NCBI GenBank assembly: GCA_903862955.1
Contig: CAIPAH010000007.1
Coordinates: forward strand, 1-64,000
Source of the DNA: an uncultured Opitutia bacterium
Lineage (GTDB): Bacteria > Verrucomicrobiota > Verrucomicrobiia > Opitutales > Opitutaceae
DNA length: 64,000 bases
Direction of reading: 5' to 3'
Made by a program: the position numbers and the translations under genes. Shown here piece after piece: positions 1-64,000 of this stretch. The number at the start of each line of letters is the position of its first letter. Positions within the stretch are counted from its first letter, which is position 1. The notes beneath the pieces were generated by a model. The model was not told the origin of the DNA and searched no databases. It worked only from the letters and a program-made list of their open reading frames with translations.

Positions 1-791
1 CGAAGAATCTTGGTCTGCGTGGCGGGCGCCATGTAGCAGATCTCGTCGAGGAAGATCGAGCCGCCGTCGCACAGCTCGAACTTGCCGATGCGCTGCCCGG
101 TGGCGCCGGTGAACGACCCGCGCTCGTGGCCGAACAGTTCGCTCTCGATCAGGTTGTCCGGGATGGCGGCGCAGTTGACCGCGATGAAGGGCTTGGCGGC
201 GCGGTGGCTGTGCTTCCAGATCGAGCGCGCGACGAGTTCCTTGCCCGTGCCGCTCTCGCCAGTGATCATGACTGTGACGTCGCTGGCCGTGACCTGGCCG
301 ATGATTTTGAAGACCTCCTGCATCACGGGCGAACTGCCGACGATGCCCTCCTTGTAATCCTCGGTGTTGATCGCCGGCTTGTAGTCCGCGGTGGCCTGCA
401 GGTCGGCGTGGGTCTTCAGCGCGGCTTCGGCGAGCGCCAGCACCTTCGGCGGATCAAACGGTTTCATCACGTAGTCGAACGCGCCGTATTTCATCGCCTC
501 GATCGCGGTCTGGGCCGTGCCAAACGCTGTCATCAGCACGACAAGCTGGCGCGGATTCACGGAGCGGATCAACCGCAGCGCCTCGATGCCGCCCATCCCA
601 CCCATGCGCACGTCGAGGAAAACCAAGTCCGGCGTGGGGCCTTTTTTGACCACGACGAGGCCCTGCTCGCCGCTGGCGGCCTCGCTGACCGTATAGCCGC
701 GGGAGGAAAACACGCGGGTCAGCGAATACCGGATCTCGGCATCGTCATCGATGATCAGGATCGTCGGGGGCTTGGCGGTGGTGTCGGGCAT
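1..791 (-). CDS. Sigma54-dependent response regulator, NtrC family (3' end outside window)
   Basis: The first 263 residues are present. An N-terminal receiver domain (about 10-125) has the acidic pocket IIDDDAE and a phosphoacceptor Asp at residue 60 (VFLDVR). A sigma54-interacting AAA+ domain follows, with Walker A GESGTGKE at 178-185, the sigma54 loop written GSFTGA at 225-230 and Walker B SIFLDE at 245-250. The C-terminal DNA-binding domain lies beyond the window edge. By family it would be phosphorylated by a sensor kinase and activate sigma54 promoters. No kinase is visible nearby. The segment after Walker B reads ICYMAPATQ where most relatives have a form of IGEMPLAVQ. It is divergent from the site-2 protease, with 69 bases between starts. 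The class is secure; the target is unknown. Confidence 0.93.
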
Positions 792-860
792 GGCGAAAAA
801 TGGCCCGCGAAACAGCAATGAACGCTGGCGCTTTTGGCAGGCGGGCTTTGATTACTGCGC

Positions 861-1622
861 ATGTTTGGCTGGTCAATCAACTTGTTCCGCATCCGCGGCA
901 TTCAACTCGCGCTGCATTTCAGCTTCCTGCTGCTGCTCGCCTACGCCGCCATGGAGGGCTGGTCGGATGGCGGCTGGGTACAGCTGCTCTGGAGCGTCGG
1001 GATCCTGATCGCGTTCTTTGCCTGCGTCGTGCTGCACGAGCTCGGGCACTCGTTCACGGCGATGCACTACGGCATTCGCGTGCGCCGGATCCTGCTGATG
1101 CCCATCGGCGGGATGGCCGAACTCGACTCGATCCCGCGCCAACCCTCGCGCGAGTTGCTGATCACGCTCGCCGGTCCCGCCGTGAATTTCGCCATCGCCG
1201 CCGTGCTCTGGGCGCTCGTGGGCGCGGGCGGCGATGACTATCCGGCCGATGCCATGGGGTTTGGGCAGCTGCTGCTGCACGCCAACCTGTGGATGGGCTG
1301 CTTTAACCTGCTCCCGGTTTTCCCGATGGACGGCGGGCGTATCCTGCGGGCGCTGCTCGCGACGCAGCTGCCCTACCTGCGGGCCACTTTCTGGGCCGCA
1401 ACGGTGGGCAAGGTCCTCGCGGTGCTAGCCGGCTTGATCGCGGCGCTGGTGTTTCACAATTATCTCTCGGCATTTCTCTTCGCGTTCATTTTTGCCGCCG
1501 GCGATGCCGAATACCGCGCCGTCCGACGCCGGGAGATCGAGGATGCCCAATGGCGGGAAATGGCGAACCGGCTGTATCCGGTTCCCCCGCTCTCAGACGA
1601 ACCGCCAATCCTGGGCCCGTGA
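861..1622 (+). CDS. Site-2 protease family zinc metallopeptidase (M50)
   Basis: Polytopic membrane protein of 253 residues. The zinc motif HELGH is at 59-63 inside a membrane segment, and the third ligand is probably Asp157 in PMDGGR, after the NLLPVFP stretch. About five or six hydrophobic segments are visible. There is no PDZ domain and no C-terminal CBS pair, so this is the compact form of the family, not an RseP type. Such enzymes cleave transmembrane substrates within the bilayer, often in regulated signalling. The substrate cannot be told from context. It stands alone, divergent from the response regulator, and is followed by a hairpin terminator. Confidence 0.88.
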   Translation: MFGWSINLFRIRGIQLALHFSFLLLLAYAAMEGWSDGGWVQLLWSVGILIAFFACVVLHELGHSFTAMHYGIRVRRILLMPIGGMAELDSIPRQPSRELLITLAGPAVNFAIAAVLWALVGAGGDDYPADAMGFGQLLLHANLWMGCFNLLPVFPMDGGRILRALLATQLPYLRATFWAATVGKVLAVLAGLIAALVFHNYLSAFLFAFIFAAGDAEYRAVRRREIEDAQWREMANRLYPVPPLSDEPPILGP

Positions 1623-1644
1623 GCAGCCCGCCGGGTTTTGGCAC

Positions 1645-1683
1645 AAAAAAAGCGCCTGCGGCCGGAGCCGAGGCGCTTTCTTA
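1645..1683. terminator. Bidirectional intrinsic terminator between protease and tRNA-Ala
   Basis: A 9-base-pair stem (1649-1657 with 1671-1679) encloses a 13-base GC-rich loop. Read leftward it ends in a run of seven T residues, so it should stop the tRNA transcript. Read rightward it ends in TTTCTT and may also stop the protease transcript. Confidence 0.75.
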
Positions 1684-1686
1684 AAG

Positions 1687-1762
1687 TGGTGGACCCTAGC
1701 GGGTTCGAACCGCTGACCTCCTCAATGCCATTGAGGCGCTCTACCAACTGAGCTAAGAGCCC
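1687..1762 (-). tRNA. tRNA-Ala (anticodon GGC)
   Basis: A full cloverleaf can be folded on the minus strand: 7-base acceptor stem starting GGGCTCT, D-arm TTAGCTCAGTTGGTAGAGC, anticodon stem CCTCA/TGAGG around the loop ATGGCAT, and T-arm with GGTTCGAACC. The anticodon GGC reads the alanine codon GCC, which fits a GC-rich genome. The 3' CCA is encoded. The length is 76 bases. Confidence 0.96.
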
Positions 1763-1813
1763 ACTGCGAGAGGTGAGGAAAATCGAAGTTCCACGCCTGA
1801 ACGCAAGGACTTT

Positions 1814-2704
1814 TTAGCCGCTGTCCTCCTCCTTCATGCGGAAGGTCAGGTCGACCGTGTCCCCGCTCCAGCTCTTGGGCGGCGAGATGCGCTTGAAATG
1901 GCGGATGTCGTCCAGCACCGCGCGGTCAAATTCGTCACTGCCGGACGACCGGGTGATCCGGGCGCCGGAGATGGAACCGTCGGCGTTGAGCTGGAACTCC
2001 GCCTCGGCCGTGATCGAATCGCTCAGCCCGGGCGGCTTCTCGAGGTTTTCCTGCAGCCGCTGTTTGACCAGGGCGAAATAGGCATCGAGCAGGTCGCCCT
2101 CCTCGCGGGTCAGCGCCTTGCCGCCCGCGCCCGTCTTGCTCGCGGTGGATCCGCCATACACCCCGCCGTTCACGCCCTCGGTGTCGATGTGCTTGACCTT
2201 GGGATTGCCGCTGCCCGCGGCGCGGGCGGCCTTGTTCTCGCGGTCGAATTCGGCCTTGGAAATGCGTTTCTGCTCGGCCTCGCGCGCGGCGCGGTCCTTG
2301 GCCTCGATCTTCGCGCGGCGCTTCGCCTCGATGCGCTTCACGCTCTTGGCCAGGTCGGGAATCGCCGACTCGGGCTTCGGCGGGGCTTTGGTGACGGCCT
2401 TCTGGACGGGAGCCTTGGTGATGACGGGCTCGGGCTCCGGGGCTGACACCGGCGCCGGAGGAGTCGGCTTGACGGGCGTCGGCGCCGGGAGGTCGGGCAT
2501 GGTGACCTTGACTCCGCCCGGCACGCCGAGGGCAGGCGCGGCGGTGGAGCCGTAGTCATCGCCCGGCCCAGCGACCAGTACTAATATTTTCGGCGGCTCC
2601 TTCATCTGCACCTGCGCCAAGTAAGAAAGCAACACGATCACCGCCACGACGAGTCCATGCAGGCTCGCGGACAGGAAAAAGGCGCTCGGCGAACGGGCGG
2701 TCAT
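1814..2704 (-). CDS. TonB-family energy transducer
   Basis: This 296-residue protein has an N-terminal membrane anchor (about 8-30), then a Pro/Ala/Lys-rich linker typical of TonB/TolA proteins that span the periplasm, including a charged helical part (about 120-160). A C-terminal domain (about 205-296) carries the pattern of a TonB/TolA C-terminal fold (residues near AEFQLNADGSISGARI). It is the last gene of an exbB-exbD-tonB operon, 35 bases after exbD. By family it transmits proton-motive force to outer-membrane receptors. The linker is degenerate, so TonB versus TolA identity is not settled; exbB/exbD neighbours favour TonB. No receptor gene is in the window. Confidence 0.82.
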   Translation of the reverse strand: MTARSPSAFFLSASLHGLVVAVIVLLSYLAQVQMKEPPKILVLVAGPGDDYGSTAAPALGVPGGVKVTMPDLPAPTPVKPTPPAPVSAPEPEPVITKAPVQKAVTKAPPKPESAIPDLAKSVKRIEAKRRAKIEAKDRAAREAEQKRISKAEFDRENKAARAAGSGNPKVKHIDTEGVNGGVYGGSTASKTGAGGKALTREEGDLLDAYFALVKQRLQENLEKPPGLSDSITAEAEFQLNADGSISGARITRSSGSDEFDRAVLDDIRHFKRISPPKSWSGDTVDLTFRMKEEDSG

Positions 2705-2739
2705 GTCGGCAAAGGGATGACGCGTGGCAGGCGGAAACC

Positions 2740-3174
2740 TTAGTTCGGCGACTGCGTGTCGAAGGTGAACTTCAACAGGTTGTTCTTCTTCAGCTCATCC
2801 ATCAACAGGATGATCTTTTCATACGGCAGCTTGGCGTCGCCGCGGATGCGCATGACCGGCGGCTTGGATTCCGCGGCATAGCCCCGCAGGCGGGTCTTCA
2901 ATTCAGCGTAGGGCACCGGCGACGTGTGATTATCGAGGTAGAAGTTGCCGTGGGCATCGATGGAGATCGCCACGAAGCGCGCGTCCTTGTCGGGCTTCTG
3001 CTGCGGGCTCTTCGACTCCGACGGCAGGTTCACGGGGATCGTCTGCTCCTGCTGAATCAGCGGCGTGGCGATCATGAAGATGATCAGCAGCGTGAAGCCG
3101 AGATCGATCAGGTTGGTGACGTTGAGCTCCGAGATGGGGCTCGCGGTCTGTCTGCGGCGGAAGGTCCGTGCCAT
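2740..3174 (-). CDS. exbD: Biopolymer transport protein ExbD
   Basis: A 144-residue protein with one N-terminal membrane helix (about 22-41) preceded by SELNVTNLID, whose Asp24 corresponds to the conserved proton-path Asp of ExbD/TolR. The periplasmic domain continues to the end. The start ATG lies 8 bases after the exbB stop; a longer frame exists upstream but overlaps exbB and lacks family sequence. It should form the ion-driven motor with the ExbB encoded upstream and power the TonB protein downstream. Confidence 0.9.
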   Translation of the reverse strand: MARTFRRRQTASPISELNVTNLIDLGFTLLIIFMIATPLIQQEQTIPVNLPSESKSPQQKPDKDARFVAISIDAHGNFYLDNHTSPVPYAELKTRLRGYAAESKPPVMRIRGDAKLPYEKIILLMDELKKNNLLKFTFDTQSPN

Positions 3175-3182
3175 GGCGGGGC

Positions 3183-3887
3183 CTATTTGCTCTCCAGTTC
3201 GATGCGGTCGGCGAGGGAGCTGGCGTAATTCTCGAGCTCGGTGATGAGCTGCTTGGATTTGCCCAGGAGGAAATTGTAGCCGAACACCGACGGGATGGCG
3301 ACGAGCAGGCCGGCGATGGTGGTAAGCAGCGCGGCCGACACGCCGGGAGCGAGGGTCTTGATGCTCGCCGATTCCTGCACGGCGACGGCGCTGAAGGCCT
3401 CCATCACGCCCCACACCGTGCCGAGCATGCCGAGGAACGGCGCGCCAGTGACGATCGTCGCGAGGAAGATCATGCTCGATTCATAGCGCAGGATCTGGCG
3501 GGACAGCGCGCGCTGCAGGGCGTTTTCCGTGTGTTCCATCCGCGCCCGCAGGTCGGTGTCGCCCTTCTCCTTCCCGATCGCCGCGGCGCGCCAGTAGGAC
3601 TCGACGGCGTCGGAGAAGAGGTCGGCATACGGGATCGCCCGCTTGTTGCGGAACGACTCCGGCAGGTCGAGGACCGCGCGCTGGTCGTGCAGGTGCGACT
3701 CAAACGCGTGGTTGAGCTCCCGGAGCCGCTTCAGCTCGAAATGCTTCCCGATCATGACGGACCAGGCGAAGATGCTGACGACCGCCAGGACGCTGGTGAT
3801 GACCTGGCCTACCGGGTCGCAGCGGGCGAAGACGTCGATGATGTTGGTCGTCGCGAGGACGGGTGGGAAAAGGAGCGTGGCAACCAT
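3183..3887 (-). CDS. exbB: ExbB / MotA-TolQ family proton channel protein
   Basis: Inner-membrane protein of about 234 residues with three hydrophobic segments. The first is near the N-terminus, and the last two lie in the conserved MotA/TolQ/ExbB region, with a glycine-rich stretch GAPFLGMLGTVWGV and TIAGLLVAIPSVFGYN. It is the first gene of the exbB-exbD-tonB operon. I chose the ATG giving MVATLLF. An in-frame ATG at position 3920 would add 11 residues and cannot be excluded, since neither has a clear ribosome binding site. ExbB versus TolQ cannot be separated by sequence alone; no tolA-tolB-pal genes are visible. Confidence 0.9.
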   Translation of the reverse strand: MVATLLFPPVLATTNIIDVFARCDPVGQVITSVLAVVSIFAWSVMIGKHFELKRLRELNHAFESHLHDQRAVLDLPESFRNKRAIPYADLFSDAVESYWRAAAIGKEKGDTDLRARMEHTENALQRALSRQILRYESSMIFLATIVTGAPFLGMLGTVWGVMEAFSAVAVQESASIKTLAPGVSAALLTTIAGLLVAIPSVFGYNFLLGKSKQLITELENYASSLADRIELESK

Positions 3888-4003
3888 TGCAGAAAGAGTT
3901 GGAGAGTTTGGCGGGCGCATTCAACGGAAATTCCGGGCCGGCGGGCCCGATTCTGTTTGCGGCGCGCGACGCGGGATTTTCTCCTGACCGTTGCCGACTC
4001 CCC

Positions 4004-5116
4004 ATGGACTTCAAAACCCGCACGCTCCAGGAACTGCGCGACCGCCGCGGCACCCTGCCCTCCAAGCAAGCCGTGCTCGGCTTCGACGGCTTCGTCGACA
4101 CGATCGTGACGCCGGTGGCGATGCGAGCCGGCCAGGGCGAGAATTTCACGCCGATCGCGACCATCACGGAGTTCGGCCAGCGCATTCTCGGCGCCGCGGG
4201 CAAGAGCACGAACCTCGAGTTCTATCCCCGGATGGACAAGCTGGGCGGCAACGGCCCGATCATGGCCAACGCCCTCCTCGCGCAAGGCGCGCCCGTCACC
4301 TACATCGGCGCGCTCGGACGCACGGCGATCCACCCGGCGTTCGCGGACTTCGCGCAGCGCGCCAAGGTGGTTTCCCTCTGCGACCCGGCGGCGACGACCG
4401 CGGTCGAGTTCACCGACGGCAAGCTCATGCTGGGCATGATGCGCAGCCTCGACGAAATCACGCCGGCCCAGATTACCGCGGTCATGGGCGACGCCGCCTA
4501 TCGCGACGCCCTCGGCTCCGCGGACCTCGTCGGCCTCGTCAACTGGACGATGATTCCGAATTTGACGTCGGTCTTCACCGACCTCGTGACCCGCGTGCTG
4601 CCCCGCGTGGCGGCCCGTCCCGGCCGGATTTTCTTTTTCGATCTCGCCGACCCGGAAAAGCGCTCGTCCGCCGACCTGGCTTACGCGCTGGATACGATCG
4701 GGAAATTCGAGCAGTTCGGCCGCGTCACGCTCGGGCTGAACCTCAAGGAGGCACAGCAGGTGTTCAGCGCGCTGGGCTTCGGCACCGAGACCGAGTCGGA
4801 GAACGGGCTGCGGGCGATGGCGGAGAAGATTCGCGCCCGCCTCGACCTGACGACGGTCGTGGTTCACCCGAAGGAATCGGCGGCTTGCGCCACGCGCGAA
4901 GGCACTGCCTGGGTGCCGGGCCCCTATTCGGCCAAGCCGCTCATCACCACCGGGGCCGGCGATCACTTCAACGCCGGCTTTGTCGCCGCGCAGCTCATGG
5001 GTCTCGCACCCGAGTCCTGCCTCGGCCTCGGCGTCTGCACCAGCGGTCATTACGTGCGCACGGCGAAGAGCCCCTCGCTCGCCGATCTCGAAACTTTCCT
5101 CGCGAATTGGAAATAG
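4004..5116 (+). CDS. PfkB-family carbohydrate kinase
   Basis: A 370-residue protein with a ribokinase/PfkB-type ending. The anion-hole and catalytic-base motif TTGAGDHFNAG places the catalytic Asp at about residue 320, and an N-terminal substrate-side element reads GFDGFVDT. The middle has KLGGNGPIMANAL, like the conserved GGxxxN region. By family it phosphorylates a sugar or nucleoside using ATP; the substrate is not predictable. I start at the ATG of MDFKTRT because the upstream extension overlaps the divergent exbB start region and shows no family sequence. Thymidylate kinase follows 17 bases later, so the two may be cotranscribed. Confidence 0.82.
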   Translation: MDFKTRTLQELRDRRGTLPSKQAVLGFDGFVDTIVTPVAMRAGQGENFTPIATITEFGQRILGAAGKSTNLEFYPRMDKLGGNGPIMANALLAQGAPVTYIGALGRTAIHPAFADFAQRAKVVSLCDPAATTAVEFTDGKLMLGMMRSLDEITPAQITAVMGDAAYRDALGSADLVGLVNWTMIPNLTSVFTDLVTRVLPRVAARPGRIFFFDLADPEKRSSADLAYALDTIGKFEQFGRVTLGLNLKEAQQVFSALGFGTETESENGLRAMAEKIRARLDLTTVVVHPKESAACATREGTAWVPGPYSAKPLITTGAGDHFNAGFVAAQLMGLAPESCLGLGVCTSGHYVRTAKSPSLADLETFLANWK

Positions 5117-5133
5117 ACATTTAAATTCCCACC

Positions 5134-5781
5134 ATGCCTCTGAAATCCAAACCAGCCGGCAAGCTCATCTCCTTCGAAGGCTCCGAGGGCAGCGGCAAAT
5201 CCACGCAGATCATTCGCCTCGCTGCCCGCCTGCAGCAAGTCGGCCGCGAGGTCGTCTCGACGCGTGAGCCCGGTGGCACCGAGATCGGCGAGCAGATTCG
5301 CAACATCATCGTCCACAATTCCAAGGGCGACGAGATGTGCGCCGAAACCGAACTCCTGCTCTTCACCGCCGCCCGCGCGCAGGTGGTGCGCGAGGTCATC
5401 GCCCCCGCCCTCGTCCGCGGCGCGGTGGTCCTCAGCGACCGCTTTCTCGACTCGTCCACCGTCTACCAGGGCATCGGTCGCAACCTCGCGGCGGACCCCG
5501 TCTCGCAGATCAACCGCTTCGCCGTCGGCAACGTCATGCCCGACCTCACACTCGTCGTGGACGTGCCGACCGAGGTGGGACTCGCCCGGATCCAGCAGCG
5601 CGCCTCCGATTTGCCGGATCGCATGGAACGCGAGAACATCGATTTCTACAAAAAGATCCGCGAGGGCTACCTCGTGCTCGCCCGCGGCATGCCTGACCGC
5701 GTCGTCGTCGTCGACGGTACGCTGAGCCAGGACGCGCTCGAGAAAAAAATCTGGGCCATCGTCAAGGAACGCATCGGCTGA
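5134..5781 (+). CDS. tmk: Thymidylate kinase
   Basis: This 215-residue protein has a P-loop FEGSEGSGKST at 14-24, a TREPGGTEIGEQIR segment typical of dTMP kinases, and an SDRFLDSS motif (the DR(Y/F) signature) near residue 98. The length fits the family. It phosphorylates dTMP to dTDP for DNA synthesis. It lies upstream of the delta' clamp-loader gene, a pairing (tmk-holB) seen in many bacteria, which supports both calls. Confidence 0.96.
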   Translation: MPLKSKPAGKLISFEGSEGSGKSTQIIRLAARLQQVGREVVSTREPGGTEIGEQIRNIIVHNSKGDEMCAETELLLFTAARAQVVREVIAPALVRGAVVLSDRFLDSSTVYQGIGRNLAADPVSQINRFAVGNVMPDLTLVVDVPTEVGLARIQQRASDLPDRMERENIDFYKKIREGYLVLARGMPDRVVVVDGTLSQDALEKKIWAIVKERIG

Positions 5782-5797
5782 TCGGCGCGTTGCGCCC

Positions 5798-5897
5798 GTT
5801 GAAAGGTGAAAGTTGAAAGATACTGGTCTCGCAGCCCGTTCGCCAGATTCGACCCGTAGCCCTGCCGATCTTTCAATTTTAACACTCAGCTTTCAAC
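5798..5897. repeat. Imperfect inverted repeat between tmk and holB
   Basis: The left side carries GTTGAAAGGTGAAAGTTGAAAG (as two overlapping GTTGAAAG units, 5798-5819). The right side (5869-5897) carries ATCTTTCAA and CTTTCAAC, the complementary units, about 50 bases away. The whole occupies most of the 127-base gap. It looks like a dispersed hairpin element, not a coding feature. I see no other copy in this window. Confidence 0.55.
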
Positions 5898-5908
5898 TCC
5901 GCCCCCCC

Positions 5909-10801
<4,893 letters not shown>

Positions 10802-10855
10802 CGGTGGTTTTTCCTTTGCGCCTGCGCGCCTTTGCGTGAGCGTTTCCAGACCAGC

Positions 10856-13414
10856 ATGCCCGCCGAGACGAAAGTCACCCCGATGATGCAGCAGTATTTC
10901 GAGGTCAAACGTGGCCTGCCGCGCGACACGATCCTGCTCTTCCGGCTGGGTGATTTCTTCGAGATGTTCTTCGACGATGCCGTCGTCGCCTCGCGGCTGC
11001 TCGGGCTGACCCTGACCAAGCGCCAGGAGCACCCGATGGCGGGCATTCCCGCGCATTCCCTCGACAATTACGTCAGCAAGCTGCTGGCGCACGGCAAGAA
11101 GGTCGCCATCTGCGACCAGGCCGAGACCGCGCAGGCCGGCCGGCTCGTGCGGCGGCAACTCACCCGCATCCTGTCTCCCGGCACCACACTCGCGGCCAAC
11201 CAGCTGGAGGCGTCGCGCAATCACTACCTCTGCTCGCTCACGCTCGACGCCCACGGGCTGCACGCGGCGTGGCTCGAGTTGTCGACGGGTGAGTTTCGCG
11301 TCGCGACCGACGTCCACATTGCGAACCTGCTGCCGGTGCTGACGGCCCTGGATCCGGCGGAGATCCTCGTCGTCGAAGGCGCCCTCGCCCGCTGGGCCGC
11401 CGCGCCGCACGAGCAGATCGAGGTGCACGCGCTCCACGCGTTCTGCACGGGACGGCTCTGCACGGAGCTGTCGGGCTATCATTTTGAAACGGCCACCGGC
11501 GCAAAGACCGTGATGGACACGCTCGGCGTGCTCAACCTGCAGGGTTTCGGCCTCGCGCAGACGCATTCCGCGCTCGGGCCGGCCGGTGCGATGGTATTTT
11601 ACGCGACCGAGAATCTCTGCGCCAAACCCGAGAATCTTCGCGGCCTGCAGGAATACCGCAGTGCCGGCACGCTGCTGCTCGATCCCGCAACGCTGCGGAA
11701 TCTAGAAATCTTCGCCTCCGTGCGCGGCACTCGCGAGGCGTCGCTCTTGGGCGCCATCAACCGCACCACGACCGCCACGGGCGCGCGCCTTCTCGAACGC
11801 TGGCTCGCCGCGCCCACCCTCGACCTCGGTGAAATCAACCGCCGGCAGGCCTTGGTGGGCGAACTCCTCGCCCAGCCGTCCCGGTTGGCGGCGTTGCGCG
11901 AACTTTTGGCCAGCGTGCGCGACATCCCGCGCATCCTCGGTCGCCTGCAAAACCGCCTGCGCAACCCCCGTGAGCTCGGCGGCGTGCGCGACACCCTGCT
12001 GCAGATGCCCGCGCTCCAGGCGGAGCTGGCCGGCTTCGGCGGGCAGTTGGCGGCGGGCTACCAGCCACGGCTCGCGGAATTGCCCGCGCTGCGCGACCTG
12101 CTGCAACGCGGCCTCGCCGCAGAACTGCCGACTGATTTGGCGGAGGGAAATTACATCCGCGCCGGTTACGATGCACGGTTGGACGAACTCCGCTCGCTCA
12201 CCAGCAACAACAAGACCTGGCTCTCCGAGCTGGAACGCACCGAGCAGGAGCGCACCAGCATCCGCAGCCTGAAGGTCCGCTTCACGAACAATTTTGGGTA
12301 TTACATCGAGGTCACGAAGGCCAACCTGCACCTGGTTCCCGCCGACTACATTCGCCGCCAGACGACCGTGGGCGGCGAGCGCTACGTCACCGAGGCGCTC
12401 AAGCTGAAGGAGAAGGAGATCTTCCACGCCGAGGAAAACGCCCTCGCGCGCGAGCTGGAGCTGTTCAACGCCCTCGTGGCCGCGATCCTCGACGAGTCCG
12501 TGGCGCTCGCCCAGACCGCGGACGCCGTGGCGGAGTTGGACGTGCTCGCCGGCTGGGCGGTGTTGGCGCGCGAGTGGAATTACTGCCGTCCATCACTCGA
12601 CGAGGGCGACGTGTTGGAGATTTCCGAAGGCCGTCATCCCGTCGTCGAGCAAATGCTGAAAGCCCCTGACGCTGCCCTCGCCCGCGGCGCCAGCCAGGCC
12701 TTCGTGCCCAACGACACTTTGCTGGCCAGCACCGACGCGCAGATCGCGCTCATCACCGGTCCCAACATGGCCGGCAAGTCCACCTACATTCGCCAGGTTG
12801 CGCTGATCGCCCTCCTCGCGCAGGTCGGCTGCTGGGTGCCGGCCAAGTCCTGCCGGCTGGGACTCGTCGACCGGATCTTTTCCCGCGTCGGTGCGAGCGA
12901 CGACCTCGCGCGAGGCAACTCCACGTTCATGGTCGAGATGAACGAGACCGCCAACATCCTCAACAACGCCACCACCCGCTCGCTCATCATCCTCGACGAG
13001 ATCGGTCGGGGCACCTCCACCTACGACGGCCTTTCGATCGCGTGGGCGGTGGTCGAGCACCTCCATCGCGACCCTGAGAGCGGCCCGCGCACGCTCTTCG
13101 CCACCCACTACCAGGAACTCACCCAGCTCGAGAAGCACCTGCCACGCCTGCGTAATCTCTCGGTGGCGGTGAAGGAATGGAACGAGGAGATCGTCTTCGT
13201 CCGCCGCGTCATCCCCGGCGCCGCGGATCGCAGCTATGGCATCCAGGTCGCGCGGCTCGCCGGCCTGCCGCTCAGCGTGATCGACCGCGCCAAGACCATC
13301 CTCAGCCGCCTCGAAAGCGACGACGCCAATGTCTCGGTCCCCTCGCCCCAGGCCCGGCCGAAGAAGAAGATCACCGTCACGCCCCTCGATGACTCGCAGA
13401 TGAATTTACTCTAG
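10856..13414 (+). CDS. mutS: DNA mismatch repair protein MutS
   Basis: A full-length MutS1 of 852 residues. The mismatch-reading Phe-x-Glu motif is present at F34-F-E36 (GDFFEMFFDDA). The ATPase has Walker A GPNMAGKST at about 635-643, then SRVGASDDLARGNSTFMVEM and Walker B LIILDEIGRGTSTYDG. The C-terminus is short (MNLL). It recognises base mismatches and small loops after replication. The mutL partner is not in the window. The start MPAETKV lies just after the CTTTGCG repeat. A small unknown gene follows 14 bases downstream. Confidence 0.97.
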   Translation: MPAETKVTPMMQQYFEVKRGLPRDTILLFRLGDFFEMFFDDAVVASRLLGLTLTKRQEHPMAGIPAHSLDNYVSKLLAHGKKVAICDQAETAQAGRLVRRQLTRILSPGTTLAANQLEASRNHYLCSLTLDAHGLHAAWLELSTGEFRVATDVHIANLLPVLTALDPAEILVVEGALARWAAAPHEQIEVHALHAFCTGRLCTELSGYHFETATGAKTVMDTLGVLNLQGFGLAQTHSALGPAGAMVFYATENLCAKPENLRGLQEYRSAGTLLLDPATLRNLEIFASVRGTREASLLGAINRTTTATGARLLERWLAAPTLDLGEINRRQALVGELLAQPSRLAALRELLASVRDIPRILGRLQNRLRNPRELGGVRDTLLQMPALQAELAGFGGQLAAGYQPRLAELPALRDLLQRGLAAELPTDLAEGNYIRAGYDARLDELRSLTSNNKTWLSELERTEQERTSIRSLKVRFTNNFGYYIEVTKANLHLVPADYIRRQTTVGGERYVTEALKLKEKEIFHAEENALARELELFNALVAAILDESVALAQTADAVAELDVLAGWAVLAREWNYCRPSLDEGDVLEISEGRHPVVEQMLKAPDAALARGASQAFVPNDTLLASTDAQIALITGPNMAGKSTYIRQVALIALLAQVGCWVPAKSCRLGLVDRIFSRVGASDDLARGNSTFMVEMNETANILNNATTRSLIILDEIGRGTSTYDGLSIAWAVVEHLHRDPESGPRTLFATHYQELTQLEKHLPRLRNLSVAVKEWNEEIVFVRRVIPGAADRSYGIQVARLAGLPLSVIDRAKTILSRLESDDANVSVPSPQARPKKKITVTPLDDSQMNLL

Positions 13415-13428
13415 TTCGAGACTGCGAA

Positions 13429-13686
13429 ATGAAGTCGAATCTAGGCCAACCCACGAACCCGACCGACCCGGTGACGGTGCTGCTGCTAGCGGCGCGTGAG
13501 GACGCGGACTTTGGCAAACGTCTTCGCGCCGTGCTCCGGCTGCCGAGCTTCCAGCGAAAGTCCATGATCAACACCGCGCTCTACGAGATGCAGGCCAAGG
13601 GCGAGCCGCCGCTGTTGATGCAGGCGATCGCCTTGCTGTCCGACGATACCGCCGCGGAAAAGATGCTGCGCTATCTGGAAGAGTGA
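13429..13686 (+). CDS. Small hypothetical protein downstream of mutS
   Basis: An 85-residue, probably soluble helical protein with no motif I recognise. Segments such as TVLLLAAREDADFGKRL and SMINTALYEMQAKGEPPLLM suggest amphipathic helices. It follows mutS by 14 bases on the same strand, so it may be translated from the same message. Its position 3' of mutS and opposite aroF leaves function open. The codon pattern is GC-rich like its neighbours. Confidence 0.7.
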   Translation: MKSNLGQPTNPTDPVTVLLLAAREDADFGKRLRAVLRLPSFQRKSMINTALYEMQAKGEPPLLMQAIALLSDDTAAEKMLRYLEE

Positions 13687-13721
13687 ACGAGGTCGCGCCG
13701 GCTTCGGCGCGGCAGTCCGGC

Positions 13722-14765
13722 TTATTTCACGGCCGTCGTGCGGCGCAGCGTCCAGAGTTGCTTCGCCTGCGTGATGATCAAGGCGAGCACGTCGGGCGTC
13801 ACCGCCTGCTTCGGGTCATCGCCAATGCCGTGGCTGGGGCTGACGTGGGATTCGATGCAGAGGCCGTCGGCGCCGTAAGCGACGGCCGCGAGGGCGCAGG
13901 CGGGAACGTAAGTCGCCTTGCCCACCGAGTGGGACGGATCTACCACGACCGGCGCCCAGGTCTTTTCCTTGAGCAGCGGGGTGATGCTCTCGTCCGGATG
14001 ATTACGATAGCCGTCGAGCGTGGGTGTCGTGCCCCGCGGGCAAAGGATGACGTTGGGATTGCCGAACGCCGCGATGTATTCCGCCGCGGAGATGAACTCG
14101 GCCAGCGGGCCCATGTGAATGCTGCGCTTGAGCAGCACGCAGGTGTCGCGCTCGGCGATCGCGCGCCCGATGGCTCGGAGTAGCGAGTAATTGAGGGCAT
14201 TGCGCGCGCCGACTTGCAGCGAGTGCACGCCGGCGTCGAGCGCGAGCTTGATGTGGCTGTCCTCCATCACCTCCGTGTCGACGGGCAGCCCGGTGCGGCG
14301 CGAGGCCTCCATCAGGATGTCCAGCGACTTCACGTCGCCCTGGAACGCATACGGATTGGTGCGGGGTTTCCAGACGCCGCCGCGCAGCACGTGCGCACCT
14401 GCTTCCTTCGCGGCGGCCGCCGTTTCGTAGAAATAGTTGGGGTTCTTGGGATCGATCGTGCAGGTGCCCGCAATCACGAGCAGCTCCTCGCCCAGCGTCA
14501 CACCTCCGAGCTTGATGCGGTGGCTGGCGAGGTCGGACCGCTTGTCCATCAGCTTGAACGGCGACTGGATCCGGTCGATGCGGTCCACGTAGTCGAGACC
14601 CTCCAGCCGGTTGATCATCAGCTCGTCGCGCTCGTCGCCCACGATGGCGTAGATCGTCCGCACCGCGCCGACGATGGGTTGGATCTTGCAGCCAAACTCC
14701 CCGACGATCGCGGTAATCTCGGCAATTTGCTCGGAGCTCAGGCGGTTGGACTTGGGCAGGATCAT
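13722..14765 (-). CDS. aroF: 3-deoxy-7-phosphoheptulonate (DAHP) synthase, type I-beta-like
   Basis: A 347-residue protein that condenses phosphoenolpyruvate and erythrose 4-phosphate in the first step of the shikimate pathway. An N-terminal ferredoxin-like domain (about 1-70), seen in Thermotoga-type enzymes as the feedback site, precedes the barrel. Signature elements are LRGGVWKPRTNPYAFQG (127-143), a Cys102 metal ligand in AGTCTIDP (99-106), and DPSHSVGKATYVP. The AGTCT segment differs from the usual AGPCS. Expression appears to be controlled by the leader peptide and attenuator just upstream. Confidence 0.92.
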   Translation of the reverse strand: MILPKSNRLSSEQIAEITAIVGEFGCKIQPIVGAVRTIYAIVGDERDELMINRLEGLDYVDRIDRIQSPFKLMDKRSDLASHRIKLGGVTLGEELLVIAGTCTIDPKNPNYFYETAAAAKEAGAHVLRGGVWKPRTNPYAFQGDVKSLDILMEASRRTGLPVDTEVMEDSHIKLALDAGVHSLQVGARNALNYSLLRAIGRAIAERDTCVLLKRSIHMGPLAEFISAAEYIAAFGNPNVILCPRGTTPTLDGYRNHPDESITPLLKEKTWAPVVVDPSHSVGKATYVPACALAAVAYGADGLCIESHVSPSHGIGDDPKQAVTPDVLALIITQAKQLWTLRRTTAVK

Positions 14766-14784
14766 GACGGAGGCAGGCTGGGGT

Positions 14785-14814
14785 TAATAAAAAAGCCGCC
14801 CGATTGGGCGGCTT
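14785..14814 (-). terminator. Attenuator terminator hairpin upstream of DAHP synthase
   Basis: On the minus strand a perfect 9-base-pair stem (arms at 14806-14814 and 14793-14801) closes a 4-base loop and is followed by TTTTTT. It lies between the leader peptide stop and the DAHP synthase start, where a plain end-of-gene terminator would make no sense. Confidence 0.88.
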
Positions 14815-14846
14815 GGTGGCGAAAGTGGTTGGACTCAGGTTTCGCG

Positions 14847-14921
14847 TCAGCCGCCCATGATTTTCCGGGTAAAATAGCCCCAGAAACCAAAGCTGTAAAA
14901 ATAAGCGGGGAAGCGATTCAC
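14847..14921 (-). CDS. Aromatic-rich leader peptide of DAHP synthase
   Basis: A 24-residue frame with GTG start and TGA stop. Its core AYFYSFGFWGYF is strikingly aromatic: five Phe, three Tyr and one Trp among 24 residues. The tail TRKIMGG runs across the regulatory GGGCGGCT segment. No clear Shine-Dalgarno sequence precedes the GTG; a TTG 36 bases upstream is in frame but falls in the likely -35 element. Its role would be to sense charged tRNA-Phe/Tyr/Trp, not to act as a protein. Confidence 0.82.
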   Translation of the reverse strand: MNRFPAYFYSFGFWGYFTRKIMGG

Positions 14922-14951
14922 GGGTGAAGGAGTGGCGGCGACCCACCGTCT

Positions 14952-14957
14952 TGTCAA
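14952..14957 (-). promoter_or_regulatory. Possible -35 element for the DAHP synthase leader transcript
   Basis: A perfect TTGACA on the minus strand, 30 bases before the leader GTG. No good -10 hexamer is seen at the right spacing, so this is tentative. If used, the transcript would start close to the leader codon. Confidence 0.35.
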
Positions 14958-14985
14958 CCCAGCGTGCCCGACGGGTGTTTCCCGC

Positions 14986-15050
14986 ACTGTAGGAGCGGCT
15001 TCATGCCGCGACGGTCCCCGCCAGTCGCGGGGTAAACCCGCTCCTACAGT
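14986..15050. repeat. Palindromic REP-like element (GTAGGAGCGG family)
   Basis: Perfect 13-base inverted arms (14986-14998 ACTGTAGGAGCGG and 15038-15050) enclose 39 bases that contain an inner GC-rich partial palindrome. The element lies between the pseudouridine synthase end and the DAHP synthase leader. TGTAGGAGCGG-type repeats are known in many GC-rich bacteria. A related half-arm appears near 56558. Confidence 0.75.
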
Positions 15051-15062
15051 CGAAATGCCAGT

Positions 15063-15827
15063 CTAGCTACGGAGCGTAAATTCCTCGGGCAGCGGCGCGG
15101 CGGCGGAGAAGACGTGCGTGCGGCCCTTCCACTCGTAGTCGAACCGGGTTTCCAGCGAGTGCAGAAACATGCGCTTCGTGCCGGCGGACTTCGCGAACTC
15201 GCGGTTGCGCGGGAAATTTCCATAGGTCTGGTCGCCCACGATCGGCAGGTGCCGCTGCGCGCACTGCACGCGGAGCTGGTGACTGCGGCCCGTGTGTGGC
15301 TCGAGCCGGAGCAGCGACACGCGAGGCTCGCCCCGGCTGGTGCGGACCAGGCTCATCTTCGTCTCCGCCGGCACGCGTCCGGTGTTGAGCTCCGCCCGCA
15401 ATTGGCCGCCCTTCCGCTGGACCGCCAAAGTGTCCTTCCATAGCTCGATCGGCGCGCGCGGAGCGCTGAAGACCAGCGCCGCGTAAACCTTGTGCACCCG
15501 CTTCCGCTTGAACTGCGCGCGAATCTCGTGGGCGAGGGCTTCGTCCGCGCACACCAACACGACTCCCGATGTGGCCGAATCGAGCCGGTTGAGCAGCCAG
15601 AGCCGCCGGGGCGCGGCTTCCGCCGCCGATTTCCACTCGTAAAACTCGCCTTCCAACGTGTAGCGCACCGTGAGCAGCGAGCGGGGTTCGTCGCCGCCGG
15701 CATTGGGGTGCGAAAGTACTCCAGCCGGTTTGTTCAGGGCGGCCAGCCCGGACGCGTCATGCGCCAGGAGGGTCACGTCGCGGCCGAGCGGCAATGTGGA
15801 CCAGAAATTCTCCTTCTCCGCGCTCAC
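15063..15827 (-). CDS. RluA-family RNA pseudouridine synthase
   Basis: A 254-residue protein. The catalytic motif is LNRLDSATSG, with Asp83, where many relatives have HRLDxxTSG. Also present are LNKPAGVLSHP near the N-terminus, KVYAALV, and LEPHTGRSHQLRVQ near the end of the catalytic domain. No S4 RNA-binding domain precedes it. It would isomerise uridine in rRNA or tRNA; the target is unclear. I chose the GTG start that overlaps the upstream TGA as GTGA, giving tight translational coupling with the TonB-like gene; a longer frame starting at 15893 overlaps that gene more. Confidence 0.88.
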   Translation of the reverse strand: MSAEKENFWSTLPLGRDVTLLAHDASGLAALNKPAGVLSHPNAGGDEPRSLLTVRYTLEGEFYEWKSAAEAAPRRLWLLNRLDSATSGVVLVCADEALAHEIRAQFKRKRVHKVYAALVFSAPRAPIELWKDTLAVQRKGGQLRAELNTGRVPAETKMSLVRTSRGEPRVSLLRLEPHTGRSHQLRVQCAQRHLPIVGDQTYGNFPRNREFAKSAGTKRMFLHSLETRFDYEWKGRTHVFSAAAPLPEEFTLRS

Positions 15828-16942
15828 CGATAATAGAACTCGTAGGTGAGTTCCTGCTCCTTGCCGAGCATGGCCTTCATGTCGTCGGTCCACGGCGGGT
15901 ACGGCGACGGGATCGTGATCGAGCTCGTGCAGAGGCGGCCGGCGGCGTCGGTCGAACGGTTGTCCACGCTCACGATCCGGGCGATCTTACCCTCGTCGTT
16001 GATGACAAACTTCACGATGATGATGCTGCCGGGCGGAGGATAAATCCGGCTCTCTTCGTTGAGCCGGTCGAACTGGGCCTGCACGACCTCGATCATCTTC
16101 TGGAGGTAGGCCCCGTAGTTGCTGAACTGGGCGCTCACCCCGATGAGTCCGGTGTTGGAGGTGCCCACCTTGTTTTCCTCGAAAATCGCCGGGCGCGACT
16201 GGATCGATTTGACGATTTGGGGCCGGGGACGCGGGTGATGCGGGTCAACCTGGGTATTCTGCAGATCGGTCGCCCCCTCGACCAGCGGCACGTTCCGGGT
16301 GCCGTCGACGCGCTCCGGGATGTTGCGCGCCGCGTCGGAGGGATTGGCAATGTTGCTGCCGAACGCATTGGCGTCGGCGCCCATCTTCTTTTCAAAGCCC
16401 GTCAGCGGAACCTGTTCTTGCTTGGGCGCCATCAGCTTCGACGTCACCGGCTTCACATCTGGCGTGGGCGGCACGGGCGTCTGCTCAATCGGTTTGTTCA
16501 GCTGGCCGTCGACGATCTGCGTCGAGTGAATGTCCTTTTGGCCCTCGAGCGCCGGGCGTTCGCTCTTGCCGTTGGGGGTGGGCTTTTCCTGTGCCACCTG
16601 CTGGTTGCGCGCCGCGAAATTGTTGGTCTTGTCCGGCACGTTTTCGGGGGCGTTGGGATTCGTTTCCACGAACTGCTTCGGCGGAGCCGGCTTGGGCGGC
16701 ACCTTGAATGTGTCCGGCGCGAGCTGGATGCTGAACTGCTGCGGCCGGGCGTGCGGCCGCTGGAGCGCGTGCGACCGGTCGTCCTTCAGCACATAGGGCC
16801 CGACGAACAGCAGGAAAAGGTGAACCAGGATGGTCCCGACGATGCCGATCAGGATCGACCGCGACTCAGGCTCCTCCCACATGCGCGCGGCGGCGCGGCG
16901 CATCGTGTGCGAGAGAGGCGGTGTGACAATGGTTTGGCTCAT
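15824..16942 (-). CDS. TonB/TolA-like membrane-anchored protein
   Basis: A 372-residue protein with a cytoplasmic N-terminus, one membrane helix (about 31-53), a long Pro/Gln/Lys/Asn-rich periplasmic linker (about 60-260) and a C-terminal globular part (about 265-372) with KFVINDEGKIARIVSVD, reminiscent of TonB C-terminal strands. It has no adjacent exbB/exbD and sits between maf (25 bases upstream) and the pseudouridine synthase, which it overlaps. It may borrow the ExbBD motor encoded at about 3 kb, or serve another envelope role. The TonB assignment is weaker than for the first copy. Confidence 0.7.
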   Translation of the reverse strand: MSQTIVTPPLSHTMRRAAARMWEEPESRSILIGIVGTILVHLFLLFVGPYVLKDDRSHALQRPHARPQQFSIQLAPDTFKVPPKPAPPKQFVETNPNAPENVPDKTNNFAARNQQVAQEKPTPNGKSERPALEGQKDIHSTQIVDGQLNKPIEQTPVPPTPDVKPVTSKLMAPKQEQVPLTGFEKKMGADANAFGSNIANPSDAARNIPERVDGTRNVPLVEGATDLQNTQVDPHHPRPRPQIVKSIQSRPAIFEENKVGTSNTGLIGVSAQFSNYGAYLQKMIEVVQAQFDRLNEESRIYPPPGSIIIVKFVINDEGKIARIVSVDNRSTDAAGRLCTSSITIPSPYPPWTDDMKAMLGKEQELTYEFYYR

Positions 16943-16967
16943 TTTTGCCCGCTGGACAGGGGCTCAG

Positions 16968-17549
16968 TCAGCCCACCAGACCCCAAGTCGTCAAAATTTG
17001 TTTCGTCCGTTCCATCGGCAGGCCCATAATATTCGTAAACGAGCCCTCCCAGCCCGCAATGATCATCTCGCGGCCCTCCTGGATCCCGTAGGCGCCGGCC
17101 TTGTCCAGCGGGTTGACCACGCGGAAATAGGCGTCGATCACCGCGTCGTCGAGCGGTCGAAAGGTCACCTGGCTTGAAACACCCTCGTCCACCGCCACGC
17201 CATCGCGCCCGCGGCGCAGTGCCACGCCGGTGAACACCGTGTGGGTGCGCCCCGACAGCTGCTTCAGCATCGCCCGCGCATTCGCCAGGTCCCGGGGCTT
17301 GTTCAGCACCGTGCGGTCAATGAACACCGTGGTATCCGCGCCCAGCACAAACGCATCCGGATGGCGTTCCGCGACCCAATCGGCCTTCAGCGCGGCGTTG
17401 TGGGCGACCATTGTCCGCGGGTCGGTACTGGGATCCTCGTGCTCCGTGATGCCCGCGACCACGACGTCGAACTTTACCCCCAGCTGGGCAAGGAGCTCGC
17501 GGCGCCGCGGCGAAGCGGAGGCAAGGATGAGTGGGACGGGAGCGGCCAT
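16968..17549 (-). CDS. maf: Maf-family nucleotide pyrophosphatase
   Basis: A 193-residue protein starting MAAPVPLILASASPRRREL; the SASPRR motif at 11-16 is diagnostic for Maf. Further family elements are VLGADTTVF, LNKPRDLANARAMLKQLSGRTHTVFTGV (positions about 81-108) and GAYGIQEG. Maf/YhdE enzymes hydrolyse non-canonical nucleoside triphosphates or dTTP/UTP. The frame continues 10 codons upstream but homology begins at this Met. It opens an operon with the TonB-like protein and the pseudouridine synthase. Confidence 0.94.
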   Translation of the reverse strand: MAAPVPLILASASPRRRELLAQLGVKFDVVVAGITEHEDPSTDPRTMVAHNAALKADWVAERHPDAFVLGADTTVFIDRTVLNKPRDLANARAMLKQLSGRTHTVFTGVALRRGRDGVAVDEGVSSQVTFRPLDDAVIDAYFRVVNPLDKAGAYGIQEGREMIIAGWEGSFTNIMGLPMERTKQILTTWGLVG

Positions 17550-17620
17550 GAGGGCGGCCAGCAAAGCTGGCTGCCCCACCTCTGCGCAAGCACTGTCCGT
17601 GAGAGACTGAATCCAGCTCT

Positions 17621-17704
17621 GTCATTGCGAGGAGCCCCGTCGGACGGGACGACGAAGCAATCCAGCTGGATCGCCACGGCGCGCTTCGCGCCCTTCGCGA
17701 TGAC
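17621..17704. repeat. Dispersed hairpin repeat (GTCATTGCGA family) between maf and nadE
   Basis: The outer arms GTCATTGCGA and TCGCGATGAC pair with a single G-T wobble. Inside are CCCGTC/GACGGG, a GACGACGAAGCAATCCAG segment and the palindrome ATCCAGCTGGAT. The GTCATTGCGAGGAGC...GAAGCAATCC pattern is a repeat found in many bacterial phyla. It lies in the divergent maf-nadE region and codes for nothing I can support. Confidence 0.7.
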
Positions 17705-17784
17705 AATCCTTTGATGCGCGCACAGCTTGCGAGTTGTCAGACCCGGAAAACGCGTCCACGTTTTCCGGCTCTCCTTTCCCACCC

Positions 17785-19434
17785 ATGCGCCTCGGCCTAG
17801 CCCAGATCAATCCGATCGTCGGTGACCTCGCCGGCAACCGCCGTCGCATCCTCGACGCCTATACCGCGCTGGTCGCGCAAGGCGCCGAGCTGGTGGCCTT
17901 TCCCGAACTCGCCGTCTGCGGCTATCCCCCGCGCGACCTCCTGTTCAAGCGCCGCTTCGTGGCCGACGTGGCCGACTCGCTTGCCCAGATCGCGGGCGTC
18001 ATTGGCGAAGTGCCGGCGCTGATCGGCACCGTGGAAGTCAACGCCGCCGGCTCCGGCCGGCCGTTCTACAACTCCGCCGCCTTCTGCCACCGCGGCAAGG
18101 TCGTCACCACCGCCCGCAAGTGCCTGCTGCCCACCTACGACGTGTTTGACGAAGACCGCTACTTCGAGCCCGCCGCGTCGGCCACCGTCATCGTCCATAA
18201 CGGCCGGCGCATCGGCGTCACGATCTGCGAGGACATCTGGACGCACCCGATGCTCAGCACTCGCCGGCTCTACAGCGGCCTAATGCCGCTCGAGCAGCTC
18301 GCCCAGCAGAAGTGCGACGTGATGCTCAACCTCTCGGCCAGCCCGTGGCACCACGACAAGGAAAACCTCCGCGAGAAACTCGTGATCGACGCCGCCCGCG
18401 GACTGCACTGCCCGGTCGCCTACCTCAACACCGTCGGCGGTAACGACGAACTCATCTTCGACGGCCGCAGCCTGGTCTGTGACGCCAAAGGCAACATCAT
18501 CGCCGGCCTGCCGGCCTTCGCGGAAGAACTGCGCGTCGTCGACACTGCGCAACCCGCGTCCCATGCCGCCATCGCGCCCAGCTTCGCCCAGGCGGAGATG
18601 CCCGACATGTATGCCGCCCTCGTGCTCGGCCTGCGCGATTACGCCCACAAGAGCGGCTTCCAGCGCGCGCTCGTCGCCCTCTCCGGTGGCATCGATTCCG
18701 CCCTCGTCGCGGTCATCGCGGCGGACGCCCTCGGCCGGAACAACATCATCGGCGTTTCGCTGCCGTCGGAAATCTCTTCCCAGCATTCCCGCGACGACGC
18801 CCGCATCCTCGCCGCCAACCTCGGCATCCGCTTCGAAACCATCGGCATCGCCGAGGCAGTTGCGGCCACCGAGCACTCACTGCACTACGTTTTCGCCGGC
18901 CGGCCCCGCGACGTCACCGAGGAGAACATCCAGGCCCGCATCCGCGGCGTCCTCATGATGGCGTTGTCGAACAAGTTCGGCTCCTTGCTGCTCACCACCG
19001 GTAACAAGAGCGAGGTGGCGGTCGGCTATTGCACGCTCTACGGCGACATGTGCGGCGGGCTCGCGGTAATCTCCGACGTCTTCAAGACGCAGGTCTACGC
19101 CCTCTCCCGCTGGATCAACCGCGAGCGCGAGATCATCCCGCAGAGCACGATCGACAAAGCCCCCAGCGCCGAGCTGCGCCCCGGCCAGACCGATCAGGAC
19201 ACGCTCCCGCCCTACGACCAGCTCGACGCGATCCTGCAGGGCTACGTCGAGGAAGGACTGTCACGCCGCGACCTCGTCGAGAAGGGTTTTCCCGAACTCG
19301 TCGTCTCCGACGTCATCCGCAAGGTGGACCTCAACGAATACAAGCGGAAGCAAGCCGCCCCCGGCCTGAAGATCACCCCCCTCGCCTTCGGCGTGGGGCG
19401 GCGGATCCCGATCGTGCAGAAGTATGTGAGCTGA
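17785..19434 (+). CDS. nadE: Glutamine-dependent NAD+ synthetase
   Basis: A 549-residue two-domain enzyme. The N-terminal nitrilase-type glutaminase (about 1-265) has the Glu41 ([13 protein letters not shown]), Lys112 ([12 protein letters not shown]) and Cys148 (ITICEDIW) triad. The C-terminal synthetase (about 275-549) has the PP-loop LSGGIDSAL near 299-307 and [18 protein letters not shown]. It amidates nicotinate adenine dinucleotide to NAD+ using ammonia channelled from glutamine. The start MRLGLAQ matches where the family begins. Confidence 0.96.
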
Positions 19435-19470
19435 GCTTGAGAGTTCAGGCGAAACCTACCTTTCCAGCTT

Positions 19471-19507
19471 TATGGGCCCTATGGGTCCTATATGACCCAT
19501 GAGTCCC

Positions 19508-19510
<3 letters not shown>
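19471..19510. repeat. Short ATGGGNC repeat cluster at the hemL start
   Basis: Three near-copies of ATGGGYCCT and two complementary copies (GACCCAT, GTCCCAT) sit within 40 bases, including the palindrome ATGGGT...ACCCAT (19481-19500). It supplies two candidate start codons for hemL. It is probably a small dispersed repeat. Confidence 0.5.
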
Positions 19511-20788
<1,278 letters not shown>

Positions 20789-20810
20789 GTAGCGCAGGCG
20801 TCCCTGTTCT

Positions 20811-20889
20811 CCGGCGTGGCACGGGTCTCCGGCCCGTGATTCCGTTCCCGTCCCAACCCATCACGGGCCGGAGACCCGTGCCACGCCGG
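20811..20889. repeat. Perfect 30-base inverted repeat between hemL and xerC
   Basis: Arms at 20811-20840 and 20860-20889 are exact reverse complements with a 19-base loop. It lies in the gap between convergent hemL and xerC, and its RNA would form a very stable hairpin in either direction. There is no T-run, so it is not a classical terminator, though it could protect 3' ends. Confidence 0.85.
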
Positions 20890-20893
20890 AACA

Positions 20894-21844
20894 CTATGCC
20901 CGCGGGTGCGCCTTGGCGTGGATTTCCTTCAACCGCGCCACGCTGACGTGCGTGTAAACCTGCGTCGTCGCCAGCTGCGCGTGGCCGAGCAGCTCCTGCA
21001 CGAGCCGCAGATCAGCCCCCGCATTCAGTAGGTGTGTCGCATACGAATGCCGCAGCTTGTGCGGCGTGAGGTCCATCGGCAGCTCCGCCAGGGCGAGATA
21101 ACGCTTCAGCATCAGCTGCACCTGCCGCACGGGCAGCCGGTAATGATGCCGGTCAATCACCACCGCCGAACCCGGCCGCGGCTGCCCGGCGAACTCGGCC
21201 TTGAAACGCACCAACAGCGCCGTCGCCACCTTGCCGAGCGGGCACAGCCGCTCCTTGCGCCCCTTGCCGAGCACGCGCGCCACACCGGATTCGTAGTCGA
21301 TCGCGCCGTAGTTCAGCCCGACCAGCTCGCTCACGCGAAGTCCGCCGCCGTAGAGCAACTCCATCACCAGCCGGTCGCGCAGCGCGGTGAACGCGTCGAT
21401 CTGGCCGTTGGCGAGCAGCCGCTGCGGGCCGGCCAGCAGCCGCGTCATCTGCTCCTCGGTGAGGAATTTTGGCAGGCGCCGCTCCAGCTTAGGCAGCGGC
21501 ACGGCCGAGAACGGGTTGCGCTTCACCTTCTCGCGCGCGAGCCAGAACTTGAAGAACGCGCGCAGGCCCGAGACGTGGTTGTGCAGCGTCCGCCGGCCAA
21601 ACCGGCGCTGCGCCTCGATCACAAAGTCACGCACTTCCCGCGAATCGAGTTCATCAAAGGGCTTTTCCATCCCGGAACGAGCCAGCCACCGGTAGAAATC
21701 CTCAAACGCCTGCCGGTAGTTGCGCAGCGTGTAGGGCGAATAGCGCCGCTCCTTGGCGAGATAATCCGCGTAGGGCAGCCACCACTCCGCCAGCACGGCC
21801 GGCGGAATCTCAGGCGCGGGCGGTGTGGAGGCGGGCTTCGACAT
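20894..21844 (-). CDS. xerC: Tyrosine recombinase XerC/XerD type
   Basis: A 316-residue site-specific recombinase. The core-binding SAM-like domain (about 17-105) is followed by the catalytic domain with Arg170 (GGGLRVSEL), Lys194 (GKGRKER), His262 and Arg265 (PHKLRHSYATHLL), His288 (LGHAQLATTQ) and Tyr297 (VYTHV). All catalytic residues are present. Length and context (chromosomal, no phage genes) fit the dimer-resolution recombinase rather than a mobile integrase. XerC versus XerD cannot be settled here. The 5' end overlaps mazG by 35 bases. Confidence 0.9.
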   Translation of the reverse strand: MSKPASTPPAPEIPPAVLAEWWLPYADYLAKERRYSPYTLRNYRQAFEDFYRWLARSGMEKPFDELDSREVRDFVIEAQRRFGRRTLHNHVSGLRAFFKFWLAREKVKRNPFSAVPLPKLERRLPKFLTEEQMTRLLAGPQRLLANGQIDAFTALRDRLVMELLYGGGLRVSELVGLNYGAIDYESGVARVLGKGRKERLCPLGKVATALLVRFKAEFAGQPRPGSAVVIDRHHYRLPVRQVQLMLKRYLALAELPMDLTPHKLRHSYATHLLNAGADLRLVQELLGHAQLATTQVYTHVSVARLKEIHAKAHPRA

Positions 21845-22478
21845 CGCGCATGACCTGGGTCGCGTGTTTCCGCAGGGCGTCCTCCGGATCGAGTCCTTTC
21901 GCCTGCGCCGCGGCCGTCAATTCAAACAGCATTTGGCCCAGCGCCGCCTCGTCGAGATGTTTGGCCAGCGCCTTCACTTGGGCCACGTCGACGGCCTGCT
22001 CCGCGGGCAGCTGCTTCTTGCCAATCTGCTTCCAGACGGCCTCGGCAAACATCAGCGCGGGCAAGCGCGGCGGCAGATTCTTGAAAGTCGAGGTCTGCGC
22101 CGGACCGAGCTTCTTCTCACCGGCCTTGATCACGTCCCACTGCGCGAGGACCTGCTCGGACGTCTGCAACTTGCCGGCGCCGAAGACGTGCGGGTGGCGC
22201 CTCACGAGCTTCTCGTTGATGTCGCGGGCGACGTCGTCGAAGTTGAACTGTCCGGCCTCCTCTGCGAGGCAGGCGTGGAACACGACCTGGATGAGCACGT
22301 CGCCCAACTCCTCGCGCATGTGCGGCAGGTCGTTGCGGTCGATCGTGTCGATCAGTTCGCTCACCTCGTCAATCAGGCAGCGCACCAGTGTCGCGTGAGT
22401 CTGCTCCTGGTCCCAGGGGCAGCCGCCCGGCCCGCGCAGCCGCGCCATCGTCTGCCGAAGATCGTCAATCGCGCTCAT
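21810..22478 (-). CDS. mazG: Nucleoside triphosphate pyrophosphohydrolase MazG
   Basis: A 222-residue protein with two MazG-like halves. GCPWDQEQTHATL at 19-31 and the metal-binding DEVSELIDTI (38-47) and EELGDVLIQVVFH (57-69) identify the family. It hydrolyses NTPs to NMPs and pyrophosphate and removes non-canonical nucleotides. The start MSAIDDL is selected because upstream codons fall in the inverted repeat at 22491. It is upstream of and overlaps xerC. Confidence 0.94.
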   Translation of the reverse strand: MSAIDDLRQTMARLRGPGGCPWDQEQTHATLVRCLIDEVSELIDTIDRNDLPHMREELGDVLIQVVFHACLAEEAGQFNFDDVARDINEKLVRRHPHVFGAGKLQTSEQVLAQWDVIKAGEKKLGPAQTSTFKNLPPRLPALMFAEAVWKQIGKKQLPAEQAVDVAQVKALAKHLDEAALGQMLFELTAAAQAKGLDPEDALRKHATQVMRDVEARLHTARA

Positions 22479-22490
22479 GCGGGGAAGTTG

Positions 22491-22561
22491 CCCACGGAAC
22501 ACACGGAACACACGGAAATATTTTCGGCTTTGTCTTCCGTGTGTTCCGTGTGTTCCGTGGG
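22491..22561. repeat. Perfect 27-base inverted repeat in the mazG-trpC divergent region
   Basis: Arms 22491-22517 and 22535-22561 are exact reverse complements, each made of tandem CACGGAACA units, with a 17-base AT-rich loop. It fills nearly the whole 87-base gap between the two start codons, so it must overlap the promoters or 5' leaders of both genes. It resembles the CACGGAACACACGG dispersed repeats of Verrucomicrobia and others. Confidence 0.85.
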
Positions 22562-22565
22562 CCGA

Positions 22566-23366
22566 ATGTCCGACAAGCTCACCGAGATCATGGCATGGAA
22601 GCGGCGCGAGATTGCCCCGCTGCTGCGGCCGGTCGCGCTGACCGAGCTGGCACTGCTCAACGCCACCCTGCCCACGCCACCCTCGTTCTCGGCGGCCTTG
22701 CGGCGGAAGGACGGCCGCCTCGCCATCATCGCGGAGATCAAGCGCCGCTCCCCGTCCGCCGGTGACATCAAGGCCGGCGCCAACGCCCTCGACCAGGCCC
22801 GCCGCTATCAATCCGCCGGCGCCGACGCGCTCTCAGTGCTCACGGACGAGAAATACTTTGGCGGCTCCCTCGACGATTTGCGTGGCGTGACGGAACACTT
22901 CCGCCAGCTCGCGCCGGCGATTCCCTGTCTGCGCAAGGACTTCATGGTGCATCCGTTCCAGGTCGAGCAGGCGCGCGAAGCCGGCGCCGCTGCGATCCTG
23001 ATCATCGTGCGCGCGCTCACCGATGGGGAGATCGACGCCCTCGCCGTCGCCGGGGCCGCCGCCGGGCTGGACGCGCTCTTCGAGGTGCATGACGAGGCCG
23101 ACCTCGCCCGCGCTGTGAAGCACCAGGCGAAGATCATCGGCGTCAACAACCGCGATCTTGCCACGTTCACGACTGATCTCGCCCTGTCGGAACACCTCAT
23201 CCCGAAATTTCCGCGCAACGTCATCGCAGTGAGCGAGAGTGGCATCCATACCCGCGCCGACGCCGCCCGCGCCCGCGCCGCCGGCGCCCACGCGGTGCTG
23301 GTGGGCGAGGCGTTGATGCGTACGCCCGATCCCGCGACGCTCGCCGCCGAATTGCGGTCCGCCTGA
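22566..23366 (+). CDS. trpC: Indole-3-glycerol phosphate synthase
   Basis: A 266-residue TIM-barrel enzyme. AIIAEIKRRSPSAG (53-66) with the catalytic Glu-Lys pair, CLRKDFMVHPFQVEQAREAGA, and GVNNRDLATF with VSESGIHTRAD mark TrpC. It closes the indole ring in tryptophan synthesis. No other trp genes are adjacent, so tryptophan genes are dispersed. The stop overlaps the rsmA start as TGATG, implying translational coupling. The start is just after the inverted repeat. Confidence 0.95.
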   Translation: MSDKLTEIMAWKRREIAPLLRPVALTELALLNATLPTPPSFSAALRRKDGRLAIIAEIKRRSPSAGDIKAGANALDQARRYQSAGADALSVLTDEKYFGGSLDDLRGVTEHFRQLAPAIPCLRKDFMVHPFQVEQAREAGAAAILIIVRALTDGEIDALAVAGAAAGLDALFEVHDEADLARAVKHQAKIIGVNNRDLATFTTDLALSEHLIPKFPRNVIAVSESGIHTRADAARARAAGAHAVLVGEALMRTPDPATLAAELRSA

Positions 23367-24193
23367 TGCCCCTCTCCCCCACGGCCACGCGCGAGTTGCT
23401 CGCCAAGCTCGGCCACCAGCCGAAGCGTTTCCTCGGGCAGAATTTCCTCGTGGACGGCAACATCGTCCGCAAATCGCTCGAGCTCGCCAGTGTGCAGCCG
23501 GGCGATGCCGTGGTCGAGATCGGTCCCGGGCTCGGCACGTTGACCAGCGCGCTCCTTTCCGCCGGTGCTGAAGTCTGGGCGGTCGAGAAGGATCGCAACC
23601 TCCACCTGCACCTCGAGGAGTCGCTCCTGCCCACCGCCAACGGACGGCTGCACTTGCTCGAAGGCGACGCCGTGGAGCAGCCGCTCGCGGGCCTGCCGCT
23701 GGAGCGCGCGGCGGCCGGCTTCAAGGTCGTCGCCAATCTCCCCTACGCCATCTCGACGCCGTGGGTGGACGCCGTCCTTTCCGGCCCCTTGCCCGAGCGC
23801 ATGGTGCTCATGCTGCAGCAGGAGGCCGCACAGCGCTACGCCGCCAGCCCCGGCGGCAAGCAATTCGGCGCGATCTCGGTTTTCCTGCAGTCCGCTTACG
23901 ACATCGCGCCCGGGCACAAGGTGGATGCCGGCTGTTTTTATCCGCGGCCCGAAATCGAGTCGTATCTGCTCGTCCTCGTGCGTCGCCCGCAGCCGCACGT
24001 CTTTGCGCCGGAAGTGAAGACCCTCATTCGCGCCTGTTTTCAGCAGCGACGGAAACAGATCGGCGGCCTGCTGCGGACGCTGCAACCCGACGCAGGCGCG
24101 GCCTGGCTCGCGCACCTGGCTGCGGCGGGTATTTCGCCGCAAGCGCGGGCGGAGGCCATTCCGGTGGAACATTGGCGGACTCTCGCGGTTTGA
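23366..24193 (+). CDS. rsmA: 16S rRNA dimethyladenosine transferase
   Basis: A 275-residue SAM methyltransferase. KRFLGQNFLVD (20-30), motif I VEIGPGLGTLT (50-60), VEKDRNL, and the catalytic NLPYAIST identify RsmA/KsgA. It dimethylates two adjacent adenines in the 3' end of 16S rRNA during late small-subunit assembly. The C-terminal helical domain is complete. It is translationally coupled to trpC. Confidence 0.95.
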   Translation: MPLSPTATRELLAKLGHQPKRFLGQNFLVDGNIVRKSLELASVQPGDAVVEIGPGLGTLTSALLSAGAEVWAVEKDRNLHLHLEESLLPTANGRLHLLEGDAVEQPLAGLPLERAAAGFKVVANLPYAISTPWVDAVLSGPLPERMVLMLQQEAAQRYAASPGGKQFGAISVFLQSAYDIAPGHKVDAGCFYPRPEIESYLLVLVRRPQPHVFAPEVKTLIRACFQQRRKQIGGLLRTLQPDAGAAWLAHLAAAGISPQARAEAIPVEHWRTLAV

Positions 24194-24243
24194 ATGCCAG
24201 CCGCGGCTTGAATGCCGCGGCGACCTTGCCTACAGTGATAGCA

Positions 24244-24915
24244 ATGCGGTGGTTACCATTAGTCGTCGGTTCGCTGCTGGCCGGATCCTTGCTCGCCCAG
24301 CCCCCGCCGGGTTCGTCCGCGGGTTTGGCGGGCCGTGTCGAGAACCGCGTGTATTTCTCGCCGAGCGGCACCTACCACATTCCCATCCCGGTGCTCCCGG
24401 AACTCGGCGGCAGCATCAACGACACGCCGAATGTCGTGACCTTCCAGGACCAGTTCAACGTCCACGTCAGCATCGGCACCTTCCCGATGGACGCGACGCA
24501 GCGGTGGGAACTCGCGACCCGCGGCCGGAAGGACTATCTCGTCTATTTCTTCGACAATTTTGTGCTGGCCGACTTTCGCCGCCTCTTTCCCGACACGCGG
24601 ATCGAGAGCGCCCGCTATGTGCCCGGCGTGATGAACGGATGTCTCATCGCCTACACACTGCTGCCCGGCGGCTCAATGTTCTCCGACCGCCATGCCGTGC
24701 TCGGGGCGGACACCAACCCGCCGGTCGCGAAACGCGGCAACCTGATCTTCGTGCGCAATGGCTACATCTACATCATCAGCACGGAGCTCGCCGAGCGGGT
24801 GATCGAGCGCAGTTCGTATCGCAAGAGCACCGAGGAGGAGGACGCGATTCTCCGCCAGCGCCTGTCCGACATCCTTGAGAAACTCCAGTTCGCCCAGCCG
24901 GCCTCGGATTCGTAA
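24244..24915 (+). CDS. Secreted hypothetical protein
   Basis: A 223-residue protein with a signal peptide (MRWLPLVVGSLLAGSLLAQP, cleavage near 18-20). The mature part has mixed alpha/beta character, with FSPSGTYHIPIPVLPELGG and IIERS-like helical end EEEDAILRQRL. I recognise no named domain. The clear Sec signal places it in the periplasm or envelope. It follows rsmA by 50 bases on the same strand, with short direct repeats of TTGAATGCC in between. Confidence 0.75.
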   Translation: MRWLPLVVGSLLAGSLLAQPPPGSSAGLAGRVENRVYFSPSGTYHIPIPVLPELGGSINDTPNVVTFQDQFNVHVSIGTFPMDATQRWELATRGRKDYLVYFFDNFVLADFRRLFPDTRIESARYVPGVMNGCLIAYTLLPGGSMFSDRHAVLGADTNPPVAKRGNLIFVRNGYIYIISTELAERVIERSSYRKSTEEEDAILRQRLSDILEKLQFAQPASDS

Positions 24916-25019
24916 GTTTTCGCCGCCGCTGTTCGCGCCCCGTGTGAACAGTCTCCTGCCTGCTCCCGTGGGCCGGATTTTCGCTCGCGCGAATCCCGTC
25001 GTCCCACAGACTGAGCGCG

Positions 25020-25271
25020 ATGAACAACGTCCAAAACTTCCTCATCTTCATCGTGCTCGGCGCGCTGGCTGGCTGGATCAGCGGGCTGCTGACCAAGGGC
25101 CAGGGTTTCGGGGTGCTGGGCAATATCATTGTCGGCATCGTCGGCGCATTCCTCGGTGGTTTCATTTTCGGGCTGCTGGGCATCTCCGCCCATAATTTCC
25201 TCGGCCAACTGATCTTCGCCGTCCTCGGCGCGCTGCTGTTTCTGTGGCTGTTGCGCTTCATCAAGAAGTAA
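25020..25271 (+). CDS. GlsB/YeaQ/YmgE family small membrane protein
   Basis: An 83-residue protein with three hydrophobic segments and the pattern GALAGWISGLLTKGQGFGVLGNIIVGIVGAFLGG (split here: GALAGWISGLLT and GNIIVGIVGAFLGGF). This is the transglycosylase-associated/GlsB family, general-stress related in several bacteria but of unknown activity. It lies 4 bases before the acetyltransferase and may share its transcript. Confidence 0.9.
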   Translation: MNNVQNFLIFIVLGALAGWISGLLTKGQGFGVLGNIIVGIVGAFLGGFIFGLLGISAHNFLGQLIFAVLGALLFLWLLRFIKK

Positions 25272-25275
25272 CCCG

Positions 25276-25767
25276 ATGACCGTTCGCGACGCGACCGAGG
25301 CCGACCTGCCGGCCATCGTGGCCATCTACAACTCGATCATCCCGGGACGGATGGTCACCGCGGATCTGGTGCCGGTGACCGTGGAGAGCCGGTTGGCGTG
25401 GTTCCAATCCCACCAGCAGCCCAACCGGCCGCTCTGGGTCGCAGAGGAAAACGGCACGGTTCTCGCCTGGCTCAGCTTCGACACGTTTTTTCCGCGCGCC
25501 GCTTACGATGGCACCGTGATGCTCGGGCTGTATGTCCACGAGCACCACCGCCGCGCCGGCCTGGGACGCATGCTCCTCGCGAGGGCAATCGCGCACGCGC
25601 CGACCATCGGCGTTCACACGGTCCTCGGCTACATCTTTGGCCACAACGAGCCGAGCCTCCGTCTGTTCGAGAGCTTCAACTTCGAGCGTTGGGCGCACCT
25701 GCCACGCATAGCGCGACTCGACGCCGACGAGCGAGACTTGGTGATCCTCGGGAAGCGCGTGAGCTAA
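25276..25767 (+). CDS. GNAT-family N-acetyltransferase, phosphinothricin acetyltransferase-like
   Basis: A 163-residue GNAT protein. It opens VRDATEADLPAIVAIYN, typical of the phosphinothricin/methionine-sulfoximine acetyltransferase group, and has the acetyl-CoA motif HHRRAGLGRMLL near 95-106 followed by GYIFGHNEPSLRLFESFNFE. The likely substrates are amino-acid-like amines, but no test is possible from sequence. It starts 4 bases after the GlsB-like gene. Confidence 0.85.
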   Translation: MTVRDATEADLPAIVAIYNSIIPGRMVTADLVPVTVESRLAWFQSHQQPNRPLWVAEENGTVLAWLSFDTFFPRAAYDGTVMLGLYVHEHHRRAGLGRMLLARAIAHAPTIGVHTVLGYIFGHNEPSLRLFESFNFERWAHLPRIARLDADERDLVILGKRVS

Positions 25768-25814
25768 AAGCGCAGCGCCTCGGTAATCGAACTTCGCGAA
25801 TCGAAATTCGAAAA

Positions 25815-27287
25815 TTACCGATACCCCGGTAGGAACGCCTTCTCCGCGGCGAACATCTCGAGGGTCATCTTCTTGATCTCCTCCGGACTGCACACGGCCG
25901 ACGTCAGCGGGTCGAGCATGAGGGCGTAGATCGCGAGCTCCTTGCTCTTCTCGATGCAGGCCTGTGCGCCGAGGTCGAACATGCGCATGTTCGAGTCGCA
26001 CACCGCCGCCATCTGGCGCGGCAGCGCGCCATAGCGCGTGGGATTGATGCCGTTGCGGTCGATCATGCACGCCACCTCGACGCAGCCGTCGGCCGGGAGG
26101 TTGGTGATGAGCTGGCCCGCGCCCTTCACGTTGTTCATCACGTTGCCGTGGATGCGGAACGGGGTGTCCTTCTCACGCGCCTCGATGATCCAGCTGGCGT
26201 ATTCCCAGCTGCGCTCCCACTCCATCGGCTCCTTGCCGGCGAGCATGCGCGCGCGCTGCTTGTCCGCCATCTTGCGCCAGGTCGGCCAGTTGTCCGCGTA
26301 GAAACTCGTGCCGCCGTCGTAACCTTCGCGGCTGTAGCGCTGGATCAGGTCCGGGCGCTTGCGGTAGTAAGGCAGATACTCCGAAAGGTGGCCGCTGGAC
26401 TCGGTGATGAACGCCCCGAAGTGCAGCATCATGTCCTTGCGCACGATGTCGCGGTGCCACTCCGGCGCCTCCCACTGGTGGTGGTTCAGCTTTTTCGGCT
26501 TCTTGGCGCGGCCGTCCTTGATCGCCCGCGCGAGGTCGGCGGCGGCCTGGCGCTTGAGGCGCGGGTAGAGATCGCGGCCGTTGTGCTCCAGCTTGGTGAA
26601 CCACGCGAGGTGGTTGATGCCCGCGCACTCCCACTCCATCTCGTGCACCGGCACCCCCGCGCGCTCGGCGAGCAGGTGGCTCGTGCCTTGCACCGAGTGG
26701 CACAGGCCCACGATTTGCATCGAGGACGAGCGGCCCGCGGCGAGGCACATCATCGCCATCGGGTTGGTGTAATTGAGGACGATCGCGCCGGGGCAAAGCT
26801 CCTCGGCGTCCTTCAGCACCTGCAGGAAAACGGGAATCGTCCGCATCGACTTGAACAGCCCACCGGGCCCGATCGTGTCACCGATGCACTGGTCGATGCC
26901 GTATTTCGCGGGAATGTCGTTGTCGAAGCGCACGCACGCCGTGCCGCTCACCTCGATGCAGTTCACGATGTAGTCGGAGTCGGCCATCACCTTGCGGCGG
27001 TCCGCCGAGCCGATGACCTTCCAGTTCGGCTTCCCAATCTGGACGGTGAGTCGGGTGATGAGTTTGCCCATCGTATCGAGCCGCTCGCGGTCGATGTCCA
27101 CCAGCGCGATCGTGCCCCCCTGGTCGCCCGGGATGCGCAGGATGTCGTTCATCAGGCGCGGCGTGAACGCGCTGCCCGCGCCGAGCATCGTGATCTTGAT
27201 CGGACGCAGGAGGCGGCCGGGCAGGCCGCGCGCGGCGGCATCTTTGGTGTGGTCGGCGTGGCCGATGAGGGTCTGTTTTTTGCTCAC
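25815..27287 (-). CDS. Alpha-galactosidase-like glycosidase, GH4
   Basis: A 490-residue NAD- and metal-dependent glycosidase. The Rossmann loop GAGSAFTPRL (36-45), VLNYTNPMAM (170-179) with Asn175, the metal ligands Cys196-His197 in GLCHSVQGTS and His226 in GINHLAWF place it in GH4. The Cys-His-Ser form is that of MelA-type alpha-galactosidases. Sugar specificity in GH4 is hard to predict. The GTG start is chosen; an upstream ATG would add 18 residues without family match. It lies 90 bases downstream of xylulokinase on the same strand. Confidence 0.88.
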   Translation of the reverse strand: MSKKQTLIGHADHTKDAAARGLPGRLLRPIKITMLGAGSAFTPRLMNDILRIPGDQGGTIALVDIDRERLDTMGKLITRLTVQIGKPNWKVIGSADRRKVMADSDYIVNCIEVSGTACVRFDNDIPAKYGIDQCIGDTIGPGGLFKSMRTIPVFLQVLKDAEELCPGAIVLNYTNPMAMMCLAAGRSSSMQIVGLCHSVQGTSHLLAERAGVPVHEMEWECAGINHLAWFTKLEHNGRDLYPRLKRQAAADLARAIKDGRAKKPKKLNHHQWEAPEWHRDIVRKDMMLHFGAFITESSGHLSEYLPYYRKRPDLIQRYSREGYDGGTSFYADNWPTWRKMADKQRARMLAGKEPMEWERSWEYASWIIEAREKDTPFRIHGNVMNNVKGAGQLITNLPADGCVEVACMIDRNGINPTRYGALPRQMAAVCDSNMRMFDLGAQACIEKSKELAIYALMLDPLTSAVCSPEEIKKMTLEMFAAEKAFLPGYR

Positions 27288-27377
27288 GATGTTTGGGTAA
27301 AAGAGTGCCGCACTAAATCCTGCGCCGCCGTCGCAAGGCAAGTGTGCAGTGTTTGAATGTTCGTTCGAGCGCGGTCA

Positions 27378-28895
<1,518 letters not shown>

Positions 28896-29015
28896 GGGAG
28901 GGGCGTGTTAGGTGCTAGGTTATAAGTGTTACGGGCTGCGCGGACAGCGCGCTACCCAAAACCGCGGGTGCTGGCCGACTGGTCCTGTGAGGCATAAGGC
29001 CTAAGATGTGACACA

Positions 29016-29041
29016 TCCGGATTTCGCTCACGAAATCCGGA
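29016..29041 (-). terminator. Stable hairpin over the greB stop codon
   Basis: An 11-base-pair perfect stem with a 4-base loop lies across the greB stop. It has no following T-run, so it may be a weak terminator or an RNA-stabilising element. Confidence 0.4.
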
Positions 29042-29531
29042 CCACTTCCAGCTCAGTCGCGCCTTTCGGAAACTTGAAGGTCACGCGCTGGCCCAACTTG
29101 GCGTTCAGGAGCGCCTTCGCAATCGGCGACAGCCAGCTGACCTCGTTCCGTGCGAAATCCGCCTCGTCCACACCCACGATCCGGTAAACCGACTCCTCGC
29201 CGCGGCTGTCGCGCACGGTCACCGTCGAGCCGAACTGCACCGCGGCGGCGTCGGCCTGCGGAGGCGGCACGATTTCGGCCTGGGCCAGACTGGCCTGCAG
29301 TTGCCGGATGCGTTGGTCGAGCTGCGCCAACTCGCGCTTCGCGTCGCGGTCGGCCGCCGCCTTCGCGAACAGGGGCGGACGTTTGTCTCCCAACCGCGCC
29401 AGTTCGCCGCGGAGCCGTTCCGCGCCTGCGGGGGTGAGGAGATTCTTCGTCCCAGGGGGCAGCAGTGACACCGGGGCCGGCAGCACCGGTTCGTCATCCG
29501 CGTCGTCCTCGCGCGTGAAGGCTTTGCTCAT
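29028..29531 (-). CDS. greB: Transcription elongation factor GreB-like
   Basis: A 167-residue GreA/GreB family factor. The opening MSKAFTREDD is characteristic of a GreB branch. The N-terminal coiled coil runs to about residue 95 (ERLRGELARLG, AKRELAQLDQRIRQLQASL), and the C-terminal FKBP-like domain includes GSTVTVRDSRGEESVYRIVG and SPIAKALLNAKLGQRV. It rescues backtracked RNA polymerase by promoting cleavage of the nascent RNA. GreA assignment is possible; no second copy is in the window. An ATG 13 codons upstream is less likely. Confidence 0.88.
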   Translation of the reverse strand: MSKAFTREDDADDEPVLPAPVSLLPPGTKNLLTPAGAERLRGELARLGDKRPPLFAKAAADRDAKRELAQLDQRIRQLQASLAQAEIVPPPQADAAAVQFGSTVTVRDSRGEESVYRIVGVDEADFARNEVSWLSPIAKALLNAKLGQRVTFKFPKGATELEVVRIS

Positions 29532-29685
29532 GCGGCCACAGTAATCGAAATTCCTTTTGCTACAACCCATCCGGTGCCCGCGAGGGAGGCCGAGACTTGG
29601 AAAACAAAGCGCTTAACAGCGCTGGATTCTTCTGTAGTTTGTACCTTACATCCAAAACCGAGCCTCCCCCGCACATTACCGCCTC

Positions 29686-30630
29686 ATGAGTTCCAAGCTG
29701 GTTATCCCCGACGCCCTGAAAACCGATGTGCCCGAAAACAAGTGGGGCAAGGTTCTTGCCGCCACGCCCGTCATCATGACGGTCATCGCCACATTGCTGG
29801 CGGGCCTGTCCTCGGGCGAGATGACGCGCGCCCAATATGACCGGTCGCTCGCCGCCCAGCTCCAGTCGAAGGCCGGCGACCAATGGAATTATTTCCAGGC
29901 GAAACGCCTCCGAGCCGCCCTGCAGCGCAACACCCTCGATATTCTGCACTCCGCAGGAGGCATCCATCGGCTGAATCCAGACACCCTCAAGACGTATGCT
30001 GCCTTCCTGCACCCCAGTGCAAAGCTCCAAAGCGTCACCCAGGAAACCGCACTACTGACCCTAGCTACGGGCCAACTGCCCGATGCAGACCCGGCTGGAC
30101 CCATGCCTCCGCGAATATTGGAAGCTCGGGACGCAATCGATTCCGCGCAGGCTGATTCCGAAGTGGCTAAGTTGCTTTCGTCGATTAGTCCAGCGGACTT
30201 GGAGAGCTCTCTGCAAAGTGCCAAGAAGAACGTCCGCGAGCTCGACGCCGTACTCCGGCCTGTAGAGGCAACGATTCGCGAAATTGAAGTGGCCATTGCC
30301 GTCAAGCCACCTGGGGGCAATGACCCGTTTACCCGGGATTTCATCGCGGCGCGCCTGGATTTCGCCGCGCAGCGCTACGACCTCGAGTCGCGCCAGAACC
30401 AGGTCATCGCGCAGCTCTACGAATTGCAGGTCCGCCAGAGCAACATCTCCGCGGAACGACACCACCGCCGCAGCGAGCGTTTCTTCTACGGCATGTTGGT
30501 CGCGCAGATGGGCGTCATCATCTCCACCTTCTCGCTGGCCGCTCGCCAACGCAGCATCCTGTGGGCCCTGGGCGCCGCCGCGGGCGTGTCCGCCATCGCG
30601 TTCGCCGCCTACGTTTACCTGTTCGTGTGA
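29686..30630 (+). CDS. DUF4337-like membrane protein
   Basis: A 314-residue protein with an N-terminal hydrophobic segment (about 24-42, ATPVIMTVIATLLAG) and two near the C-terminus (about 265-312). Between them is a long soluble helical region with the QSKAGDQWNYFQAKRLR signature typical of DUF4337. Function is unknown. It is divergent from greB and stands alone. Codon use is somewhat less GC-biased in its middle third than in neighbours. Confidence 0.75.
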   Translation: MSSKLVIPDALKTDVPENKWGKVLAATPVIMTVIATLLAGLSSGEMTRAQYDRSLAAQLQSKAGDQWNYFQAKRLRAALQRNTLDILHSAGGIHRLNPDTLKTYAAFLHPSAKLQSVTQETALLTLATGQLPDADPAGPMPPRILEARDAIDSAQADSEVAKLLSSISPADLESSLQSAKKNVRELDAVLRPVEATIREIEVAIAVKPPGGNDPFTRDFIAARLDFAAQRYDLESRQNQVIAQLYELQVRQSNISAERHHRRSERFFYGMLVAQMGVIISTFSLAARQRSILWALGAAAGVSAIAFAAYVYLFV

Positions 30631-30751
30631 AGTGGGCCTCGGTCTCCGACGGGAACCTGTCGTCGATGCGCCCCTCGGCGGGCGCGGAGCCTGGACGACG
30701 CCCACGCGGCCCTATCAGCCACGCTCATGCGCGCACAACGTCAGGTATTAG

Positions 30752-33100
<2,349 letters not shown>

Positions 33101-33125
33101 CGCCGCGAGACGGCTGGGCTTCCCC

Positions 33126-34892
33126 ATGGACAAACCCATGGGCGTCGCCCAGCTTCCGCGCATGCGTGCCACGCTGCGTCCCCTCGGAGCTTTTCTGCTC
33201 GGGCTTCTGCTGCTTGGCGTGGCTCGCGCGCTGCCTCCGGTGGCGGCAAAGCTGCAGCTCTTCATTGACCGGCACGAGATCTCCGGCGCGGTCACGCTGA
33301 TCGGCGACAAGGACAATGTGCTCAGCCTTGAGACGGTGGGCTTGGCCGATGTGGCGGCCAAGCGTCCGATGACGGACGACACACTCTTTTGGATCGCGTC
33401 GATGACCAAGTCCGTGACCGGCACGGCGGTGATGCTGCTCGTCAGCGACGGAAAGCTGAGCGTCGACGACCCCGTTGAAAAATATCTTCCGGAGTTCAAG
33501 GGACAACAGGTCGACGCCGGCCCGGGCAAGCCAACGGTGAAGCAGATGCGGTTGATCACGATCCGCGACCTGCTCACCCACACGAGCGGTGTCATCCCCC
33601 ACTCTGTCGCGGAGGATCACTCCCTTGATCGCGTGCCACAGCGGGAGGCCGTCGCCAGTTACGCCCGGGTTCCGCTGCGCTTTCAAGCGGGCAACCGCTA
33701 CGAATACAGCAACGGCGGGATCAACACGGCCGGGCGGATTGTCGAGGTGGTCAGCGGGATGCCCTTCGACCGTTTCCTCGAGGAGCGCCTCTTCCGTCCG
33801 CTTGGCATGAAGGACACGACCTTCTGGCCCAACACAGAGCAGCTCAAGCGACTGGCGAAATCCTACCGACCGAGCGCCGATGGAAAGTCGCTCGTCGAAA
33901 CACCGATTGACCAGTTGACTTATCCTTTGTCCGACCCTCGCCGCGGCGGCGCGCCGGCGGGTGGGCTCTTCTCCACCGCCCACGACCTGTATCTTCTCGG
34001 GCGCATGGTCCTCAACGGCGGTAGCTACGGCGGTCGCCGCTATCTCACCTCGGAAGCTGTGACGCAGATGACCTCCAACCAAATCGGGAACCTGCCGATG
34101 AACGGCCCTGACCTGACTTACGGCTACGGTCTTGGCTGGATCGTCCATCGGCTGCACCCGGCCGGTGATCCGACGGGTCCAGGGACCTTTGGCGCGGGCG
34201 GCGCCTACAACACACAGATGGGCATCGATCCTGTGCACAACCTGATCTCGGTGATGCTGGTCCAGGAAGCCGGCAGCCCGGAAGCCGACCGACAGGCGCT
34301 GCGCGCGACGTTCACCCAGGCGGCGGAGGATGCCGCTCAAGCCAGGCTCGCGGAATATGCGGGCGTCTACGCACTCGATGCGCACCGCCACTTTACGGCG
34401 GTCGTTGACCCGGCCGGCGGATTGCGCATCCGGCTGACGGGCCAGCCATTTTTCCACTACGGCTATGTCGGGCAGGATCGCTTCTACAGCCCTGGGTTCG
34501 CGGCGGAATTCACCTTCAACCGCGACGCAGCTGGCCACATCGAACGCGTGACGATGCGCCAGAGTTGGATGGAGATGATTGCACGGCGCAGCACAGGACC
34601 CGCCCCCACGGTGCTGTTTCTGGCGCCGGAGAAGCTGCAAGCCTACGTCGGTGTCTATGAGTTCTCCCCCGGTTCGAGGTTCGAAATCACCGCCAAAGGT
34701 GACCAGCTCTACGCCCAGTTGCCGGGGCAGCCTGCGTTCCCCGTCGACTGCGATCGTCCCGACCACTTCGCCTACGAGGTGATCAACGCCACGGTGAACT
34801 TCGAGCGCGACGCTGACGGCACGATCACCGCCCTCAGTCTTGACCAGGGCCCGCGGTCCACCCGCGCCACCCGGATAGTAGCTGGCCGCTGA
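33126..34892 (+). CDS. Beta-lactamase-related serine hydrolase (class C/PBP4-like fold)
   Basis: A 588-residue exported protein. The N-terminus has a hydrophobic signal/anchor (about 17-36). The Beta-lactamase domain follows, with the SxxK motif Ser92-Met-Thr-Lys95 and YSN (Tyr194-Ser-Asn196), and a GAGGAYNTQMG region where the third motif would be. After about residue 400 come two similar beta-rich repeats, each beginning with a Y(A/V)GVY element, like DUF3471-type C-terminal domains. Likely an esterase or peptidase, not a resistance enzyme. Start could also be the ATG at 33162. Confidence 0.82.
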   Translation: MDKPMGVAQLPRMRATLRPLGAFLLGLLLLGVARALPPVAAKLQLFIDRHEISGAVTLIGDKDNVLSLETVGLADVAAKRPMTDDTLFWIASMTKSVTGTAVMLLVSDGKLSVDDPVEKYLPEFKGQQVDAGPGKPTVKQMRLITIRDLLTHTSGVIPHSVAEDHSLDRVPQREAVASYARVPLRFQAGNRYEYSNGGINTAGRIVEVVSGMPFDRFLEERLFRPLGMKDTTFWPNTEQLKRLAKSYRPSADGKSLVETPIDQLTYPLSDPRRGGAPAGGLFSTAHDLYLLGRMVLNGGSYGGRRYLTSEAVTQMTSNQIGNLPMNGPDLTYGYGLGWIVHRLHPAGDPTGPGTFGAGGAYNTQMGIDPVHNLISVMLVQEAGSPEADRQALRATFTQAAEDAAQARLAEYAGVYALDAHRHFTAVVDPAGGLRIRLTGQPFFHYGYVGQDRFYSPGFAAEFTFNRDAAGHIERVTMRQSWMEMIARRSTGPAPTVLFLAPEKLQAYVGVYEFSPGSRFEITAKGDQLYAQLPGQPAFPVDCDRPDHFAYEVINATVNFERDADGTITALSLDQGPRSTRATRIVAGR

Positions 34893-34927
34893 ACCGGAAT
34901 CCGCCCTCTTTTCTGGCTCCGCGCCCC

Positions 34928-35386
34928 ATGTCCAAATTAGAACTCAAGATTCCTCCCCCGATCGTCATGATCGTCACGGCTGCGTTGATGTGGTGGACCG
35001 CGAGCGCGCTGCCTTCACTGGGCATAGCATTTCCCGGGAGACAGACCGCAGCGATCGTCATCGGACTGGCTGGCGCGGCCGCGGCGTTGCTGGGGGTCGT
35101 TTCATTCGGGCGAGCCGACACCACGATCAACCCGCTCAAACCGGAGAAAACGTCCGCGCTCGTCGTGACGGGCATTTTTCGGGTCACCCGCAACCCGATG
35201 TATCTGGGCCTCCTGTTCGTTCTCATCGCTTGGGCACTGCAGCTGGGCAACTTTGGCGTGCTGGTATTTCCGATCCTGTTCGTTCTCTACATGAATCGTT
35301 TCCAAATCGCACCCGAGGAACGCTTTCTTGCCGCCAAGTTCGGCTCCGATTTCGCCGCCTACTGCCAGCGCGTCCGGCGGTGGTGA
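34928..35386 (+). CDS. Isoprenylcysteine carboxyl methyltransferase-family membrane protein
   Basis: A 152-residue membrane protein with about four hydrophobic segments. The C-terminal part has VTGIFRVTRNPMYLGLLF and a run ending NRFQIAPEERFLAAKFGSDFAAYCQRVRRW (positions about 123-152), the signature of the ICMT/PEMT-like family that methylates lipid or thiol groups with SAM. The bacterial substrate is unknown. It lies 35 bases after the beta-lactamase-like gene. Confidence 0.83.
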   Translation: MSKLELKIPPPIVMIVTAALMWWTASALPSLGIAFPGRQTAAIVIGLAGAAAALLGVVSFGRADTTINPLKPEKTSALVVTGIFRVTRNPMYLGLLFVLIAWALQLGNFGVLVFPILFVLYMNRFQIAPEERFLAAKFGSDFAAYCQRVRRW

Positions 35387-35468
35387 GCCGGCGGGCTTTT
35401 CGTTCCCACACTTTCGAGTCGTGGTTTGGGGCTTGGGACCGGGGTGTTATTTCTGCAACCCTGCCGGC

Positions 35469-35933
35469 ATGCCTCACGTTCCTGGGCTCCGCAGTGTTTA
35501 CGCCAAGGTGGGCCGGCTGGTTTATTTCGGCCGGATGCTGGACAAGATCCGGCTGCACGCCGCCGGCCAGCTGCCCGCCGACTACGTGAGTAATCTAGGC
35601 GACAGCCAATTCTACGTGCTCGACGGACGCTGCTGCCGGTTCCTCGGCGTGCTGTACGTCGATCTCCCGGAACGCACCTTGGCTGGCGGAACCGACGAGG
35701 AAATTCTCGCCTGGGCGCACGCGCGCGGGACATCGCGGACCGACGAGGAGTGCCACATGTTCAACCGCTTCCTCGTGAAGCTCGGCTGGCGCGACGAACG
35801 TTCGGCCGTCCTCGCGCAGCGCGTCCAGGCTGCGGGCGGCTATCCGGGCAAGAGCGTCGAAACCATCGTCGATCAAATCGAATTCGACGAAGGTCGCGAC
35901 CCCGTCGCGGAGCGGGCGTGGGAGAAGCTCTAG
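35469..35933 (+). CDS. DUF5069 domain protein
   Basis: A 154-residue soluble protein opening PGLRSVYAKVGRLVYFGRMLDKIRL, the standard DUF5069 start (first part quoted: PGLRSVYAKVGRLVYF). The family is common in Verrucomicrobia and related phyla, and its function is not known. The ATG is preceded by a 82-base gap and the gene is followed by a hairpin with a T-run. Confidence 0.85.
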   Translation: MPHVPGLRSVYAKVGRLVYFGRMLDKIRLHAAGQLPADYVSNLGDSQFYVLDGRCCRFLGVLYVDLPERTLAGGTDEEILAWAHARGTSRTDEECHMFNRFLVKLGWRDERSAVLAQRVQAAGGYPGKSVETIVDQIEFDEGRDPVAERAWEKL

Positions 35934-35960
35934 CCGCGCTGACGGCTCAACCTTTTTTTT
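35932..35960 (+). terminator. Possible intrinsic terminator after the DUF5069 gene
   Basis: A short 5-base stem AGCCG/CGGCT is followed five bases later by eight T residues. The stem is short, so this is tentative. Confidence 0.4.
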
Positions 35961-35982
35961 CCGGCGCCAGCAGCCGCAATCC

Positions 35983-37971
35983 CTAAACGGAGGGCGCCGG
36001 CTTTTGGGCGAGCTCCGTGCCGGGATTGTCGGCGGGTGGCAGGGCCCGCCACCAGAAGCGGTGCACCCCTACGAGTGCGACGAGGAAAAGCGCCAGGGTC
36101 CACGCGAGGGCGGCGTAGGCGTGGATCATGAACTGCATCGTCAGCAGGAACAACGCGACCTGCGCCACCATGATAAACGGAACGGCAAGGATGTCCTGGC
36201 GGTGCTCGTGCGCGTCGGTCGCGCGCTGCACGGGCGTCAGCTCCGCCCGCAGCGGTCCCCACGCGCCGAACGGCCGCGTGGTGCGGTAGAAATGCCGGAG
36301 GGTTTCGCGCGGTGTCGGCGCGGTAAGCAGCGACCCGATGATGGTCCCGCCGAATGACAGGGCGATCATGAGCAGGAACTGCTGCCATTCCACCATGGTC
36401 GGGGCGACGAGACGCTGCACGATGGACCCGACGCCTCCCAGCGCGGTGCCGGCCACCACGCCCCAGCCGTTGCACCGCCACCAGTAGAGCCGCAGGACCT
36501 GCGGCGCCAGCATGCCGGCGCTGAGGCTCATGACAATCCAAGCCCAGAGGTCGTTGATGCTGCCGGCATTCACGCCCATCCAGAACGCTACGACCAGGAT
36601 AAGCAGCGACGAGACATACGACGCGATGATCAGCTCCCGGTTGGCGGCGGCAGGTCGCAGGCGGTCGCGGTAAATGTCATTCACCATCATCGCGGCGGCC
36701 TGGTTCACGGTGGCTGTGAGCGTGGACATCATCGCGGCCAGCATCGCCACGAGGAAGAATCCGCGAAGCCCCGCGGGCACGCTGTGGAGCAGGACGGCGG
36801 GCAGGATCTGCTCGGGATTGACGATGCCGTTGACGCCGACCAACGGAAGCTTGGCTGACCAACTCGGGCCGAGCACGCCGCGCAGGTCGTCGACCAGGCC
36901 AGCCGGGGCGGACTCGGGATGGTTGATCACCGCGCTGGTGAGGTCGTGCCAGTAGGCTGGGTTTGCGTCGGGAAAATGCCGATGGACGATCGCCGCGGCC
37001 TGTTCCACCAGTTCCGGCCGGGGAAAGAAGCGGTCCACCAAAAGGAGCCCCAGCACGGCGATGCTGATCATCAAGGGCCAACGGAACGCGATCATGAGGC
37101 CCTGGAACATGGACTGCAGCCCGCACTCCCGGTCGCTGCGCGCGCCGAAGTAGCGGCTGTCGGCGCCGGTGCCGAGACCCCCGATGACGTTACGCAGCAG
37201 GTAAAAAGCCGCGAACATGAACAGCGACTGATACATTTCGTAGCCCCGGGGCATGCTGGTGTGGAAATTGGGCGTACTGGAGGTCCAGAGTGCGTTGCCC
37301 GTCACCCGGTTGGCCAGCACCCCGAGCGCAGCGGTGTCCGGCACGGCGTGAAACGCGATGAAGCCAATCAGGATGCAGGCCGCGATGATGATCAGGCCCT
37401 GCACGAAATCGGTCAGCACCACGCCGTAGAAACCCGACATCATCGTGTAGACGGCGCAAATCGCGACCAGCACCCCGGTCACCAGCATCGGCGGATACGG
37501 CACAAATTGGCCGACGAACAGGCTGGTGCCCCGGACAAGATACGCGAGCAAACCGATGCTGAGGACGGTCCACATCACCGCGGTGAGCAACCGCATCCAG
37601 CCCGCGGCGCGGTCGGAACCAAAGCGATAAGTGATCCACTCCGCCGCGGTCAGACAGCCGGACCGCCGGTGCCACTTGCCCGTGAAGGCCATCATGAACG
37701 GCAGGACCAGCACGGCGCCGCCGCGAAACTCGATGAAGAGCCCGCGCGGGCCCAGCAAGTAGAGGAACGACGTGATGATCATCGTGCCGGTCAGGTCGAA
37801 CCAAGCCGTCATGCCTGCGATGCCGAGCAGATACCAAGGCAGCGTGCGGCCCCCGAGGAAATACTCGTCGAGGTTGCGGCCGGCCCTCCGGGTCATGATC
37901 ACGCCGACGACGAGCGTGAGTAGGAAATAGAGCGCAATGATCCAGAGATCGGTCCGGCTGAGCTGGGGCAT
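35983..37971 (-). CDS. Sodium:solute symporter family protein
   Basis: A 662-residue polytopic membrane protein with about 13 hydrophobic segments. The opening YFLLTLVVGVIMTRRAGRNLDEYFLGGRTLPWYLLGIAGM (part: NLDEYFLGGRTLPWYLLG) is the SSS family signature, and MLAAMMSTLTATVNQAAAMMVNDIYRD fits the conserved later helix. It would couple sodium to uptake of a sugar or similar solute. The C-terminal part extends beyond the core (helical, ending PADNPGTELAQK). Start MPQLSRT is selected; nearby ATGs are alternative. A secreted hypothetical lies just upstream. Confidence 0.9.
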   Translation of the reverse strand: MPQLSRTDLWIIALYFLLTLVVGVIMTRRAGRNLDEYFLGGRTLPWYLLGIAGMTAWFDLTGTMIITSFLYLLGPRGLFIEFRGGAVLVLPFMMAFTGKWHRRSGCLTAAEWITYRFGSDRAAGWMRLLTAVMWTVLSIGLLAYLVRGTSLFVGQFVPYPPMLVTGVLVAICAVYTMMSGFYGVVLTDFVQGLIIIAACILIGFIAFHAVPDTAALGVLANRVTGNALWTSSTPNFHTSMPRGYEMYQSLFMFAAFYLLRNVIGGLGTGADSRYFGARSDRECGLQSMFQGLMIAFRWPLMISIAVLGLLLVDRFFPRPELVEQAAAIVHRHFPDANPAYWHDLTSAVINHPESAPAGLVDDLRGVLGPSWSAKLPLVGVNGIVNPEQILPAVLLHSVPAGLRGFFLVAMLAAMMSTLTATVNQAAAMMVNDIYRDRLRPAAANRELIIASYVSSLLILVVAFWMGVNAGSINDLWAWIVMSLSAGMLAPQVLRLYWWRCNGWGVVAGTALGGVGSIVQRLVAPTMVEWQQFLLMIALSFGGTIIGSLLTAPTPRETLRHFYRTTRPFGAWGPLRAELTPVQRATDAHEHRQDILAVPFIMVAQVALFLLTMQFMIHAYAALAWTLALFLVALVGVHRFWWRALPPADNPGTELAQKPAPSV

Positions 37972-38056
37972 GGGGGTGATGATCGCATAGACCGAACCCC
38001 CGGTCGGCTCAAGCGTTCCGTCCCCTGCTCCGCCCGCCGTGGTGAGCCCCTGGCAA

Positions 38057-38881
38057 TTATCGGTTCTGTTCCGGCACGACCTCAGGTGAGCCGACGTCGA
38101 CGTGACCAATCGGCAGAGGCCTATAGAGGTCGATTTCCTTATCCGCCACTTCCTTGTCGAAGAGTGGCGCCCCGGCTTTGAGCATGGCTTCGGCCAGGCT
38201 ATTGAGATCCCGGTTGTCCGGATCGTCCGCCACGATGATGGTTTTCCAGAGCATTTTGGACTTGTCCGTCGGAATTTGCGGGTAGGCCCACGCGGTCACC
38301 CGGATGAAGAGTTTCTCGTATTGGGCTTTTTGCTGTTTCGCCATGTAACCCGCCTGCATTTCGTCGAACAGCTGCGCTCCGTCGCCGACTACGGTCATTT
38401 CCGGAATCCCGCCCACTCCCTTTTGAACTGCTCCGAGGTCCCGATCGTAAGGATTTCGCACGTAGCCGCGGCCATAGCTCACCGTCAGCAGAATGTCCGG
38501 TTTGCTCCCCTTGGCACACGGTTTGAACCCGTTGGCGGAAAGTTCGCGATTCAGGATCGCCAGCATCGCATTCGCATCAACGGGTCGAATGAGTTTTTGC
38601 TCCTGCTTCACTTCAGAGACGGCCAGCACGGCATAAACCTTTGAATGCCCGCCTTCAGCTGAATGTTTGCCATCCAGGTGCAACCAACCGTCGATGACCT
38701 TGGTGCGCACGCCGATGTTAGCTTGCTCCGACTGCGCGCGGGCGACGTTTGTCCCAAGGCTGAGACAAACCGCGGCGAGCAGGCCGAGAAGACGTGTGCG
38801 CCTAGAAAAACGGAAGAGACTGATGCTTTTGACTAGCTTGCCGGGTAAGGATCGGACGGCTGCGATCTTCATGGAGTTCAA
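38057..38881 (-). CDS. Exported hypothetical protein
   Basis: A 274-residue protein with an N-terminal signal (hydrophobic core RLLGLLAAVCLSLG, cleavage near NVARAQ). The mature part contains AILNRELSANGFKPCAKGSKPDILLTVSYGRG, reminiscent of DUF4136-type exported proteins that match GF...PDLLV. Two ATGs at the start (38881, 38872) are possible. It precedes the symporter by about 85 bases. Its base composition is visibly lower in GC than most neighbours, which may mean later arrival. Confidence 0.68.
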   Translation of the reverse strand: MNSMKIAAVRSLPGKLVKSISLFRFSRRTRLLGLLAAVCLSLGTNVARAQSEQANIGVRTKVIDGWLHLDGKHSAEGGHSKVYAVLAVSEVKQEQKLIRPVDANAMLAILNRELSANGFKPCAKGSKPDILLTVSYGRGYVRNPYDRDLGAVQKGVGGIPEMTVVGDGAQLFDEMQAGYMAKQQKAQYEKLFIRVTAWAYPQIPTDKSKMLWKTIIVADDPDNRDLNSLAEAMLKAGAPLFDKEVADKEIDLYRPLPIGHVDVGSPEVVPEQNR

Positions 38882-39066
38882 GGGTGATGCCTAGAAGGTC
38901 TAGGTTTTATCCCTAGACAGTCAAGGCCTATGCGACATCTGTCGCTGGAGAACCCCGATGGCCACAGCCTCGAACTCGGCCTCATACTTACCGGCAAGCC
39001 TGCACGGCTACTTTTTACTGGCCTGCTCTTGTGTCCGCGGCGGGTGCTGTTGCTATCCGCCCGGAC

Positions 39067-39477
39067 TCAGCCCGTGCCGTCGTTGTTCATCGCCTTCTTC
39101 GTCTCGAGCAGCATGCGGAGATTGTCCATTTCGCTCTGCATCGATTGCTGCTGGAGCTGCTCGTATTGCTTGCGCGCCTGTTTTTTGTGGTCCTCGGACG
39201 CGTTCGGGTCCTCGAGTTGCTTGCGCGCCCGCGCGTCGAGCCGCTGCTGTTGCTGGTCAATCTGGTATTGCAGGTAGCGGGCGTGGCACACGCGAATGAG
39301 CTTGTAGACGACCACACTCGCGCCGACCGACACCGTCGGGATCATCAGCAGGAAATTCTTCTTGGTCTCCGGATCTTCAATATTGGCCGCGAGATAGGTC
39401 ATGACGGTACCCACCGTGGCGCCGGTGACGCCCGCGCCGATCTTCTTGGCCTGCGGTTCCTTAACGGGCTTCGTCAT
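39067..39477 (-). CDS. Hypothetical protein with membrane segment and coiled coil
   Basis: A 136-residue protein with hydrophobic stretches near 15-30 and 42-60 and a Gln/Lys/Glu-rich coiled-coil tail from about residue 70 (QYQIDQQQQRLDARARKQ). I recognise no domain. Its ATG overlaps the upstream stop as ATGA, so it is translationally coupled to the gene at 39474. Confidence 0.65.
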   Translation of the reverse strand: MTKPVKEPQAKKIGAGVTGATVGTVMTYLAANIEDPETKKNFLLMIPTVSVGASVVVYKLIRVCHARYLQYQIDQQQQRLDARARKQLEDPNASEDHKKQARKQYEQLQQQSMQSEMDNLRMLLETKKAMNNDGTG

Positions 39478-39923
39478 ACCTCGGTGGCTGGCGCGCGGCC
39501 CTGCATGTAGTCCCGGAACATCCCCAGGCCATACGTGAGCGAGCGGAGCGCCCGTTCGAAGATGGGCTTGAAACTGTCCTTGTCCGGCAGGAACGCCTCG
39601 AAGCTGGCGTTCACGTTGCGCCGGGGTTTGGACACGGCGAGCTTCACGACCTTTGAGACGCGGTTGGCGTAGTTGCAGGCGTGCAGCGCCTTCACGAGAT
39701 CCTCGTCGGTCGCGAGCGGCCAGAAGTTCGGCAGGATCACGCGGAAGAAACCCTCGTCGTCGTTCAGCGTGGAGATGTAGCACGTGAAGCCCTCCTTCAT
39801 GAATTCGACGTCGCCGTCGGCATCGATCTTGGGGCGGTAACCCTGCTCGCTGAGATATTGCAGGAAATATTCCCCCCGCGCGGCGCGGGCGGCTTTGACT
39901 TCAGCTTCGGTTTTTTCGGCCAT
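39474..39923 (-). CDS. YbjN-like small protein (tentative)
   Basis: A 149-residue acidic protein. DVEFMKEGFTCYISTLNDDEGFFRVIL (about 39-65) and ALHACNYANRVSKVVKLAV resemble YbjN and type-III-chaperone-like folds, which bind protein partners. It is the first gene of a two-gene unit with the coiled-coil protein. Identity rests on pattern only. Confidence 0.6.
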   Translation of the reverse strand: MAEKTEAEVKAARAARGEYFLQYLSEQGYRPKIDADGDVEFMKEGFTCYISTLNDDEGFFRVILPNFWPLATDEDLVKALHACNYANRVSKVVKLAVSKPRRNVNASFEAFLPDKDSFKPIFERALRSLTYGLGMFRDYMQGRAPATEV

Positions 39924-40136
39924 GGCGGAAGAGGTTTGAGGTCCGGTCGGAAACGGGGTGATCCCGGGGAAGAGAGTCCGACTCGCTGTCGTTTTTCCTA
40001 ACGAGTGCCGCGTCCGGCGCGAGTGAAAACCAGCGGAATTTCGCCCTTGCAGGATGCAATCGCTGCCGCGCAATCGCCGTCGTCAGTCACCATGCGTGAC
40101 GTCCACGGGCGACTGGGCGATCGCGCATTGCACGGG

Positions 40137-40586
40137 CTAACGCAGCACGCCGCGGCGGCTCATCGCACGGGCGTAGAACCAAAGCAGGAAGGCCGCGATC
40201 CAGATGATTGCGCTGAAAACGAGCGGAGCGGCGCCCCGCCCCATGACTTTCAAGCCGTCCGACAGCACGTAATTGTAGAGCGTGGTGAGGACCATCGCGA
40301 CGATGGACATGAGAAAGATTCCCACGGCGAGACGCCGGCGGGCGAGCAGCGCGAGTGATCCGAGCACGCTGCCCCAGGTGGCGATGCCCCAGGTGACAAC
40401 AGCCCACAGCGGGAAGTGGTTGAAATAATCGAGCTGTGCCGGGGTCAGGTTCTTCAGATACGCGGTGTTGTGGGTCTCGCTCATGAAGAAGTCGAACGCG
40501 CCGCCCATGTTCCAGAGCAGCGAGAGGACGCCGACAATCCAAAGGTGCCACGGCATTTTTGGCAGTTGCGGGGTGTCATCAGCCAT
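40137..40586 (-). CDS. Small hypothetical membrane protein
   Basis: A 149-residue protein with about four hydrophobic segments beginning MPWHLWIVGVLSLLWNMGGAFDF. The rest includes TWGIATWGSVLGSLALLAR and FSAIIWIAAFLLWFYA. It resembles a widespread uncharacterised four-helix inner-membrane family. Stands alone. The ATG of MADDTPQ is used; one 4 codons upstream is possible. Confidence 0.68.
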   Translation of the reverse strand: MADDTPQLPKMPWHLWIVGVLSLLWNMGGAFDFFMSETHNTAYLKNLTPAQLDYFNHFPLWAVVTWGIATWGSVLGSLALLARRRLAVGIFLMSIVAMVLTTLYNYVLSDGLKVMGRGAAPLVFSAIIWIAAFLLWFYARAMSRRGVLR

Positions 40587-40660
40587 GGCCCGAGGCAAAT
40601 CGGCCAGGCGTTTTAGTCAATCCTCGCTCGTAACAACCGGCCTGCGGTGCCGGCCTCCCC

Positions 40661-41818
40661 TCACCGGCCGATTAGCTCGGCCACGGCTGACAGGCGCGGA
40701 ATGCGCTCACACGCCACCTTGATCGCCACGAGGATCGGCACCGCCAGCCAAGCGCCGGGAATGCCCCAAAGCCAGGTCCAGAAGATGAGCGAGATGAAGA
40801 TCATGACTGGGTTGAGCAGGCAGCGCCGCCCCAGCAGGACGGGCGTTACCAGGTTCGACTCCAGCAAGTGCAGCAGCAAATACCACAGGCCAGGCAGGAC
40901 CCCCGTGCCAAAGTTGGGGAAATTCAGCAGGCCGACGAGGCTGACCAACAGAATGCCCGCGTAGGGACCGAAATACGGGATGAAGTTCAATACGGCGGCG
41001 CAGACTCCCCACATTGCGGCGTTGGGCACACCGAGCAGGGCGAGGCCGGCCCCGACAAGCAGTCCCAAAGAAAAGTTGATCAACGTGACGGCAAAGAGGT
41101 AATCGGAAATGCCCCGCTGGATCTCATGGCTGATCTCCACCGCCTGGATTTTGCCGCGCAGCGTGGGCGTCATGGTCACGAGTTTTTCCAATGGACGGCT
41201 GCCTGCCGCAAGCAGCAGGTAGGTCAGGATGATCGTGGCGACCGTCAGTTCCAGGAAGGCGCTGGTCCATGTCACCCAGCCGGTGCCCGCCGCCGGCGGT
41301 TTGACCTCGACGACGGTCGGGGCCTTGGAACTCGCCGCCGGTGCCTTTTCCGGGGCGGTGGAAACGAGCTTGTCGACGGCCGCCGCGGCCTCGTTGAACC
41401 GGGGCGCGAGCGCGAGCAGGGATCGCGCGCGCTGCCGCAGTTGGTCCACGTGAATGGGTGCGTCCTTCATCCACTGCATCGCTGGGTGGCTGAGGCGAAC
41501 GAAACTGAGGGTGACCAGCGTGAGCACGCAGGCCATCACCAGCGCCGCGCCTGCCGGCGCCGGGATGCGAATCACCTCCAGCCAGCGCATCACCGGTCGG
41601 AACGTCATCGTGGCGAAGCTCGCGAGGAAGATGGGCAACAGCACGGGCCGGCCGAAATACAGGAAGGCGATCAGCCCAAGTGCCGCCAAGGTTGTGACCG
41701 CCCAGGTGATCCGATTGCGGGGGCGAACCGACGCAGGCTTTTCCGCGGCCACGCCATCGGGCGGCGCCGGCGGGGGCGTCTGTTCGGTGGGGAGCGGAGC
41801 GGTCCGCGTTGAGTGCAC
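40661..41818 (-). CDS. AI-2E family (PerM/TqsA-like) transporter
   Basis: A 385-residue membrane protein with about eight hydrophobic segments. LNFIPYFGPYAGILLVSLVG and the C-terminal GRRCLLNPVMIFISLIFWTWLWGIPGAWLAVP (partly: LNPVMIFISLIFWTWLWGIP) are typical of the AI-2E/UPF0118 family. Members export small molecules or act as antiporters. A soluble loop (about 125-190) is rich in Ala and Lys and is unusual in length. No partner gene is adjacent. Confidence 0.87.
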   Translation of the reverse strand: MHSTRTAPLPTEQTPPPAPPDGVAAEKPASVRPRNRITWAVTTLAALGLIAFLYFGRPVLLPIFLASFATMTFRPVMRWLEVIRIPAPAGAALVMACVLTLVTLSFVRLSHPAMQWMKDAPIHVDQLRQRARSLLALAPRFNEAAAAVDKLVSTAPEKAPAASSKAPTVVEVKPPAAGTGWVTWTSAFLELTVATIILTYLLLAAGSRPLEKLVTMTPTLRGKIQAVEISHEIQRGISDYLFAVTLINFSLGLLVGAGLALLGVPNAAMWGVCAAVLNFIPYFGPYAGILLVSLVGLLNFPNFGTGVLPGLWYLLLHLLESNLVTPVLLGRRCLLNPVMIFISLIFWTWLWGIPGAWLAVPILVAIKVACERIPRLSAVAELIGR

Positions 41819-42011
41819 GGCTACACCGTCCGTTTTTTCATGCGTCGGTTCCGGTTAAACACGGTCCTTCAGCGCGCACTCATGGCCATCATCCCGCTGG
41901 ACGACGGGCCAAAATGTGCGCGGAACTCCGCATTAATTGCTCAGTTGCGAGGCCGGGCGGGGATTGCGTGCGTGCCGCGCGAGGTCAAGCATGCCGGGCG
42001 GAGGAATACCG

Positions 42012-43379
42012 ATGATCATCCCAACCATCTATGCCAGCCAGACCGGAGCGGCGCTGAATTCGAACGTGGAGACGGGCGGCGGCACCGATGACACCGCCAT
42101 CCTGCAGCAAGCCCTCGACCAAGCCCAAGCGGGCGGCGGCGTGCGCCTGATCATGGACGGGGCCGCACTCGTCACCGGCCTCCGCATCCACTCCAACACG
42201 ACGATCGAATGCCTCAACCCGGCCTGCGGCTTCTTCCAAGCCAGCCATTCCAACCGGGCGTTGCTGACCAACGCGCGGCCGTCCACCGGCGACATTCTCG
42301 ACCGCAACATCCAACTGCTCGGCGGCACGTATAACCAGAACTGTCTCAACCAGGCGCACCACGTGCCGTCGGAGGTGCATTACTCCAAGGCGGACTACCT
42401 CGTGGTGGCGCTGGCGTTCTTCGGCGTCGAAAACCTGCTCATCCGTGACGTGACCGTGCGCGACCAGCGGACCTTCGCCTTCCTGATCACCAACTGGCTC
42501 AAGGTGACGATGGAAAACATCCGGCTCGAGCTGCCGGGCTTCATCCACGGCGGAAACCAGGATGGCATCCACGTGCAAGGTCCGGGGCGTTTCCTCGTCC
42601 TGCGCAACATTCAGGGACGCACAGGCGACGACTTCATCGCGTTGAATGGCGATGAGGAAACCATCGGCGAGAAGAGTTTCATGAATGCCTACGCGACCGT
42701 GGGGCCGATTTCCGATGTGCTGGTCGACACCGTGATGGTGGACGACGCGTCGCAGGTCCTGCGCATCTTGTCGCGCCAGAGCCGGATCGACCGTGTCACC
42801 GTCCGCAACGTCACCGGCTATTACCGCAGCTTCGGGTTCTACCTCAGTGCGTGGGACTACCGTAGCAAGAAGCTGCCGGGCGACTTCGGCACGCTCGTGT
42901 TCGACAATATCGACCTGCGGCAGACCAAGCCGAACTACACTTACACCGAGCCGTTTCTTTTCCGTGTCTCGGGCCGGCATGAGAGCCTGACGCTGCGGAA
43001 CGTGCACTACCACGACCCGTCGGACGACCGCTACCTGCTGCACCTTGAGGGACACAGTGACATCCCCGAAATGGGCGACTCGCCCGCGGACGTCACATCG
43101 CTGGTGATCGAGGGACTGCATATCCAGGATCGCGGACCGACCCCGCAGACGCGGCCCTACATCCGCGCGAGCGGCCATGTCCGCAGCCTGGTTATCCGCA
43201 ACAGCGAGATCCTGGCCGCGCCCGGAAAGAATGCGGTGTTCCTGGCCACGGTCGGCGACCTGGCACGGATCGACCACCTCGTACTTGCCAATCTCGTCAC
43301 CCAGAATGTGGACGAACTGGTGTCGGATGTGGGCAGGCAGATCACGCGGACCGACGCCCAGGGCGTGGTCGCAGGGTGA
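42012..43379 (+). CDS. Right-handed beta-helix protein, GH28 polygalacturonase-like
   Basis: A 455-residue protein built of beta-helix turns (repeated L-I-R-N/V-T-V patterns). GGNQDGIHVQG (180-190) and GRTGDDFIAL (202-211) correspond to the catalytic NTDG and GDD motifs of GH28 polygalacturonases, so Asp184, Asp206 and Asp207 are candidates. The usual GHG element is not evident (ASQVLRIL in that region). No signal peptide is seen. It may cleave pectin-like oligosaccharides in the cytoplasm or be a divergent lyase/hydrolase. Start ATG MIIPTIYASQ is chosen. Confidence 0.72.
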   Translation: MIIPTIYASQTGAALNSNVETGGGTDDTAILQQALDQAQAGGGVRLIMDGAALVTGLRIHSNTTIECLNPACGFFQASHSNRALLTNARPSTGDILDRNIQLLGGTYNQNCLNQAHHVPSEVHYSKADYLVVALAFFGVENLLIRDVTVRDQRTFAFLITNWLKVTMENIRLELPGFIHGGNQDGIHVQGPGRFLVLRNIQGRTGDDFIALNGDEETIGEKSFMNAYATVGPISDVLVDTVMVDDASQVLRILSRQSRIDRVTVRNVTGYYRSFGFYLSAWDYRSKKLPGDFGTLVFDNIDLRQTKPNYTYTEPFLFRVSGRHESLTLRNVHYHDPSDDRYLLHLEGHSDIPEMGDSPADVTSLVIEGLHIQDRGPTPQTRPYIRASGHVRSLVIRNSEILAAPGKNAVFLATVGDLARIDHLVLANLVTQNVDELVSDVGRQITRTDAQGVVAG

Positions 43380-43417
43380 GCCTGCGACCGGCCCAGTTCA
43401 TCCGGGCGCGCGCCTGC

Positions 43418-43771
43418 CTAGAGCTCGTTGATGATGTGCGGATCGATGGCGACGCGCGCGCCTGTGCTGTCCTGCACCAGGTTGGCGGTGTATTTGTGGG
43501 CACCCACGTCTGACGGCAAATTGCGATTGAGCACGCGGACGCGGTCCTTTCCCCGGCCGCTTCCCGGGTGCTTGCCGTCCGAGAAAATTCCGCCGGCATT
43601 GTCCAACACGACGGGATCCGGCGACTGGGACCAGCTCCAATCGCCGGCCGCGGACGGATCGATCACAAAGAAGATGGCCACGCCGCGGCCGTGGGCCTGC
43701 GTGATATGAACCTGGTCCGGCGTGCAGGTATGGTTGACCGGGTTAACGACGACGGTGGGAGGCTGCGGCAT
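43418..43771 (-). CDS. Small beta-rich hypothetical protein paired with the TIR gene
   Basis: A 117-residue protein without a signal peptide, with a beta-sandwich-like pattern: N-terminal PTVVVNPVNHTC, a middle FFVIDPSAAGDWSWSQSP and a C-terminal HKYTANLVQDSTGARVAIDPHIINE. The HKYTA...DPHII ending occurs in small Ig/cupredoxin-like proteins, but I cannot name a family. It starts 5 bases after the TIR-TPR gene and is very likely cotranscribed. Confidence 0.6.
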   Translation of the reverse strand: MPQPPTVVVNPVNHTCTPDQVHITQAHGRGVAIFFVIDPSAAGDWSWSQSPDPVVLDNAGGIFSDGKHPGSGRGKDRVRVLNRNLPSDVGAHKYTANLVQDSTGARVAIDPHIINEL

Positions 43772-43776
43772 GGGAA

Positions 43777-45924
43777 TCAGTGGTGTTGTGGTTGGACGGC
43801 CGGCGGTCCCGCACCGACGGCCAACAGGCGTTTGAGTTCGGCGTAAGCGGGATGCCGAAAGGGAGTGGATTCAATCCGTTGCGCCAGCGTATGCGCCTCG
43901 GTAACGGAGCCGAGCAGATAGTGCGCGGTGGCCAGCGTGGTCAGGGCGACAAGATCGCCGTTGCTGCCGGGCCTCTGCAAGCGTGCAACGACCGCCAGCC
44001 AGTGAACCCGGTCAGCCCCCGGTGGTCCGGTCTGCGCCATCAAGCGACCCAGGGCCAGCTCCGCTTGGGCGACGATGACGTTGCGGGCTTCCGTGAGCGC
44101 GCGGTCGGTGGTGGTGAATTCGCTCACTTTCCGCAGGTAGTCGGTTAATTCGTCAACCAGCGCAGCCCGGTCGGCGTCGCCGGCCAGTTGGACGGCGAGA
44201 ACCAGCATGCGGCCGCGGAGGTTCACCTGCCACTTGGCCGCCTGCGGGTCGAGTGCCAGCAGCCGGGCCGTGCCTTCCCGGATTTCGGCAAGCATTTGCC
44301 GGGCCCCGGCCCGGTCACCGGTAGCCAGCAGCGCCTCCGTGAGGTTCGCCTGGGCCAGGCAGCGTTGCTCCAGCCAGGTTTTGTTCTTGGGGTCGACGGC
44401 GACGAGGGCCCGGGCCTTCTGCACCGCATCGAGAGCGAGGGCGCGCGCGGCCTCCGCGCGCCCCAGCGCAAGCTCCAGCCGGGCCAGCTCGCCGGCGATC
44501 GTGAAGCGACTGCGGCGGACCTGCTGGTTGGAGTCGGCATCGGGCATCCGCTCGAGCACGCGGCCTTTTTCCAACTGCGTAGAGATGGCCCGTTCGTAGT
44601 CACCCCCGGCCTCGTGGGCCCGGGCGATCCAGCCGAGGGTGTTGGCCAGCTCGAGCATGTGCCCGGATTGCGTAACCGTGATCCGCTGCCAGAGGTCGCG
44701 CTGCTGGGACAGGATCTCCAGCGCCTCCCGCGGGCGCGATGTCTCCAGCAGCACCACGCCGACATTGTCGCGCGCATAGGCCGCCTCGATCTGCCAATCG
44801 AGATTCTGCCCATCGAGCTGCACCAGTAAGTCGGCCAGGCGGACATATTCTCGAAAAGCCCGCTCCGCCTCCGGCATCCGGCCCCGCAGGCGTGAGAGAT
44901 AGCCGACCCAGTAAACGCTCTGCGCGTGGTCAAAGATCCGCTGGGTGTCACGGGGCGCGCGCCGGAGCAGCTGCGCGGTTGACTCCGCCGCGCGCTGGAA
45001 GGCCGCCTGCGCGGCGTCGAGCTGGCCGCGCTGCTCGCGCAACTCGCCGATCAGGTGCAGGGCGCGCGCCCGGCGGCCGAGCGAATTCGCATCCAGCCGG
45101 TCCGCCTCCTGCCGGGCGTAATATTGCAGGGCCCTTTCCCCCACCCCGTCGAGCACGTCGAGGCGACCGACGGAATCCAACTGCTTGCGCAAGTCCCCGA
45201 GCATGAATTGCAGCAACTCCTCGGCCTCGCCCCGCTGCAACTGGGCTTCGTTGCGTGCGCGGACCGCACTCACGGCCAGCACGCCCATGGCCGCCATGCC
45301 GGCCAGGGACGCCGCCGCGATGAACACCAGCTGGCGGATGCGCCGGCGGGCATCTCGCTGCAGCAGTTCATCCGCGCCTACACCGACCATGCCCGCTATC
45401 AGCTTGAGAGTCGCCCGGCGCTTGCCATCGGCGTGCGGCCGGAGATCCGCGGCAATGGGCTCGAGCGGCGCGCCATCGGCCCTGCCGGACGCCGTCAGTT
45501 CCCGCCGGAGCGCCGGGGGAAAGCATTCCTCGGCTTGCCGGCCGGGTTGGTTGCTCGCAAAGGGCTCACCCGCCGTGATGACCGCCAGCACGCGGGAACC
45601 GCCATGCTGCTGCTTGAACTCGATGATTTCACGGTTCACCCACTCCGAACGAGCCGCATCCGGCGAGCAGAGCACAATCAGGAACCGGCTTTGCGCGAGG
45701 GCGTCGCTGACCGTCGCCTTGAGGTCCGTGCCGGCCTGCAATTCATCCCGGTCGAGAAAAACCGGCCGGAGACGCGCCGGCACTTTGCCCAACTGGGTCG
45801 CCTGGCCAACTAGCCTCCCTGGCAGCCGGTAGGTCTCGAGCGCCCGCTGCAAACCCCGGGCGACGCGGGCATCGCGGTGGCTGTAGCTGATGAAGGCCCA
45901 GTATTTCGGTGAGGTTGCTGTCAT
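43777..45924 (-). CDS. TIR-domain, transmembrane, TPR protein
   Basis: A 715-residue protein. The N-terminal TIR domain (about 8-130) has FISYSHRDA (11-19), FLDRDELQAGTDL (56-68), and LIVLCSPDAARSEWVNREI with Glu99 at the position of the catalytic Glu in NADase TIR domains. One membrane helix (about 199-220) follows, then a C-terminal helical region of tetratricopeptide-like repeats (about 250-690). TIR proteins of this type bind or cleave NAD+ or signal through protein contacts; TPRs bind partners. MTATSPK is the chosen start. Its small neighbour is 5 bases downstream. Function unproven. Confidence 0.82.
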   Translation of the reverse strand: MTATSPKYWAFISYSHRDARVARGLQRALETYRLPGRLVGQATQLGKVPARLRPVFLDRDELQAGTDLKATVSDALAQSRFLIVLCSPDAARSEWVNREIIEFKQQHGGSRVLAVITAGEPFASNQPGRQAEECFPPALRRELTASGRADGAPLEPIAADLRPHADGKRRATLKLIAGMVGVGADELLQRDARRRIRQLVFIAAASLAGMAAMGVLAVSAVRARNEAQLQRGEAEELLQFMLGDLRKQLDSVGRLDVLDGVGERALQYYARQEADRLDANSLGRRARALHLIGELREQRGQLDAAQAAFQRAAESTAQLLRRAPRDTQRIFDHAQSVYWVGYLSRLRGRMPEAERAFREYVRLADLLVQLDGQNLDWQIEAAYARDNVGVVLLETSRPREALEILSQQRDLWQRITVTQSGHMLELANTLGWIARAHEAGGDYERAISTQLEKGRVLERMPDADSNQQVRRSRFTIAGELARLELALGRAEAARALALDAVQKARALVAVDPKNKTWLEQRCLAQANLTEALLATGDRAGARQMLAEIREGTARLLALDPQAAKWQVNLRGRMLVLAVQLAGDADRAALVDELTDYLRKVSEFTTTDRALTEARNVIVAQAELALGRLMAQTGPPGADRVHWLAVVARLQRPGSNGDLVALTTLATAHYLLGSVTEAHTLAQRIESTPFRHPAYAELKRLLAVGAGPPAVQPQHH

Positions 45925-46131
45925 GCGGAAGAGAACCGGCGGCACGCGTGGGTGTGGTCAAAGGCGGGCAGAGGATGCAGCCGGTCCGCGTTGGAGAAAT
46001 CAGCGGGCGGTCCCAGGAGGCCGGCCCACGGCTGAGAGCAAAAGAATCGGGGGTCCCCTGCTTGTAAACAACAGACGGCGACCCGGTTCCGCCCAGGCGA
46101 CCGCGCTATTTTCCGACGCAACCGTGACGCG

Positions 46132-46263
46132 TCACGGTTTCTTGGCGGGCTTGGACGGCAGTTTGTCGGCGGGCTTCTTGAAGAACGGCAGCGGGCGCTG
46201 CTGCTTCAGGAAGCGCTGGCCGGCTTTCCGGTCGCGGTCAGTCGGCAAATACTTGGTTCCCAT
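46132..46263 (-). CDS. Small basic protein, uncertain
   Basis: A 43-residue frame starting MGTKYLPTDRDRKAGQRFLK and ending in Lys/Pro repeats (KPADKLPSKPAKKP). Strongly basic, so nucleic-acid binding is possible. It follows the nuclease-like gene by about 31 bases. Short length and low complexity leave doubt. Confidence 0.4.
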   Translation of the reverse strand: MGTKYLPTDRDRKAGQRFLKQQRPLPFFKKPADKLPSKPAKKP

Positions 46264-46294
46264 GGCGGGAAACGTGGAGGCATCGCCGTCCGAG

Positions 46295-46975
46295 TTAAAG
46301 GGCAAATCGGGCGCGGGCGGCGATGCGCTCGAGCAAGGCGATCCGGTCCTCCATCCTGACCTCGTGGCGCAGCGGCGGGTGCTCACACTGCAGCACATCA
46401 CCGCGCCGGACCAGCAGCCCCCAGCCGGAGGGAATCTCGTGAAGGCTGGCCAGATCCGCGGTTTCGACCACGAGGTAAAAGAAGTTCGCGGCGCGCCAGC
46501 GCGTGAGGCGCGAGAATTTGGTGCCTTCGTAAAGCGCCGCCTGGGCGGCGCGCAGCGACTTCGTCAGCGCCGTGTGCGTGGCATGGCGGGTGCCCCGCAG
46601 GTCCACGCAGTCGAACTCCGGGAACAGGCCGTCTCCGCGGCGCAGGTCGGGACGATGCCCGCCGATCAGCCGATTGAGCGCTTCCAGCCGCTCTGACAGC
46701 GTCCGGACTTTTTCACGCGTCGATTCCTCGACTGCCGCGTCGCGCAGGAAATCGGCGCGGCTGACCTTGCACTCGAAGACGGCAGTGACGGCGTGGGATC
46801 CCAACTGTCGCGGGGTCGCCGCAGCCAGGTCGGCGCGATACGACGAGCGCGGCAGGCGCACTTCCGTGGCGGTCAAGTCCAGCCGGTTGGCGCGGGCCCA
46901 GGCCGACGCGAGAAGCTTCAGGCCGCGGTGGGCCGCGCTCTCGCCTTTTGCATCTTGGGGAATCGGCGCCGCCAT
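46295..46975 (-). CDS. Nuclease-like protein, MmcB/PD-(D/E)xK-type candidate
   Basis: A 226-residue protein. The N-terminal part has SAAHRGLKLLASAWARAN, then RADLAA and VFECKVSRADFLRD. The E-x-K in FECK, with the preceding Asp in YRADLA, fits a PD-(D/E)xK nuclease core. MmcB-type repair proteins have a similar layout. The C-terminal half carries LLVRRGDVLQC. Activity is inferred only from motifs. Confidence 0.6.
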   Translation of the reverse strand: MAAPIPQDAKGESAAHRGLKLLASAWARANRLDLTATEVRLPRSSYRADLAAATPRQLGSHAVTAVFECKVSRADFLRDAAVEESTREKVRTLSERLEALNRLIGGHRPDLRRGDGLFPEFDCVDLRGTRHATHTALTKSLRAAQAALYEGTKFSRLTRWRAANFFYLVVETADLASLHEIPSGWGLLVRRGDVLQCEHPPLRHEVRMEDRIALLERIAARARFAL

Positions 46976-47000
46976 GCGCGCAAGGCCCGAGGCACGTTGT

Positions 47001-47495
47001 TCAGCGCCCGACGCCCTTGGCCCGGACGGTCAGGGAAATGGGCAGCCCGACGCAGAAGAGGTGGACGAAAAACTGCGACCAGCGCAGTTGGGGCCAGGCG
47101 TGGTTGAAGACGCGCACATAGTGGGTCTTGAGCTCGAGGGTCAGGGGCAGCACGACCCGATACATGATCAGGAACACGATGGCGCCATAGATCAGTCCGC
47201 TCACGACCGGGTGCCGGAGCAGCACCGGAAAGCCCCGGGCCAAAAAGTAGAAGATCGTGGTGAAGGTAAAGGCCACGGTGAAATGCATCACGAGGCCCAG
47301 CGCTGCCGTGGACGCGCCGCTGTCGTAGGCCACCGGTCCCATCAGCGAACTGGCGACATTCTGCAGCAAATGCACCGGGGTCATGTTGAAGTTCACTTTT
47401 ACGTCAATCAGGGCCGCCGTGATGTCCAGGGTGCCGCAAATGAGCCCGCCCCACAGAATCGCCTTGGGTATTTTTTGGAGGAACATGCGCAACAA
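47001..47495 (-). CDS. Hypothetical membrane protein
   Basis: A 164-residue protein with four hydrophobic segments: ILWGGLICGTLDITAALID near the N-terminus, LVMHFTVAFTFTTIFYFLA, PVVSGLIYGAIVFLIMYRVVLPL and a C-terminal one. The layout recalls YagU/DUF1440-type proteins, but I would not assign it. The ATG at 47486 is an alternative start. Confidence 0.65.
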   Translation of the reverse strand: MLRMFLQKIPKAILWGGLICGTLDITAALIDVKVNFNMTPVHLLQNVASSLMGPVAYDSGASTAALGLVMHFTVAFTFTTIFYFLARGFPVLLRHPVVSGLIYGAIVFLIMYRVVLPLTLELKTHYVRVFNHAWPQLRWSQFFVHLFCVGLPISLTVRAKGVGR

Positions 47496-47617
47496 GATGA
47501 ACGCGGCAAGCCGGGGTTAAAGCGCAATCCGGCTCCGATTTGGTGAGGGAAAAGCGTGGGTAAAAATTTACCCCGATCAGGCCGCCTCTCATTGACTCCG
47601 GGAGTCTACCCTTCGCC

Positions 47618-47767
47618 ATGCGCACCTCCCCTCCCTGCCCCGTATTCAGACTTCCCGGCCTAGCCGCCTCGGGCTCGGTGTTGGTCGCTGCAACCTGCTG
47701 GGCCGTGCCGTTGCTGGTCGCCGAGGTCGTTATGCAGGGCCGCGCGGTGTTCCAAAAGCGGACCTGA
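47618..47767 (+). CDS. Possible small membrane protein in a 300-base gap
   Basis: A 49-residue frame with a hydrophobic centre (SGSVLVAATCWAVPLLVAEVV). The surrounding 47495-47797 gap shows no other feature. The frame has an ATG but no clear ribosome binding site, so it may be chance. Confidence 0.25.
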   Translation: MRTSPPCPVFRLPGLAASGSVLVAATCWAVPLLVAEVVMQGRAVFQKRT

Positions 47768-47796
47768 TAACCAGGTGAGTGTCCACAGGCCTATCG

Positions 47797-48462
47797 CTAA
47801 GTGACTTTTAGCACCCAATCCAAGGCCAACATGCAGCACAACAGGAACGAGCCGAGCAGAATACCGCTGGTCATGCGCCAGCCACTCCGGGGTGGATTCG
47901 GCTGAAAGTCGGTTTTCCTTACCACGACGGTCTCGCCCCAGACGTCGCCGTATCGCTGTTGGAGCCGCCCCTTCGACATCGAATGATATCCCACCAGACC
48001 GAAGAACAGCGCATCGATATGGTAACCCAGGTCCCGAATCAATGCGCCTCCGAGTGTCGCCGGGCTCCCGTCAATCTGCACAACGCGCAGCCGGCAAATC
48101 GCCTTCCCCACCGTGACCGTGCCGATCCCCTCGGCAAAAGCGTGGTAAAGAAAGAAACCAACGATCCCAAAAAGATAATCCAGGCCCGACTTCTGGTTCA
48201 AGCGCTCCAGCCAGTCGGGTGCGAGCTTTCCGAAGTGATTCAGCACGGCAAAAATAATTCCTGCAAAGAAGCCGGCGAACATCGATAACACCGTGCCGTA
48301 GGCCAAATCAATGAACCGAGCCAGGAACCGAATGCCGAATCCTGCTCCTCGGGGGATTGATGAGTCAGCCGCCTGCATGGTGGGTTGGCTGAATGCTGAT
48401 GCCGACCGCGCAGGCCAATGGCGAGTGAGTTTTTGAAAACGCGCCTGTAGACGGGCCATCAT
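47797..48462 (-). CDS. RDD-family membrane protein
   Basis: A 221-residue protein with about four hydrophobic segments. FGIRFLARFIDLAYG carries the Arg-Asp of the RDD name, and TVGKAICRLRVVQIDG plus LIRDLGYHIDALFFG fit the later conserved parts. Some RDD proteins are sodium/proton antiporters; others are uncharacterised. Composition is less GC-rich than most of the window. Two Met codons at the start are possible. Confidence 0.8.
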   Translation of the reverse strand: MMARLQARFQKLTRHWPARSASAFSQPTMQAADSSIPRGAGFGIRFLARFIDLAYGTVLSMFAGFFAGIIFAVLNHFGKLAPDWLERLNQKSGLDYLFGIVGFFLYHAFAEGIGTVTVGKAICRLRVVQIDGSPATLGGALIRDLGYHIDALFFGLVGYHSMSKGRLQQRYGDVWGETVVVRKTDFQPNPPRSGWRMTSGILLGSFLLCCMLALDWVLKVT

Positions 48463-48561
48463 GCTGCCGTCGCCGCCTGCGCGTGCCGGTAGAGGCGAAC
48501 CGGCGACCCAATTGCCGGTCCATGATGGGAATCCCTCAACTCCAGCGACTTCCTTCCCACC

Positions 48562-49284
48562 ATGGCCGACGATCCACTAGCCTCCTCCACTCCGCCCAGT
48601 GCCGCCAAACCGGCCCCCGCGGCCGCCGCCAAAGTCGGCGAGCCTGCCCCCACCGCCGCCGCTGCCCGGCCTGCGGCAACCGCCGAAAAGAGTCGCGACG
48701 CCGGTCTGCCGGAATCGCCGTCCCGCGATGAATCCGAACCCGTCGAGTCCAAGAGTTCGCCTTGGCTGATCGTGCTGGGTGCGCTCACGGCCATCCTCAT
48801 GGTCACAACGATCATGCTTTCACTCAAGGTGAGCGCGCGCGACCGGACCATTATCGAAAACAAGAACCGCACCGACCAGGTTCAGGCCGCCTCCACGCAA
48901 CTCCAAACGCAACTCGACGACCTCAACGCGGACAAGGCAGCTCTCCAGAAAAAGCTCGATGAGGCCGTGACCGAGACCAATCAGTTCAAAGCCGACCTCG
49001 ACAAGAACAAGCAGGCGATGGTCGAACTGCAGGCACGCCTCGACAAAGCCCGTGCGTCGGCCACCTCGTTTCAGACGTTGGCCGAGGAGGCCAAAGTTGC
49101 GTCGCTCAAGCACCAAGGCGAAGTGGAAATCGCGAAGGCCCAGACCGCCGTCATGCTGGAGCAACTCAGCAAAGCCCGTTCCGATGCCGCCGACCTGAAG
49201 CAAAAACTGGACGACTCAGAGGCTCGCGTGGCAGCCGACGAGAAGGAAATCGCGCGGCTAAAATTGCCGCCGCCGCGGAAATAA
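48562..49284 (+). CDS. Coiled-coil membrane-anchored hypothetical protein
   Basis: A 240-residue protein. An Ala/Pro-rich acidic N-terminus (about 1-65) leads to a single membrane helix (SPWLIVLGALTAILMVTTIMLSL, about 66-88), then a long coiled coil to the end (AASTQLQTQLDDLNADKAAL and following heptads). It probably sits in the inner membrane with the coiled coil in the periplasm. No family assigned. Confidence 0.72.
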   Translation: MADDPLASSTPPSAAKPAPAAAAKVGEPAPTAAAARPAATAEKSRDAGLPESPSRDESEPVESKSSPWLIVLGALTAILMVTTIMLSLKVSARDRTIIENKNRTDQVQAASTQLQTQLDDLNADKAALQKKLDEAVTETNQFKADLDKNKQAMVELQARLDKARASATSFQTLAEEAKVASLKHQGEVEIAKAQTAVMLEQLSKARSDAADLKQKLDDSEARVAADEKEIARLKLPPPRK

Positions 49285-49309
49285 CTGACGCAGTTGCCCG
49301 GGTGGAGCC

Positions 49310-50491
49310 TCAGCGTTTTGCCCACCAAGTCCGCAGGGAGTCCAAGGCCTGATGCAAGGCAGGCGGCACCTGCTGCAACGCGTTGTGGGCGCCGGGGACA
49401 TAGCGGTCGGCTGTCCAGACCAGCAGAATCAGCACGCCCAGCCAGACAAAGGAGTCCGCGAAGCCCGTGACACCATGCACGCCGTAGCCGCTGTGCCAGC
49501 GGCAGGCATGTCGCGCGGCACGCACGGGCCAGAGGATGAAACGGTAGGCGACGAAGAGCACAATCAGGCCCAGCCACAGGGGCATTCCAGCGGGCAACGC
49601 CAAGCCAAACACCGCGCCGGTGGCGAGGAGCGAGAGTGTGGCGAAGATCCACACAAACGTGATGATCGCCTTCGTCAGCGAAAGCAGCAGCAACGCCGGC
49701 CACAAGCCGGCACCCGGTTGAGGCCATGCCCACCAATAGCCGTGTCCGGCGACACCGGTCTGCGCCGCATGCGTGGCCATTTCCCGGCGAAACTCCTGGC
49801 GCCAATCCCGCATGTCCCGCCGGAACTTGCGCTTCCACTCACGCCGCGACTCACGGTCATGGAACGACTTCATGCCCTCGTAATAACCCGCCTTGGCGCG
49901 CCGGATGAACTCCTGCGCCGTGGACGGCCCGCCAAACGCCGCATCCTTTTCCGCCGGGGTATCCGCCGTCGGCAGGAGGATAGCGAGCAGCAGGTAGAGC
50001 AGACCGCCGCTGCCATAGGTGAAGACCGTCAGCACGGCGAACAGCACGCGGATTACGGTAACGTCGAGCTGCGTATAGACGGCCAGGCCGTTGCAGACGC
50101 CCGCCAGCATCGCGCCATCGCGGATTTTGAACAAACGCTTTGGAGGGACTGGCGTGGTCGAGCCCGCCGGGGTGGCGCCGCCTTGGGGTGCAGTTGAGGC
50201 CGACGCGGCGGCGGTGGCATCGCCCGCGCCGGGCTTGGCGTCTTCGACGGGGCCCATCTCCCCGATCACCTCGGCGACTTCGCGACTCACGATAACCGTC
50301 TTGTGGGGACCGAGCCGCGCGCGGAACTTGTCCGCGATCGCCTGCTCGATATCCGCCATGATTTCCGCCTGGTCGGGGTTGCCCTCCAGGCGGCGCGAGG
50401 CCGTTTCCAAGTAGCCCCGCAAGGCCTCGTAACCGCTCTCCTCGAGTTGATACGCGTTGCCGTTCAGATTGAGGGTGATGACTTTGTTCAT
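49310..50491 (-). CDS. PspC-domain membrane protein
   Basis: A 393-residue protein. After an N-terminal region with NGNAYQLEESGYEALRGYL, the PspC domain (about 117-170) shows RLFKIRDGAMLAGVCNGLAVYTQLDVTVIRVLFAVL (in part: GVCNGLAVYTQLDVTVIRVLF). Further membrane segments follow to the C-terminus with a charged linker between. PspC proteins act in envelope stress. It is preceded by PadR, 27 bases upstream, a common pairing. Confidence 0.88.
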   Translation of the reverse strand: MNKVITLNLNGNAYQLEESGYEALRGYLETASRRLEGNPDQAEIMADIEQAIADKFRARLGPHKTVIVSREVAEVIGEMGPVEDAKPGAGDATAAASASTAPQGGATPAGSTTPVPPKRLFKIRDGAMLAGVCNGLAVYTQLDVTVIRVLFAVLTVFTYGSGGLLYLLLAILLPTADTPAEKDAAFGGPSTAQEFIRRAKAGYYEGMKSFHDRESRREWKRKFRRDMRDWRQEFRREMATHAAQTGVAGHGYWWAWPQPGAGLWPALLLLSLTKAIITFVWIFATLSLLATGAVFGLALPAGMPLWLGLIVLFVAYRFILWPVRAARHACRWHSGYGVHGVTGFADSFVWLGVLILLVWTADRYVPGAHNALQQVPPALHQALDSLRTWWAKR

Positions 50492-50518
50492 GGGATGATT
50501 GGCTGACTGCGGTTGCGG

Positions 50519-50845
50519 TTACTTTTGCCCCAGGTTCTTCACGGTGCCGCTGATTCTCGCCCAGTAGTCCGCCGTTTCCTGGAGCCGTGCGCGACCCTTC
50601 GGGGTGAGTTCGTAGTATTTCCGCGGCGGACCGGACTCGGATTCCTTCCACTCGTAATCCACGAGGCCGTCCCTCCGGATCTTGCTGAGCAGCGGATAAA
50701 GCGTCCCCTCCTGCGTCGCGAATTCGGTCCCGCTCAGCTCCTTCAGGATGTCGGCGGCGTAAACTTGGTTCGCCGCCACGATCTTGAGCACGAGGAACTC
50801 AAGCAGGCCCTTGCGGATGGGGGTGAACTTTTCGTCGAGACTCAT
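50519..50845 (-). CDS. PadR-family transcriptional regulator
   Basis: A 108-residue winged-helix protein: VLKIVAANQVYAADILKEL, then GTLYPLLSKIRRDGLVDYEW and RKYYELTPKGRARLQE, the diagnostic PadR pattern. It likely represses itself and the downstream pspC gene. An inverted repeat sits over its promoter region, 15 bases before the start codon. The ligand is unknown. Confidence 0.9.
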   Translation of the reverse strand: MSLDEKFTPIRKGLLEFLVLKIVAANQVYAADILKELSGTEFATQEGTLYPLLSKIRRDGLVDYEWKESESGPPRKYYELTPKGRARLQETADYWARISGTVKNLGQK

Positions 50846-50860
50846 GGCGGTGGTAACAAG

Positions 50861-50882
50861 CTACCTTGTAATATAAAGGTAG
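50861..50882. promoter_or_regulatory. Inverted repeat, likely operator for the PadR-pspC operon
   Basis: CTACCTT (50861-50867) and AAGGTAG (50876-50882) are perfect 7-base inverted arms around an 8-base AT-rich spacer. Read on the minus strand a TATATT -10-like hexamer lies in the spacer. It is the only marked palindrome upstream of padR. Confidence 0.6.
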
Positions 50883-50951
50883 TAGGCCCAAACCCGCTTG
50901 CGTCAAACGAATATTTTCGCACCGCCGACGACGCCTGTGTTGACGGTCCGC

Positions 50952-52151
50952 CTAGCTCTGGCGCTTCAGTCCCGCACAGAATCGCGTGAGGCGCTCCACG
51001 CCCTTCCGGATGATCTCATCCGACGTCGCGTAGCTCAGGCGCAGGTAACCCTCGGCGCCGAAGGCCGATCCGGGCACTGAGGCCACCTTCTCCTGCTCCA
51101 GCAGGCGGGCACAGAATTCCGTGTCCTTCAGGCCAAAGCTCGAAATATTGGGGAAGAGATAAAATGCACCCTGCGCGAGGAGGCAGGTGATGCCGGGGAT
51201 GCGGTTGAGTTCCGCGTGCAGGTATTTGCGGCGACGATCGAAGGCCGCGAGCATGGCCTTGAGCGAGGCGGCCGTCTGGTCCTTTTCCGTCAACGCGGCG
51301 AGCGCACCGTATTGCGCGAATGAATTCGGGTTGGAGGACATCTGGCTCTGCAACTCGACGCACGCCTTCGCGACCGCAGCAGGCGCCACTAACATGCCGA
51401 GGCGCCAGCCGGTCATTGAGTAGGTCTTGGAGAATCCCGCGACAGTGATGGTCCGGGCCTCCGCCTCGGGGCTCAGCGTGGCCACGCACGTGGGCGTCAC
51501 CCCGTCATAGACGAGATGCTCATACATCTCGTCGGACAGGATGTAGAGATTGTGCCGCACCGCCACCGCCACGAGCGCGGCCAGCTCGGCGCGCGTGTAG
51601 ACGGCGCCGGTGGGATTGGACGGGGAATTGAGCACCAGCAGACGCGTCTGGGGCGTGATAGCCTGCTCCAGCTGCGCGGGAGTGAGCTTGAAGCCGTTGG
51701 TGTCGTCCGTGAGCACGAACCGCGGGATCGCGCCTGCGAGCTTGGCCATCTCCGGATAGCTCACCCAGTAGGGCGCGGCGATGATCACTTCGTCGCCAGG
51801 CGAACACGTGGCGAGGATGGCCAGGTAGCAGGAATACTTTCCACCGGCGCTGACGACGACCTGCGCGGGCAACACCTTCAGGCCATAATTGGTGGCATAG
51901 CTGTCGGCGATGGCCGTGCGCAGCGAATCCATGCCCGGGGTCGGCCCGTATTTGGTCTTGCCGGCGCGCAGGGCGGCGATGCACGCCTCCTTGATGTGCT
52001 CCGGCGTGTCGAAGTCCGGTTCACCCGCCGCAAAACTGCAGACATCCTGCCCGGCGGCGATCATCGCCTTGGCCTTCGCATCCACGGCGAGAGTCGGCGA
52101 AGGCGAGATGTTGCGGGCCCAGGTGGAAAGTGAACGCGGGGGGATGGTCAT
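50952..52151 (-). CDS. aspC: Aspartate aminotransferase, class I
   Basis: A 399-residue PLP enzyme. SNPTGAVYT (178-186), the [11 protein letters not shown] region (207-217) and PLP Lys242 in [16 protein letters not shown] mark the class I/AspB type, with the C-terminal RLSYATS arginine for the alpha-carboxylate. It interconverts aspartate and 2-oxoglutarate with oxaloacetate and glutamate, though related enzymes prefer other amino acids. Start MTIPPRS is chosen. Confidence 0.92.
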
Positions 52152-52236
52152 GATGCGCCCGTCACTACAAAGTGGCGCGCCGCACCATGGCAAGCCCCGC
52201 GCATGGCATGAACGACGGCCGGCCGGCGGGTGGGCC

Positions 52237-52560
52237 TCAGCCCCGTTTCGGGCTGCGGGGCGGCTTCGCGGGCAACGCTTCCAGCGCCAGCCGCAGCAAT
52301 TCCCCCACGCTGGCGTCCTTGGTGCGCGCGTAGCGCTTCAGCATGGCGCGCTGCGGGGCGGCCACGCGCACCGAGATCTGCCGGTGCGGCTCGTGGCTCG
52401 GGGAGCAGCCGTCAAAGTCGAATTGCTCGATGGCCAGCCGGACCACCTCGCTCGCAGTGCCAAGGGCCCGGGATTTCCGCAGCGCCTCTATCTTCGCAAT
52501 CAGTTCGAGCGGCAGATCGAAGGTCAGAGGGGCGGATTTTTTAGTGGAGCGGGTGGCCAT
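52237..52560 (-). CDS. Tandem ribbon-helix-helix protein
   Basis: A 107-residue protein with two consecutive copies of the ribbon-helix-helix pattern: [19 protein letters not shown] with [12 protein letters not shown] (about 12-50), then [18 protein letters not shown] with [13 protein letters not shown] (about 62-98). Single-chain tandem RHH proteins would bind DNA as a pseudo-dimer. No toxin-like partner is adjacent. It is probably a DNA-binding regulator. Confidence 0.72.
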
Positions 52561-52703
52561 GAGGACGCGGCGGAAGGGAGGAAAAATCGCCCGCAATCTG
52601 CGCCGGGTGAGGAAGGTGGAGCAACGAAAATTTGGCTGCGTAAAAAATTGACTCAGTGCGGGATTACCTGAGTTTCACGTTTAAGTTTTCCCTCCCCCAC
52701 CCC

Positions 52704-53834
52704 ATGGCCAAAGTCATCATTGAGAACCTCGTCAAAACGTATGCGGAGAAAAACGGCCCGGGAGTCCGGGCGGTCAATAGCATCAACCTGACGGTGGAAG
52801 ATCGCGAATTCATGGTGCTGGTCGGGCCGTCCGGCTGCGGTAAGTCCACGACGCTGCGCATGATCGCCGGCCTCGAGGAGATCACGGGTGGCACGATCAC
52901 GATCGACGGCCGGGTGGTGAACAATGTCCTGCCCAAGGACCGCGACATCGCGATGGTTTTCCAGAATTACGCGCTGTATCCGCACATGTCGGTCTACGAC
53001 AACATGGCGTTCGGCCTGAAGCTCCGGAAATTTCCCAAGGCCGAGATCGATGGCCGCGTCCGTGAGGCCGCCACCATGCTGGGCCTGACCGATTACCTGG
53101 AGCGCAAGCCCAAGGCCCTCTCCGGCGGCCAGCGCCAGCGCGTCGCCGTCGGCCGCGCCATCGTGCGCAAACCCAAGGTCTTCCTCTTCGACGAGCCGCT
53201 GTCCAACCTCGACGCGATGATGCGCGTCTCCACGCGCACCGAGATCTCCAAGCTCCACGCCCGCCTCGGGGCGACGATGATCTACGTGACCCACGACCAG
53301 ATCGAGGCGATGACGATGGGCGACCGCATTTGCGTCATGAAGGACGGTAACATCATGCAGGTCGCCGCGCCGCTCGACCTCTACAACCACCCGCAAAACC
53401 TCTTCGTGGCCGGCTTCATCGGCAGCCCGCCGATGAATTTCTTCAAGGGCACCGTGAAGCGCACGGGCAACCACGTTTCGTTCGTCGAGACCAACCTCAA
53501 GGGCACGCCGATCAGCGTGCAGCTCGGCGAGGCCCTCGCCGCCAAGGCCGCGGCCTACATCGACAAGCCCCTCGTGCTCGGCATCCGCCCGGAGGACGTG
53601 CAGGACTCGCTCACGCTGACTTCCCCGAATCCCGCCCACACCGTCGAGGTGACCGTGGAAGTGTCCGAGCCGATGGGCGCGGAGACCTACCTCTACCTCG
53701 ACACCGGCGCGCACTCTTTCATCGCGCGCGTCCGCCCGACGGATCGCTTTGAGGTCAACCAGAAGGTCAAGGTGACGCTGCGCATGGACACGGCCCACCT
53801 CTTTGACGCTGCCACCGAGCAGGTCCTGAAGTAG
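52704..53834 (+). CDS. ABC transporter ATP-binding protein, MalK/UgpC/MsmK type
   Basis: A 376-residue protein. Walker [11 protein letters not shown] (41-50), the signature [15 protein letters not shown], Walker [13 protein letters not shown] and a C-terminal OB-type (TOBE) domain from about 235 mark the MalK-type group. Such ATPases energise sugar or glycerol-phosphate importers and often serve several permeases. No permease or binding protein is in the window. Start MAKVIIEN is chosen. Confidence 0.92.
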
Positions 53835-53958
53835 GCCGGGCCGGGATGGGCAGCGACGCCGCGCGGCGCAACGTGGCATAAGCCCTTTTTCCGGGTGGCC
53901 ACGCAGTGAATAATTCGTTTCGGTCGGAAGACGCATCCGCTCCGCCCGCTTCACTCGC

Positions 53959-55089
53959 GTGATCGAATTACAGTCTGATGAACTGATCTTCGCCTTCCCG
54001 GAACTGCTCGACCAGTTGCGGACGAAGGTGCGCGTCTGGGTGGACGACCGCTTGGAGAGCGCCACCAACGACGAAAAAAACCTGCTTCCCTCGTCGCGCG
54101 AGGAAGTTCACCGGACATTCGCCGAGTGTTTGCCGCGGGTCAGCTCCGCCGTCTCGTTCCAGCGCACGCTGCGCCTGCCCGACACCGGCAAGGACTACGC
54201 GGTGCCGCTCGGGATGGGACGTTTCCCACTCTACCCCGTCGACGTGTTTGCCGGCGTCCCGGAAAGCTGGCGGCAGCGCGGCGGCATCATGATGCCGTTG
54301 CACAAGACGGAGGCGATGTGGCTGAGTTTTTACGCGGATTACCCGATGGCGCTGCGGATTGGCGGCGGTGGACGCTGCGCGGTGACGGGGGGGCCGTGGG
54401 TTCCCGGTCTTGTGGCGTCGCCGCAAAACTACGTGATTCTCGGCTCCCAGCCGTGGCTGGACGGCTTTCATGTCGGACCGGTCGAGGTGCGGCAGTTCGC
54501 CGCGCAGCCCCAGGGCCAGGGCCTGCTGAGCGCGCACGCACTCTCTGGGGAAGAACGTTGGGGTGGCCTGCAACTGCAGGCGTGTCCGCTGCAGCCGGAC
54601 GAATTTTGGCGGCAGATCCTCCGCGACGCGCTCAGCCAGCGCTGGGACGAGCTGATGACTCCGGTCGCGTTCCGTCCGCTGCGGCAGACGGCGGTTTCGT
54701 CTGGCGCGGCGGAATGGACGACGAAGACCAACGGCAAGCTCCGCCTAAAAATCCTGGAGGATCCCTACGGCTTGCGGAAATGGGACTCGACCCACTCTAG
54801 CCGATGCTTCGCTCACCTCTGCCTCGCCGAGGACTGGCAACGACTCACCGGCATCCGCCCTCCGCAGCTGCCGCCCACCATGGCCGACTACCGCGCGGCG
54901 GGAGTTTCGCTCGCTGATCTCGAGGGCAACGAGTCCGACAACGGCGGTGACTCGATCCTCTCCGAGCTGCTCGCGGAAGGCGCCTCGCGCAGCCGCTCCC
55001 CTTTCTCGGGTTCAAATCCGCCCCAAGGCACCGGCCGGATTGTGTTCCGGCTCAACCCTGATCTGCGACAGCACGTCCGGGAATTCTAG
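53959..55089 (+). CDS. Hypothetical protein
   Basis: A 376-residue soluble protein with GTG start. A well-defined region PLGMGRFPLYPVDVFAGVPESWRQRGGIMMPLHKTEAMWLSFYADYP (part: MGRFPLYPVDVFAGVPESW) looks like a widespread uncharacterised family. The C-terminal part is Ser/Glu/Gly-rich. No catalytic motif recognised. It follows the ATPase gene by about 125 bases. Confidence 0.7.
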   Translation: MIELQSDELIFAFPELLDQLRTKVRVWVDDRLESATNDEKNLLPSSREEVHRTFAECLPRVSSAVSFQRTLRLPDTGKDYAVPLGMGRFPLYPVDVFAGVPESWRQRGGIMMPLHKTEAMWLSFYADYPMALRIGGGGRCAVTGGPWVPGLVASPQNYVILGSQPWLDGFHVGPVEVRQFAAQPQGQGLLSAHALSGEERWGGLQLQACPLQPDEFWRQILRDALSQRWDELMTPVAFRPLRQTAVSSGAAEWTTKTNGKLRLKILEDPYGLRKWDSTHSSRCFAHLCLAEDWQRLTGIRPPQLPPTMADYRAAGVSLADLEGNESDNGGDSILSELLAEGASRSRSPFSGSNPPQGTGRIVFRLNPDLRQHVREF

Positions 55090-55104
55090 GCGCCGCGCAC
55101 GCAC

Positions 55105-55767
55105 TCACGCTCCGGGGAGTTCTGCACGCAGCAGTGCGTAGGCTTCCGCCGGCGTGTTCACGGATCGCCAGGCTTTCGCCCGGATGGCCGCGTCCACCTC
55201 CCGGTCGTGGCAGATGAGCAGCGTGCGCACGCCATGGGCGGCGCCGGCAAGGATATCCACGTCGGCGTCTCCCACGAACAGGGCTTCGTCACGGTCCACG
55301 CGCAGTTGCCGCAGCGCTTCCTCGAGGCCGCCGGGATGCGGCTTGTGCGTGGGGAGGTCGTCGCCGCAGACGCAGCTGTCCAATTTCGTTCCCATGCCGT
55401 GTTGCTGGAGGATCCACAGGGTGGATTCGCGCTCGCGCCCCGTCCAAAGTCCCAGCGACTGCCGTGCCCCGCGCAGGTGGTCGAGCAACCCATGCGCGCC
55501 GTCGAAGGGCCGGATCAGTTCCCGGTGATGCGCGTCGTAGTCCACCAGCCGCTCCATCGCTTCGGGCAGCTTCGCCTCGTCAGCGATGAAGCTGCGCAGC
55601 GTCCGATCCGGCGGGCCGCCCAGGCGCTCGGTGATCTGCTCTTCGGTCAACGCCCCGCAATACGGCAGCAGGGCGTGGGCAAACGCGCGCAAGACCAGCG
55701 GCATGCTGTCCACCAACGTGCCATCCAGATCAAACACGACCGCGCGCGTACGCCGGCCCGGCTTCAT
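55105..55767 (-). CDS. HAD-superfamily phosphatase, phosphoglycolate phosphatase-like
   Basis: A 220-residue protein. Motif I VVFDLDGTLVDSMPLVL, with nucleophile and acid/base Asp near 13 and 15, motif II Thr (LWTGRERES) and a GDADVDILAGAAHG motif IV near the C-terminus place it in the PGP/beta-phosphoglucomutase group. Substrate is unknown. It overlaps the upstream gene as ATGA and is the last gene in the leftward cluster. Confidence 0.88.
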   Translation of the reverse strand: MKPGRRTRAVVFDLDGTLVDSMPLVLRAFAHALLPYCGALTEEQITERLGGPPDRTLRSFIADEAKLPEAMERLVDYDAHHRELIRPFDGAHGLLDHLRGARQSLGLWTGRERESTLWILQQHGMGTKLDSCVCGDDLPTHKPHPGGLEEALRQLRVDRDEALFVGDADVDILAGAAHGVRTLLICHDREVDAAIRAKAWRSVNTPAEAYALLRAELPGA

Positions 55768-56648
55768 GGCGCGATCCGGGTCAGCTGGCCCGGCGACGGC
55801 GAAGCGATGTCCTCGCTCAAGTGCGCGGGCTCAAACACCGCGCCGGCAAATTCGAGGCCCAGCGCGGCGGCGGTCACCTGAAAGCGGGTCTTGTCACGCG
55901 TCTGGTCGTTGCGCAGGTCGACCGTCTTCACGATGTATTGGTCCCCGACTTTTCTGAGGTCGACCAGTGAGAGCGTCCGCAGCGCGCGGCCGGTCGGGTC
56001 GAGCAGTTCGCTCTGCACGGGCGCGTGATACTGCGTGTCGAGGCTCGCGCGCACGGCGGAGATCTCCGGATGAGCGGCGGCCCATGCGGCCGGTGGGCGG
56101 AAAAGGAAGACATGGGCGGGCCGGCCGCGCACCCGGCTCACGGTTTCCAGGCTCGCATCGGGCCAGTAGATGTAGGGCATCTGCAGCTCAAAGGCCGTGA
56201 GTTCGACGCCGTCAACGAGCGGCGCAAATGCATCAACCTGGCGGGGTGTTTCCGCGCCGGAATCGCTGCGCCAGACGGCGGGGTTCTCGCCGTTTTGCAT
56301 GAGCAACCGGTGCTCGTGCCCGGCTTCGTCGGTGATGGCGACGCGCAGGATCGCGCCCTGCCCGTTGCGTCCGCCCCAGAGTTTTCCGTGGAGAACCCGT
56401 TCATCGCCCCGGCGTGGCATCACGCGCAGATCGAATTCGAGGTAGTATTCGCCCTCGATGCCGACCCGGCGAAATTCTTCGAGCGCCTTGCGGCCCTCCG
56501 CCTGGTCCGGCTGGCTCAGCTGCAGAAAAGTCGGGTTCGACCCGCCTGCGCCAGTCGTAGGAGCGGCCGCGACTCCACCAGCGACGGCGCCGGCGACCAA
56601 AAAAAACGCCCGCCATTTTGGGGCGAGCGTGAGGGACGAAACCGGCAT
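55764..56648 (-). CDS. Exported LolA/LppX-like outer-membrane lipoprotein-sorting protein
   Basis: A 294-residue protein with a signal sequence (AFFLVAGAVAGGVAAAP, cleavage near 28). The mature part has beta-strand-rich stretches such as LEEFRRVGIEGEYYLEFDLRV, HAPVQSELLDPTGRALRTLSLVDLRKVGDQYI and TRFQVTAAALGLEFAGAVF, like the half-barrel of outer-membrane lipoprotein-sorting proteins. It lies between secG and the HAD gene and is coupled to the latter. Assignment is moderate. Confidence 0.65.
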   Translation of the reverse strand: MPVSSLTLAPKWRAFFLVAGAVAGGVAAAPTTGAGGSNPTFLQLSQPDQAEGRKALEEFRRVGIEGEYYLEFDLRVMPRRGDERVLHGKLWGGRNGQGAILRVAITDEAGHEHRLLMQNGENPAVWRSDSGAETPRQVDAFAPLVDGVELTAFELQMPYIYWPDASLETVSRVRGRPAHVFLFRPPAAWAAAHPEISAVRASLDTQYHAPVQSELLDPTGRALRTLSLVDLRKVGDQYIVKTVDLRNDQTRDKTRFQVTAAALGLEFAGAVFEPAHLSEDIASPSPGQLTRIAP

Positions 56649-56658
56649 GACGCAGACT

Positions 56659-57003
56659 TCAGGGCTTCTTGGGAGTTGCCGGAGTCGGGGTCGGGGCCGG
56701 ATGAGCGGCCGCAGGGGCCGCGATGCTCGGGAGCGCGTCGCCCGTCGCCACCGCGTGTTTACGGACGTAAATGTGGCCGAGATAGAGCACGAAGCTGAGG
56801 ACGAAAAAGGCGATGGCCGCGTTGATCGTGGCCTTGCTGAGCACATTGCCCGTGTCCGCGCCGAAGGTGGCTTCCGTCATGCCGCCGCCGAGTGCGCCGC
56901 CCATGCCGCCGTCCGTCTTGGCCTTCTGGGCCAGCACGACCAGGATCAGGAACAGCGAGACGAGGATCAGAACCACCGTCAGGATATTGAGGAGAATGCT
57001 CAT
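56659..57003 (-). CDS. secG: Preprotein translocase subunit SecG
   Basis: A 114-residue protein with two membrane helices (about 3-24 and 56-78) flanking a glycine-rich loop (GGMGGALGGGMTEATFG) and a proline-rich tail. This is the SecG pattern. It joins SecYE in Sec-dependent export. The Pro/Ala-rich C-terminus is longer than in many relatives. Confidence 0.92.
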   Translation of the reverse strand: MSILLNILTVVLILVSLFLILVVLAQKAKTDGGMGGALGGGMTEATFGADTGNVLSKATINAAIAFFVLSFVLYLGHIYVRKHAVATGDALPSIAAPAAAHPAPTPTPATPKKP

Positions 57004-57095
57004 GTGAAAGGGTCAGAAAATCAGCCGAGCGAGGGCTTTGTCAATGCCAGGCTCGGCCTGCGGCTTCCTGATTGCGAACCGGGAAAAAGCCGGTC

Positions 57096-58007
57096 TCAGG
57101 TCTCGACGCCGAGCTTCTCCAGGAGGCGCTGCAAATCCTCATTGCCTTGATACTCAATGACAATGCGGCCCTTTTTGGCCGAGTGCAGGACGGCCACCCG
57201 CGCGCCGAGGTGGGAGCTGAGTTTCTTCTCGATGCCGGCCACGGCTTCGGCGTCTTTGGCGGAAAGACCGCGACCCTTGCCCTTCCGGCCCGATCCGGCC
57301 GCCGTCTTGCGCTCCTGCACCAGCTTCTCGGTGTGACGCACGTTCAGGCCTTCCTCGATGATCCGGCGGGCCAGGAGATTGCGATGCGCGGTGTCAGTGA
57401 CGCCGAGCAGCACCTTGGCGTGGCCGACGCTGAGAAGGTTTTTGGCGATGAAGCCCTGAATTTCCGCGTCGAGCGCGAGCAGGCGCAACGAATTGGCCAC
57501 GGTTGCACGGGCTTTGCCGACGCGGTCTGCGGCGGTTTCCTGGGTCAGGTCAAAGTCGCGAATGAGGCTGGCGAACCCGTGCGCCTCCTCGATCGGGTTG
57601 AGGCCCTCGCGCTGCAGATTTTCAATGAGGCCGAGGGCCGCGGAAGAGGCGTTGCTCGCGTCGACGACGCGCGCGGGGATGGTCTTGAGCTTGAGCTGCT
57701 GGAAGGCCCGCCAGCGGCGTTCGCCGGCGATCAGTTGAAAACTGTCCCCGGTCTTGCGCACGACGATGGGCTGCAACAGTCCCTCGGACCGGATGCTGTC
57801 CGCCAACTCGGCAAGCTGCTCGGGCGAAATCTCGCGGCGGGCCTGGTAGGGACTCGGCTCGACGAGGTGAACCGGCACCTCCTGGTAACCCGGCGCGGCC
57901 AAGGTCGCAGCCACGGGTAGAACCGGGTCGGCCTTGTGGGCGGTTGCGGCGCTGGCGATGAGGCCGCCGAGTCCGCGGCCTAGACGTGATTTGGGTGCTG
58001 CGGCCAT
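57096..58007 (-). CDS. parB: Chromosome-partitioning protein ParB
   Basis: A 303-residue ParB/Spo0J. SPYQARREISPEQLAELADSIRSEGLLQPIVVR, GERRWRA (95-101), ENLQRE (129-134), an HTH (about 155-175), SVGHAKVLLG and the C-terminal dimerisation part are present. It binds parS and clamps DNA, using CTP in the family. No parA is adjacent, and LysM and fmt genes lie upstream. Start as given matches family length. Confidence 0.95.
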   Translation of the reverse strand: MAAAPKSRLGRGLGGLIASAATAHKADPVLPVAATLAAPGYQEVPVHLVEPSPYQARREISPEQLAELADSIRSEGLLQPIVVRKTGDSFQLIAGERRWRAFQQLKLKTIPARVVDASNASSAALGLIENLQREGLNPIEEAHGFASLIRDFDLTQETAADRVGKARATVANSLRLLALDAEIQGFIAKNLLSVGHAKVLLGVTDTAHRNLLARRIIEEGLNVRHTEKLVQERKTAAGSGRKGKGRGLSAKDAEAVAGIEKKLSSHLGARVAVLHSAKKGRIVIEYQGNEDLQRLLEKLGVET

Positions 58008-58011
58008 GGAA

Positions 58012-58581
58012 TTATTTTCCTGCGGGGGTTGGGATGAAAAGCGTCTGCCCGGCCTGGATGCGCGAGGGGTCGGCGATCTTGTTGGCGTTGATGATGTCGG
58101 TGGCCTTACCGCCGGTCTTCTTCGCGATCATCGCCAGCGTGTCGCCCTTCTGCACGGTGTAACTCACGCCTTCCTTCGCGTAATTTTCGCTGAAACTCGT
58201 CTGCACCACCGGCCGGGTGGCGAGGCCCTTGGCCATGGAATCGAGGGCGGCGTTCGTCGCCTCGCCCAGTTTCTTGATCTGCGCGGCGGTGCGCTCCGCG
58301 GTCGCGGCGTCGCCGGAGCGGATCGCGAGGTTGAGCTCGGCGACCGCATCGTTCAGTTGCGCGACCGTGACGTAGGTCTGAGCCGAAGCACTGGCCTTCT
58401 CGCGCAGCTCACCGTTCTGGCGCTCGAGCTGTTCGACGCGCAGGGAAAGCTCCCCGACGCGTTGCGTGAGGCCCCGGACATCCTCGCGCAGATTGGCCAA
58501 TTCCACCTCCGGCGTCTGCCCTGCCACCCGCGCTCCGGCCATCAGCAGCAGGACGGGAACGAGGAGGGAGCGCTTCAACAT
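58012..58581 (-). CDS. LysM-domain periplasmic/envelope protein
   Basis: A 189-residue protein with a signal peptide (MLKRSLLVPVLLLMAGARVAG), a coiled-coil stretch (VELANLREDVRGLTQRVGELSLRVEQLERQNGELR, about 26-60) and a C-terminal LysM domain (SYTVQKGDTLAMIAKKTGGKATDIINANK, about 142-170). LysM binds peptidoglycan. It is 4 bases upstream of parB on the same strand. Confidence 0.88.
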   Translation of the reverse strand: MLKRSLLVPVLLLMAGARVAGQTPEVELANLREDVRGLTQRVGELSLRVEQLERQNGELREKASASAQTYVTVAQLNDAVAELNLAIRSGDAATAERTAAQIKKLGEATNAALDSMAKGLATRPVVQTSFSENYAKEGVSYTVQKGDTLAMIAKKTGGKATDIINANKIADPSRIQAGQTLFIPTPAGK

Positions 58582-58624
58582 AAGGCCGGAGTTTGAAGAA
58601 AGGGCTTTCAAAAACAAGGAAGAC

Positions 58625-59611
58625 CTAGCGCTTGAACGGCACCGGCGAAACCAGCGCCGCCATGGGACGTGAAGCAACCTGCGCGCCCGCCGGCACCGGA
58701 AACCCCCGCAGAAAATCAGCCGCGCCCAGCATTTTCGCGCCGGGACGCTGAAGCCGCCGCAGCCGCAGCAGCCCCTCGCCTGTTCCGACCAGCAGCCCGT
58801 GCGCGTCCGCGCCCATGACATCGCCGGCTGCGCCCTTCCCGGGCACGAAATCCGCGAGGCCGATTTTCACCTCCGCCCCGCGCAGCGAAACGCTGCAGGC
58901 GGGCCAGGGAAAAAGGCCGTTGATCCGGGCGGAGAGGACCACCGCCGCCTGTGTGAAATCAATTGCGCCGTCCGACTTTTCCAGGCGCCGGCAATAGCTG
59001 ACGGAGCTCTCGTGCTGCGGCACAAAAGCGAGGGTTCCCTCGCGCAGGCGCGGCAGCGTCCGGGAAAGCAAGGGAATGCAGGCCTCGGCGAGGCGCATTT
59101 CCAGTTCCCTGGCGGTATCGAGAGGATGGATGTCCACGCGCTCCGCGTCCGCTAGCGGTCCCGCGTCCAACTCCCGCACGATGCGCATCAGCGTGACGCC
59201 CGACTGGCGCTCCCCGCAGGCGATCGCGGTCTGGATGGGCGAGGCCCCACGATATTTCGGCAAGAGTGACGTGTGCAGGTTCAGCGTGCCGCAGCGCGGA
59301 GTTGCGATGAAATCGTCCTTGAGGATCTGGCCGTAGGCCATGACCAGGGCCGCATCCGCGCCGCTTTCGGTCAATCGTCGGCAGTCCTCCGGGCCCAGCT
59401 TCTCGGGCTGGTGCACCGGAAGTCCGTGCGCGATGGCCCACGTCTTGATCGCGTTGGCCGCGATCACCTGGCCGCGTCCGGCTGGGCGATCGGGCTGGGT
59501 CCAGACGGCACCGACCTGCGCGAGGTCACGCCCCTCTCCTGCCAGCCAATTGAGCAGCGGTAGCGCGATGGGATCCGAACCCAGGAAGGCAATTTTCAGC
59601 GGCTGAAGCAT
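58625..59611 (-). CDS. fmt: Methionyl-tRNA formyltransferase
   Basis: A 328-residue protein. Asn111 and His113 (TLNLHTSLLPKYRGASPIQ), the SLLPKYRGA element at 115-123 and Asp149 form the formyl-transfer site; the OB-fold C-terminal domain follows. It formylates initiator Met-tRNA. It lies upstream of the LysM-parB unit. Confidence 0.95.
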   Translation of the reverse strand: MLQPLKIAFLGSDPIALPLLNWLAGEGRDLAQVGAVWTQPDRPAGRGQVIAANAIKTWAIAHGLPVHQPEKLGPEDCRRLTESGADAALVMAYGQILKDDFIATPRCGTLNLHTSLLPKYRGASPIQTAIACGERQSGVTLMRIVRELDAGPLADAERVDIHPLDTARELEMRLAEACIPLLSRTLPRLREGTLAFVPQHESSVSYCRRLEKSDGAIDFTQAAVVLSARINGLFPWPACSVSLRGAEVKIGLADFVPGKGAAGDVMGADAHGLLVGTGEGLLRLRRLQRPGAKMLGAADFLRGFPVPAGAQVASRPMAALVSPVPFKR

Positions 59612-59711
59612 CGTTGGGTCTGGCGTTGGGGCAGGGCGAGGATTTCAGCGAGGGTTCTGGCTTGGCCCGCACGTCACTCCACGCCTTGGCAGGAATGCGC
59701 CGGATGGCGGC

Positions 59712-60629
59712 TCAGCGGAGCTTCTTGAGCCACGCGTTCACCGTTGGCGCCAGAGATTTTGTGAACGCGGCATCGGTGGTCGGTTTGGACAGGCCGTCGA
59801 AGACGCCCCAGTACTCCACGTGGCTGGTGGTCCGGCCGGGGGCGAGCGTCGCGAGCGGCCCAAGCGTTTCCAGTTCGATCATCGCTCCGTTGGTGAAGAG
59901 TTCAAAACAGCTGCCGAGGTCGGGATACTTCGCGCCGGCGATCACAGATGAGTATTTCACGAAGGTCGTGCCTTCGAGCCAGTACGCGGCCCAGCCGGGG
60001 TAATTCGTGATCCCGAGTTTCTGGGCCTGCTTGGCCTTGGCCACATTGACGCCGATGAAATCCCGGTGCGGCTGCCACACCGGCAGCGCGAGGTCGGTAA
60101 AAGTCCACGGGACGAGTGCGTAGGTCGGCAGCAGGTCGCCGCGCGCATGGTCGCCCTTGGGCATCAGCGGCAACACGGCATGGCCCCCGGCGCGAAACAT
60201 CGTCAGCGCCCACGGCGCGCACTCCACCGGCCAGAGACCACGATTGGTGAGCGTGTGGGTGACTTTGATCGCACGGTCGCCGAGCACCTCCACTTTCAAG
60301 CCCTTCTGCAGCCCGGTCATCTCTTCCACCGGCGCGGACAAAGCCACGCCTTTCGCCAGGGGCTTCACCGTCAGCGGGTCGTCGTCCGGCTGGTAGCTGC
60401 GCACAATGTCCTCGGGCGCATGCCAGAGGCGGTGGCCTCCGCGCAGGAAGAAACCGTGGTAGCGCTGCTCATCCGCCGGCATTTCGAGGAAAAGATTGCC
60501 GGCCTTGCCGCGCAGCGAACGAAACGACGAAACGCGCGGACCGACGTCCGTCGTGATCACCAGTTCGAGGGCGCGGGTCGCAAGCTTCAACGCCCCCCCG
60601 CCGCGATACTCAGTCTTCGAGAGTTTCAT
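59712..60629 (-). CDS. DUF4380 domain protein
   Basis: A 305-residue protein matching DUF4380 by VGPRVSSFRSLRGKAGNLF, GGHRLWHAPEDIVRSYQPDD and the later NRGLWPVECAPWALTMF. Beta-sandwich, like galactose-mutarotase-type folds. Function unknown. ATG MKLSKTEY overlaps the der stop region by 20 bases. Confidence 0.82.
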   Translation of the reverse strand: MKLSKTEYRGGGALKLATRALELVITTDVGPRVSSFRSLRGKAGNLFLEMPADEQRYHGFFLRGGHRLWHAPEDIVRSYQPDDDPLTVKPLAKGVALSAPVEEMTGLQKGLKVEVLGDRAIKVTHTLTNRGLWPVECAPWALTMFRAGGHAVLPLMPKGDHARGDLLPTYALVPWTFTDLALPVWQPHRDFIGVNVAKAKQAQKLGITNYPGWAAYWLEGTTFVKYSSVIAGAKYPDLGSCFELFTNGAMIELETLGPLATLAPGRTTSHVEYWGVFDGLSKPTTDAAFTKSLAPTVNAWLKKLR

Positions 60630-62103
60630 GGCGGAAATCGTCGTCCACGGTTTCACTGGCCTTCCACTTCGGCGTGTGGGCCTCGGCGCGCGCGGCCTTG
60701 CCGGAGTAAGGCGTACCGGGCTCGTGCTTCGCCTTGCCCACGAGGTCGAAATAGACCGGGCAGCCCGCGAGATCGAACTCCTTCACCAGGCCCGCCTCGA
60801 GGTAGCGGCGATACTGCTCAGTGAGCTTCTCCTCGCGGTTGCAAAACAGCTTGATGCGGAACGGGCGGTTGCCGGTCTGCGTCGCGTAGTAGATTCGGAA
60901 GCGGCGTCCGCCGACCGCCGGGGGCGGCATGCGCTCGGTGAGGAAGCCCAACACCTGGTTCAGCTTCGCGGTGGGCAGCTTGATATCGAGCTGGCGGTTG
61001 AGCTTCACGGCGGCGTTCAGCATACGATCCACCTCGTAGCCGTTCATCGCCGACACGAAAATCAGGGGCGAACCGGGCGTGAAATAGAGTCGCTCAAACA
61101 GCGCATGCTCATACTTTTCGCGGTAATCGCGCTCGCTCTTGTAGGGCTCGAAGCCCCCTTGTTTCGTGAACGCGTCCTGGATCAGGTCCCACTTGTTCAC
61201 GACCACGACGATGGGCTTGTGCTCCTTCACCGCCTCACCGGCGATCGCCTTGTCCTGCTGGGTCACGCCATCCACGGCGTCGAGCACGAGGAACACCACG
61301 TCGGTGTTCTTGATCGCATCGAGCGAGCGCAGGCGGGAGAAATACTCCACCGGGGAGGCCAGCTTCGTCGCGGCCTTGATGCCGGCCGTGTCCACGAGGC
61401 GGAAGGGATACATCTTGCCATTGCGGCCCTTGAACGTGAACGGCAGCTCCACCGCGTCCCGCGTGGTGCCGGGAACTTCGCTCACGATCAGCCGGTCGCT
61501 CTGGAGCAGCCGGTTGCTGAGGGAGGACTTGCCGACGTTCGGACGACCGATGAAGCACACGCCCAGCGCCTGCGCGGCGTCGCGGCCGCGGTCCACGTCG
61601 TCCACCGGGCCCAGCACCGCCATGATGGCGTCACGCAGGTCGGCTTCGCCGCGCCCGTGTTCGGCGGAAACCCGCAGGGGTTCGCCGAGGCCGAGCCGGT
61701 AGGCTTCCTCGAGCTGGATCTTGTCGTCGTCAAAGTCCGCCTTGTTGATCACCAGCCGCACGGGTTTCTTGCTTCGCCGCAGCAGCGCCGCGATCTTGGC
61801 GTCGAGCGAGGTCAGGCCTTCGAGTCCGTCGATGATGAACAGGATCAGCGCGGCCGCATCCATCGCGAATTTCACCTGCGCCTCGGACGCGGCGGTGAGC
61901 GCCGCGGGCGTGTCCGCGCCCTTGTAGCCGATGCCGCCGGTGTCGAGGAGCGTGTAGTTGCCCTCCGCCACTTCGGCCGAGATGACGTCGCGCGTCACGC
62001 CCGGCTGGTCGTGCACGATGGAAATGCGCTTCTTGGCCAGCCGGTTGAAGAGGCGGCTCTTGCCGACATTGGGGCGGCCAACAATGGCGACAGTGCGATT
62101 CAT
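60610..62103 (-). CDS. der: Ribosome biogenesis GTPase Der
   Basis: A 497-residue protein with two GTPase domains: first P-loop GRPNVGKS at 9-16, second GRPNVGKS at 186-193, both with DTGG/DTAG and NKAD/NKWD elements, then a KH-like C-terminal domain. It acts in 50S subunit assembly. The double G domain is diagnostic for EngA/Der. Confidence 0.97.
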   Translation of the reverse strand: MNRTVAIVGRPNVGKSRLFNRLAKKRISIVHDQPGVTRDVISAEVAEGNYTLLDTGGIGYKGADTPAALTAASEAQVKFAMDAAALILFIIDGLEGLTSLDAKIAALLRRSKKPVRLVINKADFDDDKIQLEEAYRLGLGEPLRVSAEHGRGEADLRDAIMAVLGPVDDVDRGRDAAQALGVCFIGRPNVGKSSLSNRLLQSDRLIVSEVPGTTRDAVELPFTFKGRNGKMYPFRLVDTAGIKAATKLASPVEYFSRLRSLDAIKNTDVVFLVLDAVDGVTQQDKAIAGEAVKEHKPIVVVVNKWDLIQDAFTKQGGFEPYKSERDYREKYEHALFERLYFTPGSPLIFVSAMNGYEVDRMLNAAVKLNRQLDIKLPTAKLNQVLGFLTERMPPPAVGGRRFRIYYATQTGNRPFRIKLFCNREEKLTEQYRRYLEAGLVKEFDLAGCPVYFDLVGKAKHEPGTPYSGKAARAEAHTPKWKASETVDDDFRHETLED

Positions 62104-62173
62104 GGGGAGGGATTACAGGAGAAACCGCGGGCAACCGAGAACGAAAATCACCTCGGGCGCCCTTTCGGGAAGA

Positions 62174-63358
62174 TTACTTCCGCTTGGACTGCACAAACCG
62201 CTCAATCCGGTCGCAGGCATCGATGAGCTGCTCGTAGCTGGTGGCGAAGCACGCGCGGACGTGGCCGGTGCCGTTCACGCCGAAGGCCGTGCCGGGGACG
62301 AGCGCGACTTTGTGCTCCTGCAGCAGGCCCACGGCGAAGTCCTTCTCGGAGAGTCCCGTCGAGGTGATATTGGGAAACGCGTAAAACGAGCCGCGCGGCG
62401 AGTGGCACGTGAGGCCGATCTCGTTGAAACGGCGCACCACGAGGTCGCGGCGGCGGTGATACTGCGTGCGCATCTGTTGCATGCTGTCCCAACCATGGCG
62501 CAAGGCCTCGAGGGCCGCGTCCTGAGCGATAATCGAGGCGCACAGCATCGTGTATTGGTGGACCTTCATCATCGCGTCGATGAGTGGCGCCGGGCCGCAG
62601 GCGTAGCCGATGCGCCAGCCGGTCATCGCGAAGGCCTTCGAGAAGCCGTGCAGGAAAATTGTCCGCTCCGCCATGCCCGGTAGGCTGGCGATGCTGGTGT
62701 GCGTGCCGTCGAAGGTGAGTTCCGAATAGATCTCGTCGGTCAGGACGAGCAGGTCCTTCTCCCGGCAAAATTCCGCGATCTTCAGCAGCTGCTCGCGGCT
62801 GCACGTGCCGCCGGTCGGGTTGCACGGGAGGTTCAACATCAGCATCTTCGCACCCGGTTGCCAGGCAGCCCGGAGCGACTCGGCGGTGAGCGCGAAGTCA
62901 TCTTTCGCAAACGTCGGGACGGCGATCGGCGTGCCGTGCGCGAGTGCGATGCTCGGGTGGTAGCTCACGTAGCACGGCTGGTGATACATCACCTTGTCGC
63001 CGGGGTTGATGAACGCCCGGCACGCGAGGTCCAGCGCCTCGCTCACGCCAACGGTGATGATGATCTGGTCCTCGGGACGGTAGGTGGCTTGAAAATGCTT
63101 TTCGACGTATTTGGCGATCTCCTGGCGCAGCTCGAGCTCGCCGAGGTTGGAGGTGTACGTGGTGCGTCCGCGGTTCATGCACTCAGTGGCGTAGTCGCGG
63201 ATGTGCTGTGGGGTCACGAAGTCCGGCTCACCCACGCCCAATGAAATGACCCCACCCAGTTTCTTGAGCTGGGTGACCAGGTCAAAGAAATCGCGGATTC
63301 CGCTCTTCGGCAGCGCGGCCACATGGCTCGCGATCCGGGCTTTCGGGTCAGTGCTCAC
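62174..63358 (-). CDS. Class I/II pyridoxal-phosphate aminotransferase
   Basis: A 394-residue enzyme. SLGVGEPDFVTP near 39-50, LNLPCNPTGGT (175-185), TDEIYSELTFDG and PLP Lys241 in GFSKAFAMTGWRIG are class I features. Likely an aromatic or aspartate aminotransferase; the substrate is not fixed. GTG is the chosen start; an ATG 10 codons upstream has no family match. It starts the leftward cluster and is divergent from ffh. Confidence 0.9.
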   Translation of the reverse strand: MSTDPKARIASHVAALPKSGIRDFFDLVTQLKKLGGVISLGVGEPDFVTPQHIRDYATECMNRGRTTYTSNLGELELRQEIAKYVEKHFQATYRPEDQIIITVGVSEALDLACRAFINPGDKVMYHQPCYVSYHPSIALAHGTPIAVPTFAKDDFALTAESLRAAWQPGAKMLMLNLPCNPTGGTCSREQLLKIAEFCREKDLLVLTDEIYSELTFDGTHTSIASLPGMAERTIFLHGFSKAFAMTGWRIGYACGPAPLIDAMMKVHQYTMLCASIIAQDAALEALRHGWDSMQQMRTQYHRRRDLVVRRFNEIGLTCHSPRGSFYAFPNITSTGLSEKDFAVGLLQEHKVALVPGTAFGVNGTGHVRACFATSYEQLIDACDRIERFVQSKRK

Positions 63359-63539
63359 GATGAAACCTCCTTCGCGACCATGGGGCATGGCCGCAGGTTG
63401 CGGAAGGACAGGAGAACCGGGTTCATAGTGAGGGCCAGACTCGCAGAAGTTGAGTCAAGGAATCCACCCTAATCTTCGCCGGGCAGTTTGCCAAAATTAG
63501 CGTGAACCGCTACCGATAACCCCTTTCAATTCCCGCTCC

Positions 63540-64000
63540 ATGTTTGAATCCCTGACCGAAAAGCTAGGCAGCGCACTCCGGAACCTCCGCGGCGTCGGCA
63601 CCCTCACCGAGGCCAACATGGCGGACGCGTTGAAGGAAGTGCGCACCGCCCTGCTCGCCGCCGACGTGCATTTCAAGGTCGCGCGGGATTTCGTCGAGCG
63701 CGTGCAGACCCAATGCGTCGGCCAGGAGGTGCTCAAGGGCGTCGCGCCCGGCCAGCAGGTGGTCAAGATCATCCACGACGAGCTCGTGCGCCTCCTCGGC
63801 GAGGGCGAGACGAACCTTTCCGCCGCCCGGCCGCTCAAGATCCTGATGGTCGGCCTCCACGGCTCCGGCAAGACCACGTCCACGGCCAAACTCGGCAAGC
63901 TGCTCAAGAAGCGCGGCTATCGTCCCCTCGTGGCTGCGTGCGACATCTACCGCCCTGCCGCCATCGACCAGTTGGAGATCCTCGCCAAGCAGGAAGAACT
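63540..64000 (+). CDS. ffh: Signal recognition particle protein Ffh (3' end outside window)
   Basis: The first 153 residues are seen: N-domain four-helix bundle (about 1-95) then the G-domain P-loop GLHGSGKTT at 105-113 and [11 protein letters not shown]. The rest, including the M-domain that binds signal peptide and SRP RNA, is beyond the window. It targets nascent membrane proteins. It is divergent from the aminotransferase. Confidence 0.95.

Follow-up and report, generated by a model that had tools for sequence, protein, structure and literature searches.

Among the closest described relatives of the element reported here are the pheL-pheA and trpL-trpEDCBA attenuators of Escherichia coli, in which a leader containing the regulated codons is followed by a segment complementary to the 5' arm of a terminator, and this terminator precedes the biosynthetic gene. 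Attenuation of genes for DAHP synthase (3-deoxy-7-phosphoheptulonate synthase) is itself already known outside the Verrucomicrobiota, from the aroR leader of Corynebacterium glutamicum and, as a prediction, from uORFC-13-1 of Acholeplasma. The primary paper on aroR is reportedly that of Neshat in 2014. The aroR leader of the C. glutamicum DAHP synthase gene aroF contains the run Phe-Tyr-Phe, and transcription increases under Phe limitation (PMC11802643, PMC4046766). Acholeplasma uORFC-13-1 is a predicted frame upstream of aroF with Phe codons before a terminator (PMC8632094). In Streptomyces lividans, trpL1, leuL, and ilvL are leader frames without a 5' untranslated region, and leaderless transcripts there have a -35 element of the form TTGACn (PMC8079986). 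Attenuators have also been predicted before the aroA-tyrA operon of Vibrio (PMC1173090), aroF is entered in an attenuator table for Shewanella (PMC2659441), two shikimate-linked uORFs with Phe and Tyr have been described (PMC6429828), and C. glutamicum ilvBNC has been given a three-hairpin model that includes an anti-antiterminator (PMC11857589). According to a 2010 survey, leader-peptide systems had been shown in Proteobacteria and Actinobacteria only before the Firmicutes case that it presented (PMC2965389), and the excerpts of PMC1262725, PMC10219788, and PMC11109978 contain no case from Verrucomicrobiota. Among the matches listed in the open full-text literature, we recognised no leader-peptide attenuator from this phylum, in agreement with the initial annotation of the locus, which knew of no example in the group.

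The locus lies in a window of 64,000 nucleotides (the whole stretch of DNA analysed) from an uncultured Opitutia bacterium of the family Opitutaceae. An attenuator-like layout occupies positions 14921-14789 on the minus strand and consists of the following features, given with the DAHP synthase gene that they precede and in the direction of transcription:

14952-14957, minus strand: probable -35 element TTGACA (conservation upstream of leaders)
14847-14921, minus strand: leader ORF, MNRFPAYFYSFGFWGYFTRKIMGG, 24 codons from GTG at 14921 to TGA (ORF reading; recurs in relatives)
14879-14886, minus strand: 5' arm of hairpin P, TTTCTGGG, inside the leader ORF (folding, synonymous shuffles)
14862-14869, minus strand: 3' arm of hairpin P, CCCGGAAA, with the last Tyr-Phe codons in the loop (folding, synonymous shuffles)
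14849-14856, minus strand: arm A, GGGCGGCT, the 5' arm of the antiterminator, which overlaps the stop codon of the leader (sequence, folding, arm comparison)
14840-14845, minus strand: 5' arm of the inner antiterminator stem, GCGAAA (folding)
14819-14824, minus strand: 3' arm of the inner antiterminator stem, TTTCGC (folding)
14806-14814, minus strand: arm B, AAGCCGCCC, shared by the terminator (as its 5' arm) and the antiterminator (as its 3' arm) (terminator scan, folding)
14789-14801, minus strand: arm C, GGGCGGCTT, the 3' arm of the terminator (14801-14793), with the T tract at 14794-14789 (terminator scan, sequence)
13722-14765, minus strand: aroF, DAHP synthase, the controlled gene (family and homology searches)

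As in ribosome-mediated attenuators generally, there is a short ORF enriched in codons for the amino acids of the pathway, an intrinsic terminator between leader and structural gene and, as far as folding and comparison go, an antiterminator that shares one terminator arm and whose free arm would be covered by a ribosome at the stop codon. The initial annotation had each of its elements in the right place, including a correctly counted 24-codon GTG frame with five Phe, three Tyr, and one Trp, and did not give the strand. It overlooked the upstream TTGACA, hairpin P within the leader frame, and the inner stem of the antiterminator. The terminator hairpin has nine pairs, seven of them G-C, in the terminator scan, and the first two T of its six-T tract also belong to the stem; 23 bases separate the tract from aroF. 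The scan alone proves little, as it returned three terminator-like sites in the 2 kb concerned against 1.8 in shuffles.

The aroF product belongs to the DAHP synthase families (best NCBIfam model NF006421, E 4.2e-81, 272.8 bits, below the model cut-off of 335), and a genome-wide search found it to be the only clear copy, the sole other match being 31% identical (E 1.7e-6). The next gene upstream, which we take to be rluA-like and thus pseudouridine-synthase-like, is on the same strand and ends 141 nt before the leader start. We also note a long inverted repeat, TGTAGGAGCGG... ...CCGCTCCTACA, on the minus strand at 14988-15048 of the window, between this gene and the aroF promoter, which resembles a REP-type intergenic repeat. 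Within the genome the element was found once: covariance model R1 gave one strong match, at aroF (113.8 bits), followed by one at 17.0, and the 1.5 kb before the trpE-, pabB/trpE-like, and pheA-like matches contained neither terminator nor aromatic frame. Searched with Rfam at gathering thresholds, the whole window yielded a single tRNA and no T-box leader; Phe_leader (RF01859) scored 25.5 bits against a gathering score of 55, and no family was found up to E 10.

A search of 150 family genomes at E 1e-30 found aroF in 131. Upstream regions were fetched for these and for the best 80 of 188 named Opitutaceae/Opitutae/Verrucomicrobia loci, and removal of those identical in the last 200 nt left 158 family regions of at least 250 nt. 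We accepted frames no longer than 45 residues in which some stretch of 14 contained 5 or more aromatic residues and which ended 10-60 nt before a terminator; leader starts were chosen by aromatic density, the longest frame per stop having missed or mis-started many leaders. Forty of the 158 regions satisfied this rule, or 39 after one (L111) was removed by eye, compared with a mean of 0.05 (maximum 1) in 20 dinucleotide shuffles and 0/158 in the reverse complements. Judged against these controls, the pairing of frame and terminator before aroF is far beyond chance, and with 119 of 158 regions failing the rule it is common rather than universal. One further locus, L141, is not counted in the 39 as its T tract is interrupted, though leader, arms, and stem are present. 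From an earlier list of 37 out of 127 regions, three carboxyl ends of the upstream gene (L056, L091, L097) and the far-upstream L111 were discarded as false, leaving 33 leaders. In the window's own genus the leader is visible in five of seven genomes; of the other two, L027 has a contig that ends too near but keeps the terminator, and L024 lacks both. Six genomes of family genera g5 and g44 (G004, G044, G075, G098, G118, G135), listed as 95-100% complete, have no such DAHP synthase at E 1e-30 and may use another class of the enzyme.

Outside the family the distribution is discontinuous. For INTERMEDIATE and distant relatives, 11 of 12 extra-family loci with aroF 63-75% identical were fetched (L208-L218; eight from sister families of the order and three from another family of the class), and under the same rule the element was absent from all 11. 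In a more distant sample of the class, comprising 54 of 112 listed matches with DAHP synthases about 34-41% identical (L254-L307), 19 loci satisfied the rule and the shuffles gave 0. The terminators of these 19 are of the CCGCAGG type in 14, the CGCCGCCGGC type in four, and another type in one, and the GCCGCCC/GGGCGGC of the family does not occur among them. Among the matches listed for other classes of the phylum, 3 of 40 loci passed; these (L324, L326, L340) have very aromatic leaders (e.g. MNNNRYFYFGFFYFAFTERGVG) and terminators of still other sequence before their DAHP synthase genes. Across 384 class genomes, R1 matched at 45 bits or more only in the window's own family, a result that sets no bound on the range of the element since R1 is insensitive and misses even family members that carry it, among them G020 and G045; its other matches, at about 18-24 bits, look chance-like and were set aside. 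The three loci from another family of the class (L208-L210, in G266, G256, and G389) have aroF genes 71-75% identical to that of the window in a family otherwise at 39-40%, possibly through gene transfer or misplacement, and have no leader before aroF.

The leaders retain aromatic codons more faithfully than any one sequence. Phe and Tyr are each present in all 39 family leaders and Trp in 19, with a mean aromatic fraction of 30%; among the 19 class leaders, Phe occurs in 19, Tyr in 18, and Trp in 17, with a fraction of 28%. Many family leaders share the core YFxFxF-W/R/A-GYFTxxxxGG, and some leaders of both the family and the class have a core like GYF(T/S)R or GYYFSR in common. In the other four leaders visible in the same genus (L003, L004, L005, L010), Arg, encoded by CGG, stands at the Trp position and hairpin P is kept. 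Since Phe and Tyr are found in every family leader and Trp in about half, the signals sensed in the family are likely to be Phe and Tyr, with Trp optional. The earlier suggestion that starvation for Phe, Tyr, or Trp is sensed is thus borne out by conservation for the first two amino acids and not for the third.

The copy at the stop codon had been proposed to pair with the terminator 5' arm and so exclude the terminator, and the comparison of arms agrees: A and C can each pair with B. For 58 leaders (39 family, 19 class) we computed the duplex between the 5' arm of the terminator and the 40 nt that follow the last aromatic codon of the cluster. The native A:B duplexes had a mean of -14.49 kcal/mol, re-paired ones a mean of -12.76 (sd 0.25) and a best value of -13.73, and none of 20000 permutations was as good as the native arrangement, a count that ignores kinship among the loci. 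By class, CCGCAGG-type A arms gave -12.8 with B arms of their own class and -9.7 with GCCGCC B arms, and CGCCGGC-type A arms gave -13.1 with their own against -8.1. Two results run contrary to this. GCCGCC A arms pair very well with B arms of the CGCCGGC type (-16.2), which contain GCCGCC, and 9 of the 58 loci have a native A:B duplex less stable than the average for their A arm with B arms of other classes. Both conservation checks proposed with the initial annotation come out in its favour in the lineages that have the element: the family core and the copy GGCGGCT recur in family leaders, and in distant relatives the leader-end copy mostly fits the changed terminator. Within the family, helix A:B hardly varies, and covariation can therefore say nothing about it there. 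A second, inner stem lies within the antiterminator in most of the 33 folded family leaders, L154 being without it. A MAFFT/RNAalifold consensus of 33 leaders recovered the terminator alone because the arm registers shift, and was replaced by arm-swap tests and the folding of single sequences.

Most leaders form a hairpin where their aromatic stretch ends, and its loop often holds the last Tyr-Phe codons. The arms of this hairpin P are TTCCGGG/CCCGGAA in the genus, TTTGCGGG/CCCCGCAAA, CTTCGGC/GCCGAAG, and TTCGCCGGC/GCCGGGCGAA in the rest of the family, and GGCTATTATTTTAGCC-like in part of the class. Synonymous-codon shuffles were drawn with the codon usage of six genes from the window. Hairpin P is stabler than the shuffle mean in 32 of 33 family leaders (mean z -1.29), in 37 of 39 in the larger set (mean z -1.44), and in 16 of 19 class leaders, where one outlier, L286, exaggerates the mean z of -1.71. 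Individually, only 6 of the 33 reach p <0.05, and related leaders are not independent. Covariation in hairpin P, counted in alignment A3 of 24 leaders, is modest, with two-sided changes in four of seven pairs and similar scores for slid versions. The 3' arm does not overlap arm A, and the hairpin may pause the polymerase until the ribosome comes.

The spacing between codons and arms is nearly fixed in the family. The last aromatic codon lies exactly 15 nt from arm A in 28 of 33 family leaders (the exceptions are L072, L141, L153, L157, and L167, the last a pattern miss), and with A defined by the duplex the gap is 14-16 nt in 35 of 39. Relative to the point where A begins, the stop codon lies between 3 nt upstream and 25 nt downstream in 39/39. 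A ribosome stalled on the last aromatic codon would just spare A. Class leaders lack the fixed spacing, their gap varying from 1 to 14 nt; the stop codon lies 8-24 nt after the first base of A in 18 of 19.

Upstream of the leaders, TTGAC is present in 57 of 58 loci about 36 nt before the start. In the family, TTGACA occurs in 38 of 39, and 36 of these 38 copies lie 35-38 nt ahead of the leader; in the class, TTGAC occurs in 19/19, at 35-38 nt in 15 of them; TTGACA is found somewhere in the last 300 nt in 21 of the 119 family regions without the element. At a 17-nt spacer the -10 position in the window is CACTCC (14934-14929), which ends 7 nt before the GTG, so that the predicted first base of the transcript falls on the start codon or beside it. 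The -10 region reads TAnnnT, 16 nt after TTGACN, in several class leaders and is a weakly conserved CAC in the family. Shine-Dalgarno-like 4-mers precede the leader start in only 1 of 58 loci (windows further up gave 4, 10, and 5). From the position of TTGAC and the near-absence of Shine-Dalgarno motifs, the leader probably has a promoter of its own, and the leader frame is probably leaderless, with a transcript that starts at the start codon. A promoter-like site from the initial scan lies inside the leader frame and was passed over for the conserved upstream TTGACA. In L007, a family member without a leader, a TTGACA located 44 nt ahead of aroF overlaps the stop codon at which the upstream gene ends and is perhaps the promoter of aroF itself.

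We then folded the leaders with ribosome masks, using a footprint of our own choice that reaches 20 nt upstream and 12 nt downstream of the A-site codon; the stop codon lies 18-25 nt after the start of A in most family leaders, and a shorter footprint would leave A partly covered. With transcripts that run from the start codon and end before C, predicted A:B pairing in the family (n=39) was 0.65 with no ribosome, 0.68 with a stalled ribosome, and 0.03 with a ribosome at the stop (0.88, 0.88, and 0.00 in the window species; 0.61, 0.63, and 0.04 in the family when 15 nt of upstream sequence were included). The calculation that gave these last family values returned 0.00, 0.55, and 0.00 for E. 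coli trpL and 0.00, 0.75-0.87, and 0.00 for pheL; for both E. coli leaders, all sequence from a set position at the stop codon or close to it counted as the A side. The family leaders and the E. coli leaders are thus alike under the stalled and the terminating masks and differ in the ribosome-free transcript, which has no antiterminator in E. coli (0.00) and forms one in the 39 family leaders (0.61-0.65). A segment 1:2 that would hold A in the absence of translation, the anti-antiterminator of the trp and phe type, was not found in the family by thermodynamic folding. The switch of the family is therefore predicted by these folds to be ON by default without translation, unlike those of trpL and pheL. 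Class leaders (n=19) gave 0.29 without a ribosome and 0.43 stalled, so default ON is claimed for the family alone; A:B exceeded 0.5 before C without a ribosome in 32 of 39 family and 4 of 19 class leaders, and with a stalled ribosome in 9 of 19 class leaders.

When C is included, the terminator dominates at equilibrium in most loci, with family mean B:C of 0.87, 0.89, and 0.95 for no ribosome, stalled, and stop, respectively. Even with a stalled ribosome B:C is 0.94 in the window species, and it is likewise 0.95 in trpL. A switch of this kind consequently needs co-transcriptional kinetics, and whole-leader equilibrium folding is a weak test, as it fails for trpL too.

These observations, namely conservation, arm matching, spacing, and masked folding, support the initial reading of ribosome-mediated attenuation, and the element is very probably a ribosome-mediated transcription attenuator of the DAHP synthase gene. 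In the mechanism we propose, RNA polymerase would begin at or next to the leader start codon with a ribosome trailing it. When charged tRNA-Phe and tRNA-Tyr are ample, the ribosome would reach the stop codon and cover A, B would pair with C, and transcription would stop before aroF. When either tRNA is scarce, the ribosome would stall on the aromatic codons, the last of which is about 15 nt before A in the family, A:B would form once B emerges, the terminator would be blocked, and aroF would be transcribed. A family transcript without a ribosome should read through too, since no upstream segment is predicted to hold A.

One alternative, in which the terminator simply closes the pseudouridine-synthase-like gene upstream and the aromatic frame arose by chance, draws on the position of that gene, 141 nt before the leader start on the same strand, and on a single-site terminator scan barely above expectation. 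We consider it very improbable: frame and terminator co-occur far more often than in shuffles, the spacing from codon to arm is nearly fixed in the family, leader-end arms mostly fit the differing terminators of distant clades, and TTGAC stands about 36 nt before the leader start in 57/58. About as improbable is control of the terminator by an RNA-binding protein or a ligand-binding RNA, with the frame secondary. The several conserved hairpins would suit such control, but no Rfam family reaches its gathering threshold in the region, the leaders of other families differ in almost all of their sequence, and what is conserved is codons, arms, and spacing, not a compact aptamer core.

Marginally less remote, and still very unlikely, is an arrest of the ribosome by the peptide itself in response to a free aromatic amino acid, the signal then not being tRNA charging; TnaC offers a parallel. 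The repeated core GYF(T/S)R or GYYFSR, which exceeds what a codon counter strictly needs, speaks for such an arrest. Against this, the peptide varies widely at a steady aromatic density of about 28-30%, the core codons form hairpin P, so that their conservation is explicable at the RNA level, and a TnaC-like design turns its gene on at amino acid excess, which is the wrong direction for biosynthesis.

Set beside the described systems, the element differs from E. coli trpL and pheL in that it controls a DAHP synthase, in the presence of both Phe and Tyr in all 39 family leaders, and in a Shine-Dalgarno sequence that is nearly always missing. C. glutamicum aroR belongs to another phylum and has a three-residue aromatic run as opposed to 7-8 aromatic residues per leader here, a distinction that goes by its published description as excerpted. 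Also compared by description, uORFC-13-1 has a ribosome-binding site and at least one Phe, and in the excerpt is confined to Acholeplasma and environmental sequences (PMC8632094). The leaderless leaders of S. lividans include, in the excerpt available, no aromatic DAHP synthase case, and their lack of a 5' untranslated region is matched here by a start that we infer (PMC8079986). What the present locus and its relatives would add, as judged from sequence comparison and folding models, is the phylum, the breadth of conservation, the in-frame hairpin, a probable leaderless start, and a predicted default ON state.

More tentatively, and with somewhat less than even confidence, we suggest that these features may amount to a distinct Verrucomicrobiota attenuator layout. 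It would combine a leaderless aromatic ORF with a conserved in-frame hairpin that sets the timing and whose loop carries the final sensing codons, and in the family it would do without an anti-antiterminator; the switch would be ON by default and turned OFF only by a ribosome that finishes the leader. A single sensor of Phe and Tyr, and often Trp, would serve the shared first step of the pathway, and the layout would be old in the class, its three arms rewritten together in separate lineages, and lost many times.

If this account is correct, then, to judge from the matches listed in the open full-text literature, no leader-peptide attenuators had previously been reported in Verrucomicrobiota, and the present ones would provide a simple handle on how the shikimate pathway is gated in these bacteria. 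The 58 naturally occurring variants, which represent three or more terminator families, would be a good test bed for the co-evolution of competing RNA arms, and likewise for asking whether default-ON attenuation can operate without an anti-antiterminator.
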